A stretch of DNA of 64,000 bases from Pirellulales bacterium (GTDB lineage: Bacteria > Planctomycetota > Planctomycetia > Pirellulales > JACPPG01): the NCBI GenBank assembly GCA_036490175.1, contig DASXEJ010000227.1:1-64000 (forward strand), read 5' to 3'. Numbering within the stretch: position 1 is the first letter of the stretch; every line of letters starts with the position of its first letter. The notes beneath the pieces were generated by a model. It had not been told where the DNA came from. It did not search any database and worked only from the letters and a program-made list of their open reading frames with translations. Made by a program: the position numbers and the translations under genes. This document shows, piece by piece, positions 1 to 64,000 of the stretch.

Positions 1-66
1 CGAACCCACAACCCCTTGCGGGGCACCTGATTTCGAGTCAGGCCGCTAACCATTCGCATACCCTCC
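1..66 (-). tRNA. tRNA-Ser(CGA), 3' end cut off by window edge
   Basis: Read on the minus strand, the sequence starts with acceptor strand GGAGGGT. An anticodon arm follows with stem CCTGA/TCAGG and loop CTCGAAA, giving anticodon CGA (positions 33-35). A long class II variable arm comes next (CCCC-GCAA-GGGG), then the start of the T arm (GGGTTCG). The long variable arm and the anticodon both indicate serine. The rest of the T arm and the 3' acceptor strand lie outside the window, so acceptor pairing cannot be checked. Confidence 0.93.
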
Positions 67-836
67 GAAGCACAACGCCCGATTTCAGGCCGCGTCACAG
101 ACCACCTTCACCCTCTCGGCACGCTCGGTCGGACCGCCTTACCGATCAACCGCCAGGACGAAGATAGTTCTGCAAGCGCGATTTGAGGCACGGGCAGCAA
201 TAAATCTAGTGTCGGGTCGAGTCGTGTACAAGGTTAGTGCGTTTCGGTTGCCAGCCGACGTCGTACGACGAAAATCTGGCGCACTGCCGAACGCCGCCAG
301 GAATTGGACACGACAGACGACCTAAATTGACGGGATTAATTGCCCCGCTCTTCCGATACATGTGCGTTTGACGTGCGCAATATGACGGCCAGGCACAGAT
401 TCTCCGTGCGTCGGAACTACGCCAAATATGCCGCCGCCGGCCCGCCGGCGAGCCTCTTCGGTGACCGCAAAACGGTGTTACGACCCGTACCGGCAGGTTA
501 ACCGTGCCGCCGGGCGGGAATCAGTAACGGCCATCCGTGGTGAGCCTCTTGTAAGGGTTCTGGCGCAATGTGCTTACGTGTCGACCACTTAGAAATGCTT
601 CTGGTCTGCGAGGCTCGACCGCCGATATCTCGCTAGTACCGGCCGTGGGGTAATGCTGCACGGTCGGTTGTCCGGCGGAGTCGGTGACTAGCGATGGATC
701 GCAAGCCGTGCGAACGCCCTGACCAAGGCGAGGTCGGGTGTGGGTTCGCTCGGCGGAATGATTCGCAGCAGTTACACGAACCGGCGGACCGCGACGCGGT
801 GCCGGTTGCCTCCAACAATCGGCAACTCATCAACTT
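67..836. other. Intergenic stretch, no supported gene
   Basis: About 770 bases between the tRNA and the first plus-strand gene. Open frames here are short, have no ribosome binding site and encode low-quality arginine/serine-rich sequence. No tmRNA, SRP RNA or RNase P signature was seen. It should contain the tRNA promoter on the minus strand near 70-120. Confidence 0.5.
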
Positions 837-1145
837 ATGGCCAAAGAACTGATCCGTGTCGTAACGCGAGCGGCCGATGGATCGATCCGCATCAAGGACT
901 ACAGCAAGGAAGATTCTCTTAAGAAACTCCACACGCAGATTGGGGTAGACGACTGCAGCACCGATTTGGGACTGCGCGGATTACCGGTGTTTCGCGGTCT
1001 GATTGGGCCGATGCCCGAAGGCAAGAACATCATCCGCTATGAGTCGCCCGAGGTCTTCGAAACTCTGACCAAGGAGTGGAGCACCGCGAAATCGACGCGG
1101 CGCTCGCGGCGGCCGAAGATCGTCGAAGACGTCCCGCAGCAATAG
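837..1145 (+). CDS. Small conserved-looking hypothetical protein (102 aa)
   Basis: I do not recognise this family. The product is soluble and basic, with no signal peptide or membrane segment. The central part (about residues 30-80) has ordinary globular composition. The C-terminus is a short Arg/Ser-rich tail (TAKSTRRSRRPK). The start is the first ATG; no strong Shine-Dalgarno sequence precedes it. It is called a gene because its composition is protein-like over the full length and the opposite-strand frames are poor. It stands alone, pointing towards the convergent secreted-protein gene downstream. Confidence 0.5.
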   Translation: MAKELIRVVTRAADGSIRIKDYSKEDSLKKLHTQIGVDDCSTDLGLRGLPVFRGLIGPMPEGKNIIRYESPEVFETLTKEWSTAKSTRRSRRPKIVEDVPQQ

Positions 1146-1319
1146 TCGGCTATCCTGGGAGTACTGCAATCTGACCATCGCTGCATTCCGCCGCTTCACA
1201 GGGCGGGATTGCCGATGGTCAGTTTGTTGATACACCTTCATCTGCAACGCCCGTCAGGCGCGCACGGCGCATTACCGGCGAGCAGCATTCCTCTGCCAGC
1301 TGCGTGACGCGCGGGGTGC

Positions 1320-1946
1320 CTAGCGGCTGAGCGCCGTCGTCGAACCCGTGGTCGGTGATGGCGACGATGACGAAGCGCCCGACAAGGTCGGCGGCGGATC
1401 GAGCCGAGCCACGCCCCCCATCGAGCCACTTGTTGGTACGCTCGCCACGACCGACGACGATGCGCCAGGTTGCGGCGGTGACACAGCCACACGGCTGGTA
1501 ACCTGGTCGTGTACCGTGTGCCAGGTGGTTACCGGCACGTGTACCGTTTCCGTCGTCGGCACGGTTTCGTAGCGTGTGACAGGAACCTGTACGACGTCGC
1601 TGTGCGTTTCCCAACGCGTGTACGGGATCGTGCGAGTCGCCAACGTCGGCTGAGCAAAGGGGTTGTATCGCCCTTGCCAGTACGTCTCGGTTCGGTACTC
1701 GGTCACGGGAACCGAATACGTCCGCACGACTCCTTGGGTGTCCGTGCGATACTGCCCACGCAGGACAGTCCGAGAACTGGGCTGATACTGCGTCGAGGGT
1801 ATCTGACGCGGAATCGTGTGATTCGTCTCTTTGTAAGTGACCCCGGAATTCGGGTCTTGATAGTAGCGAACGTCTTGGGCGGTTAAGCCTAGCGGGCTAA
1901 GTAAAACCGCCACTAGGGCCGCGGCCCATACAATGCGGCGTTGCAT
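1320..1946 (-). CDS. Secreted protein with tyrosine/PVT-rich repeats
   Basis: The 208-residue product begins with a clear signal peptide (MQRRIVWAAALVAVLLSPLG, cleavage probably after a TAQ). The mature part has imperfect repeats of the form VPVTxYxT (SVPVTEYRTE, QVPVTRYETV, HVPVTTWHTV) and ends in a Ser/Pro/Thr-rich low-complexity tail. Proteins with such tyrosine/threonine/valine-rich repeats are common and uncharacterised in planctomycetes; a cell-surface role is inference. The internal ATG at 1946 was chosen over an upstream one because GGGAG lies about nine bases before it and the signal peptide begins there. Confidence 0.75.
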   Translation of the reverse strand: MQRRIVWAAALVAVLLSPLGLTAQDVRYYQDPNSGVTYKETNHTIPRQIPSTQYQPSSRTVLRGQYRTDTQGVVRTYSVPVTEYRTETYWQGRYNPFAQPTLATRTIPYTRWETHSDVVQVPVTRYETVPTTETVHVPVTTWHTVHDQVTSRVAVSPPQPGASSSVVASVPTSGSMGGVARLDPPPTLSGASSSSPSPTTGSTTALSR

Positions 1947-2144
1947 GTTTATGCTCCCGACGTGCCGTGTCGGTGATTCCTTATTGGGTGGGCCTGCCAC
2001 ACCCCTGACGTGGCTTCGCCCGACGTGCTGTCACATTGCCAGCATGCCGATGCGGGTGGGCCCTAGTCCTTTATCGGCACGTTCCGTATAACACCGTTAA
2101 TCGCGTTTCGCCTGCCGTTCGGACTCTTGTGGAGCGTGCCCTCG

Positions 2145-2432
2145 GTGATCAGCAAGGAACTCCTCTCGATCTTGGTTTGTCCCGAGGCTCGCACGCCGCT
2201 GGAACTCGCGGATCAGACGCTGCTGGCCGCGGTCAATCGTGCTATCAGCGGCGGCCAGGTTCGCAACAAAGGGGGCGAGACCGTGGCTGAAACGCTCGAC
2301 GCGGCCCTGGTGCGGCAGGATCGGGCCGTGCTCTACCCGATTGTCGACCGCATTCCCATCCTGTTGCTCGATGCAGGCATTGCCTTGGACCAGGGCGACG
2401 TGCATTTGGGCGCGCAGCAAAAGCCGTCTTAA
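2145..2432 (+). CDS. Trm112-like (YcaR/UPF0434-type) small protein
   Basis: The product resembles bacterial Trm112-like proteins: an N-terminal ISKELLSILVCPEARTPLE followed by a middle segment and YPIVDRIPILLLDAGIAL, matching the family pattern of LLxIxxCPxC and FPxxDGIPVLL. The usual second zinc cysteine in CPxC is replaced (CPEA), and no other cysteine pair is present, so it probably does not bind zinc in the standard way. Family members act as small partners or stability factors for methyltransferases. A GTG at 2145 is preferred because GGAG precedes it by about ten bases; a TTG at 2127 is the alternative. The HIT gene follows 59 bases downstream on the same strand. Confidence 0.7.
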   Translation: MISKELLSILVCPEARTPLELADQTLLAAVNRAISGGQVRNKGGETVAETLDAALVRQDRAVLYPIVDRIPILLLDAGIALDQGDVHLGAQQKPS

Positions 2433-2491
2433 TCGTGCTACCGCCACGGGCAGCACGATGACCGCGAGTTTATCGGCGAGGCCATCTGAAC

Positions 2492-2836
2492 ATGCCTGCA
2501 AAGACCATCTTCAAACGGATCATCGACGGCGAGATTCCGGCCGATGTCGTCTACCAGGACGATCGTTGTTTGGCATTTCGCGATGTTTCGCCACAAGCGC
2601 CCACGCATATTCTTGTGATCCCGAAGCGCGAAATACCGTCGCTCTCCGACCTGACCGATGACGACGCATTGCTGGCAGGTCACTTGCTGTTGGTCGCGCG
2701 GCGCGTAGCGCGGGACCTAAAACTGACGGGTGGTTACCGCGTGGTCATCAATTGTGGGCCGGACGCCGGCCAATCGGTCGACCATTTGCACCTGCACGTT
2801 CTGGCAGGTCGACAGCTGACCTGGCCGCCGGGCTGA
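2492..2836 (+). CDS. HIT-family nucleotide hydrolase (HinT-like)
   Basis: This is a complete 114-residue histidine-triad protein of the PKCI/HinT type. It starts with [20 protein letters not shown] and carries [15 protein letters not shown] in the middle. The catalytic triad motif HLHLHVL has its histidines at 98, 100 and 102. Family enzymes hydrolyse purine nucleoside phosphoramidates and adenylated substrates in the cytoplasm. A GAGG lies about nine bases before the ATG. It may share a transcript with the Trm112-like gene upstream. It converges with the large secreted-protein gene, leaving 16 bases between the stops. Confidence 0.93.
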
Positions 2837-2852
2837 CGCCCACGATTCGCGG

Positions 2853-5800
2853 CTATCGCAGGAACGACGGCATGGCGCGTCGCACGCGATCCATGATTCC
2901 TGGTTTGGTTTCCTCGTCTGTGGCCGTGGCGGGCGTGGCACCCTTGGGCACATAACGAGGCCGCGACGCCACGTTTTGCGACAGCGGCACGTTGGCCACC
3001 AGGAATCGTGGCCAATAGCTTTCCAATAGACGCAAGCAATCAGCCAATTGCCGGCTTTCCAGCGTGTAGAAAGCGAAGGTGATCATCTTTTTTAGTTCGC
3101 GGATTTCCTGCTCGTCGAATTCGCGCAGCTCGACGTCGTCGATCCAGACCTCGCCCGGCCCGGTCATGTCGAATCGCACGCGGAGGTCGCTCAACTGTTC
3201 CGTGGGCAGGTCGCGAATTTCGAATAAATATTGCATCCACTCGGTGCCGATCGTCTGCCCGGTTCCTTGCCCGACCGGCGCGTAACGGTAATAGTCTTGT
3301 CCCTTCCATCGCGCGCTGACGGCCAGTCTCAAAGGGGGCTGCCGCGCCGCATCGGCTACGCGCAGCCAGACCAAAACGGACAAATGGCCGCTACGCAAGG
3401 GAACAAACGGCGCGCTGATCAGCGAGGCGGCCCCCTGCGTGCTGGCAAATCGCAGGCTCTGGGCCCCGGTTTTCTTCTGTTCGGCATCGAATTCGGCGTA
3501 CGCGCCGGCTTGCTCGCGCATCTGCCAACCGGGTAGCGGATCGTCCGCGGCGGGCGGCTGCTCGAAGCCGACATTGGCAAGCAGCTTCATTGCGGTCGGC
3601 TGCTGCAATAGCGCCACGCGTTCGCCCAAATCGCGAATGCGCAGGTAAAGCTCATTTTCCACGTCTTGGGCGAATGTCACCTGCGGATCTTGCAACTTGA
3701 CATCCGCGGCCGAAAAACGCCCCGCCAGCAGCTCGAAGGGTTGCAATTCGATGGTCCAAGTCTGCCGCGCGCCGGTCGTCGCGAGCTCCGGTAATTGACG
3801 GGACTTTCCGAACCGATCGAGACGCGTGCCCGCGGGGGCCTCGACTTCGACAGTCAATCGCGTCTGCCATGGAGAGTCGTTGGTGAAATACACGAACGTT
3901 CCATGCCCATTCGCGTGGCGACGAATTGTGATCGGCTGCGTGGGGCCGTCGATCGTTTCGAAGGCGATTGCTGGCAACTCACGATACGTGGCCACGAGAT
4001 CGGCGAGCGATTCTTCCTCACCCAGGGGCAACAGCCACCCTCCATCGAACATGGCCTCGGCGTCGAGCGTGGCAATTGCGTGAATAAAGCGTTGGCGATT
4101 GAGCGGACCAGACGGCAATGGCTGCCCGACCAACAATGTCTGAGCCCCTTTGAATGGGCTCTTGGCGTCGAACGTCGGCACCCGCAACTGCTGCGGCTCG
4201 TGAAAGAACAGCGCCGCGGATACTGCCTGGCCGTGCAGGGCCCGATCCAGCTCCATCGATTGATTCAACTCTAGCCCGACCGCCTGATTCGTGAGCGAGT
4301 TCAGCGGTTCGATCCATTGCGGCCGCGTTAGGACGAGGTCGTTGCTGGCTTGATACAGCTTGGGATCGATGCCCAAGGACAGCAGCACTCCTTCGGCGCT
4401 AGTGCGTGTGCGCAGGTTGGGCCGTAGTGCCTGTTCGATGTCGGGCCGTTCGAACATGTGCGCACCCAGCAAATACAGTGGCGCCGGTCGGTCGGTCACG
4501 CGCGATAGCTCACCGTGCATGCGGACGTGCAATTGGTTCAAGGCCTGGCTACGCCATTCCAGCCAGGGGCCGCGATACTCGGCAGCGATCAACTTGATGC
4601 GCGCGTCATGGCTCTCTGGCTCGAGCGGACGGATCCCTTTCTCATGCACGAAGCGATCGACGGTGCGCTGGTCGTAGCCCCAATCCGCGCCCGGTAGCTG
4701 GGCGTAGCCATCGGCAGAGAGTTGCACGGCTAGCCCCTGGAACGCTCCGTGATGCTGGTAGCGCTCGCACAATTCGCGCACGACCGCCAGCATAGCGTCC
4801 TGCACGCGCACATTTAGTGGATTGTAGTAGGGACCTAGTCCTTTCCGCGTTTCGTGCTCAGCGAGCCAGGGCTTGCCGCCGGCATCGACCGGGGCCACAC
4901 CGACAGCCTCTTCCTCGTCGCGCCGCTTGAGTGCCTCGAGCTCGGCGAGCGGCGCGGAAAACTGCAAGGCCGGGATCAGCCGCATGCCCTCGCGATCGAA
5001 CAGTCGGAACAACAGTTCCAGGATGTCTTTACGATAGGGGTCTTGGCCCGACGTGAAGTACGTCCCCGTGTCATAGCGTGGAGTCGGTTCCAAAAGTCGG
5101 CTTGGATAAATCGTGCTGCCGTCGGCCAACACGGTCATCACCAGTCCGTTGTAGCCGACGTGTTGCAGATACTCGACAAGGCGGGTCGCGCCTTCGTAGT
5201 ACGTCACCCAATCGTCCAGTCCGCGACTGCTCCACTCGTCGAAAGCCTCGCTGGCTGAGAAGTTCTCTGGGAACAGCGGACGGTCGTAGAAGCCGGCCAG
5301 CAGCCGGTCGCCGACCGGGCCCTTGGCGCCAAACGCATGCGGCAGGAACGTGGGGCGATTCGTATCACGTCCCAGGCCTGAGACTCCTGACGCCTTCGGA
5401 CCAATCACGCGTATCTTGCCGAACACGGCTCGGGAGCCGTCGCGCTGATTCGTTACCAGCAGCAGAGGAGTCTTAGTGCGCGGCCAGAACGTCACGCGAT
5501 GCTTCGCCAACCCCGGCTCGTTGCTGGCCGCCTCGTCGGGCAGGCATACTCCCGCATCGATGCCTATCGGCGTGACCTGTCCCGAGGTATTTGGCTCGAT
5601 GACGCTGATACCCAAAGTTTGAGCGACGTCGGTCGGATACTCGATTTCGACGACGTGCGGTTGTCCGGGCCGGGCGACTGGCAGCGGGAACGCCTCCCAA
5701 CTTACATTCGGCTCGCGACCGCCGGGGCCCAGTTGAATCAGTTGGCCCAGCGGGTGCTGCCAGGACGTGGCATCACCATTGCCCAAGGGGCCTCGTCGCA

Positions 5801-6728
5801 TGCCAGGGATGAGCGGCACGTTGCCCAACCGTTCCCACCAAGGCGGGCTGGCCGGATCTAGCTCGAACAGCGTTTCTGCCACAGCCGGAAACGGCGCTGC
5901 TCCGGCCGGCTGGGGCTGTGAAGCCGCCAGGACCACGACTTGCACTTTGCGTTCTTCGACCGTCTGCTTCCATCCCAAGCGGTTTTGTAGTGCGCGACGA
6001 TGAACGGCGATGCGCAGATCATAAATCCCTTCGCTGTCGGGTAGCTTCACGGACAGAATGGTCGGCTCGGTTGCGCAGCCATCGGCGGTGAGACTCAACT
6101 CGCGTTCGTTCACCCACAGTGGATCCCGCGATGTGCGTGCGGCGAATAGCTGTGACACCAACAGCACCTTGCCACCGATGCCCGGCGGCAGCAGGTGGGG
6201 TTCGACTTCGATTTCGGCAACTTCACCGGCCGAGAAGATCACCGAATCTCGCGCCAGCTTGACGCGCAACCGGTCGCCGGGCACGCGGCGAATCAATAGC
6301 CGATTGCCCGCCTGATCTAGCGGCGCCGTAAAGACCTCTTGAGAAATTTGCGCGAGCGGAACGTTCAGGTCGACGCCGGTGGGATTCTCACGACTCACCA
6401 GCGACACTCGTAATGACGAAGTCAGCGGCGAGGTAACCGTAAAATCTACGCCGTCGTACGCGCGGATGCTGCGTGGTTGAACGTGCAAGATAGCGCCATC
6501 GGACCACATTGAGCCCGGTTCGTCGGCTTCAACGCCCAAGGGTATCGGCTCGGCCAATGTGCCTTCGGAGAGCGAGGCCGATCCTTTCCAGTGCTGCCCG
6601 CTGCCGCCCCCCCATTCCATCCGCAGCCGTAGGGTTGGTTCATGAGCACGGACACAAAGCGGTCCGACTAGCAGCGTAACGGCGGCCGCGACGAGCGCGA
6701 TTCCTGCAATGCGGCATGCATTCGTCAT
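2853..6728 (-). CDS. Very large secreted protein with glycosidase-like TIM-barrel region
   Basis: The 1,291-residue product starts with a signal peptide (MTNACRIAGIALVAAAVTLL, cleavage near VRAHE). Residues about 30-400 are beta-rich. Residues about 470-760 look like a family-10-type glycosidase barrel, with YYEGATRLVEYLQHVGYNGL, an RMxLIPALQFSAPL strand and a YNPLNVRVQDAMLAVVRELC helix. Residues about 1045-1200 resemble a carbohydrate-binding jelly roll (NVGFEQPP, GWQM, GPGEVWIDDVEL). The substrate is unknown and the catalytic residues could not be assigned. The internal ATG at 6728 was chosen because the signal peptide begins there; its ribosome binding site is weak and an upstream start cannot be excluded. 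Confidence 0.7.
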   Translation of the reverse strand: MTNACRIAGIALVAAAVTLLVGPLCVRAHEPTLRLRMEWGGGSGQHWKGSASLSEGTLAEPIPLGVEADEPGSMWSDGAILHVQPRSIRAYDGVDFTVTSPLTSSLRVSLVSRENPTGVDLNVPLAQISQEVFTAPLDQAGNRLLIRRVPGDRLRVKLARDSVIFSAGEVAEIEVEPHLLPPGIGGKVLLVSQLFAARTSRDPLWVNERELSLTADGCATEPTILSVKLPDSEGIYDLRIAVHRRALQNRLGWKQTVEERKVQVVVLAASQPQPAGAAPFPAVAETLFELDPASPPWWERLGNVPLIPGMRRGPLGNGDATSWQHPLGQLIQLGPGGREPNVSWEAFPLPVARPGQPHVVEIEYPTDVAQTLGISVIEPNTSGQVTPIGIDAGVCLPDEAASNEPGLAKHRVTFWPRTKTPLLLVTNQRDGSRAVFGKIRVIGPKASGVSGLGRDTNRPTFLPHAFGAKGPVGDRLLAGFYDRPLFPENFSASEAFDEWSSRGLDDWVTYYEGATRLVEYLQHVGYNGLVMTVLADGSTIYPSRLLEPTPRYDTGTYFTSGQDPYRKDILELLFRLFDREGMRLIPALQFSAPLAELEALKRRDEEEAVGVAPVDAGGKPWLAEHETRKGLGPYYNPLNVRVQDAMLAVVRELCERYQHHGAFQGLAVQLSADGYAQLPGADWGYDQRTVDRFVHEKGIRPLEPESHDARIKLIAAEYRGPWLEWRSQALNQLHVRMHGELSRVTDRPAPLYLLGAHMFERPDIEQALRPNLRTRTSAEGVLLSLGIDPKLYQASNDLVLTRPQWIEPLNSLTNQAVGLELNQSMELDRALHGQAVSAALFFHEPQQLRVPTFDAKSPFKGAQTLLVGQPLPSGPLNRQRFIHAIATLDAEAMFDGGWLLPLGEEESLADLVATYRELPAIAFETIDGPTQPITIRRHANGHGTFVYFTNDSPWQTRLTVEVEAPAGTRLDRFGKSRQLPELATTGARQTWTIELQPFELLAGRFSAADVKLQDPQVTFAQDVENELYLRIRDLGERVALLQQPTAMKLLANVGFEQPPAADDPLPGWQMREQAGAYAEFDAEQKKTGAQSLRFASTQGAASLISAPFVPLRSGHLSVLVWLRVADAARQPPLRLAVSARWKGQDYYRYAPVGQGTGQTIGTEWMQYLFEIRDLPTEQLSDLRVRFDMTGPGEVWIDDVELREFDEQEIRELKKMITFAFYTLESRQLADCLRLLESYWPRFLVANVPLSQNVASRPRYVPKGATPATATDEETKPGIMDRVRRAMPSFLR

Positions 6729-7359
6729 TGCAACCAGCGGTGTACTGACCTGCGCTCGCGAGTTTTCGCGACGACTCGAGCGCGCAGCATGCCCCCCGGA
6801 AATACCCCAACGGCATTCCGTGGCGGGGCAATCGGCCGAGCGGTTCATTCCACCCGCCGCCGTTTGCCATGCATGCGGACTTCCTTGTCCGATCATCGCA
6901 CGCTCGAAACTGTTGCTATACCTTGATCAACCCGGTGGGCCTGCATGCGCAATGCACAAGCTCATGTTCGTGCATCGATGAAAGCGCCGTTCGATCGACA
7001 TGAAGTTGCAGACGACTTCTCACACAAAATTGCCATCGACGCGCCATTGGCGCCACTCGCTGTTGCCGGCGCCGAATTGAGCGACGACGACCTTAGCAAT
7101 TCATCGGGCGACCGCGCCAGAAAACTTGCTGTAAGTAACAGAGTGGCAAAGAGAAATGGCGTTCCAAGGGCCGCGGATTATAGATTCGCTAGCCGCTTCC
7201 ACCTATCCCACAATGACGCACGGCCAGGCGAGATTCGGTCTGTCGGCTAGCAGCCTGCGTCGACGGATTTTGCCCGCAACCGCTAGCAACGACCGATGGA
7301 CGCAGGGAGACAATTCGCAAAGGCAATGTGCAGCGGATCTTTCGCAAGCGGCACGGCGG
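6729..7359. other. Intergenic stretch, no supported gene
   Basis: About 630 bases upstream of the large secreted protein and downstream of the sulfatase-like gene, both on the minus strand. It contains AT-richer patches (about 6900-7030 and 7120-7200) that could hold the promoter of the large gene. No convincing hairpin, RNA gene or coding frame was found. Confidence 0.4.
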
Positions 7360-8604
7360 TTAATCCAAGCCTGCTAGCAGTACGTCCGCTAGCGGAGTTG
7401 ATGACGTTTCCGACGACGACTGCGCGGACTCTGCCAGCACTTGTTCGAGCAGGTCGACGACCTCGGCACAGCGATCTGCCACGTTGTTCACGTCCCAGCG
7501 ATCATCTGGTTTGGCGTAGAGTTCGACCGCGGGATCGTGTGTCGCTGCCGCGTCGCCGGTCGCCGTGCCCGGTCTCAACAGATACCAGGCCGGCGTGCGG
7601 ATGGCGCGATATTTTCCCTCGCCGACCAGGATGGCCCGGTCGCGATACGTCGCCGGCTCGTCACGCACGAGCGACAACAGGCTGCCGCCCGGAGGGTCCG
7701 TGCCGAGCGCCGGCAGCGCGAGCCATTCGACCAGCGTCGGCAGCAAATCGTGCGGTTGCACCAGCGCCTGACTGCGATCGCTCGCGCCAACGCCGTCGGG
7801 CAGCCTGATAATCCAGGGAACGTGCGCCAATTCGGCATACAGCGAATCGTCGATTGGTCCGATGCGGCGATGTTCGCCCAGGGGGAATCCTCGCGCTGAC
7901 ATCACGGACAACAGAGTACGGTCGTAGATTGGCACTCCCTCCAGCCCTTCGAGTAGCATGCCAAGGCAGATGTCGAGCAACGACACCTGGCCTGCATAGG
8001 CGTGCGCAATGGACAAACGCTCGTCGGGATCGTAATTCTCCGGCAGCCATCGACTGGGCACAGCGACATCTGCCAGCGCCGGCGGATCATCCTCGTCGCA
8101 GTAGGCGTTGCGGAATTCCAGCGGCGCATCCCACGACGAGCCCAGACTGCCGCAGTGCAACCACAGGCAGAAAGGTTCTGCGGCTGATTCGAGCCACTGT
8201 CCTGCCACGGCAAAGAACCTTGCCAGGTTGCTCTGATGAATTTCGTCGACCGGCATCGCAGCGTGATTCAAATCGATGGGAATCACTTCGTCGATCGTCG
8301 CAGCCCAAGGCATCTGGGCTACGGTCGGGTCATCGGTGATCAGCGCCGTATGAACGTCGGCCTTATTCAAGCGCTCGATCAGCGTCGGCGCGGTGTGGCC
8401 GGCCATGCTTCGCCGCAGAATGTGCGATCCGGACGCCAGCGAAGCATACTGAGCTGCCAGGTCGGGTGATTCGATCAGAGCCTGATCGAATAAAAAACCG
8501 TCCGCGGCCAGACGGTCGAAGTTCCGCGTCGAGATCCACGAGTTTCCGTAGCAGCCCAAGTAACCTATGTGCAGCCGATCGATCACCAGGCAGATCGCAT
8601 TCAT
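7360..8604 (-). CDS. Sulfatase-fold protein lacking the formylglycine motif
   Basis: The 414-residue protein follows the sulfatase/alkaline phosphatase superfamily plan: an N-terminal metal-site strand (ICLVIDRLHIGYLGCYGN), a capping helix position, HAYAGQVSLLDICLGMLLEGL, and the C-terminal RLPDG..LVQPHDLLPTLVEWL block typical of sulfatases. At residues 42-59 the family pattern SPxCxPxRxSLxTG appears as SPDLAAQYASLASG, so the cysteine/serine that becomes formylglycine and the following arginine are both gone. The first metal site has DR instead of DD. It is probably inactive as a sulfatase or has a different chemistry. There is no signal peptide, also unusual for planctomycete sulfatases. Confidence 0.8.
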   Translation of the reverse strand: MNAICLVIDRLHIGYLGCYGNSWISTRNFDRLAADGFLFDQALIESPDLAAQYASLASGSHILRRSMAGHTAPTLIERLNKADVHTALITDDPTVAQMPWAATIDEVIPIDLNHAAMPVDEIHQSNLARFFAVAGQWLESAAEPFCLWLHCGSLGSSWDAPLEFRNAYCDEDDPPALADVAVPSRWLPENYDPDERLSIAHAYAGQVSLLDICLGMLLEGLEGVPIYDRTLLSVMSARGFPLGEHRRIGPIDDSLYAELAHVPWIIRLPDGVGASDRSQALVQPHDLLPTLVEWLALPALGTDPPGGSLLSLVRDEPATYRDRAILVGEGKYRAIRTPAWYLLRPGTATGDAAATHDPAVELYAKPDDRWDVNNVADRCAEVVDLLEQVLAESAQSSSETSSTPLADVLLAGLD

Positions 8605-8778
8605 GCCGAACGGTTGCCGAGGTATGCCAACGGGACCAAGCCTTTGCGCCGCGCGCCAGCCGCGATTCTACCGAGAATCACCGCCGAGGACACAGGCGCA
8701 TTCCCGGTAATGACACGTGCCGCCCTCGCGTAGGCCAATGAAAAGCCGCATTGGCTTTCAGCTCGCGACAGCCTGCCG

Positions 8779-9387
8779 TTAGTTGCGATCGCGCAGGAGT
8801 GCCACGAACATTCGTAGCTCTTGCACGTCTTCGCGGAGCTGTTCGAGCTCGAAACGAACGTTCGACAGAGGCGATTCGCTTGCCAAGTGGCGGGCTCGTT
8901 CGACCTTGATCTTGGCCAACTCCAGGTCAGCCTTGAGCCGTTCGATTTCCGAGGGACTGACCGTGCCATTGAATTGCAGGTTCGCCCCTTCCGCCTTGGT
9001 CAACGATTCCTGCGCACTGCGCAGATCGGACTCGGCGCCCGAGACATAAATCGCGGCGTCGTTCGAGTCATCGTTCTCGGCCAGCTGCACCCGCTCGTGC
9101 GCCTCGCGAACATTTTCCTGAATTGCCTGCATGACGCTGGGACGAATCGTGTTCGGTAAACGGCGATTGGTTTCCTGATATTTTTCCAAGGTCGCTTCCA
9201 TCAGTTTCAGGTAGCCCTTGGCGTAGCGGATGTCGAGCTCTTTTTCCTTGGCTTTTTCTTTCTCTTTGTCGGATTTGTCGGTGGAGGCGTTCTCTTTCTG
9301 GTGCGCCGACAACGGGCTGGCGACTTGGATTGCCAGGAAACCGCAGGCCATCAGTCCGGCTACAAAAATCCATCGTCGATTCCACAT
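8779..9387 (-). CDS. Secreted coiled-coil protein of unknown function
   Basis: The 202-residue product begins with a signal peptide or membrane anchor (WNRRWIFVAGLMACGFLAIQ). A highly charged linker rich in Lys/Glu follows (SDKEKEKAKEKEL), and the rest is predicted helical with heptad-like spacing (SEIERLKADLELAKIKVERA and FELEQLREDVQELRMFVALL). This suits an extended coiled coil in the periplasm. Function is unknown. The start at 9387 is supported by GAGGG eight bases upstream and by the signal peptide. It lies upstream of the sulfatase-like gene on the same strand, with 174 bases between them. Confidence 0.75.
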   Translation of the reverse strand: MWNRRWIFVAGLMACGFLAIQVASPLSAHQKENASTDKSDKEKEKAKEKELDIRYAKGYLKLMEATLEKYQETNRRLPNTIRPSVMQAIQENVREAHERVQLAENDDSNDAAIYVSGAESDLRSAQESLTKAEGANLQFNGTVSPSEIERLKADLELAKIKVERARHLASESPLSNVRFELEQLREDVQELRMFVALLRDRN

Positions 9388-9678
9388 GGTCTCAACCCTC
9401 GATCCGAAATGTGATTGCCGCCAAAGCGGCAGCAAAAATCGCCTTGAAAACCTCGCGGAAATATAGCTTGTAGTTAGCCGCGCGGAGTTGCGCCGGTTTT
9501 GACGCCTGGAGCGGTGGCCGGCACCCGTGCCAGGCAAGAAGCCGGCCTCCTTGTCCGACCGCTCGCCCACCGTTACGCTCGACCCCAGTACACGGTGCCC
9601 GCGCGGGCCGACGGCCGGATCACCGCACGCTCTGCCATCAATCATCCGCATCCACGACGATAGCCATCAGGGTCTGCC

Positions 9679-10503
9679 ATGAAATTCGCCATTTGCAATG
9701 AGACATTCCTGGATTGGCCCTTTGAACGGGCATTTGGCTTCGCCCGCGAATGCGGTTACACGGGCATCGAGATCGCGCCCTTCACGATGGCGACCGATGC
9801 CAACGAGATCTCGGCCAGCCGCCGCAGCGAGGTCAGACGTCAGGCCGAGGCGGCCGACCTGCAGGTCGTTGGGCTGCACTGGTTATTGGCCAAGACCTCG
9901 GGCTATTACCTCACCAGCCCCGACGACGCGATCCGCCGTAAGACGGCCCAATACGTGCGCGACCTGGCGCACCTATGCCGCGACCTGGGGGGCTCGATCA
10001 TGGTGTTCGGTTCACCCCAACAGCGCAACTTGCTGCCGGGGGTGACCGAAGAACAGGGGATGGCCTACGCGACCGAAGTATTCCAGGCCGCCATGCCCAC
10101 GCTCGAAGAATTGGATGTGACGTTGGCCGTCGAACCTTTGGGCCCGGCCGATGGCAACTTCTTACTCACGGCCGACGCCGGCGCGAAGCTGGTAGAAATG
10201 GTGGGCTCGCCGCATTGTCGATTGCACCTGGATTGCAAGGCGATGGCCAGCGAAGCACGTCCGATTCCCGAGATCATTCGCCGCCACGCGTCGCTGCTGA
10301 TGCATTTTCATGCCAACGATGCGAACCTGCTCGGACCGGGATTTGGCACACTCGACTTTGTGCCGATCTTCGAAATGCTCGGCGAGGTCGATTACCGCGG
10401 CTGGGTCTCGGTCGAAGTGTTCGACTACAGTCCCGGCGTCGAACGGCTGGCAGGCGAGAGCATCGACTACATGCAACGCTGCGTGGCGGAATTGACCGGC
10501 TGA
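9679..10503 (+). CDS. Sugar phosphate isomerase/epimerase-like TIM-barrel protein
   Basis: The 274-residue protein matches the xylose-isomerase-like (AP endonuclease 2) barrel family. The opening strand MKFAICNETFLDWPFERAF and the GYTGIEIAPF block are typical. Metal-binding positions appear as VAVEPLGPADGNFL (Glu), LHLDCKAMA (Asp), HFHANDANLLGPGFGTLDF (His/Asp) and WVSVEVFDYSPG (Glu). Relatives isomerise or epimerise sugars or inositol derivatives; the substrate here cannot be told. AGGG precedes the ATG. A 13-base tandem repeat follows the stop. Confidence 0.87.
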   Translation: MKFAICNETFLDWPFERAFGFARECGYTGIEIAPFTMATDANEISASRRSEVRRQAEAADLQVVGLHWLLAKTSGYYLTSPDDAIRRKTAQYVRDLAHLCRDLGGSIMVFGSPQQRNLLPGVTEEQGMAYATEVFQAAMPTLEELDVTLAVEPLGPADGNFLLTADAGAKLVEMVGSPHCRLHLDCKAMASEARPIPEIIRRHASLLMHFHANDANLLGPGFGTLDFVPIFEMLGEVDYRGWVSVEVFDYSPGVERLAGESIDYMQRCVAELTG

Positions 10504-10505
10504 GG

Positions 10506-10544
10506 TGGGATCGCCACTGGGGATCGCCACTGGGGATCAGAGCT
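10506..10544. repeat. Short tandem repeat, 13-base unit, three copies
   Basis: Directly after the isomerase stop, the unit GGGGATCGCCACT occurs at 10506-10518 (one mismatch), 10519-10531 (exact) and 10532-10544 (diverged, ending AGAGCT). It lies between two convergent genes. Confidence 0.75.
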
Positions 10545-10567
10545 GGATCAGCACTGGGACGCCGATG

Positions 10568-10963
10568 TCAGCCGGCGCCAACCTTTAGCTCGGCCAGGTG
10601 CTGTGCGGTGCCGACCAGCCGGTCCCAGTTATCCGCGATGTATTCCGGTGGTCCACCGATCTGCGCCACAACCTGAGCCACCTGCTCGGTCGGCACCATT
10701 TCGATGGCATCCCAGGGACAAACCGTCAGATCGTAAGGGTCGCTCTTCTTACGCGCGATTCGCACGCAGACTTCGCACCCCACGCACCGCTCGATGTCGA
10801 TTTCGCACCAACTCTGCAGATTGAACATGCCGGGGAACTGTTGCACTTTGACGATGCAATCCACCGGGCAGACCTCTAGGCAAGCCTCGCAACCAGTGCA
10901 GTTGTCGGCATTGATGACAGCCAATTCTTTGGGGAGCTTCTTGCGCGGGCCTTGTTTGGCCAT
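10568..10963 (-). CDS. 2[4Fe-4S] ferredoxin with an insertion in the second cluster
   Basis: The 131-residue cytoplasmic protein has a first cluster motif CTGCEACLEVCP (Cys22, 25, 28, 32). The second is CVGCEVC (Cys60, 63, 66), but its fourth cysteine, in VCPWDAIEM, is at residue 82. About 15 residues separate the third and fourth ligands where ordinary ferredoxins have three. A C-terminal helical tail of about 40 residues follows. It probably carries electrons for a redox enzyme encoded elsewhere. GAGGACC about nine bases before the ATG supports this start. A possible 34-residue coding sequence ends just upstream, its stop lying inside this ribosome binding region. Confidence 0.88.
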   Translation of the reverse strand: MAKQGPRKKLPKELAVINADNCTGCEACLEVCPVDCIVKVQQFPGMFNLQSWCEIDIERCVGCEVCVRIARKKSDPYDLTVCPWDAIEMVPTEQVAQVVAQIGGPPEYIADNWDRLVGTAQHLAELKVGAG

Positions 10964-10976
10964 GGGGATCAGGTCC

Positions 10977-11081
10977 TCAAATCTCGATGTCCAGCGGCGG
11001 GGGCAGGGGGGCGTGCTCTGCCAAATCGCGGATCGTTTCCACCGTGCCAGCCATCGCCAGCAGCGGTAGACATCCAATCAT
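10977..11081 (-). CDS. Possible 34-residue leader or small protein upstream of the ferredoxin
   Basis: A minus-strand frame starts with ATG at 11081, encodes MIGCLPLLAMAGTVETIRDL and then AEHAPLPPPLDIEI, and ends in a TGA inside the ferredoxin's Shine-Dalgarno region. The arrangement would suit translational coupling. The frame stays open further upstream but without another ATG. Composition is plausible, but there is no homology evidence and no clear ribosome binding site. Confidence 0.3.
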   Translation of the reverse strand: MIGCLPLLAMAGTVETIRDLAEHAPLPPPLDIEI

Positions 11082-11298
11082 AGGGACAAATCGGGCGATC
11101 GCCAACCGCGCCGTGAGTCGTTCAGGGCAGAAATCGCTTGGCCCGCTGCCGGGCCGACATCCCGCGCGGCGTTATTAGCCGATCGCAACCGCCAGCCACG
11201 GAAAGGCTTCTACGCAGCGGCGGCCAGAACTATAATTCTGCCAATGACTTCAATCAAACGACTTGAACGCCATTTGTCGGCGACGGAGACGATCTAGC

Positions 11299-11880
11299 TT
11301 GCGGATCATTCAGTTTCCCCACCCCACCCTGCGGCGCGTATCGAAGCCGCTCCGCCGCGTCGATGACGAATTGCGGCGCATTGTTCGAGAGATGTTCGAC
11401 GTGATGTACGAGGCCAAGGGCATTGGACTGGCCGCCAACCAGGTCGACCTCCCCTATCGGCTATTCGTCCTCAATCTAATGGGCGATCCGGCCGAGCCTA
11501 GTGCCGAGCGCGTGTTCCTGAATCCGGTTTTGAGTCAGCCCAAGGGGTCTGCCGAGTCCGAGGAGGGATGTTTGAGCCTACCCGGCTTATATGCCCCGGT
11601 CCGCCGTCCCGAGCAAATAACCATTAGTGCTTACGACCTGGCCGGTAACGAGATCGACGAGACGATCGAGGATTTGTACGCGCGTGCCGCGCAACACGAG
11701 ACCGATCACTTGAACGGCGTACTGTTCATAGATCGACTAAGTCCGACGGTTCGCTTGGCGATCAAGGATTCGCTGGAAGAGTTCGAAATCGAATTTGCCG
11801 ACCGCCGCCAGCGCGGTGAGATTCCCGACGACGAGCGCATTTCCGCCCGCCTGGCGGAACTGGAAGAACAGCGCACCTGA
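11299..11880 (+). CDS. def: Peptide deformylase
   Basis: The product (about 193 residues) removes the formyl group from the N-terminal methionine of new proteins. All three family motifs are present: GIGLAANQV at residues 41-49, EGCLSLPG with the metal ligand Cys91, and QHETDHLNG with ligands His133 and His137 and catalytic Glu134. A TTG at 11299 is preferred because GGAGA lies upstream and MRIIQFPHPTLRR is the usual family start; a TTG at 11263 would add twelve basic residues. The acidic C-terminal helix is somewhat longer than usual. fmt lies 155 bases downstream, the common def-fmt arrangement. Confidence 0.95.
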   Translation: MRIIQFPHPTLRRVSKPLRRVDDELRRIVREMFDVMYEAKGIGLAANQVDLPYRLFVLNLMGDPAEPSAERVFLNPVLSQPKGSAESEEGCLSLPGLYAPVRRPEQITISAYDLAGNEIDETIEDLYARAAQHETDHLNGVLFIDRLSPTVRLAIKDSLEEFEIEFADRRQRGEIPDDERISARLAELEEQRT

Positions 11881-11914
11881 TTGAAATATTGGGCGGCAGC
11901 GAGGATCGGAGCAT

Positions 11915-11978
11915 TTTCCCATCTCCCCTTGCGAGAGAGGGTGATCGGCCGCAGGCCGATCGGGTGAGCGGGGGGAGG
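11915..11978. repeat. REP-like palindromic element between def and fmt
   Basis: The def-fmt gap contains a nested inverted repeat. The core GATCGGCC-GCA-GGCCGATC at 11943-11961 is perfect over eight pairs. It is flanked by CTCCCC (11923-11928) and GGGGAG (11972-11977), which also pair. The wording (TCTCCCCTTGCGAGAG... GGGTGAGCGGGGGGAG) resembles widespread REP-type intergenic repeats. Only one copy was noticed in this window. Confidence 0.6.
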
Positions 11979-12035
11979 CACTCCGACAGTTCACCGGCAC
12001 CCCACACTTCGCCTTCGGACTGAGAGCAAGCGGCC

Positions 12036-13025
12036 ATGCGACTTGTCATGTTTGGCACCGGACCATTTGCCGCCCCGACGTTTCGCGCGCTGTACGAAAC
12101 ATCTCACCAGGTCGTGGCCTTGGTCACACAACCACCGCGGGTCGTACGCGGCAAAGTCGTGGCAGCAGACAGCCCATTGCGCGACGAGGCAGTCCGACGT
12201 GGCACGCCCATTCTCGATCCCGAGGACATCAACACCGCCGAGTCGCAATCGCGACTGGCCGAATGTGATGCCGAGCTGTTCGTGGTGGCCGATTATGGGC
12301 AAATCCTTTCGGCCGAGACACTGGGGCTGGCACGGCACGGTGCGATCAACCTGCACGGCTCACTCTTGCCGAAGTACCGCGGCGCGGCTCCGATCAATTG
12401 GGCGCTCTACAAAGGAGAAACAGAAACGGGCGTGAGCGTGATTCACATGACGCCGCGTATTGATGCCGGTCCAGTACTGGCTCAAGCCAAGCTCACTATT
12501 GACCCCGACGAAACGGCCGTGGAGTTGGAAACGCGGCTGTGCGAACTTGGTGCCCCGCTGGTTTGCCATGTGATCGAGGCGATCGTCGCCGGATCGACCG
12601 CTTCGCTACCGCAAGATCTGGCCCTGGCGACCAAGGCCCGCCGACTGCGCAAAACGGACGGCGCGATCGATTGGTCGCGCACACCCGCCGAAATTAAGAA
12701 TCAGGTGCGGGCACTGCAACCCTGGCCGAGAGCCTACACCGACTGGCTGCGGACCTCGGGCAGCCCGTTGCGTCTGATTATTGGGCAGGCGCAGGCCGTC
12801 GAATACATGCAGCCATCTACGTCCTCAAGGGCGAAGGACGCAGAGCCAGGGGAGGTTCTCGTTGCCGACAAGCAGAACTTTTTCATAGCGTCTGGCCATG
12901 GCGCGGTGGCGATCTTGCGAATACAACCGGCAGGTCGGCAGATGATGTCCGCCGCCGACTTCCTTCACGGTCATCCGATCCGCGTGGGTGACCGATTGGG
13001 TCTAGCGGAAGAGCCGGCGGCATAG
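12036..13025 (+). CDS. fmt: Methionyl-tRNA formyltransferase
   Basis: This 329-residue enzyme transfers a formyl group from 10-formyl-tetrahydrofolate to initiator Met-tRNA. The start MRLVMFGTGPFAAPTFRAL is typical. Catalytic residues are in INLHGSLLPKYRGAAP (Asn105, His107) and RIDAGPVL (Asp143). The C-terminal tRNA-binding domain is present (PWPRAYT, ADFLHG). Length is normal. It follows def in the same direction with a palindromic repeat between them, so it may be co-transcribed with def. glyA further downstream supplies one-carbon units. Confidence 0.96.
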   Translation: MRLVMFGTGPFAAPTFRALYETSHQVVALVTQPPRVVRGKVVAADSPLRDEAVRRGTPILDPEDINTAESQSRLAECDAELFVVADYGQILSAETLGLARHGAINLHGSLLPKYRGAAPINWALYKGETETGVSVIHMTPRIDAGPVLAQAKLTIDPDETAVELETRLCELGAPLVCHVIEAIVAGSTASLPQDLALATKARRLRKTDGAIDWSRTPAEIKNQVRALQPWPRAYTDWLRTSGSPLRLIIGQAQAVEYMQPSTSSRAKDAEPGEVLVADKQNFFIASGHGAVAILRIQPAGRQMMSAADFLHGHPIRVGDRLGLAEEPAA

Positions 13026-13129
13026 CAGTCGTTTGCTGTGCTTCGCGACCGCGACTCAGCTTTTCGCCTCTTGCTGAAATGAGTCGCAATAGCGACCATA
13101 TCCGCGTTTCTACGGGACCTGGCGCCTCG

Positions 13130-13457
13130 CTAGTCGCTAGTTATGCTCGGAAGGTTTACAAACGCGGACGGCCGCCGCCAATTCGATATCGATCCCGCGC
13201 CTTTCCATCCAATAAAGGCTATGAATTCCAGAACGGGGCCGCTGAGTTTCGGATTCGGGAAGCGGCTAACGTAAGCAGCGCCAATCATCGGGTATACGCG
13301 TACGCGATTGTCAGTCGCTGTAATTTGTCCCGGCACCGCGACGAGACGTTGCGTACGGCCGGCACGCGAGCCCCCAGGCCAATATTGCCACCACGACCAA
13401 GATCTCGCCGATCCCGAATTGGAACCAGCGGCGGTAGGTGGGCGTGATCGTGGGCAT
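13130..13457 (-). pseudogene. Frameshifted small membrane protein gene
   Basis: From an ATG at 13457, one frame encodes MPTITPTYRRWFQFGIGEIL followed by VVVAILAWGLACRPY and stops at 13311 after 48 residues. The RRWFQF-hydrophobic segment is the N-terminal membrane pattern seen in many small planctomycete proteins. A second minus-strand frame covering the next 180 bases continues with protein-like sequence (RFPNPKLSGPVLEFIAFIGW) down to 13130. Together they read as one small membrane protein interrupted by a frameshift near 13310-13330. Alternatives are a genuine 48-residue protein with no continuation, or a sequencing error. No ribosome binding site is obvious. Confidence 0.42.
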
Positions 13458-13715
13458 TGATTAATTATAATGCTGTAGCGCCGACGGCGCATATATAAAG
13501 CCCCGGGGACGCCCATGTGCCGGGGCTCGATTGCTCGACCTCGTATTACCCGATCTCATTGAGATCGCCGAATTCCGCGTGTTCAGACGCTACCCGCCAG
13601 TCGCGGCGTTTGACGAACCACCCATCGGTCCGGAGAATAGATCGCTTCGCTGCGCCGCATCGGGCACTTCTGGGCCGGCGCTGTTGTTTCACGCCTGAGG
13701 AGGTCGCGGACCACG

Positions 13716-14969
13716 ATGAATTGGATTGAGCAAGAAGACCCCGAAGTTTGGGCCGCCATCGCTGGCGAGATCAAGCGCCAGGAAGACGGTCTGGAGATGA
13801 TTGCCAGCGAGAATTACACCAGCCCCGCCGTGATGCAGGCCGTAGGGAGCGTGCTCACGAACAAATACGCCGAGGGGTATCCCGGCCGGCGCTATTATGG
13901 CGGCTGCGAGTGGGTCGACGTGGTCGAGGATCTGGCCCGCGATCGCGCGAAGCAACTGTTCGGCGCCGAACACGCCAACGTGCAACCACACTCGGGCAGC
14001 CAGGCCAACTTGTGCGTTTACCTGACGGCGCTCGACGTGGGTGACACCGTGCTGGGGCTCGACCTGGCCCATGGTGGTCATCTCACGCACGGTATGAAGC
14101 TGAACATTTCGGGCCGGCTCTACCATTTCCATAGTTATGGCGTGCGGCGCGACAATCACCGCATCGACTTCGACCAGGTGGCGGCTCTTGCGCGCGAGCA
14201 CAAGCCAAAGATGATCGTGGCCGGAGCCAGCGCCTACCCGCGCGAGATTCCGCACGACAAGTTCGCCCAGATCGCCCGCGATTGCGGCGCGAAGCTGTTT
14301 GTCGACATGGCACACTACGCGGGCCTGGTGGCGGCCGGTTTGCACAACAGCCCCGTCCCCTTGGCCGATTTTGTGACCACGACCACGCACAAGACACTCC
14401 GTGGCCCGCGCGCCGGGTTGACTATGTGCAAGGCCGAGTATGCCAAGGACGTGGATCGCAACGTGTTCCCCGGCATCCAAGGGGGACCATTGATGCACGT
14501 CGTGGCAGGCAAAGCCATCTGCTTCGGCGAGGCCCTGCGTCCCGAGTTCAAGCAATACGCGCAGCAGATCATCGACAACGCCAAGGTCCTGGCCGAGGCG
14601 CTGTTGGCCGGTGGCGTGCGATTAGTAAGCGGTGGGACCGACAATCATCTGATGCTGGTCGACGTTACGCCACTGGGCCTGGGGGGCAAGAAGGCCGAAG
14701 AGACGCTCGATCGTTGCGGTATCACGGTCAACAAGAACATGATTCCCTTCGACGAACGCAAGCCCATGGACCCTTCGGGCATTCGTGTCGGCACGCCGGC
14801 GCTGACGACGCGCGGCATGGGCCGGGACGAAATGCGGAAAATCGGCGGCTGGATGATCGACGCGCTCAAAGGGGCTGACGACGCTAGCGCTACGAGCCGG
14901 GTGCGCCAGCAGGTGTCGAGCCTGTGCGAGTCGTTCCCGGTGCCAGCCGCGTGCTTGCCCACGGCCTAA
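13716..14969 (+). CDS. glyA: Serine hydroxymethyltransferase
   Basis: The 417-residue PLP enzyme interconverts serine and glycine and loads tetrahydrofolate with a one-carbon unit. Typical blocks are [45 protein letters not shown] and the PLP lysine in [12 protein letters not shown] (Lys226). The C-terminal [15 protein letters not shown] block is intact. A strong GAGGAGG precedes the ATG. Upstream (13458-13715) are two short GC-rich hairpins and a TATAAT-like hexamer, but nothing matching a glycine riboswitch. Confidence 0.97.
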
Positions 14970-15121
14970 CCGATATCGCGTTGGGCGACAGTCGATGGAT
15001 CGCGTGAGTGGGCCCATTCTCGGATCAACCCGCGCGCCGCTATAATCTCGCAACGGCCGACGGGCCGGCCAAGCATCGCCGGACGAGTCCACATCCACAC
15101 GTGGGAGGGAATCCAACACCG

Positions 15122-15577
15122 ATGGCTGTCGCGCGCAAGAGTCGAATCCTGATTGCCGACGACAATCAGACCAATGTCGAGCTGCTGGAGGTTTATCTCA
15201 GCGGCCTGAACTGCGAGATGGCCGTGGCCGTTGACGGCCGCGACACGCTCGAAAAGGTGGCGTCGTTCAAGCCGGATCTAATCCTGCTCGACATCATGAT
15301 GCCCAAGCTGAGCGGCTTTGAAGTCTGTAAGCAGCTCAAGGGAAGTCCCGATACCAAGGGAATCATGATCCTTATGGTGACGGCGCTGAATGAATTGGGA
15401 GACATCGAGCGGGCCGTGAATGCCGGCACCGACGACTTTCTTAGTAAACCGGTCAACAAGCTCGAGCTGTTGAAGCGGGTCGAAATCATGCTCCGGCTCC
15501 GCCACGTCGAAGACGAGGTCGAGCGGCTGCGTCGTTATATCGAGGGCATGGAAGACTCGACGGGTCCCGGCGCCTAG
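15122..15577 (+). CDS. Single-domain response regulator
   Basis: The product is a 151-residue CheY-type receiver. The acidic pocket is Asp13/Asp14 (ILIADDN), the phosphoacceptor is Asp57 (LILLDIMMPKLSG), and the switch residues are Thr87 and Lys109 (FLSKPV). After the receiver there is only a charged helix (about residues 118-151), with no DNA-binding or output domain. The ATG at 15122 is preferred because GGGAGGG precedes it and the receiver begins there. No histidine kinase is encoded in the window. It follows glyA on the same strand after 152 bases, but a link is not shown. Confidence 0.92.
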   Translation: MAVARKSRILIADDNQTNVELLEVYLSGLNCEMAVAVDGRDTLEKVASFKPDLILLDIMMPKLSGFEVCKQLKGSPDTKGIMILMVTALNELGDIERAVNAGTDDFLSKPVNKLELLKRVEIMLRLRHVEDEVERLRRYIEGMEDSTGPGA

Positions 15578-15760
15578 GCTGTGCGTCGCCAGAGCGGGTC
15601 GCTCGCGAATCGGCGCCGCTTGATTTCACGCGCCGGTCGACTTATCGTGCGGCTGGAGCCTGGCCACGCGACCGTGACTTAGCGGGGCCAGGCCAAGGCT
15701 GCTGCCGGTTCTGGCTGGCACTCGCCATCGAGTCACGCCCACTGCTTGGGAAATCCTCTC

Positions 15761-16726
15761 ATGAACGTCCTACTAAGATTTCACTTTCCGTGCCTGCTGC
15801 TGGCCCTGTTGATGGCTTTGGTCCCGGTCACTAGCTCGTTAGCCGCGGAGCCGGTCGCGAAAACAAAAAAGGTTCTCTTCATCGGCATCGACGGTTGCCG
15901 CTTCGACGCGGTGCAGGCTGCCAACGCGCCGAACCTCGATCGCTTGATGGCGGAAGGATGCTACGACGCGGATTGCCAAATCCTGGGCGATCGTTTCACA
16001 GGCAACGACACGATCAGCGGGCCGGGCTGGTCGAGCATTCTGACCGGAGTGTGGGCCGATAAGCACGGGGTGCTCGACAACGATTTCAAAGTTAAACATT
16101 ACGACCAATACCCGCACTTCTTTGCCCGTCTGAAGGAAGTGCACCCCGCGGCGCAGACGGCGTCGGTGGTAAGTTGGATTCCGATCCAGCAGCACATCGT
16201 TAGCGCGGCCGATCAGGCCAAGTTGTATCCGCCCATTGGCAAGGATTACACCGCCTCGGACGTCATGGCTGCCAAGGCCGCTGCCAAGATTCTCACCGAG
16301 AGTGATCCAGAGGCTCTCTTCATCTATATCGGCCAGGTCGACGAAACCGGGCATAAAGACGGTTTCCATCCAACGGTGCCCACGTATATCAAGGCCATCG
16401 AAAACGCCGATGCCTGCGTGGGGACGGTGCTGGATGCCGTCAAGGCGCGGAAAACGTTCGACAAGGAAGATTGGCTGGTGCTCGTTACCGCGGACCATGG
16501 CGGCAAAGGAACCGGTCACGGCGGCGGCCACAATGTGCCCGAGATTCGCAATAGTTTCGTTATCGTCAGTGGGCCGGCTGCCAAGCAGGGACCGCTCGAC
16601 GAGCAGACGTACCTGGTGGATGTGCCGGTCACGGCACTCGCCCATTTGGGAATCTCGGCCGATCCAAAATGGAATCTCGACGGACATCCGATCGGGCTGA
16701 AGGAGAATGCCGCGGCCGCCAAGTAG
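15761..16726 (+). CDS. Secreted phosphodiesterase/nucleotide pyrophosphatase-like protein
   Basis: The 321-residue protein has an N-terminal signal peptide (LLLALLMALVPVTSSLAAE) and an alkaline phosphatase-superfamily core. The first metal strand is VLFIGIDGCRFDAVQ, the nucleophile region is NDTISGPGWSSILTG, and the later metal ligands are in QVDETGHKDGFH and TADHGGKGTGHGGGH. This matches type I phosphodiesterase/NPP-like hydrolases, which cleave phosphate mono- or diesters outside the cytoplasm. The substrate is unknown. The ATG at 15761 starts the signal peptide directly. Confidence 0.85.
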   Translation: MNVLLRFHFPCLLLALLMALVPVTSSLAAEPVAKTKKVLFIGIDGCRFDAVQAANAPNLDRLMAEGCYDADCQILGDRFTGNDTISGPGWSSILTGVWADKHGVLDNDFKVKHYDQYPHFFARLKEVHPAAQTASVVSWIPIQQHIVSAADQAKLYPPIGKDYTASDVMAAKAAAKILTESDPEALFIYIGQVDETGHKDGFHPTVPTYIKAIENADACVGTVLDAVKARKTFDKEDWLVLVTADHGGKGTGHGGGHNVPEIRNSFVIVSGPAAKQGPLDEQTYLVDVPVTALAHLGISADPKWNLDGHPIGLKENAAAAK

Positions 16727-16856
16727 GCGGCTGGCAGCCCAAAATGTCGAAATGCACGGAAGCGAGTTAACGGGCGCCGGCGGTACTCGACCTGGATCCT
16801 GATCGCGCCGCGGAAGTGTTTACCTATGACGATGACAAAACCGGGAGAACAGTAAC

Positions 16857-17159
16857 GTGCTTGTGCATAACGTCTATTTCACATTAAAGGATCCGGCGCC
16901 CGAGGCTATTCAGAATTTGATGGCCGAGTGCCGCAAGTATCTGACCGATCACCCGGGCGTGGCCTATTTCGGTGTCGGCACGGTGGTTCCTGATTTAGAT
17001 CGACCGGTGAACGTGCGCGACTTCCATGTCGGCTTGCACATGGTCTTTGCTGATCGCAAAGCCCACGACGTGTACCAAGTCCACGAACGTCACAAGAGCT
17101 TCATCGAGAAGAACAAAGACACCTGGCAGCAGGTGCGGGTCTTCGACAGCGACGTTTAG
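16857..17159 (+). CDS. Cytoplasmic Dabb-domain protein
   Basis: The 100-residue product is a stress-responsive alpha/beta-barrel (Dabb) domain. It starts LVHNVYFTLKDPAPEAI, has the central HPGVAYFGVGTVVPD and ends FDSDV. These small ferredoxin-like folds usually form dimers; their biochemical role is unclear. The GTG start is supported by GGGAG nine bases upstream. A secreted paralogue with the same HxVYFxLK and RVFDxDV ends lies at 57504-57950. Confidence 0.85.
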   Translation: MLVHNVYFTLKDPAPEAIQNLMAECRKYLTDHPGVAYFGVGTVVPDLDRPVNVRDFHVGLHMVFADRKAHDVYQVHERHKSFIEKNKDTWQQVRVFDSDV

Positions 17160-17249
17160 AAATGATGAATGCGGAATTCAAAAAGATGAATGACGAGCGG
17201 GACGGCCGACCCGTAAGGCTCATCGTTCAGCATTTCTCATTCACCATTT
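17160..17249. repeat. Imperfect inverted repeat between convergent genes
   Basis: AAATGATGAATG at 17160-17171 pairs with CATTCACCATTT at 17238-17249 (one mismatch). Inside it, ATGAATGACGAGC (17186-17198) pairs imperfectly with GCTCATCGTTCAG (17218-17230). The element fills nearly the whole gap between the Dabb gene and the arginine dihydrolase-like gene. It could end transcription from both sides or be a remnant of a small repeat. There is no long T tract. Confidence 0.5.
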
Positions 17250-17253
17250 GCTT

Positions 17254-18099
17254 TCACGCCGCGGCGGGCGTTGGTTGATTGCGCCAGCTGGCGGCGTCTT
17301 CGCCGTCGAGCCGCAGGGTCAGGCACTTGGCGCTGCCACCGGCCTTTACGAACTCGTCGAGCGGCATCTCACGTGGCGAGAAGCCACGGTCCGATAGCGC
17401 GCGATGAAGTTCGGGGCAGCCGGTATTCGTGATCACGGTAGGTCCTACGACCACGGCGTTGCAAGCAAATCGTTGCGCTTCGGCGCGACTGACTGGGACC
17501 AACTTCGGCACCAGCTCCTTCAATACCGCGGCACCGTAGGCGTCGAACGCGCCCGGATAATAAATGGCCACGCCGGGCGCGAGAGGGCAGAAGCATGTGT
17601 CGAGATGGTAGTAGTAAGGATCGACCAACTCCAGCGGAATCACGCGGCAGCCGAGCCGGGCACCGATCCATTGATGGGCCTGCGCATCGCTGCGCAGACG
17701 GTAGCCGGCAAACAGTGTGTCGCCGCAAAACAGCGCGTCCCCCGCGCCTTCGAAATTAAAGCCCGCCGGAATGTGCTCCACGCGAAATTCGTGATCGGTA
17801 AGCCAGCCCTCGTCGTGCGGTTCCTCCCCCTGACGCTCGCTGTGCCGAAAGCGCGCCAACAGGGCCACATCGTGATACAACAACGCTGCGTTGGCAGTAA
17901 ACACAAGGTCCGGCAGGCCCGGCACTGGCGACATCGTGATCACGTCTGCCCCGGCCGATTCGATCGTCGTTTTCAACGATTGCCATTGGGTACAAGCGGC
18001 CGCATGATCGCTCGGACGTTCGCGGTGCATCCAGGCGTTGATCTCGTATTCGATTCCGTAAAACTCAGGCGAGCACATCAAGATGCGTGGTTGCGTCAT
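17254..18099 (-). CDS. Arginine dihydrolase-like (guanidino-group modifying) enzyme
   Basis: The 281-residue protein belongs to the amidinotransferase/DDAH-type guanidine-modifying superfamily. The catalytic cysteine is Cys259 in GGSAKCLTLRL, the histidine is His165 in YYYHLDTCFCPL, and acidic residues sit in NFEGAGDALF (Glu117, Asp121). It resembles the N-terminal half of cyanobacterial ArgZ/AgrE, which turns arginine into ornithine, CO2 and ammonia. Asn21 and Asn70 fall where that family has asparagines reported to matter for the second hydrolysis. Its start overlaps the stop of the upstream gene (ATGA at 18096-18099), implying translational coupling. A DDAH or plain arginine deiminase activity is the alternative. 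Confidence 0.85.
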   Translation of the reverse strand: MTQPRILMCSPEFYGIEYEINAWMHRERPSDHAAACTQWQSLKTTIESAGADVITMSPVPGLPDLVFTANAALLYHDVALLARFRHSERQGEEPHDEGWLTDHEFRVEHIPAGFNFEGAGDALFCGDTLFAGYRLRSDAQAHQWIGARLGCRVIPLELVDPYYYHLDTCFCPLAPGVAIYYPGAFDAYGAAVLKELVPKLVPVSRAEAQRFACNAVVVGPTVITNTGCPELHRALSDRGFSPREMPLDEFVKAGGSAKCLTLRLDGEDAASWRNQPTPAAA

Positions 18100-19370
18100 G
18101 GTGCGACCTCGCTTTCCATCTCGGCCAGTTCTTGCACCAACGCGCGCAAAAAAGGTTCGACGTCGGTCACGATTCCCACCGTTTGAAACGAACCGCGATC
18201 GTTGAGCTTGATCACGGTCGACGGATTGATGTCCGCGCACACGACCTTTACCCAGGCGGGTAGCAAATTCCCCACCGCGATCGAATGCAACGTCGTGGCG
18301 ACCATCAGACAGAACGTCACGTCGCGACTCTTGGCGCGCATCTGCCGTTGTGCATCCAGGACGTCCGTAATCACCTCGGGCAGCGGGCCATCGTCGCGAA
18401 TGCTGCCGGCCAGCAGGAAATCAACGTGGTGCCGCACACATTCGTACATGATGCCCGAGGTCAGAAGGCCCGTCGCCACGGCTCGTTCGATGCCACCGGC
18501 GCGACGTATGCGATTGATCGCGCGCAGATGGTGTTCATGCCCAGCCTCGGCCGAAGCCCCGTGGCTCAGATGAACTCCCAGGCTGGTGCCGAACAGCGCC
18601 TGCTCGATATCGTGCGTGGCCAGCGCGTTGCCGGCGAACAGCACGTCGACATACCCCTCGCGAATCAACTGACAGACATGTTCACCGCTGCCGGTATGGA
18701 CGATGGCCGGTCCCCCCACCAGCAGCGTTCGTCCGCCGTCGGCGCGAGTACGACTCAGCTCGCGAGCAATCTCACGGATGGCGATGCCCTTGGGCTTCTC
18801 TGTCGAGACGCTGCTCCCCATGAATTCGAACATGTGGCGTTGTGCGGTGCGTTCCTGTGGGAAAACCCGCACGCCGGCATGGCCGACGATGATCAGGTCT
18901 CCCTTGCGGACGTCTACCATCGGCAGGCAGCGTGCCTGCTTGCGGTCGAGCGAAACAACGAGGCCGCAGTCCATCTCCTGATCGGCGACTTCGGTCCAGT
19001 GGCCGTCGAGACGTACTTCCGTGCGTTGATTCGTCGTGCTGTAAAATCCTTCGGGGAAGGCCGAGTCCATGTCGGCCGCTTCCAGGCGGCAATCTTGCCA
19101 CACCGTGGGAACGGCGCCGTGGTCGCTGATCTGTGCCAGGATGTCCGCCAAACGCACCGCGTCGCCGGCCTGCACTTCCACCAGCGCGTAACTAGGGTCG
19201 CTGCGGGCCTGACCAATCGCGATTTGCTTGATGCAGAATGTTCCGCCCAGGCTGGTGATTACGTCCAGCACCTTGGGCAGGATTAAGCTGTCGATGATGT
19301 GGCCGCGAATCTCGACTTCTTCGACGAACGCGGCAGTCCCCTGAGGGACTTCATTGATGGCGGTTTTCAT
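18096..19370 (-). CDS. Ornithine cyclodeaminase-like protein (LOR/SDH, TIGR00300 type)
   Basis: The 424-residue protein matches the LOR/SDH conserved-region family, which includes the C-terminal half of cyanobacterial AgrE and archaeal-type ornithine cyclodeaminases converting ornithine to proline and ammonia. Recognisable blocks are VEIRGHIIDSLILPKVLD, LVGGPAIVHTGSGEHV, VLFAGNALATHDIEQALFG and the C-terminal FQTVGIVTDVEPFLRAL. Some family members are thought to use a nickel-pincer nucleotide; that cannot be read here. It is the first gene of a two-gene operon with the arginine dihydrolase-like gene. The ATG at 19370 opens the conserved region. Confidence 0.85.
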   Translation of the reverse strand: MKTAINEVPQGTAAFVEEVEIRGHIIDSLILPKVLDVITSLGGTFCIKQIAIGQARSDPSYALVEVQAGDAVRLADILAQISDHGAVPTVWQDCRLEAADMDSAFPEGFYSTTNQRTEVRLDGHWTEVADQEMDCGLVVSLDRKQARCLPMVDVRKGDLIIVGHAGVRVFPQERTAQRHMFEFMGSSVSTEKPKGIAIREIARELSRTRADGGRTLLVGGPAIVHTGSGEHVCQLIREGYVDVLFAGNALATHDIEQALFGTSLGVHLSHGASAEAGHEHHLRAINRIRRAGGIERAVATGLLTSGIMYECVRHHVDFLLAGSIRDDGPLPEVITDVLDAQRQMRAKSRDVTFCLMVATTLHSIAVGNLLPAWVKVVCADINPSTVIKLNDRGSFQTVGIVTDVEPFLRALVQELAEMESEVAP

Positions 19371-19706
19371 ACCGGCCCCCAGCAAAGCGTAGGGTGACAA
19401 CCTGCGAATCGCCAGTCGGAACGACCCGGCCGATTTCGCGCGGGCTTGCGCGCAGAGAAGGGACTGACAGCACGCGCGAGACCCGTTAGGATCAATTCTA
19501 GGTTGGCCCGCAGATTTGGGCCATCAGACTCGTATTAATCGCGCCCACCGGAATCGGGCTGGGCGAGCATAACTCGAAGCCCTGCCGACACTTCACAACG
19601 GCAAGGGACGCCTCTATACTGCAGCTCAGGCAGCCTTTCAAGATCCCGGGTCCGACCCACTCTGGTGGACCCGTTGTCAACGATAACGTAACCAAGAGCA
19701 AGCGTT
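19371..19706. other. Divergent intergenic region with a hairpin in the plus-strand leader
   Basis: This 336-base gap should hold promoters for the minus-strand arginine pair and the plus-strand disordered protein. GGGTCC (19648-19653) and GGACCC (19667-19672) form a hairpin about 35 bases before the plus-strand start. No recognised riboswitch or gene was found. Confidence 0.45.
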
Positions 19707-21077
19707 ATGACTGACTCACCGGATACAAACCGCTGGGAAGAATTGGCGAAGGAGCTGGGCGCCGAGGTTAAACCGAGCACGCCACCGCCGAAGCCGGCGG
19801 CAGCCCCTCCCGCGGCAGCGCCCCCCCGACGCACGAGCGAGACACCGCGCACGGCGCAGCGGCCGACGGCCGATTGGTCGCACCTGGCGGCCGATCTAGG
19901 AGTGACCCCGGCGGCGGCCCCTCCGCGACGTCCGGAACGCACCGTCCCGCCGCGAGCCGTACCTCCCAGAGTCGAACAGGAACGAGTGGACCAGCAACGA
20001 GTGGACCAGCAACGAGTGGAATCGGCGCGCAGCGAAGCCTTGCCTGCCGAAGCAGCTCGCCCGGACGCGTCCCGATCCGAAGGGTCGCGATCAGAGCCAC
20101 CGCGATCAGAACCGTCGCGCTTGGAAACGACCCGCTCCGAATCACCGCGCACCGACGCACCCCGCCGCGAACCACCGCGACGCGACTCATCGCGGCACGA
20201 TCGTGGGCGAGGCGCTTCAGGGCGATCCAACCGACCGCCTGAGCGTCCGCACGCGCCGCCGGCGCAGCGGGGACCGGTTCCGCGCGCCGAGCATACGAGT
20301 CCGCCCGAGCGCGTTCGTACGTCGCCCGAGGACTTTGATGAAGAATTCGCCAGCGACGAAATCGAAGAATTGGTCGATTTCACCTCGACTGATGCACCGG
20401 GCGATATCGCCGAAACGGCGTCGGGCGAAGGGGAACGCAAGACAGGCCGTCGACGCCGTCGTCGCCGACGCGGCCGTGGCAAATCGGCAGACAGTTCCCC
20501 CAAGGCGCCTCGCGAGCCTGGCAACTGGGATGAAGATTCCGCACCACTATCAGACACGAATGAAGACATAGCCGACGATGAGTTTTCCGCCAGCTCGGAG
20601 ATAGAGCAACTGGAAGGCGCCGACGAGCCGGCAAGCTCTGGCGAGCGCGGTCCGTCGGAAGAACGTGGGCGTCCACGCCGCCGTCGCCGTCGTCGCGGTG
20701 GACGCCGCAACGGCGAGAACAAGGAACCGACCGCCGCGCGACGCGACGAGCCCAGATCGGACGAGGCCCGCTACGAGGATCGCCCGATCGCTGATAAAGA
20801 GATTGATGATGATTCCGACGACGATGATTTCGATCTGCCGTTGCACGGTATCCGTGAGCCCGACGATTCCACACTGGACGACCACGACCACGACCACGAC
20901 CACGACGATGATGACGATCACGATTTGAAGGCCAATCATCGCGGCATTCCCACTTGGGATGAGGCCATCGGTATGATTGTCGGCGCGAATCTCGAAGCCC
21001 GCGCGAAGAATCCCGGCGGACAATCCAGTTCGCGAGGCCGCCGTGGCAACGGCCGCGGACGTTCGCACGGACGATAG
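19707..21077 (+). CDS. Long disordered, charge-patterned protein with WxxLAxxLG motifs and RG tail
   Basis: The 456-residue product is mostly low complexity. It has two N-terminal W-x-x-L-A-x-x-L-G motifs (residues 10-18 and 57-65) separated by Pro/Ala-rich sequence. A VDQQR tandem repeat and SEP/SER-rich repeats follow. Two arginine blocks (near 255 and 330) alternate with acidic stretches, and a His-Asp repeat (four HD units) lies near 395. A conserved-looking segment IPTWDEAIGMIVGANLEARA sits near 414, followed by an Arg/Gly tail. Arg/Gly and Arg blocks suggest RNA binding, as in the tails of RNase E-type scaffolds; this is inference. No Shine-Dalgarno sequence is obvious. Confidence 0.8.
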   Translation: MTDSPDTNRWEELAKELGAEVKPSTPPPKPAAAPPAAAPPRRTSETPRTAQRPTADWSHLAADLGVTPAAAPPRRPERTVPPRAVPPRVEQERVDQQRVDQQRVESARSEALPAEAARPDASRSEGSRSEPPRSEPSRLETTRSESPRTDAPRREPPRRDSSRHDRGRGASGRSNRPPERPHAPPAQRGPVPRAEHTSPPERVRTSPEDFDEEFASDEIEELVDFTSTDAPGDIAETASGEGERKTGRRRRRRRRGRGKSADSSPKAPREPGNWDEDSAPLSDTNEDIADDEFSASSEIEQLEGADEPASSGERGPSEERGRPRRRRRRRGGRRNGENKEPTAARRDEPRSDEARYEDRPIADKEIDDDSDDDDFDLPLHGIREPDDSTLDDHDHDHDHDDDDDHDLKANHRGIPTWDEAIGMIVGANLEARAKNPGGQSSSRGRRGNGRGRSHGR

Positions 21078-21117
21078 CCGATGATGGTGGCCGTTGCCCT
21101 TACCAGGAGACCAGGCG

Positions 21118-22116
21118 GTGAAGATACGTTTGACCTTGGCGTGTGCTCTGCTGGCCTTGGTGGGTTGCGCCGCGGAAAAGCCGTCGGACGGCGCGAGCGC
21201 AAACGGTGCGAAGACCTACCGCATCGCCGTGATCCCCAAGGGGACGACGCATGAATTCTGGAAATCGGTTCATGCCGGCGCCGAGCAGGCTGCCAAAGAA
21301 TTCGGCAATGTGGAAGTAATTTGGAAAGGTCCGTTGCAGGAGAGCGATCGCGAGGGACAGATCTCGTTAGTGCAAGATTTCGTCACAAGCCGTGTCGACG
21401 GCATTTGCCTGGCGCCACTCGATTCGCAAGGCTTGATCGCGCCAGTGCGGGCGGCCAAGGCCGAGGGTATTCCCACGGTCGTCTTCGATAGCGCCCTGGC
21501 GGCCGACGAGGACGACATCGTCAGCTACGTCGCCACGGACAATTATCACTGTGGCGCGATGGCTGCGCAAGCGATGGCCAAAATGCTCGACGGCAAGGGG
21601 CGCGTGATCCTATTGCGTTACAGTCCCGGCAGCGAAAGCACCGAGCAGCGCGAGCAAGGATTCCTCGATACGCTGGCCAAAGAGTCGCCTGGCATCGAGA
21701 TCCTGTCCAGTAATCAACATTCGGGCACGTCGTTCGAGAATGCCTTCTCAGTCAGCCAGCAGCTGTTGCTCAAGTTCGATAAACAGGTTGACGGTGTCTT
21801 TACCGTGTGCGAACCGAACAGCACCGGCATGCTGAGGGCATTGTCCGAACGCGAGGAATTGGCAGGCAAGGTCAAGTTCATCGCTTTCGATCCCAATTCT
21901 CGACTGATTCAGGCCATGAGCGAGGGCACGGTACACGGTATCGTGCTGCAGGACCCCGTGAAAATGGGATACCTGGCCGTCAAGGCTATGGTCAATCATC
22001 TTACCGGCCAGCCGACGGAGAAACGCGTCGCGATCGAGGAATTCATCGCCACTCCGGCCAACATGAGCGAGCCTGAGATGGCCAAATTGCTGACGCCCGT
22101 CCAGTTCGAGGATTAA
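21118..22116 (+). CDS. Sugar-type ABC transporter substrate-binding lipoprotein, orphan
   Basis: The 332-residue protein has a lipoprotein signal (LALVGCAAE, lipidated Cys17) and a periplasmic binding protein type 1 (RbsB-like) fold. Typical segments are YRIAVIPKGTTHEFWKSVHAGAEQAA, VDGICLAPLDSQGLIAPV, GIPTVVFDSAL and VHGIVLQDPVKMGYLAVKAM. It would bind a sugar or similar ligand outside the cytoplasmic membrane. No matching permease or ATPase is nearby. The GTG at 21118 is preferred because AGGAG lies just upstream and the lipoprotein signal begins there. ispG follows after 100 bases in the same direction. Confidence 0.88.
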   Translation: MKIRLTLACALLALVGCAAEKPSDGASANGAKTYRIAVIPKGTTHEFWKSVHAGAEQAAKEFGNVEVIWKGPLQESDREGQISLVQDFVTSRVDGICLAPLDSQGLIAPVRAAKAEGIPTVVFDSALAADEDDIVSYVATDNYHCGAMAAQAMAKMLDGKGRVILLRYSPGSESTEQREQGFLDTLAKESPGIEILSSNQHSGTSFENAFSVSQQLLLKFDKQVDGVFTVCEPNSTGMLRALSEREELAGKVKFIAFDPNSRLIQAMSEGTVHGIVLQDPVKMGYLAVKAMVNHLTGQPTEKRVAIEEFIATPANMSEPEMAKLLTPVQFED

Positions 22117-22216
22117 TATCGGTCGCGGATCGCGGTTCTAGTAGCATCAGAGGGCAAAAATACCGTACCGGTGCCAACAGGCACGCGACGCGATTCAACG
22201 AGGGAGCGGATACCAA

Positions 22217-23371
22217 GTGGAAATGAAACGTAATCCGACACGTGCCGTGCGAATCGGCACCGTTACGATTGGTGCCGACCATCCGGTGGCCGTGCAAAGC
22301 ATGACCGCCACTCACACGCAGGACGTGGCCGCCACCGTGACCCAGGTCAACGCATTGTTGGATGCCGGCGCCGACGTGGTGCGAATCGCAGTCGATAGCA
22401 GCAAGGATGCCGAGGCGCTGGCCGAGATCCGCCAGCAGACCAAAGCTAATCTTTCTGTCGATTTGCAAGAGAATTATCGCCTGGCCACCCTCGTGGCCCC
22501 GCACGTCGATAAGGTTCGCTACAACCCGGGGCATCTGTATCACCACGAGCGAACCAAGCCTTGGCAAGATAAGGTGAAGTTCCTGGTCGACGTGGCGGTA
22601 GCGAACGATTGCGCCATGCGCGTGGGAGTGAATTGTGGCTCGGTCGACCCGGCTGTGGCCGACAAGTTTGCACCCGGCGACTCGCTGTCACCGATGCTGG
22701 CCAGCGCCCTGGAGCATTGCGAGTTATTGGACTCATTGGGCTTTACACGGTACTGCGTGTCGCTCAAGGATTCCGATCCGTCCAAAGTCGTGGAGGTGAA
22801 TCGCCGCTTCGCCGCCGCCCGGCCCGACGTCCCCTTGCACTTGGGCGTCACCGAGGCTGGCATGCCTCCGGATGGTGTGATCAAGACGCGGATCGCCTTC
22901 GAGCAACTCATTAGCCGTGGAGTAGGCGATACGATTCGCGTATCGCTCACGGTGCCCAACAATCGCAAGCCGGAAGAGATCGCCGCCGGCCGTGCGATCT
23001 TGGCCGACATCGCCGTCGGACGCGTACGCAGCGTGGTCGATTACGGTCTCGATACGCTTAACATCATCAGTTGCCCGAGCTGTTCGCGGGTCGAGAACGA
23101 GGCCTTCATCGATTTGGCTCAGCAAGTCAAAGAGATGACGACTTACGCCCGCGACTACGCCATCACCATCGCAGTGATGGGCTGCCGTGTGAATGGCCCC
23201 GGCGAGACCGATGATGCCGATCTAGGGCTGTGGTGCGGACCCAACGTGGTGAATCTCAAGCGCGGTGCCGCCGAGTTGGGGGCCTTCCCCTATGACGCCA
23301 TTCTGCCGAAGCTGAAGGCCGAACTCGACGCGCTGATCGCCGAGAAGTCCGCCGTAGGATCGCCAGGCTGA
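22217..23371 (+). CDS. ispG: (E)-4-hydroxy-3-methylbut-2-enyl-diphosphate synthase
   Basis: This 384-residue iron-sulfur enzyme catalyses the penultimate step of the MEP isoprenoid pathway. The start [20 protein letters not shown] and the [14 protein letters not shown] and VRYNPG blocks are typical. The [4Fe-4S] ligands are Cys286 and Cys289 ([12 protein letters not shown]) and Cys323 ([10 protein letters not shown]), with the fourth ligand Glu330 in the same motif. It is the short two-domain form without the plant-type insertion. GTG at 22217 fits the GGGAG upstream; an ATG two codons later is possible. It converges with the methyltransferase gene, leaving 14 bases. Confidence 0.96.
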
Positions 23372-23385
23372 GCGGATTGAGCAAT

Positions 23386-24207
23386 TCAGTCGCGGCGCAG
23401 GATCGTTTGGACAAGGTGCACTCGTCCCTCATGTAAATTCCTGGCCAGGTTGGCGGCCATTTCCAGAAATTCTGGTCCCATGACCACTGGCAGACCCAAT
23501 GGTGGTGATGTTTGCAGCCTGGTTTGCAGATCCGCAAACCAGGCCAGGCTGGCGGCGGTCTTGTCGGCCCATGAGACTTCGTGAAAGCCTGCCGCGCCAA
23601 GGACAGTTTTCATTGCGTCGTGCGTGAGCAGGAAACTCAGTTCCGGTCGGCGCGCCCAGGGAACCGGAAAGATCAACGAGCGGCCGTCACCGGCCACGAC
23701 GTCGTAGATTGCCAGTCGGCCTCCCGGCTTCAGGACGCGATGGATCTCGCCATACAGCCGCGATCGATCCGCGATGTTCATGGCGACATGTTGTGTCCAG
23801 GCGTCGTCGAAGTGCATGTCATGAAAGGGGAGAGCGAGAGCATCCGCTTGGCTGTAGTGAACAGTCTTCGTCATGCCGCAGCGCGCAGTAAGCATCGTGG
23901 CAATGTCGACGAAAGGCTGGCTGAGGTCGATCCCCGTCACCTGGCAACCGTACGTGGCAGCCAGAAAACGGGCCGGCCCACCCAGCCCGCAGCCGACGTC
24001 GAGAATTTCTGACCCCGTTTGGATGTGCAACGATTCGGCCAGTTCTCGCGAGGCTGTCAAACCGCGCACGTGAAATTGATCGAGCGGCACGAGATCGGAC
24101 CATTTCAGCGGTCCGCTTTCCAAGCCCGCATTCCGTAAGGCGTCGGTCACTCGCGCTTGCAGTGAGTTTGCGCCGTACTGTTCACGGACGATTTCCTGGC
24201 TTTCCAT
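23386..24207 (-). CDS. Class I SAM-dependent methyltransferase
   Basis: The 273-residue protein has the standard Rossmann methyltransferase motifs: ILDVGCGLGGPARFLA (motif I), VTGIDLSQPFV (acidic end of strand 2), ADALALPFHDMHFDDAWTQH and LKPGGRLAIYDVV. The arrangement resembles UbiE-like and sarcosine/dimethylglycine-type small-molecule methyltransferases, but the substrate is not identifiable. GAGGAG precedes the ATG by nine bases. No partner genes are adjacent. Confidence 0.88.
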   Translation of the reverse strand: MESQEIVREQYGANSLQARVTDALRNAGLESGPLKWSDLVPLDQFHVRGLTASRELAESLHIQTGSEILDVGCGLGGPARFLAATYGCQVTGIDLSQPFVDIATMLTARCGMTKTVHYSQADALALPFHDMHFDDAWTQHVAMNIADRSRLYGEIHRVLKPGGRLAIYDVVAGDGRSLIFPVPWARRPELSFLLTHDAMKTVLGAAGFHEVSWADKTAASLAWFADLQTRLQTSPPLGLPVVMGPEFLEMAANLARNLHEGRVHLVQTILRRD

Positions 24208-24403
24208 CAATAGTTACTCCTCGCTCCGCTCGTAAGGCAAAGCAATAGTGCGTCATTATATCAGGGCAATACAAGGGGCCTGATTCCACTGGTGAGAAAC
24301 GCATCAGCGTTTTGCAGAATCTCGGTAGCAACTGGTGCGACCCATCGAGCGACCATGGCCTGCGACCAATTCGCTTGCTTATTACAGGTGGGGCGGCAAA
24401 ATG

Positions 24404-26593
24404 CTACTTAGGCGCCTTGTCAGGCGGACGTAACCACGCAGGGCGCGGACCAGATACTTGACCGCAGGCACCGTCTTGCCGCTGATACTGCGCCCCGAGC
24501 GCCTCATCGAGTGCCGCTTGCGCCTTTGTGTAGTCGGGCTTTAGTTCCAATGCCTTGCGGAAGTAGCCGATCGCATCGTCGACGCTGCGGCTGCGGACTA
24601 ACACGCCCAAGTTGTACCAGGCTTCCGGATAGTTGCGTCGCAGGCGGGCTGCCTCGGCGTAGTGACGAGCCGCCAGCGCCGGATTGTTGCGTCGCGCCAG
24701 TAAAGTGCCCATTTCAAATTGGGCCTGTGCATCGGTAGGATCGAGTTCCAGACCCCGCTGAAAATGGAGGCGCGCTTCCTCATAATGCGCCTTGCGCACC
24801 AAAGCCGCGCCCAGGCCGAAATGTGCCGGCGCGAAATCAGGGTTGATGCGCAGCGCACGCTCATAGTCGAACTCGGCCTGTTGCCAATCGTCCCTGAGCG
24901 TGCGCAATCGTGCCAGGCTGCAAAGCGCCGCGACATTGTCAGGGTCTAGTTGCAACACTGCTTCGAATTGCTGTTGCGCCGCGTCGTACTCGTGGGCTTC
25001 TGTAAGCGCCAGACCGAGACTGCGTTGTGCGGTAAGGTTGCGCGGCTCGAGCAGGCAAGCCTTCCGGAAGTGCGCGATCGCCTCTTCCAGTTGGCCCGGC
25101 CGGAAACCGTCGCGTCCTCCCCAGCCGAGAAGAATGGCCCCCGCACCGTCCTGCAAAACCGAGTCGTCAGGATTCACGGCGAGCGCCGCGGCGTACAACG
25201 CAGACGCTTCCTCGTAATCCCCTCTGTCGTGCAGAAGGCTCCCCAGGTTTTGCCGGGCGACCCCGGCCGCAGGGTTCTCCGCGAGGATCTCTCGATAGAA
25301 TTGTTCCTCGTTCCGATAGTGGTACGTTCGCTGGTACGTGACGGAGCCAAGAGCCAACAAAATGAGCGCGGCGATGCGTGGCATCCAGCCCGCGCGTGCT
25401 GCCGAGACACGTTCGGCCGCGAGCGCAAACCCAGCCGCGGCTAGCGCGATCAGCGCCACGCTGGCATGGTATTGAAAATGATCGGCGACCTGTGAGAACT
25501 TCGCATAGAAAACGTTGAAGAATCCCAGCACGGGGACAAGTATCCCGGCAAAGATCAACACCGCGGCCAGAGGGCCGCGCCCCATTCTCGATTGCGCGCG
25601 CCACAGGACGGCGATCGCTCCCAGCGCGGCAATAGGAAAGAGACACTGCCACCACGTTCGGACATCGACGTCCCAGCGCGGATAGAAGAACGTCAGCGGT
25701 CGTGGCCACAGCAATTTTCCGGCATAAAACCACAATGCCCTGCCGGCAAGCAGCACCCGTTCGATAGGGTCGAGCGACCAGGCGGCCCCTTCAGCCCCCA
25801 CATGGTTCTTTTCAACCCATACCGTTAGCAGGCCCAGCAGAAATGCCACGCCGAAAAACGGCGAGAGTCTGCCCATATCGTGTCGGGTGATGCGCCCTCG
25901 CTTCCACCAATACAGAACCAAGAGCACCGCGGGCAGGGTCACAACAGCCGTCTTGCTGAATAGCGCCAATACAAACAGCCCCAGCGCCAACGCATACCAC
26001 CGCCAGCGTTTGCCGTCCGTATGCTCATCTTCATCGGAGGCATCGGGTGGGGAAAATCGCAGGTAGCTCAGCATCGCCCCCAGCGCCAAGGCCAGCGACA
26101 ATACATTCTTTCGCTCAGCGATCCAGGCGACCGACTCGACTTCGACAGGATGCAATGCGAACATCGCCGCACCCAGCCATGCGCCCGGCACTCGTAACGT
26201 GCGCAGCAACCGCCACAACAGCAGCACGCTGGCCGCGTGCAGGAGGATGTTCACGACGTGATAGCCCCGGGGATCGAGCCGCCACAGATGGTACTCGACC
26301 CAGAAGGTCGAATATGTCAAAGGGTAGAACTGTTGATTCGCCACAGCCGACGACCACATCTGTCGCAGGCCGTCGAGCGATCGCACGGTGAGGTTCTTGC
26401 GGATATTGTGGTCATCGTCAAAGACAAAGCCCGCCCGGATTGCCGGTGCGTATGCCAGCAGCACCATGACGACTAGCGCGGCAGCGGCGAGAATCGGCCT
26501 GCGATGCCAGGGCAAGGTTGAATCTCGCTGGCGCAATCGAGGGCTCGCTGCGCGAGCTTTCACGTTGGGCTCAGGTTTTTTGGATGCAGCCAT
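24404..26593 (-). CDS. TMTC-like membrane protein with C-terminal TPR repeats
   Basis: The 729-residue protein has an N-terminal membrane half (about residues 30-430, roughly ten hydrophobic segments). It begins with the GT-C-like motif GFVFDDDHNIRKNLTVRSLD and has HPVEVESVAWIAERKNVLS. The C-terminal half has about eight tetratricopeptide repeats (LGSLLHDRGDYEEASALYAA, LGAALVRKAHYEEARLHFQR). This architecture matches the TMTC/protein O-mannosyltransferase-like group common in planctomycetes; glycosyl transfer to a surface protein is inference. The ATG at 26593 was chosen by composition; an upstream ATG at 26689 is possible and neither has a good ribosome binding site. Confidence 0.8.
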   Translation of the reverse strand: MAASKKPEPNVKARAASPRLRQRDSTLPWHRRPILAAAALVVMVLLAYAPAIRAGFVFDDDHNIRKNLTVRSLDGLRQMWSSAVANQQFYPLTYSTFWVEYHLWRLDPRGYHVVNILLHAASVLLLWRLLRTLRVPGAWLGAAMFALHPVEVESVAWIAERKNVLSLALALGAMLSYLRFSPPDASDEDEHTDGKRWRWYALALGLFVLALFSKTAVVTLPAVLLVLYWWKRGRITRHDMGRLSPFFGVAFLLGLLTVWVEKNHVGAEGAAWSLDPIERVLLAGRALWFYAGKLLWPRPLTFFYPRWDVDVRTWWQCLFPIAALGAIAVLWRAQSRMGRGPLAAVLIFAGILVPVLGFFNVFYAKFSQVADHFQYHASVALIALAAAGFALAAERVSAARAGWMPRIAALILLALGSVTYQRTYHYRNEEQFYREILAENPAAGVARQNLGSLLHDRGDYEEASALYAAALAVNPDDSVLQDGAGAILLGWGGRDGFRPGQLEEAIAHFRKACLLEPRNLTAQRSLGLALTEAHEYDAAQQQFEAVLQLDPDNVAALCSLARLRTLRDDWQQAEFDYERALRINPDFAPAHFGLGAALVRKAHYEEARLHFQRGLELDPTDAQAQFEMGTLLARRNNPALAARHYAEAARLRRNYPEAWYNLGVLVRSRSVDDAIGYFRKALELKPDYTKAQAALDEALGAQYQRQDGACGQVSGPRPAWLRPPDKAPK

Positions 26594-27160
26594 CAGCGTA
26601 AGAGCGTTTCTTGGCCGCGCGATCGCCCCATAACCTGAACCAGGCAAGCCTGCGGTCGCTGCCGACAGCCGTACCTGCGGAGATGCCATGAAAGACGGTT
26701 CGGCCATCACGACTACGCCGAATCCGGCGAGTGTGCGACAAGATTACCATCCCGCGGGCGTCCCGCATACATTTCCCAATGCCCCAGAGAGGCATTTGCG
26801 GCCGGGTCAGAACCCCGACCAAATACGCATTCCATCATTCCTTTTTCTCATACGGCAGTGTCGAGTGTTCGCGCCGGTGCAAACGAAGTCCGACGCACGC
26901 GGACGCTCTGCCCGGCGTCTTTGACAAAAGTCAGCGGCGGGCAACGTGCGAGGGGGGCAACACGTTCGGATCTTGCGCTCTTGGGCCGATCATCGTTTCC
27001 CATTCCCCCTGAAGCACCTGGAACTCTCGTTTGCCGCCCCACGGTCTCGTTGCCAGAACCTTGCTAGCAACAAAGTCCTCTGACCTTCTGCGTTTTCCCT
27101 TGAATTGGTACTATCCTCCCCTCGCCGGTAGATGGAGCTGGAAAACAACAAGGGCCGACC
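26594..27160. other. Divergent intergenic region, no supported gene
   Basis: About 570 bases between divergently transcribed genes. It is AT-richer near 26810-26870 and 27070-27120, where promoters are likely. An AAGG lies shortly before the GTG start at 27161. No RNA gene or clear hairpin was seen. Confidence 0.4.
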
Positions 27161-27982
27161 GTGGTTCATCGAACAGGGGCTCACTCTCTCGCGCGACTGC
27201 TGGCTGCGGGGATCTTGACCATCGCCGCCCTGGGCGGTTGCGCTGGCGTTTTCGAACATTCGGCCGCGCTTCCGGTCCGCCATGCCGTCGTTCTCGACCA
27301 ATTGGTCATTCACACAGACTTTCGCATGCCGAAGCAGGATCGGCTGTTTGACGATCTGCGCGCCTTGCGCGAAACCATGAGATCGACGTTGGCGCTGCAA
27401 CCAACCACCGAACCGATCCATATCTATTTGTTTGAAAACGAACTGCGGTTCAAAGCCTATCTCGCCAAGCATTATCCAGACTTCCCAGCCCGCCGGGCCT
27501 TTTTCCTGCAGACCGAGAACACGCTGGCGGTCTACGCCCAATGGGGCGATCGCGTGGCCGAAGACCTGCGGCACGAGGTCGCACACGGTTATTTGCACGC
27601 CTCATTCCCAACCATCCCACTTTGGTTGGACGAGGGGCTGGCCGAATACTTCGAGACGCCGCGTCTCGATGCCGGTCTGAATCGACCGCACGTGGCTTTG
27701 CTGCAAACTCTCACAACGCGCGACGGTTGGCAGCCCAACCTCGCTCGCTTGGAGCAATTCAACAGTGTCGCCGAGATGCAGCAGGCCGACTATGCCGAGA
27801 GTTGGGCCTGGATTCACATGCTGCTGGAAACGATCCCTCCGCGTCGCGAACTATTGCAGAAGTATCTGCGCGAAATGCGACGCGACGGCTCGTTTGAACC
27901 TCTTTCGGCTTATCTGGCTCGATCGTTGCCCGACGCCGACCAGGTCGTGCGCCAGCATCTGGCCGATCTGACGAAGAAATAG
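27161..27982 (+). CDS. DUF1570-like zinc metallopeptidase lipoprotein
   Basis: The 273-residue product has a lipoprotein signal (IAALGGCAG, Cys27). It carries a gluzincin-type zinc motif HEVAH (His138, Glu139, His142) followed by LWLDEGLAEYFE, whose glutamate would be the third ligand. The fold and spacing resemble the DUF1570/peptidase MA-like proteins abundant in planctomycetes. It is probably an outer- or inner-membrane-anchored periplasmic peptidase; substrates are unknown. The GTG start has AAGG upstream. A longer relative lies at 33782-34954. Confidence 0.82.
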   Translation: MVHRTGAHSLARLLAAGILTIAALGGCAGVFEHSAALPVRHAVVLDQLVIHTDFRMPKQDRLFDDLRALRETMRSTLALQPTTEPIHIYLFENELRFKAYLAKHYPDFPARRAFFLQTENTLAVYAQWGDRVAEDLRHEVAHGYLHASFPTIPLWLDEGLAEYFETPRLDAGLNRPHVALLQTLTTRDGWQPNLARLEQFNSVAEMQQADYAESWAWIHMLLETIPPRRELLQKYLREMRRDGSFEPLSAYLARSLPDADQVVRQHLADLTKK

Positions 27983-27986
27983 CAGA

Positions 27987-28016
27987 CGCAGGGCGGCGAT
28001 TTCCCCGCGTCCTGCG
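27987..28016. terminator. Candidate hairpin between convergent genes
   Basis: CGCAGG (27987-27992) and CCTGCG (28011-28016) form a GC-rich stem with further internal CGG/CCG pairing. It sits between the stops of the metallopeptidase and GNAT genes. No T tract follows on either strand, so it is a weak bidirectional candidate only. Confidence 0.35.
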
Positions 28017-28038
28017 GCAATTGCACGCGGCGCGCTAC

Positions 28039-29001
28039 CTAACTGAATTCGACCTGCTTGCGATAGGCGATCCCTTGGTCGACTTCGCGGAAGCCCAGCT
28101 TACGGTACAGCGCGAGCGCTGCGGCATTGCCGGTCATGGTCTGCACTTCGATCAAGGAAATTCCCTGTGCGACCAGGCGGCGAAAGGCATCGGCCAAAAG
28201 AAACGTAGCGATTCCTTTGCGGCGACGATCGGCCGCGACCTCGAGTTCGTATAAGCCGGCGGCTTGCACGCCCCAGCCCGCCGCGAAGCTTTCCAGAATC
28301 CAAAATCGCGCAGTGGCCGCGGGCCGTGTTTCGTCGCGTTCCACCAGGTCGAAACTAACCACTTGAAAGTGGTCTAGCGCGCAGGCCTCCCACCAGCTGC
28401 GTGGTCGCGCGTCGCAAGTCTCCTCGATCACCGACGTGCGGCGTATTTGCATCTGTACGCGATCGACCGGAGGCCGAAACCCCGTCAGCTCGCGCTGTAG
28501 CACGATGACCCGATCGATTTCCAGGTACCCGCCCGCCTGGAAAACCCCATTGGCGAACTGGTTCGAGGCCAGCACACCGGGCAGCTCGCTGCCGCCGTAG
28601 AGCCCCAGGTAGAATGGATCGAGTGGGCGAATACCGCCGGCGTAAAGCACCTCGGCCCCGCGGCCGCGCAGGTAGGACTCGCTGCGGGCCAGCAACTCTT
28701 GGCCGATATCGGCTTGTTGGTAGTTGGGCCGCACCAGTAGCAGGCTGGTGACGCCAAAGCGATGATTCACACCACGGCCGTCATCTGTCGGGCCAAATCC
28801 TGCATGCACGAAACCGACGACGACCCCCTCGTCGATGGCAAGGATCAGGCCGTCGTTCTCGAAGTAAGGTTTCGAGAGCACGATTTGCTCGAACAACTCA
28901 ACGGATACCGGTTGCGCCAATCCGCGTTCGCGCGGCTGCGCACGCCAGACGTCGATCAATTGCGGCGTATCGTAGTTGCGGAAGGAGCGATATTGAATCA
29001 A
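28039..29001 (-). CDS. Tandem GNAT N-acetyltransferase
   Basis: The 320-residue protein contains two GNAT-like halves. The C-terminal one (about residues 170-318) has the acetyl-CoA motif RRRKGIATFLLADAFRRLVA and TGNAAALALYRKLGF. The N-terminal one has a diverged equivalent (TSLLLVRPNYQQADIGQELL). Double-GNAT proteins include mycothiol synthase-like acetyltransferases, but the substrate here is unknown. The start is a TTG at 29001 with only a weak ribosome binding site. It precedes no obvious partner; the Rieske gene lies upstream on the same strand. Confidence 0.85.
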   Translation of the reverse strand: MIQYRSFRNYDTPQLIDVWRAQPRERGLAQPVSVELFEQIVLSKPYFENDGLILAIDEGVVVGFVHAGFGPTDDGRGVNHRFGVTSLLLVRPNYQQADIGQELLARSESYLRGRGAEVLYAGGIRPLDPFYLGLYGGSELPGVLASNQFANGVFQAGGYLEIDRVIVLQRELTGFRPPVDRVQMQIRRTSVIEETCDARPRSWWEACALDHFQVVSFDLVERDETRPAATARFWILESFAAGWGVQAAGLYELEVAADRRRKGIATFLLADAFRRLVAQGISLIEVQTMTGNAAALALYRKLGFREVDQGIAYRKQVEFS

Positions 29002-29120
29002 CGTTGGTCACTCGATTCAGCCGTGACACGCGCGCCGCGTGACGGTCGTCCATACACCATTTAGCACATGTGGCTGCGTTGCCGTCCGACGCTTTCTATC
29101 GCAGCCCGTGGGGCAATTGT

Positions 29121-29453
29121 TCAGGGTGCATCCGTCGGTAAGTGGCCTTCTAGGTCGACCCACACGGCGTCCGCTTCGATCTTGACCGGAAAGCCAGGCT
29201 GGCGAATTCCACGGCTCAGCTGATGTTGGCCCGTGCGAACGTCGAACTGCCAGCCATGCCAGGGGCAGGTTACGATCGTACCCGTCAAGCAGCCGTTTCC
29301 CAATGGGCCTCCCTGGTGCGGACAGACGCCGTCGAGTGCGTAGATGCTGCCGTCTACGTGAAATAGCGCCACGATCCGATCCTCGACCGTGCATTCTAGC
29401 GCCGTCCCCGGTGGGCAACTGGCCAGATCGGTTACACGGATCCAATGGGGCAT
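29121..29453 (-). CDS. Rieske-type [2Fe-2S] protein
   Basis: The 110-residue protein is a small Rieske ferredoxin. Its cluster motifs are CPHQGGPLG and CPWHGWQFD, giving two Cys and two His ligands in the usual C-x-H and C-x-x-H spacing. It resembles the ferredoxin subunit of non-heme ring-hydroxylating dioxygenases and NirD-like proteins. There is no signal peptide, so it is cytoplasmic. No oxygenase or reductase gene is adjacent, and its electron partner is unknown. Confidence 0.93.
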   Translation of the reverse strand: MPHWIRVTDLASCPPGTALECTVEDRIVALFHVDGSIYALDGVCPHQGGPLGNGCLTGTIVTCPWHGWQFDVRTGQHQLSRGIRQPGFPVKIEADAVWVDLEGHLPTDAP

Positions 29454-29634
29454 GACGGGTTGGCTCGACGGCTAGAAATGGCAGGCGAAAATCGTGCAGC
29501 AGCGAAATCGATCGGCCGGACATGCCTGGGAACGCCGGTGTCCGAGACGCAGTTGGGACGCTGCCCATTGTGTGCCCGGATTATAGCGCGGCGCGAGCTA
29601 GCGAGCCATCGATCTACCGGGGCCAACTCACGTC

Positions 29635-30570
29635 TCACGCGGCGCGGCGACGTTGGCGAGGGTTGCGGCGGTCTTTCCAGCGATCGTGCAGCCACCAATA
29701 TTGGTCCGGCGTACGTCGAACAAACTCCTCGATCGTGCGGGTGTACCACTCGGTTAATGTTCGCACTCCGGCCGTCGTGCGACTGTCGGCGTCGCGCGGG
29801 TCCGCGATTCCGCAAATCGTCATCTCGTAATGCAGCGGTGACTGCAAACGTCGTGCGTAACCTACGGACATAGGAGCATCGTTATCGAGGGCCAACAGTG
29901 CAATAGCCTTGTGGGCCGACGCCGGGCGACCAAAGAACTCGACCCAGCACCCTTTGCTGCCGGCATACTGATCCGCCAGAAAGGCCATCGTTCCGCCACT
30001 GCGCAACACGGCCTGAATCTGATCGTAGCCCCCCTTGGTGGGAATAATGTGCTGTCCCGTCGCCCCGCGGAAGCGACTGACAAACGCGTTGAGGTAGACG
30101 TTGTCCAGGGGTCTGGCCACGGTATAGGTCGGAAAGCCGAGTATGCCGAGGAAGAAGCCTGCCAACTCGAAGTTGCCAAAATGCCCCGAAACCATCAGCA
30201 AAGGACGGTCGTCCAATAGCGCACGGACCAGGATGTCGGGATCCTTCAACCGCATGTAGTCGCGCCAATTGGTCTCGTGGATTTTCCGCGGGGCGTGCGC
30301 CACCTCGGCCACCAGTACAAAAAGGTGCTTCCACATTCGTTTGGCCAGCTTGCGACGCCGCTCGGGGGGCAACTCGGGAAAGGCGTGCCGCAGGTTGTCG
30401 TCAATCACCTTACGGCGCAGCGGTATGACGTCCGTCGCGATCGTGGCCAACAAATCGGCCATCCACTCGCAGGTTTCCATCCGCACGGCCTGAACCAGGC
30501 AAATGAACAGGCGGACGGCAAGGTATGTCAGATACTGGGCAATATTCTGCACTGGCACACGCACTTCCAC
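29635..30570 (-). CDS. LpxL/HtrB-family lipid A acyltransferase
   Basis: The 311-residue membrane-associated protein matches late lipid A acyltransferases. It has an N-terminal hydrophobic segment (AQYLTYLAVRLFICLVQAV), the catalytic H-x4-E motif in SGHFGNFELAGF (His130, Glu135), ARPLDNVYLN and a C-terminal PDQYWWLHDRWK. These enzymes transfer a fatty acyl chain to a lipid A precursor at the inner membrane, which fits an outer-membrane-bearing planctomycete. The start is a GTG; other GTG codons lie within the first ten positions. Confidence 0.9.
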   Translation of the reverse strand: MEVRVPVQNIAQYLTYLAVRLFICLVQAVRMETCEWMADLLATIATDVIPLRRKVIDDNLRHAFPELPPERRRKLAKRMWKHLFVLVAEVAHAPRKIHETNWRDYMRLKDPDILVRALLDDRPLLMVSGHFGNFELAGFFLGILGFPTYTVARPLDNVYLNAFVSRFRGATGQHIIPTKGGYDQIQAVLRSGGTMAFLADQYAGSKGCWVEFFGRPASAHKAIALLALDNDAPMSVGYARRLQSPLHYEMTICGIADPRDADSRTTAGVRTLTEWYTRTIEEFVRRTPDQYWWLHDRWKDRRNPRQRRRAA

Positions 30571-31240
30571 GAGCCTGGTCGCGGGGCAGCAAATTGCCCG
30601 GGGGAGGTATCAGGGCCGGGCGATCGTCTGGCGGGATCACGCCCGAGTAATGCGGGCAGAATTGTGCCACGTCCCGCGAATGAGGCAAAGAGCGGTTTTC
30701 GATGCGTCAGAAATGGCGCCGGCCCAACGGCTGTCCACGTACGGACCGACAGGTTGCACCTGGCAATCCAGTAGGTTGGTGGTCACGCAGCCAATCGGAA
30801 TGCTACCATGCTGGCATGGAAATCTTCTTGTCGGCGGCCACCTCCGAGGGGTAATCCTCCTAAACTTCCGGCGCCAACGCCGCCGAAAGAGAATTTCAGG
30901 AAGCTTGATTTTACCGATCCTGCCACCTACGATTTCCCGGTAAGGCGTTCCCTCGCGGGGTTGCACTCCGGCGGCACGCATCACCGGAAACAAACGCTCG
31001 AACCGGAAGAATCTTTGCCCGGTAATCAAATTATGCCAGCTAGCTGGTCCTTTTTCGACGACTTGCGTGGACGACATACCTATGGTCGTGCCCGGACCCT
31101 TGCGCTAAGCTGTCGCTGTCCGGGCTAACCGGACGCTTCCCTCTGCATTGCTGCACGCCGCGTTGTGTTTTTTCCCAGTTGCCGAATCACGTTTCGGCGC
31201 GCCTTGATCTACCGCATTGGCCGGCACGGAGTGGTCCTTC
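30571..31240. other. Divergent intergenic region, no supported gene
   Basis: About 670 bases between the acyltransferase and cysE. A perfect 12-base palindrome CCAGCTAGCTGG lies near 31033-31046, and CCGG-GCTAA-CCGG near 31121. The longest frames are Arg-rich and lack start signals. It probably contains the two divergent promoters. Confidence 0.4.
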
Positions 31241-32203
31241 ATGGCTTCAGACGTTCGCTTGAAAGAACAGCTTCCCGAGGTGACCCAGAGCATCGTAGAC
31301 ACCTATACCGAGGTGGGAACGATCAATCACTTGGGGCACTGCCCGCTACCGAACAACGACGTGATCGTGCAGGTCGTCGAAGATCTGCAAGAGATCATCT
31401 ACCCGGGCTACCGGCGGCAAGAAGGGTTGCACCAGGGGAACGTCGGCTATTACGTCGGGGCACTGGTCGACCGGCTGCACGATCGGCTCACGACGCAAAT
31501 TGGTCGGGCCCTGCGACACGAGGCGCAAGCGCCCTGCGGCGGAGAAAACGACATCGATTTCGAAGCCTTGGGCCAGGCGACGACCATTCAGTTTTTGAAG
31601 CAACTCCCCGAGTTGCGGCGTATGCTCGCCCTCGACGTGCAGGCGGCTTACGACGGGGATCCCGCGGTAAAGAATCCCGATGAAGTGATTTTCTGCTATC
31701 CCGGGCTGGTGGCCATTACGGTTTATCGGCTGGCGCATTTGCTGCACCTGCTCGAGGTGCCGCTGATTCCCCGCATGATGACTGAATGGGCCCACAGCCG
31801 GACCGGCATCGACATTCATCCCGGCGCTACGATCGGGCAGCGTTTCTTCATCGATCACGGTACCGGCGTCGTGATTGGCGAGACCTGCGAGATTGGCGAC
31901 CAAGTGAAGCTCTATCAAGGCGTGACCCTGGGCGCGCTGAGCTTCCCGACCGACGGTGATGGACACATCGTGCGCGGAAACAAGCGGCATCCCACAATCG
32001 AGGATCGCGTGATTATTTACGCTAATGCCACGGTGCTCGGCGGGCAAACGGTCGTCGGGTCGGATTCCGTGATCGGATCGAGCGTCTGGCTGACGCGCAG
32101 CATTGCCCCGCGCACGACCGTCGTCTTGGAAAAGCCCAAGCTGCGCATGCGCGGAGAACAAATTGAAGAGGAAGACGAAGTCGAGCTGAATTACCAGATT
32201 TAG
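31241..32203 (+). CDS. cysE: Serine O-acetyltransferase
   Basis: The 320-residue enzyme acetylates serine to O-acetylserine for cysteine synthesis. A long N-terminal helical domain (about residues 1-180) is followed by [20 protein letters not shown] and hexapeptide-repeat turns ([53 protein letters not shown]). Conserved catalytic His/Asp residues are in IHPGA and FIDHGTG. The long N-terminus resembles the EpsC-like group of some anaerobes and planctomycetes. GGAG nine bases before the ATG decides the start. No cysK is nearby. Confidence 0.94.
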
Positions 32204-32244
32204 CCCGGCGGGCGCATTGCGCACCGTTTTCCGTTGACCGACAT

Positions 32245-33489
32245 CTACTTTCGCACGTCGTAGACCAGCAGCTTGTCCTGGTCGCGCAAGTAAAGTCGGC
32301 CGTCCGCCACTACCGGATGGGGCCAGCTAGGTGCCTCGCTGCGTTCCGGTTGCTCGAACCGGCCGTGCAGGCGAAATCCATCCGGCGTCGCTTCTACCAG
32401 GCTGACCAGCCCTTGCTCGCTACGGCAATACAACAGGCCGTCGGCACAGACGATCGCGGATTTGCCGCAGCTGCGGTCGGCCCATTTCACTTCGCCGCTT
32501 GCCAGGTCCAGGCACGTGAGAATGCCGGGGTCATCGCTACCGTACAGATAGCCATCGACCACGACGTAGCCGCCATGGTGGTTTTTCATGTGCTTTGTGA
32601 AGTACACCTCTTTGGCATCGAAGGCGCCCGCATCGTGTGACACGGCCACCAGTCCGCCGCCGGTGCCGTAACCGCTGGCGGCGAAAACTTTGTTGCCGAG
32701 GTAGACCGGCGTAGAGATATTTGCCGTGCCGTTGGCAGGCGCGTCGTAGCGCCATAAAAAAGCGCCGTCGGCCGCATTGACGCCGATGATTCCTTTGGCC
32801 GTGAACTGTACATACTGCTTCACGCCGTCGATCTCGGCCTTGATTAGCGAAGAGTAGCCGGCCGGATCACCGACTGTAGCACTCCAAACAGTCTTGCCAT
32901 TCTGTTTGTCCAGAGCCACGATCGTGGCTTGATTGCCCCCCGGCGTGCAAAGGACCCAAGGTCCGTCAACCAGCACCGATTCGCTATAACCCCAATTCGG
33001 AATGCCGCCGCCGAATTCACCCACCAGATCGCGTCGCCACACGCCGGCGCCGGTTTTTGCGTCGAGGCAAACCAGGTCGCCGTTGATGCCCAACACGTAA
33101 ACTCGATCGCCGTCGATCGTGGGAGTAGAGCGTGGACCGGGATAGCCGGCCCCCTCGTGTCGCACAGGACCAAGGATGGCCGACCAAATCTCCTTGCCTT
33201 GATCACGCGCATTCAAGGCCAGCACCAGTTCCTGCCCGTCGCGATTCCCCATCAGGTAGACCCGGCCCCCGGCAACCGCCGGAGTGGAAAAGCCAACGCC
33301 CACGCCACTGGTCTGCCAGGCGAGCTTGGGCCCACCCTCGGGCCAATCGCGCAACAACCCGGTCTCGAGAGAAATGCCGGTGCGTTGCGCGCCGCGCCAA
33401 GTGGGCCAGTCGCTCGTGACGCGTGGCACGGGTGCCGCACCGATCTGAGTGCATGCCAACAGCGCAAGGAGCAAATGCGGAAGCTTCAT
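32245..33489 (-). CDS. Secreted PQQ-like beta-propeller protein
   Basis: The 414-residue protein has a signal peptide (LPHLLLALLACTQIGAAPVP) and a propeller built of PQQ-enzyme-like repeats. Typical units are DWPTWRGAQRTG, STPAVAGGRVYLMGNRDGQE, GDRVYVLGINGDLVCLDAKT and VVADGRLYLRDQDKLLVYDV. Planctomycetes encode many such WRG-containing propellers; enzymatic activity is not implied and a structural or binding role is as likely. The ATG at 33489 starts the signal peptide and has GGGA upstream. Confidence 0.85.
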   Translation of the reverse strand: MKLPHLLLALLACTQIGAAPVPRVTSDWPTWRGAQRTGISLETGLLRDWPEGGPKLAWQTSGVGVGFSTPAVAGGRVYLMGNRDGQELVLALNARDQGKEIWSAILGPVRHEGAGYPGPRSTPTIDGDRVYVLGINGDLVCLDAKTGAGVWRRDLVGEFGGGIPNWGYSESVLVDGPWVLCTPGGNQATIVALDKQNGKTVWSATVGDPAGYSSLIKAEIDGVKQYVQFTAKGIIGVNAADGAFLWRYDAPANGTANISTPVYLGNKVFAASGYGTGGGLVAVSHDAGAFDAKEVYFTKHMKNHHGGYVVVDGYLYGSDDPGILTCLDLASGEVKWADRSCGKSAIVCADGLLYCRSEQGLVSLVEATPDGFRLHGRFEQPERSEAPSWPHPVVADGRLYLRDQDKLLVYDVRK

Positions 33490-33781
33490 GATGGTTGATT
33501 TCCCGGGGAGTGAGTTCGCGGCAGGCTTGGGGGAGCATTCGCTGCGGTGCGGCAGTCTTTCGGGCGGGCAGGGCTGCTGTACCACAAAGTGGCGGTGGGG
33601 TGCCCCGTGGCAAGACCTTTCGAGTCCACGGCGACAGCATCCAATTTTGCACAGACGCCCGGTGGGGGCAAGCAGGCAACAACTCGAAACCGAGTCGAGG
33701 GCTACCGAAATTCGCAGTTTCGCGTCGCGGGGGCGGCAAAGGAATTGCCGCCGCGACGTGACCCACCGGGCCGAATCCCGC

Positions 33782-34954
33782 CTAATGCAGCAGCTTCAGC
33801 ATGTATCGCTGAAAGTCGACTTCCAGCTCTGCTGGGTCGCCAAAGGCTGCCGTGAATTCGCTCAAGCGGGCGTCGGGATCATCCCAAATCAACTGCTTCT
33901 TGGCTCTGAGCATTTGCAGATAGGCCCGGTACTGTTTGGGCTTTTGGCGAATCAGGAAATAGTTCAATGCCCACGCTTCGGCATAGGCATCCGGAGCCTT
34001 GGTGGTGTCACGAAATCGCGCATCATCAGCCACCAACGTCCGCAAACTTTCGGTAGGGCGGCGTTGCAGGTACTCTCGAAAAGCCGTCAGGCGCACCAGG
34101 TTGATCGAGCCAATACTCCCCCATCCCTTTTTGCTGCTCAGGTCGGGCGTTTCGAAATAGACCGCGATCCCTTCGCTAATCCACAGCGGGATGTCGGCAT
34201 AACGGGTTTGCAATCCGCAATTGAACGCGATCTGATGCGTAGCCTCGTGAATCACCGTGGCCACCATTCGCTCGGCATCCGGTCGCGCGAGCATCTGGTT
34301 TATTTCCGCCAACGAACCGCGGCGATCGCCGGCGGCGCGCAGGCTTTGCACGCCCGTCAGGTCGTACATGGTCATGCGATTCGTGGCCAGGCTGTAGTAG
34401 CCGATGATCGATTTCGCGGCTTCGCCCACTTCGCTCTGCGCGAAACGGCCGTACGATACTTCGTCCGAAAACACGATCGCAACCAGGGGAAACTCCGGCG
34501 TGCGCAGCTCGAACCCTTGTCGTGACCAATAGTTTGTAAACGCACCGTACAATCGCTCGAACAAGCCACCGCACCACTGGGCATAAGTCTTCGACGTGTT
34601 GTAAGCGATCAAGTAATGTTTGGTGGTATGGACCTCGAAACCGGCAGGCAATTCTTCCAGCAAGCGAGACGCCAGGCTTGCCGACGAAAGCGGCTTGAAC
34701 GGCGCATCGTCCTCTTCGTGCAAAACCAAGTCGTCGGGTGGCACAGTCCACAAGACACCGTCTTGCCCTTGGACCAATAGCCCGCCATCCTCGGCTTCGA
34801 CCAACACACGCCCGGCGATCTGCCGCTCGCGCCCTTCTTTTTTGGCCGTGACATGATCCATGCCGCGCAACGGCGCAAGCGGGCAGCCGGCCAACAGCAA
34901 GGCGGCCGCGACCCAGCGGAACGTGATGCGTCGTCGAGCGCGCACAACAGACAT
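33782..34954 (-). CDS. DUF1570-type zinc metallopeptidase lipoprotein
   Basis: The 390-residue protein has a lipoprotein signal (AALLLAGC, Cys24), a small N-terminal beta domain and a DUF1570-like peptidase domain. The zinc motif is HEATH (residues 236-240), with the downstream ligand in PLWISEGIAVYFETPDL. A helical C-terminus includes AYAEAWALNYFLIRQKPKQY. It is longer than its relative at 27161-27982 by the N-terminal domain. Substrates are unknown. The ATG at 34954 opens the signal sequence. Confidence 0.85.
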   Translation of the reverse strand: MSVVRARRRITFRWVAAALLLAGCPLAPLRGMDHVTAKKEGRERQIAGRVLVEAEDGGLLVQGQDGVLWTVPPDDLVLHEEDDAPFKPLSSASLASRLLEELPAGFEVHTTKHYLIAYNTSKTYAQWCGGLFERLYGAFTNYWSRQGFELRTPEFPLVAIVFSDEVSYGRFAQSEVGEAAKSIIGYYSLATNRMTMYDLTGVQSLRAAGDRRGSLAEINQMLARPDAERMVATVIHEATHQIAFNCGLQTRYADIPLWISEGIAVYFETPDLSSKKGWGSIGSINLVRLTAFREYLQRRPTESLRTLVADDARFRDTTKAPDAYAEAWALNYFLIRQKPKQYRAYLQMLRAKKQLIWDDPDARLSEFTAAFGDPAELEVDFQRYMLKLLH

Positions 34955-35146
34955 GAAGAGCTCGATGCAATGTGGGCGGGAAAGGGGGGCCAGCCCCCCG
35001 TGGCTCAGAGGCCCCTTTTTTCTACCGTAGCAGATCAATGTAGGAAATGTAGCCGATGGACGGTCGCTACCGCCGAAAAAGAGCCGATTTACGGGCCTTG
35101 AGCCGCCGCCAAGTCAGCAGAATCTAGGTGTAGCGGACTGCCGCGG

Positions 35147-36742
35147 TCAATGGCGATCTTGAGAGCCCGCCGTTCGGGTCCAGCGATTTGCCAATAGAAC
35201 CAGCAGGGCCGACAGCACGATAAACGCTAGCGCTAATGCCAAGCAGATGCCGGCCACCTGATCTTCGACTCCGTAGTGCAGCAGGCCGGAAATCCGCACG
35301 GACAATGGTTCGATGCCGGGTGGCGTAACGAGTATCGTGGCTCCCATTTCGCCCACGGCGACGGCCAACGCCACCCACCAGGAAATCAAAATCGTGAATC
35401 TTCGCTGCGGCAGCGCCACGCGGCGAAAGGTCGTCCAGGCATTGGCGCCGTCTAAAGCCGCCGCTTCCATCAAGCTAGTGGGCAACGTGTGAAAGGCATG
35501 CCACAGCACCAGGCAGGCCAGCGGTAAAGCCCGAATCGTTTGGGCGCAGACCGGTGGCAGAATCGTGCGATCATAGAGCGTGTGGGCCCAGTTCCAGTGT
35601 GGTGTATTGAACATCCAAATAATGCACAGCCCAATGACAGGCCCCGGCACTGCAAGCCCGAGCACGATAACCGATATCAGGATCGCGCTCGCCGTGCTGC
35701 GGCAACGACTGCTCCAAGCCAGCATCGTCGCCAACACTACCGTTGCCGTTGCCGCCACGCTGCCGACGACCAGCGAACTGCGGATCTCGCGGCCAAAACG
35801 GAGCGGACTGCTGGCAACGATGCTCGCGCCTTTGAGTAGCGACCAATGACGTTCGCGACCCTCAGTGCTTTGTACCACGACGACACCGCATTTCCACGCC
35901 AGATTCACTAGCGGCAGGCCGACCAGCAGCAGCACGGCACAAGCCATGAGTACCGCCAAAGGCCACCTCCAAACGCCGAACAGAAAAATCAATCGTGGCC
36001 GGATCGATACCTGCCGCTCGCGCGGGGCAAAACGTGCGATGATAAAAATCCCGGCCAAGGCCGCCCAAGCGGTGATGGCAATGCCCGGAAGTGCTCGGAG
36101 CGGCGCCTCGTGCGGAGCAGCGCCGATAGCCATCTCGGTATAAAGTTCCTCAGCGTAGGTGCGAATCTGAAACAGGTCAGTGACGGCGATCTCGCCAGCC
36201 ACTCCGATGGCGACCCACAACGTGGCTGCGACCACCAAGGGCGCCGCATGGCGCAATGTCACACGATAGAACACGTGCCAGGCCGAGGCATCCAGCAGAG
36301 CTGACTCTTCCAGTTCGGGCCGGACATTTCGCAGTCCAATGCTCACGATCAGCACCACCCAGGGAATGGCCGCCGCGGCATGGACCCAAACCGCTCCTCG
36401 CCAACCGTCTAGCCACGGGGGTCCGAAACCGGATAAAGTTTGCCAACCTTGCAATCCAAAGCCCGCCTGCCAGGCACCCACTTGCAGATACAGTGGCAGA
36501 AACAACAGCCAGGAGAGCGCCAGCAGAAATGCCCGGCGGCCGGGCACGTCGGTCCGTGCGAGCACCAGGGCGAGGAGCGTCCCCAGGGGGACACTGATTC
36601 CGCAAACCCAGGCGGCGAGCTGCGCGGTATTGGCTGCCAATAGCCAGCCACGCGAATTGCTGGGACTAAACGCCGCCACGGCTCCGATCCCCAGCAATAT
36701 CAGTAAGATCAATGCTTGCGCCGTGGGGCGTGAGCGGTTCAT
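35147..36742 (-). CDS. Fused two-domain ABC transporter permease (FbpB/ThiP-like)
   Basis: The 531-residue inner-membrane protein has about twelve membrane segments in two homologous permease halves. Each half has an EAA loop: EESALLDASAWHVFYRVTL in the first and MEAAALDGANAWTTFRRVAL in the second. This layout is typical of importers for iron(III), thiamine or similar small solutes. No ATPase or binding protein is encoded within several genes, so the substrate is unassigned. ATG at 36742 is preferred over an upstream GTG because the upstream codons lack a ribosome binding site. Confidence 0.88.
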   Translation of the reverse strand: MNRSRPTAQALILLILLGIGAVAAFSPSNSRGWLLAANTAQLAAWVCGISVPLGTLLALVLARTDVPGRRAFLLALSWLLFLPLYLQVGAWQAGFGLQGWQTLSGFGPPWLDGWRGAVWVHAAAAIPWVVLIVSIGLRNVRPELEESALLDASAWHVFYRVTLRHAAPLVVAATLWVAIGVAGEIAVTDLFQIRTYAEELYTEMAIGAAPHEAPLRALPGIAITAWAALAGIFIIARFAPRERQVSIRPRLIFLFGVWRWPLAVLMACAVLLLVGLPLVNLAWKCGVVVVQSTEGRERHWSLLKGASIVASSPLRFGREIRSSLVVGSVAATATVVLATMLAWSSRCRSTASAILISVIVLGLAVPGPVIGLCIIWMFNTPHWNWAHTLYDRTILPPVCAQTIRALPLACLVLWHAFHTLPTSLMEAAALDGANAWTTFRRVALPQRRFTILISWWVALAVAVGEMGATILVTPPGIEPLSVRISGLLHYGVEDQVAGICLALALAFIVLSALLVLLANRWTRTAGSQDRH

Positions 36743-36961
36743 ATTGCGACGAGCCTGGTTTAACGGGTTTGCCACGCCAGTGTAAGTTACCCAGGCTTTG
36801 GCGGCTAATGCCTACTTGATGAGGTCCACAGCGTTCGACTCCCGCGAGCCGGCACTATCGACTTCGTAATCGTCTTGGCTCTGGACGACACGCCGTGTAT
36901 AGTCCGCCTCCCATTCGTCCCCGGGCGTTCTGCCCCTTATCCACCGAAACGGTCTGCCCGC

Positions 36962-37663
36962 ATGCGCACTGTGTACGGCATACAGTTGCTGGCGCTCGCC
37001 TGTAGCGTATGGCTGATTGCCGGCTGCGCATCGGCTCCGAAGTCCAAAGGCTGGAGCGCGTGGAGCTTTTCCAAGAAGCCCAAGGAAGACGAGAAGGGGC
37101 CGAAGATCGTCACTCCGCGCGAAAAGATGGAGCAACTGCGCGAGCTCGGAGCAAACAGTTCCAAGATGTCGCCCCAGTTGAGAGAAACAGTCGCCGGCGA
37201 ACTGACGCAGGGAATTGTCCACGAAAAGGATCCAGTCCTCCGCGCGCAGATCTTGCGAACCCTGGCACACTTCCCTTCGGAAAAGTCGGCTTCGATCCTG
37301 GCGGCAGGGTTGCACGATCATGATCGCGATGTGCGCATCGCGGCCTGTGAATCGCTCGGAAAATATGGCGGCACCAACTCGGTGCAGGAGCTTTCGCAAG
37401 TCATCAAGGACGATGCCGACGTCGACGTGCGCCTGGCGGCGGTGCGTGGCTTGGGCGATGGAGCCAGCCCGGGCGCGGTAGCAGTTTTAGGCGAAGCGCT
37501 CGACGATCAAGACCCTGCCATGCAGCACCGGGCGATTGCCTCGATGAAGAAACTGTCGAACCAGGACTTTGGCACGGATGTCGAAGCCTGGCGTCAGTAT
37601 GCCAAGAGCGGCCAAGGCCCCCCCAAGCCAACTCTGGCCGAGCGCATCCGCAAATGGTTCTAG
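36962..37663 (+). CDS. HEAT-repeat lipoprotein
   Basis: The 233-residue product has a lipoprotein signal (LACSVWLIAGCAS) and a Lys/Ser-rich linker. About four HEAT/PBS-lyase-like repeats follow (PVLRAQILRTLAHFPSEKSA, DRDVRIAACESLGKYGGTNS, DVDVRLAAVRGLGDGASPGA, DPAMQHRAIASMKKLSN). Such repeats form helical scaffolds that bind proteins. A periplasmic adaptor role is inference. The ATG at 36962 starts the lipoprotein signal. Confidence 0.82.
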   Translation: MRTVYGIQLLALACSVWLIAGCASAPKSKGWSAWSFSKKPKEDEKGPKIVTPREKMEQLRELGANSSKMSPQLRETVAGELTQGIVHEKDPVLRAQILRTLAHFPSEKSASILAAGLHDHDRDVRIAACESLGKYGGTNSVQELSQVIKDDADVDVRLAAVRGLGDGASPGAVAVLGEALDDQDPAMQHRAIASMKKLSNQDFGTDVEAWRQYAKSGQGPPKPTLAERIRKWF

Positions 37664-38184
37664 AAAACCAGCGCCTCTTCGTCCGTCGTGGGCAGCGCGA
37701 CGAATTTTCAGACCGCGGCCAGGGCGACGCGACCTGTCCCAGATATTCTTGACTTTTTGTTGGCGAAAAACGTCGTTCGTCGCGGCCACGGACTGCGCGA
37801 AGTTCCCGGACTGGTGAAAGGTTATGGGGTGCCTGACTCTTTTGCCCGGCCGGCCCAACCGGGCAATCACGCACGCTATCAAGGGGTGCCAATAAACTTA
37901 CCGATACAACTGCTGCCACCCCCAACCGGCTCGGCCGGCGGGACGTTCTTATAACACTTGGCAAGTGGCGGACATGTTACTTTGCGATGTCTGTTTGGTT
38001 GCGCCAGCGAACAACCTCTGGGGAAGTTCTGCTAGCTGAGCCGGCACTGTACCGTCCGTGACACAGTTAACTCCGCCGCACGACATGTTGCCTTGGCCTG
38101 CCGTGGCTTTGCCAGCAGGCTGTCTCTTGTTCGGGCGCCTGCGGGATCATTGGTCCCACGGTGAGCGGCGATTTGAGATACATA
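37664..38184. other. Intergenic region with an 8-base inverted repeat
   Basis: About 520 bases between two plus-strand genes. TTGCCCGG (37842-37849) pairs perfectly with CCGGGCAA (37859-37866) around a nine-base loop, just after GGGGTGCCTGACTC, a phrase often seen in REP-type intergenic repeats. No coding frame or RNA gene is supported. Confidence 0.4.
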
Positions 38185-39732
38185 ATGCGACACACCCTGC
38201 TTTTCACCGTCTTTTCCACCGTGACGTGCCTAGGTCTGGCGCTGGCGGCCGAGCCTGCGACCGCCGCAGGCCCTCGCTCGCGCACGGCTGCGAACGAAGA
38301 CACGCGATTCTCGTTGGGAACTACTGACGATGTCGAGCCGCGCGAGGGCTTCGCCGGCGATTACGCCGAGGAATCGCTCGGCCAGCCCGCCGTCGACATC
38401 GCGCGGCGCGCACTGGGCTATGCGAAGGAGCCTGAATTGTCGGACGCCGTCCGGCCGCTCGACCTGGGCAACGAAAGCGACCCGGCTCAGGAGAGCCAGT
38501 TCGACGACGTCGCTCCCGTGATTCAAGAGCGCGTCCTCAGTCCGCGCATGATCAAGCTCCGCGACAAGGCTCGCGCGACGCTGGCCTACTATAATCGGAA
38601 ACACCTCAACACACGCGATCATAACCCGTGGGAGGTGATGCACTCGATCGTCGCCTACGGCGTGCATTCGCAGCTCAACCGCAGCGGACCAGACGGTGCG
38701 CCGGTCAACGCCATATCCTGGCTCTGCTGGAATGGCGACTGTCACGGCACGCGCATCCTCGAAGCCAATGGCAATCGTCTTGCCGCCCGCAAGGGGCCGC
38801 AAGTGCAAGGACATCCCGGACAGTTTCTGGCAATCCTCGCGCAGTCGTGCGTGGCGACAAATTGCCCGATCAAAGTCGGCGATCAGCGCTTTACTTTGGT
38901 CGACCTGATCGAATCGGAAAAGTTGGGTTGCCAGGCAGGCACGGAGCTGACCTTCAAACTGATCTCGCTCACCTACTATTTGGATGTGGACGCCCACTGG
39001 ACCAACTCGGCCGGCCAGGAATGGTCGATCGAGCGCCTGGTCCGTGAGGAAATGTCACAGCCGGTCATCGGCGCCGCGTGCGGAGGCACGCATCGCTTGA
39101 TGGGTCTCGCCTACGCGGTACGCAAACGCGAGGAGTCTGGGCTGCCGATGACAGGCGAGTTCCGCAGGGCCAAGAAATATCTCGACGAATATCATCGTTA
39201 CACCCTCACCAAGTTGCAAAACTCGGATGGCTCTTTCAGCACCGAATGGTTCAAGGCGCCGGGCGCCCGGCCTGACATTGGCCGGCGCATCCAGACCTCG
39301 GGCCACATCCTGGAGTGGCTGTCGTATTCGCTCCCCTTGGACATGCTGGAAGATCCCCGTGTCGTGAAGACCGTCGAATACTTGACGAACGTGTTGCACG
39401 AGGGTGAAGAGCGCGAATGGGAGGTCGGTCCGCTGGGGCACGGCTTGCACAGCTTGGCGATCTACGATTCGCGCGTGTTCAAGCCCCGCAACGAGGTCAG
39501 CGATCGCACAGTCTCGACCGAGGAAACCACGACCAGCGAAGCGGCTGCGCCCATCGTTACAGGGCCGCTCGACGCCCGGACGCCCGCTGAACTGCAAGTT
39601 CCAGATTACGAGCTGCGCGCCACACAGCCGAAGGCTACGGCCAACGCGACGCCGCGGACCACGCGACGCGACCCTAAGGCTGTGCCGCAACCGAAACGTT
39701 CTGCCCGTCGCCCACAAACCGCTCGGCCGTAG
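38185..39732 (+). CDS. Secreted planctomycete-type protein of unknown function
   Basis: The 515-residue protein has a signal peptide (LLFTVFSTVTCLGLALAAEP) and a helical core of about residues 115-430. The core has regularly spaced segments (NPWEVMHSIVAYGVHSQLNR, LTFKLISLTYYLDVDAHWTN, IGRRIQTSGHILEWLSYSLP) that suggest an alpha/alpha toroid like terpene cyclases or heparinase-type proteins. A basic Pro/Thr-rich tail follows. I recognise no catalytic motif. It resembles lineage-specific secreted planctomycete proteins; function is unknown. The ATG at 38185 opens the signal peptide. Confidence 0.75.
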   Translation: MRHTLLFTVFSTVTCLGLALAAEPATAAGPRSRTAANEDTRFSLGTTDDVEPREGFAGDYAEESLGQPAVDIARRALGYAKEPELSDAVRPLDLGNESDPAQESQFDDVAPVIQERVLSPRMIKLRDKARATLAYYNRKHLNTRDHNPWEVMHSIVAYGVHSQLNRSGPDGAPVNAISWLCWNGDCHGTRILEANGNRLAARKGPQVQGHPGQFLAILAQSCVATNCPIKVGDQRFTLVDLIESEKLGCQAGTELTFKLISLTYYLDVDAHWTNSAGQEWSIERLVREEMSQPVIGAACGGTHRLMGLAYAVRKREESGLPMTGEFRRAKKYLDEYHRYTLTKLQNSDGSFSTEWFKAPGARPDIGRRIQTSGHILEWLSYSLPLDMLEDPRVVKTVEYLTNVLHEGEEREWEVGPLGHGLHSLAIYDSRVFKPRNEVSDRTVSTEETTTSEAAAPIVTGPLDARTPAELQVPDYELRATQPKATANATPRTTRRDPKAVPQPKRSARRPQTARP

Positions 39733-40022
39733 TTGTCGCCCCTAGGGCACTACACAATCGCATTTGCCGATCCGTCGTGTGCCGAAGTATGATCGAAGGG
39801 GACCCTGCCGGCGCTTCCGCCGATGCGTGCCTTGTCGCAGGCGCCGTTCCAGCCGCTCGAACTCGCGCTGGCCATTAAGGGTTCGTCATAACGCACCGCG
39901 ATGGCTGGTTAGTGTTGCTCGCGACGGCAAAACCTCGTACATTTCTGGCATCCCGCCGAGCTCATCGGCCATTCGGGGGCTGTGTCCCGTCTGCGTATCT
40001 CCTCGAGGTTTTTGCCTAGCGA

Positions 40023-40955
40023 ATGACCCCTGCACGTAACAGCGAGGAATTCCTGACGATCTTTCAAGCGGCGGTCCGCCTGGCCGAAGCCGTGCGGGTT
40101 GACGCAATCCTGTTGCTCGTCGATCAGCCGATCGATTGGCAGCAGTTGAAAGACAGCAGTCGCGGACAAAAGATCTTGCTCGCCGCTGACTCGGAAAGTG
40201 CTGTGGCTGGATCCGCACAGATCGGCCTGCCGGCGGTGATTCTACCTGACTCGTTTGACACCGCCGTACACGAGAAGCTGTCGCAGGCGCTACTGAATGC
40301 CGTGGCCGACGAGCTGTTGGCCAGCGGCGCACGCGTGGTCGCCTTATATGGGGGATTCGAGCCCCATTCGATCGATTCCATCAGCTTGATCGACCTGGGC
40401 GAGCACCTGGGCCGGCTCACCGTTCGGGATCTGCGGCAACTCGAAACCCGCGTGCCGCTGGATACGCTGCAAACAGTGTTGAACCTGGCGCTCGAGATCG
40501 GCCGCGAAGGGCGCGAAGGCAAGCCGGTGGGGACGCTGTTCGTGGTCGGAGATGCCCACAAAGTACGCAGAATGAGCCGCTCGGCCAGCTTTGATCCCGT
40601 CAAAGGATACAGCCGACGCGAGCGCAATCTAAAGAGCGCGAAAGTCCGCGAGGGCATCAAAGAGATTGCCCAAATGGACGGCGCGATTCTGGTCGCGCCA
40701 GACGGCACCGTCGAGGCCGCGGCCCAGTATCTCGACGCCTCGGCGGCCGACGTCACGCTCTCGAAGGGGCTGGGCGCGCGCCACTGGGCCGCTGCCGCTA
40801 TAAGTCGTGCTACAAAGGCCGTGGCCGTCGCCGTCAGCGAGTCGAACGGCACGGTGCGCGTCTTCCAGGATGGCGAAGTCGTGCTGCGCATCGAGCCATT
40901 CCGCCGGCCCATGAAATGGAAGGACCTCGAATACGAGGGGGGCGCCGACCACTAG
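40023..40955 (+). CDS. Diadenylate cyclase-like protein (CdaZ/DacZ type)
   Basis: The 310-residue protein has an N-terminal pyruvate-kinase-C-like domain (about residues 20-145, with IGLPAVILPD and SGARVVALYGGFEP) and a C-terminal DisA_N/DAC domain (about 150-295). The DGA motif is present (Asp219-Gly-Ala in MDGAILVAPDGTVEAAAQYL). The second motif reads GARHWAAAAIS where family enzymes usually have G-T/A-R-H-R (Trp255 replaces Arg). The family makes cyclic di-AMP from two ATP. The combination resembles archaeal-type CdaZ. It is probably active but the substitution leaves doubt. It is soluble, with no membrane segment. Confidence 0.83.
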   Translation: MTPARNSEEFLTIFQAAVRLAEAVRVDAILLLVDQPIDWQQLKDSSRGQKILLAADSESAVAGSAQIGLPAVILPDSFDTAVHEKLSQALLNAVADELLASGARVVALYGGFEPHSIDSISLIDLGEHLGRLTVRDLRQLETRVPLDTLQTVLNLALEIGREGREGKPVGTLFVVGDAHKVRRMSRSASFDPVKGYSRRERNLKSAKVREGIKEIAQMDGAILVAPDGTVEAAAQYLDASAADVTLSKGLGARHWAAAAISRATKAVAVAVSESNGTVRVFQDGEVVLRIEPFRRPMKWKDLEYEGGADH

Positions 40956-41103
40956 GGTCGGCGGCCAATTGTCGTACCTGCGAAGGCATCAGCAGGTGCT
41001 GTCCCCACGCCATCCCGGCCTGTTTCTGGCCGGAGCCTTCGGCCCGTTTGTTCCAGGGTCACCGAGTCGTTTTGCTCCAGAATCCGATTCTTAGTACGTG
41101 TCA

Positions 41104-41155
41104 TTTTTGATTGATCAAAAATATTACTTGCATAAAACAAAATCACGTATATTAT
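41104..41155 (+). promoter_or_regulatory. Candidate promoter and palindromic operator of the prepilin operon
   Basis: An AT-rich patch before the DUF1559 gene contains the perfect inverted repeat TTTTTGATTGATCAAAAA at 41104-41121 (eight-base arms, two-base centre). It is followed by TTGCAT (41128-41133) and TATTAT (41150-41155) with a 16-base spacer, a good sigma70-like promoter. The palindrome would centre near -50. Half-sites resemble FNR/CRP-type TTGAT but the spacing is two, not four. Confidence 0.6.
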
Positions 41156-41208
41156 GTGACCAAATCCGCAATCCTTCTCATTCCGTTGCTCTGGAAAGGC
41201 CAAGTCCG

Positions 41209-42231
41209 GTGAGTTACGCACCGTCAAGCACCAGTCGTCGCAGCCAATCTCCGCAGGCGTTCACCTTGGTCGAACTGTTGGTCGTCATAGCCATCATTGG
41301 GCTGTTGGTCGGACTGCTTCTGCCCGCGGTACAGGCGGCCCGCGAGGCGGCTCGTCGCAGCCAATGCCAGAACAACCTCAAGCAAATCGGCCTGGCGCTA
41401 CAGTGCTTCGAGGGGAGCCGTGGATTCTTCCCGCCCGGCTATATCAGTCAGCCCACAAGCTTGTTGATGGGGCCGGTGGATCCGGGCTTCGACGACGCTG
41501 GTCCTGGCTGGGGCTGGTTGGCGCTGGCGCTACCGTACATCGAGCAAGGGAGCCTGTACGGTTCACTGAACCTGAACCTGAAATGCTGGGACCCCGCGAA
41601 CACGACGATGGTCCAAACGCCGATTCCGATTTTTCGCTGCCCATCGGACTACATGGGGGAAAATCCGGGATCAGAACAAACGGTGAATGTCTCGGATGTC
41701 GCAAACAACACGCTGGCAACGTTCGCGCGAGCGAACTACGTCTCGAGTGTGGGGAGCAGCACGCTGTGGTGCAGTTGGCCCATCTCGATCCAGCCGAACG
41801 GAGCCCTCTATCGCAACAGCACGACGCGCATTGCCGACGTGACTGATGGACTAAGCCAAACCGTATTCGCGGCAGAGCGATCGTCGAACATCAGCGACTC
41901 GGTCTGGGCCGGCATCGTTCCCAACTCGGTTCACTGGTCGTATCCGCCCTATGCAGGCATTGGGACCGGAGGGTTGAACACGCCCTACGACGGTCCCGGT
42001 GCGTTCGTCGGCGCGCATGGCGGTCCGTGTCCGTATGAGGATCCTGTGGTGATTCATCCGCCGAACAGTCCACTGGGACACAGCGACCAGTTTCAATCGA
42101 CGCATCCGGGCGGATCGAACATCCTGCTGGGGGACGGCTCGGTGCATTTCTATAGCGATGGGCATGCACTTTCGACCTGGGTAGCTCTCGTCAGCCGCAA
42201 CGGCGGAGAGGTGATCGGTGAGGCATTTTAG
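41209..42231 (+). CDS. DUF1559 prepilin-like protein
   Basis: The 340-residue protein has a type IV prepilin/pseudopilin leader ending QAFTLVELLVVIAIIGLLVG, with the prepilin peptidase cut expected before Phe. The family signature LLPAVQAAREAARRSQCQNN and the C-terminal H-x-G-G-S-N-x-L-x-x-DGSV motif (HPGGSNILLGDGSV) follow. DUF1559 proteins are expanded in planctomycetes and are probably pilus- or secretion-system-like surface components. GTG at 41209 is preferred because AAAGG precedes it and the leader then has normal length. Its 3' end overlaps the peroxiredoxin gene by 14 bases. Confidence 0.93.
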   Translation: MSYAPSSTSRRSQSPQAFTLVELLVVIAIIGLLVGLLLPAVQAAREAARRSQCQNNLKQIGLALQCFEGSRGFFPPGYISQPTSLLMGPVDPGFDDAGPGWGWLALALPYIEQGSLYGSLNLNLKCWDPANTTMVQTPIPIFRCPSDYMGENPGSEQTVNVSDVANNTLATFARANYVSSVGSSTLWCSWPISIQPNGALYRNSTTRIADVTDGLSQTVFAAERSSNISDSVWAGIVPNSVHWSYPPYAGIGTGGLNTPYDGPGAFVGAHGGPCPYEDPVVIHPPNSPLGHSDQFQSTHPGGSNILLGDGSVHFYSDGHALSTWVALVSRNGGEVIGEAF

Positions 42232-43042
42232 TCTGTCGCGATGCGTCCGCTCTCGCGCGTTGCTCTGCCTGCTGGGAAGCCTGTCTGTCGTCGGTCTAGG
42301 CTTGTACGGTTGGGTCGATGCTTGGCCAAGATCCCGGGCAAGCGTCCAGCCAGCCCAGGCCGCGGTGCCGCGCAGCGCCGGCGTACACGCGAATGGAAAA
42401 GTTCATTTCGACATTTTATCGAAGTTGCTGGCCGAAGATCGGCGCAGCACAGCGCCGGATGCATGGCTGCGCGAATTGGCAGCATTGCCCGCTTCGTTTC
42501 GCGTTGTCACGCAAGGTCACGAACTGATCGACCATACCGCCCCCGATTTCACCCTTTATGATCATCACCATCATCACTGGAAACTGTCCGAGCAGGTCGC
42601 TCAGGGGTCCGTCGTGGTGGTGTTTTACCTCGGTTATTACTGCAACGCGTGCGTACACCATCTGTTCGAATTGAATGCCGACGTTGATCGATTCCGATCG
42701 TTGGGTGCCGAGGTGGTGGCGATCAGCGGCGACGAGCGGGAGGCAAACCAGAAGCAGTTCGAGCGCTATGGAGCCTTCAACTTTTCGGTGCTGACCGATC
42801 CGGCCCATCGCGTGGCCCAATCCTTTGGAGTTTTCGTTCCCGCCACAAACGCCGCGCCCGAGCTCGTGCTCCACGGCACGTTCCTTATTGATCGGCAGGG
42901 GCGGGTGCGCTGGGTCCATTATGGCGACACGCCGTTTCGCAGCAGCCAAGCGTTGCTGTACGAGTTGGCTCGCATTGAGGAAAAACTGCCGCAGCCGACG
43001 AGCGCGCTCGTGGTTGTCGACGAAGACGCGTGTCGACCATGA
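42218..43042 (+). CDS. Membrane-anchored AhpC/TSA-like peroxiredoxin with a His5 run
   Basis: The 274-residue protein has an N-terminal membrane anchor or signal (LLCLLGSLSVVGLGLYGWV) and a thioredoxin-fold peroxiredoxin domain from about 105. The active site is VVFYLGYYCNACVHHLFEL, with Cys142 the likely peroxidatic residue and Cys145 a possible partner. The loop just before it reads TLYDHHHHHWKL, a run of five histidines (116-120) where relatives have a Gly/Lys-containing turn. A metal-binding or pH-sensing role is speculative. The GTG start overlaps the prepilin stop and has GGAGAGG upstream; the downstream gene overlaps by ATGA. Confidence 0.85.
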   Translation: MRHFSLSRCVRSRALLCLLGSLSVVGLGLYGWVDAWPRSRASVQPAQAAVPRSAGVHANGKVHFDILSKLLAEDRRSTAPDAWLRELAALPASFRVVTQGHELIDHTAPDFTLYDHHHHHWKLSEQVAQGSVVVVFYLGYYCNACVHHLFELNADVDRFRSLGAEVVAISGDEREANQKQFERYGAFNFSVLTDPAHRVAQSFGVFVPATNAAPELVLHGTFLIDRQGRVRWVHYGDTPFRSSQALLYELARIEEKLPQPTSALVVVDEDACRP

Positions 43043-43359
43043 AGACGGCACAGATTCTTTCCATACTGATCACGCTGGTTTTGGTCGCTTCGGGATGCCG
43101 TCGCCCGACGCAAGAAGACCGCGACAATCGCAGATTGCTGGATGCGATCCTTACCACGATCACGATCAAGAATGCGCGATTGCTCGATGACAACGAGCAG
43201 TGGGCCCAGTCGCGCCACGACGCCGGCCAACTCACAGACGGCGAATTCGACAGCATGACTGCCATCATCGCCAAAGCACGCCGCGGTGATTGGTCACGAG
43301 CCGAGGCTGATGGGTACGCCTTCCGCAAGAAACGCCCATTCGTTCGAGAAGGGCAGTAG
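43039..43359 (+). CDS. Small lipoprotein of unknown function, third gene of the prepilin operon
   Basis: The 106-residue product has a lipoprotein signal (ILITLVLVASGCRR) and a charged helical mature part with no recognised domain (RDNRRLLDAILTTITIKNAR; DGEFDSMTAIIAKARRGDWS). The ATG overlaps the peroxiredoxin stop codon (ATGA at 43039-43042), so the two are almost certainly translated together. A role as a membrane-attached partner of the peroxiredoxin is inference. Confidence 0.75.
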   Translation: MKTAQILSILITLVLVASGCRRPTQEDRDNRRLLDAILTTITIKNARLLDDNEQWAQSRHDAGQLTDGEFDSMTAIIAKARRGDWSRAEADGYAFRKKRPFVREGQ

Positions 43360-43395
43360 CAGCTCAGGCCGTCGTTGGCCGATGCGCGAGTCCAT

Positions 43396-44073
43396 CTAGC
43401 TTGGCCGATCGATCAGCAGCGCCACCTCGAACCGCGCGTAGGGAACCTCGCTGCGAACGATCGGCGCCGGTCGAATGCGCATCTCGCTCGTTACCTTGCC
43501 CCACGATTTCACCTGGTAGACGAACAAATTAGGTTCCGGCGCGATCGCGCGTTTAAAGCTGAAACGCGACTCGAGAAGTGCCACGAGCTTGCGAGCGTCT
43601 CCGGTTGTGCCAAAGAAAGTGATCCGTTCGACCTGTTGCTTCTTGTTGAAATAATAAGTCAGCGAGCCGGCAATATCGGCGTCGGTCGTCCCGCTCACCA
43701 GGGGGACGCGATAACCTTGCACGTCTAACTCTGCCAGGCTGGCCGATACCCGGGGCCAGGTCGCCATGATCCAATTCGTGGTGATTTCGAAGCGCAGCAC
43801 TTCTTCCAGCGGATGCACGACCTGTTGCTTCTGGGCGCTAGAAACCTTGACGGCGCCCCCCTCATGCGGCGCGCCGGCCGAGTTGAAATCGGCAACATGG
43901 GCTGGCGCTGCTTTTGTTTCCGTCGTTGCCACCTGAGCAGTTGTTGCGTCGGCGGTGGCAGCGGGCCAAAACCGTGCGCTTAGCCCCTTAATCCCCCCCA
44001 ACGTCGACATCACGTAGGGAAGTGCGGCGGTGGCGACCACGATCAGACCGAACAGCTTGTTCTTAGCAAACAT
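43396..44073 (-). CDS. Membrane-anchored protein of unknown function
   Basis: The 225-residue protein has one N-terminal membrane segment (LFGLIVVATAALPYVMSTLG) and an Ala/Thr-rich linker. A soluble domain of about 150 residues follows (VLRFEITTNWIMATWPRVSA, ADIAGSLTYYFNKKQQVERI, ARKLVALLESRFSFKRAIAP). The domain is protein-like and compact, probably periplasmic. I recall similar sequences only as uncharacterised planctomycete proteins. GAGG seven bases before the ATG supports this start. It converges with the small lipoprotein gene, 36 bases between stops. Confidence 0.75.
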   Translation of the reverse strand: MFAKNKLFGLIVVATAALPYVMSTLGGIKGLSARFWPAATADATTAQVATTETKAAPAHVADFNSAGAPHEGGAVKVSSAQKQQVVHPLEEVLRFEITTNWIMATWPRVSASLAELDVQGYRVPLVSGTTDADIAGSLTYYFNKKQQVERITFFGTTGDARKLVALLESRFSFKRAIAPEPNLFVYQVKSWGKVTSEMRIRPAPIVRSEVPYARFEVALLIDRPS

Positions 44074-44293
44074 AGGCGCCTCGTTTGCGCGGCCCAAAAC
44101 CCCTGACGGCCCATCTGGCGCGATTGTTCCGGACTGCAACCGGCAGGCGAGGGAATCGCACCACGACTCATCGATTTCTATCGGTTGCGCAGTGAGGCAA
44201 CTCGCATTAAGCGCAGGCGCACGGCACCACTACGCCAGATGGCGCAACTGGAAACTCCCCTTCGTCCCGGGCGCAGAATCGGCCGCCGCAGAG

Positions 44294-45400
44294 CTACGTT
44301 TTGGGGATCGCCACCCGTTCGCCCCCTTTCATGGCCGACTGGTGGGCGCAGATGCCGGTCATGGTCCAATTGGCGCTCGCGCCGGCGTCGGGGCGCGGCG
44401 GCCGATCTTCCACGATGGCGCTAATGAACTCGTGGGCCAGGTGCGGGTGCGAGCCACCATGACCACTGCCTTGAATGAAAGAAAGATGCTGCGCATCGTC
44501 GGCGTCGTACACTCCCTTGGTTGTGTAGCGGCGAATCCCCTCGGGAAGCAAGTGGGCAAAGTCGGGCACGGTAACCCGCTCGGGCTTTTCGCCCTGATGC
44601 AGCACGCACGGTTCGTGCTCGATGCGCGTCCATTCAAACGTAGCCTTGTCGCCGTAGACGTCGAAGCTCTCGATGTACTGCCGCGCCGTCTCGAACAGGC
44701 TGCGCGTGACCTCGCAGGCCAGATTCGAGTCCGCCATCTTGATCGTGGCCGTCTCGACAGCGAACGGAGAGCCATACTTGGCCGTCAGCGCCTCGCTAAT
44801 CTGGCCCGACCCGTGGCAGACCACGCTCTCGGCCCGTTTGTTCGGCAGGTGCAGGCAAGGGCTGACGCAGTGCGTGGCGTAGTGCATCGGGGGCAATCCC
44901 TCCCAGTAGCCAGGCCAGCCAGCCATCTCCTGCTGATGCGCACCGCGCAAAAACTGAAGGCGTCCCAACTTCCCGGTTTCGTAAAGCTGCTTCACGAATA
45001 GGAATTCGCGACTGTAGACCACGGTTTCCATCATCATGTAGTGCTTGCCGCTTGCCTTCTGGGCCGCGACGATGGCCAGGCATTCCTCCACGGTCGTTCC
45101 CATTGGCACGGTGCTTGCCACGTGCTTGCCGGCCCGCAGGCCTGCCAGGCTCTGCGGCGCATGATCGGGGATCGGCGTGTTGATGTGCACGGCGTCCACA
45201 TTCGGATCGGCCAGCACGTCCTCGTACTTTTGGTAGCGAGTTTTAACGCCAAAATGGTCGCCAATCTGGTCCAACTTCTCTTTGCTGCGCTGGCAGATGG
45301 CATACATCTCGGCTTGCGGATGATTTTGGTAAATGGGAATGAACTCGGCGCCAAAACCCAAACCAATGATTGCGACGCGCACCTTTCGAGGGCTTGCCAT
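44294..45400 (-). CDS. Gfo/Idh/MocA-family oxidoreductase
   Basis: The 368-residue protein has the NAD(P)-binding start VRVAIIGLGFGAEFIPIY, then YAICQRSKEKLDQIGDHFGV and NVDAVHINTPIPDHAPQSLAGLRAGKHVASTVPMGTT, in which the usual EKP is replaced by TVP. The C-terminal alpha/beta domain is present (SNLACEVTRSLFETARQYIE). Such enzymes oxidise or reduce sugars and inositols; planctomycetes have many. The EKP lysine is a catalytic residue in many members, so chemistry may differ here. There is no Tat signal. GGA upstream of the ATG at 45400 fits. Confidence 0.9.
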   Translation of the reverse strand: MASPRKVRVAIIGLGFGAEFIPIYQNHPQAEMYAICQRSKEKLDQIGDHFGVKTRYQKYEDVLADPNVDAVHINTPIPDHAPQSLAGLRAGKHVASTVPMGTTVEECLAIVAAQKASGKHYMMMETVVYSREFLFVKQLYETGKLGRLQFLRGAHQQEMAGWPGYWEGLPPMHYATHCVSPCLHLPNKRAESVVCHGSGQISEALTAKYGSPFAVETATIKMADSNLACEVTRSLFETARQYIESFDVYGDKATFEWTRIEHEPCVLHQGEKPERVTVPDFAHLLPEGIRRYTTKGVYDADDAQHLSFIQGSGHGGSHPHLAHEFISAIVEDRPPRPDAGASANWTMTGICAHQSAMKGGERVAIPKT

Positions 45401-45521
45401 AAGGGATCCTATTCCGCAGTGATGTCCGGGGAGCAATGATTGCGGTCGCAGCAGGGCGATACCGCAGTGACCAGCAAGAGGTGATTACCAGAGAAAACGT
45501 GGCCAGATTACAATACGCCGT

Positions 45522-46811
45522 GTGACGACGCAAGAAAACGCTGCCGAACCATCGAGCGAAGCACACCGGCTCGACGATTATCGCTGGCTGACATCCGCCG
45601 AAGCTAGGCCCTGGCTCGAGCTAGCCACCACGGCCACACAGTCGACGGTGCAGCTCACGGCACTGTTGCGCCGGCAACTTTCGCCGGCGCGCACGCACCT
45701 GGTGCTGGAACAGGTCGAGTTGCGGCGGCGCGCGACCGCCAAATTTGCAGCCGCGGCAGAAATGTTTTTCGCACCCCGCGCACTTGAGCAGGCCACGGAC
45801 CAGTTCGTGGCCGCCTACAAGGCCGCGCGGTTTCCGGCGGACGAGCCGGTCGCGGATTTGTGCTGCGGCATTGGCGGAGACCTCTTGGCGCTCGCGGCCC
45901 GCGGGCCTGTGACCGGTGTCGACCGTGATCTGGCGCTTGCGCTGCTGGCAGCGAAAAACGTCACGATTCCTCAGGGCGAGCACGAGACACCGCTCCATCA
46001 ACCGGCGGCCCAGGGCAGGGCAGGGGGGACTACGCCAGTCGGAGTGATCGTTGGCGACGTGGCCACGTTCGATGTCGGTAATATCGCCGCCTGGCACATC
46101 GACCCTGATCGTCGACCGCAGGGACGCCGCACCACGCAAGTGGAATTGCACGAGCCCGGCCCGGACGTGATCGATCGCCTGCGCATGTTGTGCCCACAGG
46201 CCGCGGTGAAACTGGCGCCGGCGGCGGTTGTTCCTGACGCCTGGGCCGAAGTTGCCGAGCAAGAATGGATCAGCCGCGCTGGTCAATGCCGGCAACTCGT
46301 CTGCTGGTTCGGAAGCCTGGCAGAAAATCCTGGCTCGCGCCGTGCGACGATCGTTGATCGCGGTTGGCCGGTGGTGCGATCGATCGTCGGTTGTGCAGAC
46401 GACGAAGTGCCGCATGCAGTCGCGCTCGGCCGGTATATATTCGAACCCGACGCTGCGGTGCTGGCCGCTGGTTTGACGGCAACGCTTGCCAACGAGCATG
46501 GCCTGGAAGCCATCACGCCTGGTGTGGCCTATCTCACGGCAGACCGGCCAATCGTCGACTTGGCACTGGCCCGTTTCCAGATTCGCGAGGTGTTGCCGCT
46601 CGACCTGCGACGATTGCGCGATGTATTGCGGTCGCGGAACATCGGCACGCTGGAGATCAAAAAGCGCGGCGTCGAGTGCGAGCCCGAGCAGCTGCGCCGC
46701 CAATTGCGACCGGCGGGCGATGCCTCGGCCACGCTCATCGTGCTACCGATGGCCGGCCGGCCGACAGTGATCCTGGCGGATCGCCTGGTCGCGGCCGGAT
46801 CGACAGGTTGA
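45522..46811 (+). CDS. THUMP-like-domain class I methyltransferase
   Basis: The 429-residue protein has a helical N-terminus and a Rossmann SAM-binding domain starting at VADLCCGIGGDLLALAARGP, with VTGVDRDLALALLAAKN next. The likely catalytic-site strand reads WHIDPDRRPQGRRT. The C-terminal third resembles the THUMP-like domain found in this family (LEIKKRGVECEPEQLRRQL; ATLIVLPMAGRPTVILADRL). The domain suggests RNA modification, but no substrate is established. The start is a GTG at 45522. Confidence 0.85.
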   Translation: MTTQENAAEPSSEAHRLDDYRWLTSAEARPWLELATTATQSTVQLTALLRRQLSPARTHLVLEQVELRRRATAKFAAAAEMFFAPRALEQATDQFVAAYKAARFPADEPVADLCCGIGGDLLALAARGPVTGVDRDLALALLAAKNVTIPQGEHETPLHQPAAQGRAGGTTPVGVIVGDVATFDVGNIAAWHIDPDRRPQGRRTTQVELHEPGPDVIDRLRMLCPQAAVKLAPAAVVPDAWAEVAEQEWISRAGQCRQLVCWFGSLAENPGSRRATIVDRGWPVVRSIVGCADDEVPHAVALGRYIFEPDAAVLAAGLTATLANEHGLEAITPGVAYLTADRPIVDLALARFQIREVLPLDLRRLRDVLRSRNIGTLEIKKRGVECEPEQLRRQLRPAGDASATLIVLPMAGRPTVILADRLVAAGSTG

Positions 46812-46854
46812 TCCGCCGCCCCTGCATCGCCGGCACCCACACGCGTCCCAGGGG

Positions 46855-48006
46855 TCAACTCGTGCGCAATCGCTCGACCAGTCCCGCGGTAAAGCCCAGG
46901 GGGTCGTCACGATCGCGGCTGGCCGCCATCAGCCGATCGTAGCAGCCGGCGCGGCGCGCCAACTCCAACATGCTGGGGGCGAAACCCGTAGTGCGCACGG
47001 TCGGGCCCAGTCGTTCCACCGCGGCGTCGAAGGCTTCTCGATCTCGGCCGGCACGCGCGAGCAGCGCGATCAGAACCTCGGCCGGGCCAGCTTCCTCGGC
47101 GGCATCCGCCCGCTCGCGGAAAAAACGGATAGCGGCATCTACGTTCTCGTCGAGCAGTCCTTGAAAGAACAAGGCGTGGGCCGGATACGTGTCGGCGAAC
47201 GGTTCCTGTCCCGGGAACTTGTATTGGCTGCTCAGCCGTCGCCCGTACTCGGTCAAGTCGAGCGCGGTGCGCAGCGCTTGCTTGTCATCACAAGAGAGCG
47301 CGAATCGCACCACGGCCGCCAGGTGCGTGGTGTCGACATGATAATTGTCGTTCTCGAACAGCCAGGGCCGATTCGCCACCAGCGCGGCGAGCGAAGTATC
47401 CTCCGGCTCCGCCCCTTCCCGTCTTGCGATATCGGCCTTTACGTTGCGCAGCAGCTCGCCGTGCAGGTGGTTGATCAACAGGGCGGCCACCTCTTGCCGG
47501 TCGGATTTTGGTCGGTTGTGCATCTGGCCGTCGAACAACGTTATGGCGTTGCAGGTGCCGTAATGAGCCAACACGTACTCGAATCCCAATCGTGGACAGG
47601 CCCCTTCGTACAGAGCGACTTCGATTATCTCTTCATAGTTCTCGGCATCGCGCGGAATTTGTTCCAGACTGCGGGCCACCGCCGCCCGATCGCCCACGGG
47701 GCGCAGGTACATCCAGGCCTCGCGCACACGGCCGTGAGAAAGCAACAACTCGCCCACTTCGCGGCAGGCCGCTAAATAGGCGTCTTCCATTTTGGTCCGC
47801 ACGGGTTCGGGCAGGTCGTCCAGGCTCGAGGTCATGATTACTGACAAGCCCAGCGTGTGCCGCGCTTCCATCAACCGCGCATCGAATAACTCGTGGTATT
47901 GTTCCTGTTGCCGCAAATGTTCGGTTAGGCGGTGAAAGATGCCCACGATTCCCTCGTGGTCAGCGGCACTCTGCAGTTCGTCGAAAAGAGTCTGGGTCTG
48001 CGCCAT
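46855..48006 (-). CDS. Helical-repeat protein of unknown function
   Basis: The 383-residue product is soluble and almost entirely helical, with paired helices reminiscent of TPR-like repeats (LFDELQSAADHEGIVGIFHR; AWMYLRPVGDRAAVARSLEQ; DENVDAAIRFFRERADAAEE). I recognise no catalytic motif. The ATG at 48006 is the first with good protein composition, but its ribosome binding site is weak. It is transcribed away from hemDE with a 351-base gap between them. Confidence 0.75.
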   Translation of the reverse strand: MAQTQTLFDELQSAADHEGIVGIFHRLTEHLRQQEQYHELFDARLMEARHTLGLSVIMTSSLDDLPEPVRTKMEDAYLAACREVGELLLSHGRVREAWMYLRPVGDRAAVARSLEQIPRDAENYEEIIEVALYEGACPRLGFEYVLAHYGTCNAITLFDGQMHNRPKSDRQEVAALLINHLHGELLRNVKADIARREGAEPEDTSLAALVANRPWLFENDNYHVDTTHLAAVVRFALSCDDKQALRTALDLTEYGRRLSSQYKFPGQEPFADTYPAHALFFQGLLDENVDAAIRFFRERADAAEEAGPAEVLIALLARAGRDREAFDAAVERLGPTVRTTGFAPSMLELARRAGCYDRLMAASRDRDDPLGFTAGLVERLRTS

Positions 48007-48162
48007 CGGAAGATTTTGCACTGGTTGCTTTGATTGTGAGGAAGGTGCCCTAGGCAATCGTATCAGAGCAAATCCTTATATTCCACGATGCAGATCGCGG
48101 CGCGGGGCGCCGTTTGTCGGATTCGAGCGGTGAAGTGCCTCTTTTTCCTCGGACACGCCTCG

Positions 48163-48276
48163 GTTAGCATGAAACCAAGCGTGCCATCCCGCGAGTGAGA
48201 CACACGGGGATACTTTCTCCGGCCGATGATGGCGATGCCGACGCGGCGCGCGGCAGAGATTCGCCGTGGGGCTAAC
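48163..48276. other. Candidate structured RNA or repeat element, copy A
   Basis: Lying in the gap (48007-48357) before the heme operon, this segment starts GTTAGCATGAAACCA and ends GGCTAAC. GTTAGC and GCTAAC pair as a closing stem. Inside, GCCATC and GATGGC also pair. The same opening 15-mer and closing heptamer bracket 63813-63903. The strand is undecided: plus would place it 82 bases before hemDE. Confidence 0.35.
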
Positions 48277-48357
48277 GAAGATGCCGCTGGTATTGTCTCG
48301 TGACTTATGCTGGATGGCGGTTTGTAGAAACAGTTTTAGGCGAGTAACCCCTCGATC

Positions 48358-50301
48358 ATGCCCAACGACGTGCCAGGTTTCAGCGGATTGCGTGTAGCGG
48401 CGTTCGAGAGCCGTCGCGCCGACGAGATGGCACGTCTGATTGAGCGCATGGGGGGTGTTGCTTCGGTCAGCCCGTCTTTGCGTGAAGTACCGCTGACGAC
48501 CAATCCCGACGCCGTCGACTTCGCCTATCACTTGATTAGCGGCCAGATCGATATCGTGGTGCTGATGACCGGCGTGGGCTTGCGCCACTTGGTGGCGCAG
48601 GTCGAGCGGCACGTCCCGCGCGACCGCTTTTTGGCGTCGCTTTCGGACGTGACGACGGTCGCGCGCGGGCCCAAGCCCGTGACTGTGTTGCGCGAGCTAG
48701 GGATCACTCCCACCTGGCGCGTGCCCGAGCCGAACACCTGGCGCGAGGTGTTGGCCACGATCGATCAGCACGTGCCCGTCAGAAATCAGATCGTTGCGGT
48801 GCAGGAATATGGCCTGCCCAATGCCAGCCTGGTCGCTGGGCTGGAAGCGCGCGGAGCTGGCGTGCGCACCGTCAAAGTTTACGAGTGGGATTTTCCCGAG
48901 GATACCCGGCCGCTCGCGGACAATGTCCGCGCGATTGCCGCCGGCGAGCGAGACCTGGCCTTGTTCACGTCGGCCCACCAGGTGGTGAACATGCTGCGGA
49001 TGGCCGAGCAATTGGAAGTGACGCCGTCGCTACGGCAGCAATTCCGCCGCATGGTGGTCGCCTCGATCGGCCCCACGACCAGCGAAACGCTGCGCGACAA
49101 CGATCTGACGGTCGACGTCGAACCAGAACATTCCAAGATGGGGCACCTGGTCGCGGCGGCAGCCGCCCAAGGCCCCGAACTGCACCGGCGCAAGCAGCCC
49201 ATCACCACATCGGGCAATGGTGCCCGGCACCAACCCTCTACCCTCGGGCCGGCGCGAGGGCCCTGGGACGACGGCCCGTTTATGAAGGCCTGCCGCCTCG
49301 AGCCGACCGATCGCACTCCGATCTGGTTGATGCGTCAGGCCGGGCGCTACATGGCCGAGTACCGCGCCGTGCGCTCGAAGACGACATTTTTAGAGCTGTG
49401 CCGTAACCCGCAGCTCTGCACCGAAGTCATGCTCACGGCCGTGGAGCGCTTGAACGTCGATGCGGCGATCATCTTTGCCGATCTGTTGCCCATGCTCGAG
49501 CCGATGGGGCTGGATCTGGAGTTTGCCGCCGGCGAAGGTCCGGTGATCCATAATCCCGTGCGCGACGCGGCCGACGTCGATCGTGTCGTCGAGCTTGTGG
49601 ACGTCGATTCGCTCGACTTCGTCATGGAGACCGTGCGGCTGACGCGCGCCGGCTTGCCCGCCCAGATTCCCGTGCTGGGATTTGCCGGCGCGCCGTTCAC
49701 GCTCGCCAGCTACACGATCGAAGGGGGCGCGAGTCGCAGCTATCTGCACACCAAGACGCTGATGTACCGTGATCCCGGCGCGTGGGATGAACTGATGTCG
49801 CGGCTGGCGCGCAGCGTAACACGGTACTTGAATGCGCAAGTCGCAGCCGGCGCCCAGGCCGTGCAACTGTTCGACAGTTGGGTAGGTTGCCTGGGACCGG
49901 ACGACTATCGCCGTTACGTGCTGCCCTACACGCGCTCGATCATCGAAGGAATCACGCCGGGCGTGCCCGTCATTAATTTTGCCACTGGCAATCCGGCACT
50001 GTTGCCTTTATTGGCCGAAGCCGGTGGGCATGTGATTGGCGTCGACTGGAGGATTCGTCTGGATGATGCCTGGCGTGCCGTCGGCGAAGGGCGCGGGGTG
50101 CAAGGCAATCTCGACCCGCTCGTGCTGCTTTCCGAGCCGGACGAGATTCGCCGCCGCGCAAAAGACGTTCTCGACCAGGCGGCTGGGCGGCCGGGGCATA
50201 TCTTCAACCTGGGGCACGGCGTGATGCCTCAGACGCCCGTTGAGAATGTGATCGCGCTCGTCGAGGCTGTGCATGAGCTCGGGGCGCGTCGCCGGGGATG
50301 A
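48358..50301 (+). CDS. hemE: Fused uroporphyrinogen-III synthase / uroporphyrinogen decarboxylase
   Basis: One 647-residue chain joins two consecutive heme enzymes. Residues 1 to about 280 are HemD-like (RVAAFESRRADEMARLIERM, IDIVVLMTGVGLRHLV, DLALFTSAHQVVNMLRM, VASIGPTTSETLRDNDLTVD) and would close hydroxymethylbilane to uroporphyrinogen III. After a 28-residue polar linker, residues 309-647 are a full HemE: WLMRQAGRYMAEYRAVR, IFADLLPMLEPMGLDLEF, GFAGAPFTLASYTIEGG, QLFDSWVGCLGP and FNLGHGVMP, decarboxylating uroporphyrinogen to coproporphyrinogen. Its stop overlaps the hemG start (ATGA at 50298-50301). No frameshift is needed to join the domains. Confidence 0.94.
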   Translation: MPNDVPGFSGLRVAAFESRRADEMARLIERMGGVASVSPSLREVPLTTNPDAVDFAYHLISGQIDIVVLMTGVGLRHLVAQVERHVPRDRFLASLSDVTTVARGPKPVTVLRELGITPTWRVPEPNTWREVLATIDQHVPVRNQIVAVQEYGLPNASLVAGLEARGAGVRTVKVYEWDFPEDTRPLADNVRAIAAGERDLALFTSAHQVVNMLRMAEQLEVTPSLRQQFRRMVVASIGPTTSETLRDNDLTVDVEPEHSKMGHLVAAAAAQGPELHRRKQPITTSGNGARHQPSTLGPARGPWDDGPFMKACRLEPTDRTPIWLMRQAGRYMAEYRAVRSKTTFLELCRNPQLCTEVMLTAVERLNVDAAIIFADLLPMLEPMGLDLEFAAGEGPVIHNPVRDAADVDRVVELVDVDSLDFVMETVRLTRAGLPAQIPVLGFAGAPFTLASYTIEGGASRSYLHTKTLMYRDPGAWDELMSRLARSVTRYLNAQVAAGAQAVQLFDSWVGCLGPDDYRRYVLPYTRSIIEGITPGVPVINFATGNPALLPLLAEAGGHVIGVDWRIRLDDAWRAVGEGRGVQGNLDPLVLLSEPDEIRRRAKDVLDQAAGRPGHIFNLGHGVMPQTPVENVIALVEAVHELGARRRG

Positions 50302-51737
50302 TCAGCCACGATCAACAAACGCCGCGCACGCGAATCGCGATCATTGGCGGCGGCATAACCGGTCTCGCGGCCGCCCATCGCTTGGGCGAGTTAGCGCCCG
50401 CCTGTCAGGCCACGGTGTTCGAGGCCAGCAGCCGTCTGGGCGGCATTCTGCACACCGTGCAACAGGACGATTTTCGGCTCGAGTTCGGTGCCGACAACTT
50501 CATCACCAACGTGCCCTGGGGTATCGATTTGTGCCGGCGCATCGGTTTTGCGGACCAGTTGCTCGAGACGGCCGCTACGCGCCGCCGTGCTCTAGTCGTG
50601 CGCGCGGGCAAGCTGCATCCCGTGCCCGAGGGCTTCATGCTGATGGAGCCGCGCGAACTGTGGCCGGTGCTGAAATCGCCGCTACTGAGTCTGCGTGGAA
50701 AAGCGCGCCTGCTGGCCGAATTCTTCATTCGCCCACGGCAGGCGACGGGAGACGAGAGCCTGGCGTCGTTCGCCCGACGTCGCTTGGGACGCGAGGCGTT
50801 CGAGCGGTTGGTGCAACCGTTGGCGGCAGGCATCTACACGGCCGACCCAGAAAAGCTGAGCCTCGCCGCCACGATGCCGCGATTCTTGGAAATGGAACGG
50901 CGCCACGGCGGGCTGATCCGCGCGGTCCGCAAGAGCAAGAGTGCAGGCGGGAATAGCACCGGCGGCGCAGGGAGTGGTGCCCGCTACAGCCTGTTTGTCG
51001 CCCCGCGCGAGGGAATGCAGTCGTTGGCCACAGCAGTGGCCGCGCGCCTGCCGGCAGAAACCATCAAGCTCAATTGCGCCGTGACCAAGCTCGCAGCGCG
51101 ACCCGGCGGTGGGTGGAATGTCTGGACCGCCGAGGTCGCTGAACCGACAGCGTTCGACGCGGTTGTGCTGGCCACGTCGGCGCCGCTGGCGGCGAGACTC
51201 ATCGAGTCTTTCGATAGCCTCCTGGCCAGCGCGCTCGCGGCGATTCCTTATGCCAGCTCGGCCGTGGTGGTCGCAGCGTACAAGGATTCTCAGTTGCAGC
51301 GCCCCTTGGATGGATTTGGCTTTGTCGTGCCCGACATAGAACGTCGCCCCATCCTGGCGGCCAGCTTCAGCAGCATGAAGTTCGTGAATCGGGCGCCGCA
51401 GGGTTGGCAGTTGGTGCGCGTTTTTTTGGGGGGTGCCGCTCGGCCTGATCTCGCGCTTGCTACGGAGGACGAGTTGCGGCGGATCGCGGCCGAGCAATTG
51501 TCGGAATTGATCGGCGCCCAAGGCGCTCCGGCCTTCGCACGCGTCGGACGCTGGCCCGGCGCGATGCCGCAATATCACCTGGGGCATTTGGAACGTGTGG
51601 CCGAGATTGGCGAGCTGGTTAAACCGTGGGCGGGCCTGCAGCTGGCCGGAAACGCCTACGAAGGCGTCGGCGTGCCTGCCTGCATCCGCAGCGGCGAAGC
51701 GGCCGCCGAACGGATCCTGGCCCTATTGCCTGCCTAG
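50298..51737 (+). CDS. hemG: Protoporphyrinogen oxidase (oxygen-dependent, HemY type)
   Basis: The 479-residue flavoprotein oxidises protoporphyrinogen IX (or coproporphyrinogen III in the coproporphyrin-dependent route). The FAD-binding dinucleotide fold is at the N-terminus (RIAIIGGGITGLAAAHRLGE, VFEASSRLGGILHT). Family blocks include FGADNFITNVPWGIDLCRRI, LVQPLAAGIYTADPEKLSLA and the C-terminal LAGNAYEGVGVPACIRSGEA. It is translationally coupled to the HemD-HemE fusion. Its 3' end overlaps the convergent glgC gene by 15 bases. HemY/HemG naming varies; no HemH or HemN is in the window to show which route is used. Confidence 0.93.
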   Translation: MISHDQQTPRTRIAIIGGGITGLAAAHRLGELAPACQATVFEASSRLGGILHTVQQDDFRLEFGADNFITNVPWGIDLCRRIGFADQLLETAATRRRALVVRAGKLHPVPEGFMLMEPRELWPVLKSPLLSLRGKARLLAEFFIRPRQATGDESLASFARRRLGREAFERLVQPLAAGIYTADPEKLSLAATMPRFLEMERRHGGLIRAVRKSKSAGGNSTGGAGSGARYSLFVAPREGMQSLATAVAARLPAETIKLNCAVTKLAARPGGGWNVWTAEVAEPTAFDAVVLATSAPLAARLIESFDSLLASALAAIPYASSAVVVAAYKDSQLQRPLDGFGFVVPDIERRPILAASFSSMKFVNRAPQGWQLVRVFLGGAARPDLALATEDELRRIAAEQLSELIGAQGAPAFARVGRWPGAMPQYHLGHLERVAEIGELVKPWAGLQLAGNAYEGVGVPACIRSGEAAAERILALLPA

Positions 51738-53018
51738 TGACCAGCCGTCACGCAGAATAGCGTCCTTGGGAACGACCACGATCCCATCGCGCACCATGGC
51801 TTGCGCACTTTCCTCTGTTGTTTCCAAGCCGGACTCGTTGATCACCCGCACGTTGCGGCCGATGCGGCAGTTCTTGTCGACGATTGCGCCCTCGATCAGC
51901 GTGTTGTCGCCGATTCCGATCGGCGGCCGGCCCGCCGCGCGGTGCGAGTCGACGTCGTCGGGCGTTTCGTAGAAGTCCGCCCCCATGATGACGGCATTTC
52001 GCACTGTAACGTTGCGCCCAATACGGCAGCGCAGCCCGACGACGCTATTTTCGATGACCGCGCCCTCGCCGATATCGCAGCCGTCGGCTAGCAGGCTGCC
52101 ACGAATCGTGGCCCCCCGAATCCGCGACGGCGCCAGAAAGCGCGGGCTGGAATAGACAGGTTGCAGAGGCGAGGCCAAGTCGAACGGAGGTCGCTCTGCC
52201 GCCAGCTCTAGATTCGCCTGATAGAAAGAACGGATGGTGCCAATGTCTTCCCAGTAACCGTCGAACAAGTACATCTGCACTTTGTGCGTGCGAATCGACG
52301 TCGGAAAGATTTCCTTGCCGAAGTCGTGATAGTCTGTCTTCGAAAGAAGATCGATCAAGGTCTGCCGATTGAAGAGATAAATGCCCATGCTGGCCAGGCA
52401 ATCGCGACCGTTGCTTTTCAGGCCGCGGGCGTCGATCCAGGCCGGATCGGTGCGGACAAGATTGACCTCTTCCGGCGTCTTGGGCTTTTCCAGAAAGCCG
52501 ACCACGCGTCCGGTGTCGTCCATGCGCATGATGCCGAACCCCGAGGCGGCCTGGCGATCAACCGGCAACGCCGCGATCGTGACGTCGGCCTTGGACTCGC
52601 GATGGGCGCGCACCATGGCGGCAAAGTCCATGCGGTACAACTGATCGCCCGAGAGGACCAATACCAGGTCGACCCCCGGCTGTTGGATGTAGCGAAGGTT
52701 TTGCCGTACGGCGTCGGCCGTGCCCTGATACCAGCCGGCTTCGTCGAGCGTTTGCTGCGCGGCGAGGATTTCCACAAAGCCGCCGCTAAAGACATCGAAG
52801 TTGTACGATCGGCGAATGTGCCGGTGCAAGCTGACCGAGTTGAACTGTGTCAGCACGTAGATGCGATTCAAACCGCTGGCGATGCAGTTCGAGATCGGAA
52901 TGTCGATCAGTCGGTATTTTCCCCCCAAGGGGACCGCTGGTTTGGACCTAAACTTGGTCAGCGGATAGAGCCGTTGTCCACGTCCGCCACCCAGAACCAG
53001 CGTCAATACTCGATCCAT
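51723..53018 (-). CDS. glgC: Glucose-1-phosphate adenylyltransferase
   Basis: The 431-residue enzyme makes ADP-glucose for glycogen synthesis. The N-terminal nucleotidyltransferase domain has TLVLGGGRGQRLYPLTKFRS, KPAVPLGGKYRLIDIPISNC, LVLSGDQLYRMDF and GFLEKPKTPEE. A C-terminal left-handed beta-helix (SLLADGCDIGEGAVIENSVV) follows. Length and motifs are normal for bacterial and plant-like forms. The ATG at 53018 is used because MDRVLTLVLGGG is the standard start. It is convergent with, and overlaps, hemG. Confidence 0.95.
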   Translation of the reverse strand: MDRVLTLVLGGGRGQRLYPLTKFRSKPAVPLGGKYRLIDIPISNCIASGLNRIYVLTQFNSVSLHRHIRRSYNFDVFSGGFVEILAAQQTLDEAGWYQGTADAVRQNLRYIQQPGVDLVLVLSGDQLYRMDFAAMVRAHRESKADVTIAALPVDRQAASGFGIMRMDDTGRVVGFLEKPKTPEEVNLVRTDPAWIDARGLKSNGRDCLASMGIYLFNRQTLIDLLSKTDYHDFGKEIFPTSIRTHKVQMYLFDGYWEDIGTIRSFYQANLELAAERPPFDLASPLQPVYSSPRFLAPSRIRGATIRGSLLADGCDIGEGAVIENSVVGLRCRIGRNVTVRNAVIMGADFYETPDDVDSHRAAGRPPIGIGDNTLIEGAIVDKNCRIGRNVRVINESGLETTEESAQAMVRDGIVVVPKDAILRDGWSLGRQ

Positions 53019-53188
53019 GAAGTGTCCTAATCGATTGCAGCCGCGAGCGACGCCCAAATAGTCAGCCGGCGGCCCATAAGGGATATGATGGACACGTATC
53101 GTAGGTGGTAAACCGCGATTCGGCCAGACCCAGAAAAAGACGATGGCCGGAAGGCAAGACCCGGCTGTGTCACTGCCTGATCAACTGC

Positions 53189-54247
53189 ATGGCAAAGCCA
53201 ACCGCCGCTCAAATTCACAGTGACGAGCAGCTGCTCTTCTTCCCGACGATTGGCCGCTTCGAGGCCGACGCTGGCTCGTGGTATTTGCCGATTCACGGCT
53301 GGATTTTCAAGCCCGAGTTCGATTCGCTCCGCCGGGCGGCCGCGGTCAGTTTGTTGCGCCGGTGGGTAGGGTTGGAAGCTAGCGGGCTGGAATCCGAACT
53401 CTTTGAAGCGCGTTTGCGATCCTTTCTGGTCAATAATCGTCCACGCAAGGTCGTGGCCGTTTCGCTCGACGAGCAGCATTACAGCCTGATCCGCTCGGCG
53501 GCCAATGGTCACATCGTCGATGCGTTGAGGCTATCTCCCACAGCCATCGACGTTGTATTGGCGAAGCAAACATCAAACGTCCCTCCCGCAGCCAACGATG
53601 GACGCGTCTTGCAGTTCGACGCAATCCTACCGGCCGGCGATGCGCGTGCCGTGAGCGGGGCGATACACTTGCTGAACGAACAGGGGTTGTCCGTCATCTC
53701 GGACATCGATGACACGATTAAGATCACGCACGTCCACGATCGCGTGGCCCTGTTGCGACAAACGTTCTTGCGCGAGTTCGAGCCGGTACCGGGCATGGCC
53801 GAACTCTATCGGCGCTGGCGTGCCGCGGGAGCCACGTTTCACTATGCATCGCGCAGTCCCTGGCAGCTGTTTACGCCCATTGGCGATTTCCTGGCCGCCC
53901 ACGGCTTTCCAGCGGGCACTTTTCACATGCGCCATTTCCGTTGGAGAAACGCCGGCACTCTCAAGCGAGACCGCACCGGGTCCAAGAAGCTGGCCGTGAT
54001 CGATGAAATCCTTGCGGCCCTGCCGCATCGACGATTCGTGTTCGTCGGCGATTCGGGCGAGCACGATCCGGAAATCTATGGTGCACTGGCGCGCCGCTAT
54101 TCAGAACAAGTGCGCGCGATCTTCATTCGCAACGTGACGGGCGAAGATGCCACGAGCGATCGCCTGCAGCGTGCCTTTGCCGATCTGCCCATCGAGCGCT
54201 GGCAGTTGTTTGACGACGCGCAGGAATTGCCTCTCGATCTATCGTGA
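53189..54247 (+). CDS. App1-like phosphatidate phosphatase domain protein
   Basis: The 352-residue protein has a C-terminal HAD-type App1 catalytic domain. The nucleophile motif is SDIDDTIKIT (Asp172, Asp174, Thr176). It is followed by FHYASRSPWQLFTPIGDFL, a lysine in RTGSKKLAVIDEILA and the acidic motif FVFVGDSGEHDPEIY. The N-terminal half is a beta-rich domain common to App1 proteins (WYLPIHGWIFKPEFDS). Yeast App1 dephosphorylates phosphatidic acid; bacterial substrates are unknown. The start is uncertain; a GTG at 53105 would add 28 basic residues. Confidence 0.88.
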   Translation: MAKPTAAQIHSDEQLLFFPTIGRFEADAGSWYLPIHGWIFKPEFDSLRRAAAVSLLRRWVGLEASGLESELFEARLRSFLVNNRPRKVVAVSLDEQHYSLIRSAANGHIVDALRLSPTAIDVVLAKQTSNVPPAANDGRVLQFDAILPAGDARAVSGAIHLLNEQGLSVISDIDDTIKITHVHDRVALLRQTFLREFEPVPGMAELYRRWRAAGATFHYASRSPWQLFTPIGDFLAAHGFPAGTFHMRHFRWRNAGTLKRDRTGSKKLAVIDEILAALPHRRFVFVGDSGEHDPEIYGALARRYSEQVRAIFIRNVTGEDATSDRLQRAFADLPIERWQLFDDAQELPLDLS

Positions 54248-54341
54248 GGAAGGTTTCCGCGGGGATCAGGCAACCGATGACAGTCCCGGCGTTGTCAGAG
54301 AGTGGCCGGGTGAGGAGGCTGAATCGCACCGTACCGCGTCG

Positions 54342-56333
54342 TCAGTCCAACGTCGCGACGTACGTTCGTAGCTCGGCCAGTTCGCGTTCGTAGCCGCCTG
54401 AAAGGATCGGGAAGCGGCACCAAGTCTTGGGGTCGAGGTTCTCGTCATCCAGATGGAAAGAGGGAGCGTAGCGCTCCCGCTTCCATTGATTGCGGCACCA
54501 CAGCCGAAAGAATCGCTCGACCCATTCGCCCAATTGCCGCACCGAGTATTGGGGAAAGCGAGGCTGCATTTGTTGAAAGACCTCGATCGGCACCAGCTTG
54601 TCACGGATCGCGGCCCGTTCGATCGCGTCCAGCAACTCATAAGGCATCAGATCGGCCTCGTCGGTCTGGCCGGCAGCCGAGGGCCGCAACTCGGCCGTAG
54701 GAGGCTGACAGTTTACGGCCGCGAGCGCAGGCACCGGTTGACCTCCCTCGGGGCCCACGGATTCGAGCCATACGAGCCAGGAACGCAAGTATGCTTTGTC
54801 GATGCCGGCAATGGGCGAAAGTCCGCCGCTGGTATCACCGTCCATCGTGGCGTAACCGACGGCCGCCTCCGAGCGATTGCTGGTGGCCAGTAGCAAGCCC
54901 GAGCGCAAATTGGCCAACATCCACACGCCCGGGGCACGGACACGCGCCTGGATATTTTGTAGGGCCAGATCATCGTTACCCCAGGTCAGCTCGCGTCCCA
55001 CGGCCAGCGAAACCATCGTCACGTATTGCTTCACCAGGCCATCGACGTCGAATTCGTAGTATTGCGCGCCCAGCGCGTGGGCCACTCCGGACGCCGCATC
55101 ACGTGTCGTTTGCGAACTGTTCTGCGTCGCTTGATAAACGCATGTCACGAGCTGTGATATCAGTTCTGACGACGATCGCGCGCCGCGCAGCTCCGCGAGG
55201 TATCTCAGCTTGTCGATATAGCCGGCTAATCCCAGCTCGCGCACGCCTAGATCGACCATCATGGCCGCCAAGCAAGCCACGGCCGAGGAATCGGCGCCCC
55301 CACTGGCGGAAACGACCACGCCGTTCGATCGGCTCTTGCGCATGTAGTCGAACAGTGCCAGCGCCACGGCGCGGGCAAATTCCTCTTCCTTCGCGTGCGG
55401 CCCGGTCTCCCAGGCGGCCCGCTTGATTGCGGCCGGCACCGGCGCGACATGCGGATATGAAAAAGCTGCTTCGACAGTCGCGGCGTTCGTCTCTAACCGG
55501 GGCTCGAAGCTTCCCAAACGCGATTGCTGCATGCGCGTGGCGTCGACGTCGACGATAGCCGTGGTCAGTTGCCAATCGGCGAAGGAAAATCGGGGTCCAA
55601 TCGCCGCCAGCTTTCCACCCGATGCCACCAATGCGCCGCCATCGTAAATTGCACGACCGGCCTCGTTGCCCAGCAGATTCGCGTACAAATAGCTGACGCC
55701 AAACGTGCGCGATCCTTCCAGCACAAAGCGGTGTCGAATCTCCATCTTGCCAAAGGCAAAGTGACTGGCGCTCGGGTTCAAGATGACGTCGACGCCGCGG
55801 CGGGCGAGTTCCGCGCCGGGGCGATTCGCAACCCAGGCATCCTCGCAGATCTCGAAGCCGATCTTTACACCGCCGACATCGAAGTCGATATCGCCCAGGG
55901 GGTAGTCTTGGCCCGCGATTGTGAATTCGCCACGATGCCCGGCGGGCCAAGGTTTGAACCAGCGCGGCTCGTAATGAATGCCGTCACCCGCCAGAAAGCG
56001 CTTGGCGACGAAGCCCAGTATCTGGCCGTCAGCCACCAGGCAGGCCGTGTTAAAGAGCGCGTGTTGATAGGGGACGGGCAACCCCAGCGAAACAATCAGT
56101 CCCGTGGTGTGCGGCACGATCTCGGCCAGCACGTCAGCGGCCATCTGCTGCACGCCCGGTGACTGAAAGGCGTCTTCGCAGCCATAGCCCGAAATGCACA
56201 GTTCAGGCAGGCACAGAATGCTGACACGCTCCGCCTGCGCCGCCGCGATCACCGCCAGAATGCGGTCCCGATTGCCATTCCAATCGAGCGGCGTCTGATT
56301 GAGCACCGCCGCCGATACTTTGACGAGCTTCAT
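54342..56333 (-). CDS. nadE: Glutamine-dependent NAD+ synthetase
   Basis: The 663-residue enzyme converts deamido-NAD to NAD using glutamine. The N-terminal nitrilase-type glutaminase has the triad Glu44 (LPELCISGYG), Lys111 (KRFLAGDGIHYEPRWF) and Cys163 (EICEDAW). The C-terminal synthetase has the PP-loop VVSASGGADSSAVACLAA (344-350), followed by LATSNRSEAAVGYATMDGDT. The length matches the two-domain bacterial form. It converges with the App1-like gene, with about 95 bases between the stops. Confidence 0.95.
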   Translation of the reverse strand: MKLVKVSAAVLNQTPLDWNGNRDRILAVIAAAQAERVSILCLPELCISGYGCEDAFQSPGVQQMAADVLAEIVPHTTGLIVSLGLPVPYQHALFNTACLVADGQILGFVAKRFLAGDGIHYEPRWFKPWPAGHRGEFTIAGQDYPLGDIDFDVGGVKIGFEICEDAWVANRPGAELARRGVDVILNPSASHFAFGKMEIRHRFVLEGSRTFGVSYLYANLLGNEAGRAIYDGGALVASGGKLAAIGPRFSFADWQLTTAIVDVDATRMQQSRLGSFEPRLETNAATVEAAFSYPHVAPVPAAIKRAAWETGPHAKEEEFARAVALALFDYMRKSRSNGVVVSASGGADSSAVACLAAMMVDLGVRELGLAGYIDKLRYLAELRGARSSSELISQLVTCVYQATQNSSQTTRDAASGVAHALGAQYYEFDVDGLVKQYVTMVSLAVGRELTWGNDDLALQNIQARVRAPGVWMLANLRSGLLLATSNRSEAAVGYATMDGDTSGGLSPIAGIDKAYLRSWLVWLESVGPEGGQPVPALAAVNCQPPTAELRPSAAGQTDEADLMPYELLDAIERAAIRDKLVPIEVFQQMQPRFPQYSVRQLGEWVERFFRLWCRNQWKRERYAPSFHLDDENLDPKTWCRFPILSGGYERELAELRTYVATLD

Positions 56334-56423
56334 GAAAGGCTCTTACAGCCAGCGAGCGCCAGGGGAAAGCCACAGTCGGCCGATCTTCGCCATACTCATT
56401 TATAACGCGCAGCCCTGATCGGT

Positions 56424-57278
56424 TCACTCGCCCAATACCTGGCGGAGGCGGTCCAACTCGTCGCTATTGGTCTGCGAGCGGCTGGCCAGATCGGCAAGGT
56501 CTGAACGCAGTTGGGCGACACTCGAGCGCAACTCGTCGACTTCACGACGAAGTGCAGCAAGCTCGGTATCGCCAGCCGACGATCGGTGTCCGACGGTCGC
56601 TGCCGCGACAGCGGCATGACCCTGCGCTACCTGGGACGATTCACTGCGCGGCGTGGGAGCTGCTATGCTCCGCGGTGACGCCCCCTCGGCATGCGCAGGC
56701 TCGCCGGGCGGTGGTCCCGAGTGATCGCCAATTTGGCGACGGACTTTGTCCATCTCTTCGGGCAAATAGAGCGCGTGGCTGACGATCTGGCCGCGCCCGT
56801 CGGGCGTCAGGCTTTGAACCAACCCCTTGGACCTTAGCGAATCCATGATCCCGCGCAGGGCCGACAGGTCGGGGATGGGATCCATGCGTGCCGCCCTGCC
56901 GCGGAGCTCGCCCTCGGTCTGCGCACCGCGTAGCAGCAACTCGGCCATCACTGCCAACTCGACCTTGTCCACGCCCAGCCATTCGTAAAGGTAATGCCGG
57001 TACTTGCCCACGCGGCCGCTCCCCTGCACGGCGGCGACCGCGCCGAGAGCCCGCAACCGGTCGAGCGACATTTCGACCTGATCAGACTCATATTGCGTGA
57101 GCGGATGACGGTTGTTCTTCTGATTGCAACCCGTCACCAACCCGTTAAGGGAAAGAGGGTAGGTGTCGGGAGTGGTTTTGGCCTTCTCAGCCAACACGCC
57201 CAAGACACGGCGATCGATGGCGGCAATCGGCTGCCAGCGCGGCGCCGTGGATGCGGAATCGGTGTTGGTGCTCGACAT
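56424..57278 (-). CDS. YceH/DUF480 (UPF0502) family protein with coiled-coil tail
   Basis: The 284-residue protein has two tandem winged-helix units typical of UPF0502: RRVLGVLAEKAKTTPDTYPL SLNGLVTGCNQKNNR in the first and AVMAELLLRGAQTEGELRGR in the second. A C-terminal extension (about 190-284) is Ser/Ala/Pro-rich and then forms a coiled coil (ELAALRREVDELRSSVAQLR). The fold suggests DNA binding, but the family function is not established. AAGGA eight bases before the ATG at 57278 decides the start. It lies 90 bases upstream of nadE on the same strand. Confidence 0.9.
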   Translation of the reverse strand: MSSTNTDSASTAPRWQPIAAIDRRVLGVLAEKAKTTPDTYPLSLNGLVTGCNQKNNRHPLTQYESDQVEMSLDRLRALGAVAAVQGSGRVGKYRHYLYEWLGVDKVELAVMAELLLRGAQTEGELRGRAARMDPIPDLSALRGIMDSLRSKGLVQSLTPDGRGQIVSHALYLPEEMDKVRRQIGDHSGPPPGEPAHAEGASPRSIAAPTPRSESSQVAQGHAAVAAATVGHRSSAGDTELAALRREVDELRSSVAQLRSDLADLASRSQTNSDELDRLRQVLGE

Positions 57279-57503
57279 GTTGCTGGTCCTTGGCAGGCGG
57301 CCGGCGGCAGGATTCAAGCGTTGCGCCGGCGGGCACTCTTTATGCCATGCCTCGCGACGAGCGTCCAGAGATCGTCGGCCGTCTCGATTCCGCGCAGCAG
57401 ACCCTTTCGGCAGGCGTGTCGGGCGAGTAAGTTCTGGACTGGATTTGTCTTGACGATGAGCCACTCTCCGTCACCCGCGTAGCGCCCTCAAAAGGAATCC
57501 ATC

Positions 57504-57950
57504 ATGAAAAAAACTGTTGCGGTCCTTTCCGTCCTGTCGGTGTTGGTCTGCTTGAGCTATGCGTGGGGTGCGGCCGTCGCGGCGAATTCCGCCGGCAAGA
57601 ACTCTACGCTGTTGTCACACAGCGTATACTTCGCGCTGAAGGAGCCATCCGATGACGCGCGCCAGCAGCTAGTGGCCGCTTGCAAAGAGCACCTGTCGCA
57701 GCATCCGGGCCTTGTCTTTTTCTCGGCCGGCACGTTGTGCGACGAGATCAAGAGCGGCTTGAACGACCGCGAATTCGACGTTGTCGCCTTGATGGTCTTC
57801 AGTGACCACGCGGCCTTCCATGCATATGCCGACTCGGCCTCGCATAAAAAGTTCGTCGCAGAGAATCTCACCAAGTTCAAAGGCGTGCGGGTTTTCGACG
57901 CCGATGTCGAGCGCGTGGCCGTACCAGACGACGCCAAGGCTGCCAAGTAG
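57504..57950 (+). CDS. Secreted Dabb-domain protein
   Basis: The 148-residue protein has a signal peptide (TVAVLSVLSVLVCLSYAWGA) followed by a Dabb alpha/beta-barrel domain (LLSHSVYFALKEPSDDARQQ; HPGLVFFSAGTLCDEI; DHAAFHAYADSASHKKFVAE; VRVFDADVE). It is a paralogue of the cytoplasmic Dabb protein at 16857-17159, exported here. AAGGA before the ATG supports the start. The role of the domain is unknown. Confidence 0.85.
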   Translation: MKKTVAVLSVLSVLVCLSYAWGAAVAANSAGKNSTLLSHSVYFALKEPSDDARQQLVAACKEHLSQHPGLVFFSAGTLCDEIKSGLNDREFDVVALMVFSDHAAFHAYADSASHKKFVAENLTKFKGVRVFDADVERVAVPDDAKAAK

Positions 57951-57980
57951 TCGCCCTCGGCTGAAAAATGTGCGGCGACA

Positions 57981-60443
57981 TCAACGGCGGGGCTTGTCCT
58001 TCGCGCCGGCGGACAATTCTGTTTGACCGTTCGCCACGGACGAAACGGACAGAAAGAGCTTGCCGCGCGAAAACTCCCGTTCGTTAATCGACACTTCCTC
58101 GGCGAGTTGCTCCCGCAGCGTGGGGACATAGTCCTCTTGCGACAGGATCAGCACGCGCGGATGAGCGCGCAGATAGGCCGTGATCTCATCGACTTGCTCG
58201 ATGTTGAACAGGCGGATTTCGGTATCGCGGTTGTAGAACATCAGGCTGTCTTCGTACCGCCCATAACAAATGATCGGCGTCTTGCCATTGTTTCCCTCGC
58301 CGCGAAACTGCGCGACCTGCGCCGCCAGCGAACGCTTGGTAGCGATCGTCGGATAAATATCCACAAAGCCGACGACCATTAATGCCAACGGCACAGCCGC
58401 CGCAAACCACCAACGTGCCGGATTGTTGGCGAAGGATCTGCGCGAAACATACCAATACAGCACGATGGACCCTACCACTAAAAGGGAGCATTCGATCCAT
58501 TGGTTGGATTCTCCCCCGTCGACGATGAAATCGGCTACTCCCAGGATCACGCCGCCGATCAACGCCAGGCGCGTGCCGTGAAAGGGGACCCAGCGACGCA
58601 TGCGCGTCATGAACGTGTCATTGATTGGTGTCGCTATTGCCAAGTCCAGCATGGCTCCCAGCAAGAGACCCAATGGTGGCAGGGCAGGCAGGATATACGG
58701 CGGCAGCTTGCCCGTGGACAGTGAAAAGAACCCGATGATCCACACCGCAGACAGCAGCAAGTAACCCTGAGAGCGCGTGCGGCAGTTCAACAAGGCCGGC
58801 GTGCGACGAAACAGGTAGCCGGCCAAGATCGGCAGCAGCAGTGACGCCGGAAACATGCCGATCGCCAGCACCATGCCATAGAACCACCACGGTTCGACGT
58901 GAACCAGGTTGGTCGTATAGCGCATGACGTGATGTTCCCAGAAGAAATACCTGAGAAAACCAGGCTGGCGAATGGCAACCGCAATGAACCAGGGCAAGGC
59001 AATCGCGGCGATCCCGGCGCCGAACCACGCCCAATCTCGTAGACGCACCTTGGCCCCCTCGCGCGTCAACCAGCGCGAAGCAACAAGCGGAGGCAGGGTC
59101 AGCACCAGGGTGACAGGTCCTTTGGTCATCACGCCCAGTCCGCAGGCGAGCGAGGCAAATAGCCACCAGCCGGCGTGCAAACGCGGACCTCGGGTAGCCA
59201 AATACAGGCTCAGCATGGTGGCCGTCGTAAAGAGGGCCAGCAGCCCGTCCATGATCAGAAACCGGCTCGACAGTGCAAAGCCGAACGATAGCAGCAGCAT
59301 CAAGGCGCCCAGCAAGGCACCCCGTTCCCCAACCAAACGTCGCCCCATCCAGAACGTTGCCAGTATCGTGCCCAGCCCGGCCAATGCCGTGACCATGCGG
59401 GCCGCGTAGTCATGGACACCCAGAATGTGATAACTGGTCAATGTCAGCCAATACAATAACGGCGGTTTGTCCAGGTAGTGCGTCCCTTCGCGGGTGGGGA
59501 TCAGCCAGTCGCCCGAATCGAGCATTCCTGTGGCTATCAGTGCGTAACGGGCTTCGTCCGGTTCGATCAGTGGAAACGTCAACCGCGCGAACAGGAAGAA
59601 CACCGCCACGACCATCAACAAGGCTACATGCCAGGGGCACACTGTCGAGTTCGCGTCGTTGGGCCCTGTGTCCGCGGTCGGAAACATGATCGTGTTCCAC
59701 CACGAAGCGGCCAACTCTCCCAACAAGGCAAGCGCTTGCCGCGGCGCAATAGGCGGCGCGCCAGCGGCACGTTTCCGGTCCGCAACGTCGATTTCGACCA
59801 CCGCCAAGCCCTGCCGGCGCGCTTTGGACAGCAACTCGGCGTTGATGAACAGCGTGTCTGATTGTGGGGCGAGTTGCTCGAGCACTTCCCGGCGAAATAA
59901 TTTGAGCGCGCCATTGCAGTCGCGCACATTGGTCCCCAGCAGAAGATCCGCCAACATGCTGTAGGCCTTGGACGCCGTGCGGCGAAGCCAATTGTCTTGG
60001 CGATCGATGCGGTAACCGCAGATTACGTCGCAGCGGGGAGCCAGCTGGGCCAGCCAGTTGACGTCTTCGGGGGCCAATTGCGTATCGGCCGCAACGATCC
60101 CGACGTAACTTTTTGTGGCCGCACTCAGCCCTGTCCGCAGGGCTTCGCCATAGCCCAGCGGGCGTGACGCGTGCAGGATGCGAAGCGTCGCGGGCTTTGC
60201 AGCGGCCAGCCTGGCCAGCTCGGCGTCTTGTTGATGGCCATCGCCCACCAGCAGGATTTCGTAATCCGTTGTCAGCCGAGCCAGAGCTTCCTCGGTCGAT
60301 TGCACGAGCGCAGCGACGCTCTGTTCGGCACGGGCCACTGGTAGTACCAGCGAGATGCTGATGCCCGGCGCGGTGCCGCTAGTCGGCCCTCCGGCTGTCA
60401 CTGAATCCGTGGCTTGTGTCCGCTTCAATCCCGACGCCTCCAT
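57981..60443 (-). CDS. GT2-GT83 fusion: glycosyltransferase joined to an ArnT-like membrane transferase
   Basis: The 820-residue protein has an N-terminal GT2 domain (about 28-245) like polyprenol-phosphate sugar synthases (DYEILLVGDG, PLGYGEALRTGLSAATKSYV, NWLRRTASKAYSMLADLLLG, DCNGALKLFRRE). A C-terminal multi-membrane GT-C domain (about 275-820) of the PMT_2/ArnT type follows, with FPLIEPDEARYALIATGMLD and YLDKPPLLYWLT. The first half would make a lipid-linked sugar and the second transfer it outside. In the GT2 half the usual DAD is AAD (117-120) and DGS is DGH, so its activity is uncertain. GAGGAAC before the ATG at 60443 fits. Confidence 0.85.
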   Translation of the reverse strand: MEASGLKRTQATDSVTAGGPTSGTAPGISISLVLPVARAEQSVAALVQSTEEALARLTTDYEILLVGDGHQQDAELARLAAAKPATLRILHASRPLGYGEALRTGLSAATKSYVGIVAADTQLAPEDVNWLAQLAPRCDVICGYRIDRQDNWLRRTASKAYSMLADLLLGTNVRDCNGALKLFRREVLEQLAPQSDTLFINAELLSKARRQGLAVVEIDVADRKRAAGAPPIAPRQALALLGELAASWWNTIMFPTADTGPNDANSTVCPWHVALLMVVAVFFLFARLTFPLIEPDEARYALIATGMLDSGDWLIPTREGTHYLDKPPLLYWLTLTSYHILGVHDYAARMVTALAGLGTILATFWMGRRLVGERGALLGALMLLLSFGFALSSRFLIMDGLLALFTTATMLSLYLATRGPRLHAGWWLFASLACGLGVMTKGPVTLVLTLPPLVASRWLTREGAKVRLRDWAWFGAGIAAIALPWFIAVAIRQPGFLRYFFWEHHVMRYTTNLVHVEPWWFYGMVLAIGMFPASLLLPILAGYLFRRTPALLNCRTRSQGYLLLSAVWIIGFFSLSTGKLPPYILPALPPLGLLLGAMLDLAIATPINDTFMTRMRRWVPFHGTRLALIGGVILGVADFIVDGGESNQWIECSLLVVGSIVLYWYVSRRSFANNPARWWFAAAVPLALMVVGFVDIYPTIATKRSLAAQVAQFRGEGNNGKTPIICYGRYEDSLMFYNRDTEIRLFNIEQVDEITAYLRAHPRVLILSQEDYVPTLREQLAEEVSINEREFSRGKLFLSVSSVANGQTELSAGAKDKPRR

Positions 60444-60919
60444 GCGTTCCTCGGTTGAATGGCTTATTAGACAATGAATGGCGTGGTCGTGTTCCGCGCG
60501 ACCAGCCTGATGCCGCATGTCAAATTCGCCGGTGGCACGAGAGATTAATAACCCATTGCACTCCCCTGCGAAGGGGAGAGCCAAAGGCAAGCACAAGGAA
60601 AAATGGCCGCGGTCCTTTTGTTCCGCCGAGCGAAATGGCTGCTAGCATCTGGCACGATGACTCAGCCGCGAATATCAATAAGTCGAGACCGCAAATGACA
60701 ACATTGTCATACCACGCATCGGCGCATCGCGCGGCGCGAGTGGCGGTGTATAGGTGAGGTTCGCCGTTAGTGTCAATAGATGCGCGACGCGCGGCCCCTG
60801 CCCGGGTTTGTCCACATTTCGCACTTGGCGACCACGCCGGTTGGCCGCTGCCGACTTAGGATTTTTCGACGAGCCATGCTGCCCTTGACCATATGTTGGC
60901 TTGTCGCGAGACTCCCGCG
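60444..60919. other. Divergent intergenic region with one hairpin
   Basis: About 475 bases between the GT2-GT83 fusion and the LptF/G gene. CTCCCC-TGCGAA-GGGGAG forms a compact hairpin at about 60560-60577, without a T tract. Promoters of both genes are expected here. No coding frame is supported. Confidence 0.4.
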
Positions 60920-62104
60920 ATGCGATTGCTGCCACGCTACGTATTGATCGAATTCGTCAAGGTCTTCCTGGTGACCGTCACCACATTGACAACGATCATG
61001 ATGCTAGCAGGCGTGGCCAAGGAGGCCGTCGACCAGGGCCTAGGGCTGATCCATGTCCTGCAAATGCTGCCATTTATTCTTCCCAATGCGCTATTGTTTG
61101 CGCTGCCGGGCAGCATGCTGTTTGCCACTTCGATCGTTTACGGTCGCATGTCGGGATCGAACGAGATCGTGGCGATTAAATCTCTCGGCATCAACCCCAT
61201 GACGGTCCTGTGGCCTGCCCTGGTGTTCGCCTTTTTGATGAGCCTGGTCTGCGTGTGGCTGAATGACGTGGCCGTTTCCTGGGGCTTTAACAACGTGCAG
61301 CGGGTCGCCATCGAAGCCATCGATGACATCGCTTACGGCATGTTAGAGCGGCAGAAGTCGTTTAACTCGAATCGATTTTCCATCAACGTGCAACGGGTCA
61401 ACGGGCGGCAGCTGGTTAAGCCCGTGGTCACGTTCGCCGCCACGGGCGAGAATCCTCCGCTGACGATCACGGCCCAGGAAGCGGAACTGCACAAGGATAC
61501 GCAGCGCAACATCCTGGCCATCGTCTTTCGGCAAGGCATCCTGCACGCGGCCAAGCAGAACAGTTACCACTTCGACACCGAGGAACGCGAGATCCCACTG
61601 CACGATGCCAGCGGCAAGCAGGAAACCAAGCACCACCCGGCTCACGTCGCCATGAAAGACGTTCCTGCCGAGATTCGTTGGCAGCAAGGGATCATCAATC
61701 AGACCCGGCAGGACATGTCGGCACGCGCGGCCTATCTGTTGGCCACCGGCGACTTCGCGGCGCTCGCGAATCCGCACTGGGAGGAAGAGCGGAAGAACCT
61801 GGAGTTCCTCGAAGGACAGTTGTCCCGGTTCTATACCGAGCCGCCGCGACGTTGGGCCAACGGCTTCAGCTGCCTGTTCTTCGTACTTATCGGTGCACCG
61901 ATGGCGATTCGCCTGCGCAACTCGGACATCTTCACCAGCTTCTTCGCCTGCTTCCTGCCGATCCTGGTGGTGTACTATCCGTTGCTGATCTACGGCGTAG
62001 ACGCGGCCAAGGACGGCGTATTGCCCCCGTCGAGCGTATGGCTAGGCAACGTCATTCTGGCGTTGTGGGGCATCTGGCTGATGCGCAGGGTCGTCCGGTT
62101 CTAG
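60920..62104 (+). CDS. LptF/LptG-family permease
   Basis: The 394-residue inner-membrane protein belongs to the YjgP/YjgQ family, which moves lipopolysaccharide from the inner membrane with LptB. Three membrane segments lie near the N-terminus (YVLIEFVKVFLVTVTTLTTI; PNALLFALPGSMLFATSIVY; VLWPALVFAFLMSLVCVWL). A periplasmic beta domain follows, then three C-terminal segments (LFFVLIGAPMAIRLR; CFLPILVVYYPLLIYGV). Only one such gene is in the window, whereas most bacteria have a pair. The ATG at 60920 was chosen because the membrane domain begins at once; its ribosome binding site is weak. Confidence 0.88.
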   Translation: MRLLPRYVLIEFVKVFLVTVTTLTTIMMLAGVAKEAVDQGLGLIHVLQMLPFILPNALLFALPGSMLFATSIVYGRMSGSNEIVAIKSLGINPMTVLWPALVFAFLMSLVCVWLNDVAVSWGFNNVQRVAIEAIDDIAYGMLERQKSFNSNRFSINVQRVNGRQLVKPVVTFAATGENPPLTITAQEAELHKDTQRNILAIVFRQGILHAAKQNSYHFDTEEREIPLHDASGKQETKHHPAHVAMKDVPAEIRWQQGIINQTRQDMSARAAYLLATGDFAALANPHWEEERKNLEFLEGQLSRFYTEPPRRWANGFSCLFFVLIGAPMAIRLRNSDIFTSFFACFLPILVVYYPLLIYGVDAAKDGVLPPSSVWLGNVILALWGIWLMRRVVRF

Positions 62105-62129
62105 CAGAACGTACCGGAAAGATTAGCAA

Positions 62130-62339
62130 TTAGCTCAGGCGACGCGCCGCACGCTCGCGCCGCGAGGCATTCGGGGCGGCCAGGTGAATCCAGCGGGCGA
62201 CCAACTGCTCTAGCGCGCCGTCCATCCAGTCACCGAATACGACGAGCGCTTGTTCCTCCGCGGCCGTCAGTTGAGCGACTTCGGCCTCGACCGCGGTCGA
62301 GAGATATCCGTGATTGAAATCGGTCTTCGGCTTACGCAT
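62130..62339 (-). CDS. Small hypothetical protein (69 aa)
   Basis: The 69-residue product is soluble with two likely helices (YLSTAVEAEVAQLTAAEEQA; MDGALEQLVARWIHLAAPNA) and a basic end (SRRERAARRLS). I do not recognise it. It is called a gene because an excellent ribosome binding site (GGAGGGA) sits just before its ATG and the composition is protein-like, while a longer frame upstream is Arg/Ser-rich and unlikely. It converges with the LptF/G gene, 25 bases between the stops. Confidence 0.6.
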   Translation of the reverse strand: MRKPKTDFNHGYLSTAVEAEVAQLTAAEEQALVVFGDWMDGALEQLVARWIHLAAPNASRRERAARRLS

Positions 62340-62692
62340 GGCCCGTCCCTCCCCCCGAATGCGGCTGATCTTGGCGACCCGTGGCCCATATTTCCGTGTG
62401 CCCTGGCCCGGTGAGGAATGGTCGAAATATCCGACCGTCTCTCCTCCCCTACTACGAAAGACAAGCGCAATCCGTTCTGGTTCGCTACAGGTCGAAGCGG
62501 AAAAATCGGCCAGAAGCGGCGCTGGGGTAAAAAAAGCCGAGAGCCCAAACCGTCTTGCTGTTCGGGGAAGCAAAGCCGGCCGGGCTCTCGTCTCGACACT
62601 TTCACAAAAACCAGGGGGCGATCGGCCTTGCGGCAAAAAGGGAGGGGCGTTTGCCGCACTCCCTCAAGCCAACCGCGGCGGTCATTTCACGG
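62340..62692. other. Gap between EF-hand gene and small protein gene
   Basis: About 350 bases. It contains the intrinsic terminator of the EF-hand gene (62529-62590) and the ribosome binding site and promoter region of the 69-residue gene. No further coding sequence is supported. Confidence 0.5.
62529..62590 (-). terminator. Intrinsic terminator of the EF-hand gene
   Basis: On the minus strand, CGAGAGCCC (62582-62590) pairs perfectly with GGGCTCTCG (62538-62546) across a loop of about 35 bases. The stem is followed by GC and a run of seven T (62529-62535). It lies about 100 bases past the EF-hand stop. The loop is long for a classical terminator. Confidence 0.6.
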
Positions 62693-63760
62693 TTATTCCG
62701 CCTTGCCGGCGCCTCCCCGAAAACGCTCCAACCCGGTTGCCAATTCGTTTTGATCGATTGTTCCATCACCGTTGGCATCGAGGCGACTGAATCCCCGCCG
62801 AAAGCGTTCCGGCAGCTCGTCTTCGCTCAACTTGCCATCTCGGTTCTTATCGCCAGCCAATAGCCGTTGCCACAACTTGCCGGCATTCGGGCCAGCGGCG
62901 GCCGCCACGGGCAGCTGCGGTTGCGCCCGCTGCAGCTCGGCGAGGGTGATCGAGCCATCGCCATCTTTGTCGAGCGCGGCCAGCGAATCCGCGGCCTTGC
63001 TGATCTCTTCGGCAGAAAGCTTTCCATCCCCGTCCTTATCGAGTGTTTGAAAGACGACCGCGGCACCCTGATCATTGCTCCCGGCGCCCAACGCTTTGCC
63101 TGCCGCGCCTAGAGCCTTGCCTTTTGGCGCCATTGCCAGCGCATTGCCTTTGGCGACAGCTGCGGCGGCCGATCCTTCGACCGTGTCCGTCGCGGCAGAG
63201 AGTTTTGCCAAGCGCGCACCTACCAGGTCGCGGACCTTGTCGAATTCGCCGCGCGAGAGCGCTCCGTCGCTATCGGAATCCGCTCGCTCCAGCAATCGTG
63301 AAAAGCCCTCGCGACGCTCATCGGGAACTTCGGCCGCGGTAATCTTGCCGTCACCGTTGGCGTCCCAGCGGTTGAATAGCGCGCCCACTTCAAAGCCGTC
63401 AGTACGTCCCTCCGGTCCGCGGGAGCCATCGACTGGCTGGATGGCCAATTTGGCGAGTTGCGAACCCTTCAGCCCGGCAGAGAACTCGTCTGCGTTGAGC
63501 TTGCCGTCCTTGTCGGCATCGGCGCTGCGCACGAGCCGCTGGAGAAGTCGCTGTTTCTCTTGGGGAATCTCGTCCAGGGTGATAAACCCATCCGAGTTCG
63601 CATCAAGTCGCTGGAAGAGTGTGGCGCTCTTTTGTTCGCTAGGTTTCTCGCCCGCCGGCGGTGCATCGGCCGAGGCCCATGCTGGCGCGGCTAGCACGGC
63701 TGCCAGCAAGGCGATACCGCGGAGCCGAGAAGGGCTTAGGAAATAGCTAATCGCGTACAT
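62693..63760 (-). CDS. Secreted protein with eight EF-hand motifs
   Basis: The 355-residue protein has a signal peptide (LRGIALLAAVLAAPAWASAD) and eight canonical calcium-binding loops of the form DxNxDGxIxxxE: DANSDGFITLDE, DADKDGKLNADE, DANGDGKITAAE, DSDSDGALSRGE, DKDGDGKLSAEE, DKDGDGSITLAE, DKNRDGKLSEDE and DANGDGTIDQNE. An Ala/Gly/Lys-rich linker separates the first four from the last four. It should bind several calcium ions outside the cytoplasm; a structural or adhesion role is inference. The ATG at 63760 was chosen to start the signal peptide. Confidence 0.88.
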   Translation of the reverse strand: MYAISYFLSPSRLRGIALLAAVLAAPAWASADAPPAGEKPSEQKSATLFQRLDANSDGFITLDEIPQEKQRLLQRLVRSADADKDGKLNADEFSAGLKGSQLAKLAIQPVDGSRGPEGRTDGFEVGALFNRWDANGDGKITAAEVPDERREGFSRLLERADSDSDGALSRGEFDKVRDLVGARLAKLSAATDTVEGSAAAAVAKGNALAMAPKGKALGAAGKALGAGSNDQGAAVVFQTLDKDGDGKLSAEEISKAADSLAALDKDGDGSITLAELQRAQPQLPVAAAAGPNAGKLWQRLLAGDKNRDGKLSEDELPERFRRGFSRLDANGDGTIDQNELATGLERFRGGAGKAE

Positions 63761-63812
63761 GGCGTCCCAGCACAAGCTTTCGAAGAGCACCAGGGAGGTT
63801 ATAAATCCCCCA

Positions 63813-63903
63813 GTTAGCATGAAACCATCGCCATGCCTGAAAGTTTCGCAGGCTGCGGCAAAGCCCCAAGGCCCCCGGCTATTCGGGTGACCGTAAGGCT
63901 AAC
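63813..63903. other. Candidate structured RNA or repeat element, copy B
   Basis: It starts GTTAGCATGAAACCA and ends GGCTAAC, as copy A at 48163-48276. GTTAGC and GCTAAC pair. Inside, GCCTG/CAGGC and CCCG/CGGG form small hairpins that differ from copy A. The strand is undecided: minus would place it just upstream of the EF-hand gene. Confidence 0.35.
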
Positions 63904-64000
63904 AATGGTAGAACTTTGGGCGATCTTGTTTCGGACCGGCTCATCTCCTAGAATTCGCCTGATTATTTCCGTCCCGTCGATCGAACACTCGTGACACAAC

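Follow-up and report, generated by a model that had tools for sequence, protein, structure and literature searches.

Most of the degradosome scaffolds known so far form the tail of an RNase or of a helicase. In Pseudomonas aeruginosa, Arg-rich motifs in the tail of RNase E bind RNA and make foci, and PNPase and RhlB are docked by further short motifs (PMC11964227). The cyanobacterial protein RebA is reported to be an interacting inhibitor of RNase E (PMC10783494). For planctomycetes, a review (PMC3071783) gives an RNase E of 509 to 588 aa and no degradosome. In the literature that we searched, no description was found of the gene family that is the subject of this study or of a planctomycete scaffold serving RNase E in trans.

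The protein that we analyzed, 456 aa long, disordered, and modular, is encoded on the plus strand at positions 19707 to 21077 of the window, the term used here for the whole stretch of 64,000 nucleotides under study. The plus frame is conserved in relatives across dozens of genomes, and a 395-aa open reading frame (ORF) antisense to it is therefore regarded as a shadow. All of the parts that follow lie on the plus strand. The N-terminal region contains a first tryptophan motif, W1 (WEELAKELG, residues 10 to 18; positions 19734 to 19760), a Pro/Ala-rich linker spanning the interval between motifs (residues 21 to 52; 19767 to 19862), and a second motif, W2 (WSHLAADLG, residues 57 to 65; 19875 to 19901). 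A long region rich in R, S, P, and E leads to Arg block 1 (RRRRRRRRGRG, with eight consecutive Arg residues; residues 248 to 258; 20448 to 20480), which is followed by an acidic stretch, by Arg block 2 (RRRRRRRGGRR, with seven; residues 324 to 334; 20676 to 20708), and by a strongly acidic tract (residues 371 to 408, net charge of −17; 20817 to 20930) that contains the repeat (HD)4 (20883 to 20906); both Arg blocks are presumed to bind RNA. The C-terminal module, which we call IPTW (ANHRGIPTWDEAIGMIVGANLEARAKNP, residues 409 to 436; 20931 to 21014), occurs throughout the order to which the window genome belongs and includes the segment IPTWDEAIGMIVGAN, which with its conserved extension spans 20946 to 21014. 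The protein ends in an RG-rich tail (residues 437 to 456, net charge of +6; 21015 to 21074), with the RG tail proper at 21033 to 21062. The sequence-only reading of this DNA had listed two WxxLAxxLG copies separated by a Pro-rich linker, alternating Arg-rich and acidic blocks, a single conserved-looking segment, and an RG tail; each of these was located, and the segment, IPTWDEAIG, proved to be conserved as far as LEARAKNP.

The composition of the protein is 15.8% R, 2.2% K, 11.0% D, and 10.7% E (21.7% for the two acidic residues together), with 11.8% P and 10.3% A. Among 20,000 composition-preserving shuffles of the protein, none yielded even one copy of WxxLAxxLG and none yielded two Arg runs of at least six residues; at the DNA level, the window holds three matches to WxxLAxxLG against 0.2 expected, two in this gene and one at position 18099. 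The gene's DNA contains tandem repeats of 15 bp and 6 bp. The His-Asp repeat is, as had been proposed, encoded by a microsatellite (6-bp unit, 20878 to 20906, 4.8 copies, 100% match), but the suggestion that it forms a module did not survive comparison, since it is absent from all three close relatives compared; it is a product of lineage-specific slippage and not a conserved module.

In an AlphaFold2 model based on 23 alignment rows, the mean pLDDT is 51, with 274 of the 456 residues falling below 50, and helices are predicted at residues 9 to 16 (W1), 57 to 63 (W2), 94 to 105 (a weak additional helix), and 417 to 434 (IPTW, where the block mean pLDDT reaches 91), the remainder being disordered. 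Residues that are invariant across 23 rows comprise W10, L13, and G18 in W1, W57 and G65 in W2, R325 in Arg block 2, and H411, I414, P415, W417, and N428 in the IPTW module. The W motifs, Arg blocks, IPTW module, and RG tail are 61 to 86% identical to their counterparts in three close relatives, whereas the linkers are 13 to 59% identical (34 to 59% for the Pro/Ala-rich linker); for the segment of Arg block 1 alone, the range is 68 to 86%, against 13 to 42% for its flanks. Arg-rich segments are thus conserved amid variable linkers, a feature of RNase E scaffold domains, and the prediction of intrinsic disorder broken by short helices that could serve in recognition likewise fits those domains. 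No Pfam domain was found in the ORF, and a search for the family in Pfam, NCBIfam, PHROGs, and PDB sequences matched no known family; two PDB matches (E values of 0.03 to 0.05) were dismissed because they aligned only to low-complexity stretches.

With a 44-aa query taken from the C terminus, 32 of 40 relatives gave a match. The use of a profile (A1; E ≤ 0.001) raised this to 37 of the 40, with one strong match apiece in all 35 good-quality genomes, and the three relatives that it missed are assemblies that are 73 to 81% complete; a second copy of the IPTW module was represented in the same genomes only by weak matches. The full ORFs of relatives keep the identical order W1-W2-Arg-Arg-IPTW-RG, with all modules present and one copy of the gene per genome. 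ORF 19707 to 21077 belongs to a conserved, one-copy gene family. When a profile made from the order only was run on 391 genomes of the phylum, all 24 matches fell within the class, and six of them were in a second family of genomes, f21. The ORFs from f21 share features that lay outside the search query, namely Arg blocks and an R-rich tail, together with W..LA.DLFG wherever the N terminus fell inside the retrieved stretch, and the C-terminal modules of the order and of f21 aligned profile to profile with an E value of 1.5e-14 over 17 columns. A mixed profile (E ≤ 0.05) matched 132 of 248 class genomes, including 69 of 70 in the order (the exception being G493) and 62 in f21, where at least five genomes were missed; it gave one dubious match, to a 128-aa frame, in f106 and none in f22, f23, f104, or f105. 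An f21-specific profile, run on 42 genomes, recovered four of six genomes of f21 for which the match had been weak or lacking (E values of 3e-6 to 0.07), left G307 and G354 of f21 and G493 of the order unmatched, and produced no credible match in 35 genomes of f22, f23, and f104 to f106. A further scan returned 47 loci, of which 46 were titled as planctomycetes, many of them Pirellulales; the order is probably Pirellulales. The sequence-only reading had named confinement of the motifs to close strains as the result that would tell against it and had proposed a search for both motif types in other planctomycetes; both types persist across the order and, in altered form, in f21.

Upstream of the gene lies a divergent pair (17254 to 19400, minus strand) that encodes an ArgZ-like/LOR-SDH C-terminal enzyme (PF21570, PF04455) and a DDAH-like hydrolase (PF19420), and at many loci across the order this pair adjoins the family gene. 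Downstream (21094 to 23371, plus strand) are genes for a sugar-binding periplasmic lipoprotein (PF13407), which about 14 clustered loci also have downstream, and then ispG (GcpE); in four f21 loci, mtaB is directly downstream of the family gene. The ArgZ-like/DDAH-like pair, the lipoprotein, and mtaB were considered as clues to function, and none of them explains it; no conserved neighbor tying the family gene to RNA genes was found in its own order. A scan for promoters and terminators gave only consensus matches.

A scaffold domain of RNase E is covalently joined to the catalytic domain, and the 456-aa protein is not: RNase E in the window's own genome is a separate gene (G000:C382). All but one of 25 relatives had a detected RNase E, in frames of 505 to 786 aa, as did 193 of 198 genomes across the class; in G020 and G311, a family match was present and an RNase E match was not detected. 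In a tally of 150 frames among the matches listed, RNase E frames of at least 700 aa were few in the order (3 of 36) and in f21 (1 of 38) and predominated in f22 (29 of 31), f23 (36 of 39), and f104 to f106 (5 of 6), which amounts to 4 of 74 in lineages with the family protein versus 70 of 76 in lineages without it, and a number of the exceptional frames begin close to the end of a contig. The additional residues lie within the S1 domain. The S1 insert measures 48 to 89 aa in each of 24 genomes of the order and 35 to 47 aa in each of 16 genomes of f21 (33 aa at a further f21 locus, L196), and it measures 214 to 943 aa in each of 20 genomes from class lineages without the family protein. The long inserts have a disordered look; Arg blocks and acidic tracts feature in many of them, with Arg runs of at least six residues in 10 of 18. 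Profiles of W1, W2, and IPTW found no convincing match in RNase E inserts, the best having an i-E value of 0.012 (DSWDELATNL). A tree built from the RNase E core (68 of 76 rows, eight having been dropped because the anchor was absent) places the long-insert lineages outside the pair formed by the order and f21. This placement suggests an older insert that the ancestor of the pair lost; the two are weakly supported sisters (90/38), and the cis/trans pattern may therefore rest on one event. In other classes of the phylum, RNase E is either short (about 510 aa) or extended elsewhere, and no family member was detected in these classes in the 391-genome sample. A short RNase E thus does not require the family protein, and the trade-off was observed for the class Planctomycetia only. 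The extensions of RNase E in other classes (L388 to L403) are disordered and lie at the N terminus, in S1, or at the C terminus. In four genomes of family f71 (G111, G126, G141, and G227), the RNase E model matches in two pieces, which suggests an insertion inside the catalytic region.

A short motif, FGxG[IL], was found in RNase E inserts and in family members. A set of 18 RNase E inserts holds 20 copies of its strict form, spread over 13 of them, against 0.10 expected from shuffles; the count took 18 of the 20 inserts, L218 and L226 having been left out for want of the regex boundaries, and L226, outside the count, shows FGAGI. The f21 set yielded 23 matches in 15 of 23 real sequences (shuffles, 0.05), the set of 25 having held two wrong ORFs (L246 and L248), which were removed for the profile search of the inserts, and family members of the order yielded 8 matches in 7 of 69 (shuffles, 0.10); other ORFs contained 8 in 106,263 aa. 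As regards homology to the RNase E tail or insert, f21 members and inserts have FGxG[IL] in common, and W1, W2, and IPTW are not shared. A keyword-free scan of 10 genomes with a DNA pattern gave 52 matches to FGxG[IL] versus 7 to the reversed pattern, and the nine least hydrophobic contexts, in a ranking that took in 51 of the 52, belonged to RNase E inserts in three cases, to family members in two, and to Rho and a DExH helicase in one each, with ORFs of only 37 and 76 aa making up the rest. Strict FGxG[IL] was present in the N-terminal regions of Rho at 4 of 20 loci; motifs of this type were noted in the N-terminal disordered regions of Rho at L271, L276, L284, L285, and L286. The DExH helicase, with DEAD, Helicase_C, and DUF3516 domains, was found in 15 of 24 genomes (L357 to L371), and in 11 of these 15 it carries F[GA]x[GA][ILV], strictly FGxG[IL] in eight; the motif is at or near the C terminus in four f23 genomes. 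This helicase was considered as a universal partner and rejected, as 9 of the 24 genomes, the window's own included, had no match. Among RNase E sequences of other classes, 2 of 16 have FGxG[IL] (L394 and L399). The motif is absent from the window protein and from the Rho of the window genome, which also has no helicase match, so that the link to RNA enzymes runs through the family.

The sequence-only reading, which is partly supported, had likened the protein to an RNase E-type scaffold, and this likeness is supported by the cis/trans pattern and by a motif common to RNase E, Rho, and the DExH helicase; the HD repeat fell away as a module. We lean slightly toward the view that the protein is a stand-alone disordered RNA-decay scaffold whose work in trans would match that done in cis by the disordered part of RNase E. 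The Arg blocks and RG tail would hold RNA, the W helices and the IPTW helix would offer docking sites for proteins, RNase E and/or its partners being the probable ones, and the acidic stretches may tune multivalent, possibly condensate-forming, binding; the ancestor of the order and f21 would have lost the RNase E insert, the work of which would have moved to the family gene. The P. aeruginosa tail, which binds RNA through Arg-rich motifs and docks enzymes through others, provides a precedent for this logic. Only tentatively do we extend the proposal to the class: in Planctomycetia the RNase E scaffold may have split off from an ancestral disordered S1 insert, since lost, and FGxG[IL] may be a docking motif for a putative shared hub, one that would tie RNase E (or the scaffold serving it in trans) together with Rho and the DExH/DUF3516 helicase into one decay-termination network.

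It is possible, albeit unlikely, that the protein is an RNA-associated polyampholyte scaffold independent of RNase E, such as a ribosome-, Rho-, or transcription-linked hub, and that the RNase E pattern is a coincidence confined to one clade. Such a hub would be compatible with a cis/trans switch that may be a single event, with the occurrence of FGxG[IL] in the Rho of some genomes, and with the ability of other classes to manage without both a long RNase E insert and the family protein, but it leaves unexplained why the keyword-free scan returned RNase E three times, the most of any protein in a disordered context, and why RNase E inserts have Arg blocks as well as FGxG[IL]. We think it improbable that the protein condenses DNA or the nucleoid through its Arg blocks: motifs shared within the family point to RNA enzymes, and histone-like proteins are strongly positive and Lys rich, whereas here R and K (15.8 and 2.2%) are nearly balanced by D and E (11.0 and 10.7%), even though Arg-rich blocks can bind any nucleic acid and planctomycete nucleoids have been described as condensed. 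Little probability attaches, likewise, to a scaffolding role in some other process, such as division, envelope construction, or cell shape, with membrane or a structural protein as the target of the W helices; the modeled helices are short and partly hydrophobic, but the RG tail and Arg blocks, and the FGxG[IL] that f21 members have in common with RNA enzymes, argue against it. That the ORF is low-complexity DNA devoid of function, as its repeat-rich sequence and the long antisense ORFs might hint, is contradicted by one-copy conservation across families and by motifs that are kept while linkers vary, and it can be set aside.

Were the protein an RNA-decay scaffold acting in trans, it would show how hubs evolve, with a scaffold encoded apart from the nuclease and traded against a long insert, and it would provide a handle on planctomycete RNA decay, on which the literature searched held little. 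The sharing of FGxG[IL] makes a hidden RNA-decay network testable.

Of the known systems, BR-bodies, the RNase E-organized RNP bodies (PMC10412687), resemble the proposed arrangement in that a charge-patterned disordered scaffold is proposed to gather decay enzymes, and they differ in that the family protein is separate from RNase E. RebA (PMC10783494) is also a separate conserved protein proposed to work with RNase E; it differs in being reported as an interacting inhibitor. With the noncatalytic scaffold region of gammaproteobacterial RNase E (PMC4435900, PMC11964227), the protein shares disorder and a biased composition, the presence of tandem repeats and of segments rich in Arg, and conserved motifs of short length set in free linkers, but it is the product of a separate gene without a nuclease domain, and its WxxLAxxLG and IPTW motifs were not found in RNase E. 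The S1 insert of RNase E in f22, f23, f104, and f106 differs in being part of RNase E and in having neither an IPTW module nor a clear W1 or W2; it has FGxG[IL], absent from the window protein, in common with the f21 members, and it resembles the family protein in being long and disordered looking, with Arg blocks between acidic stretches.
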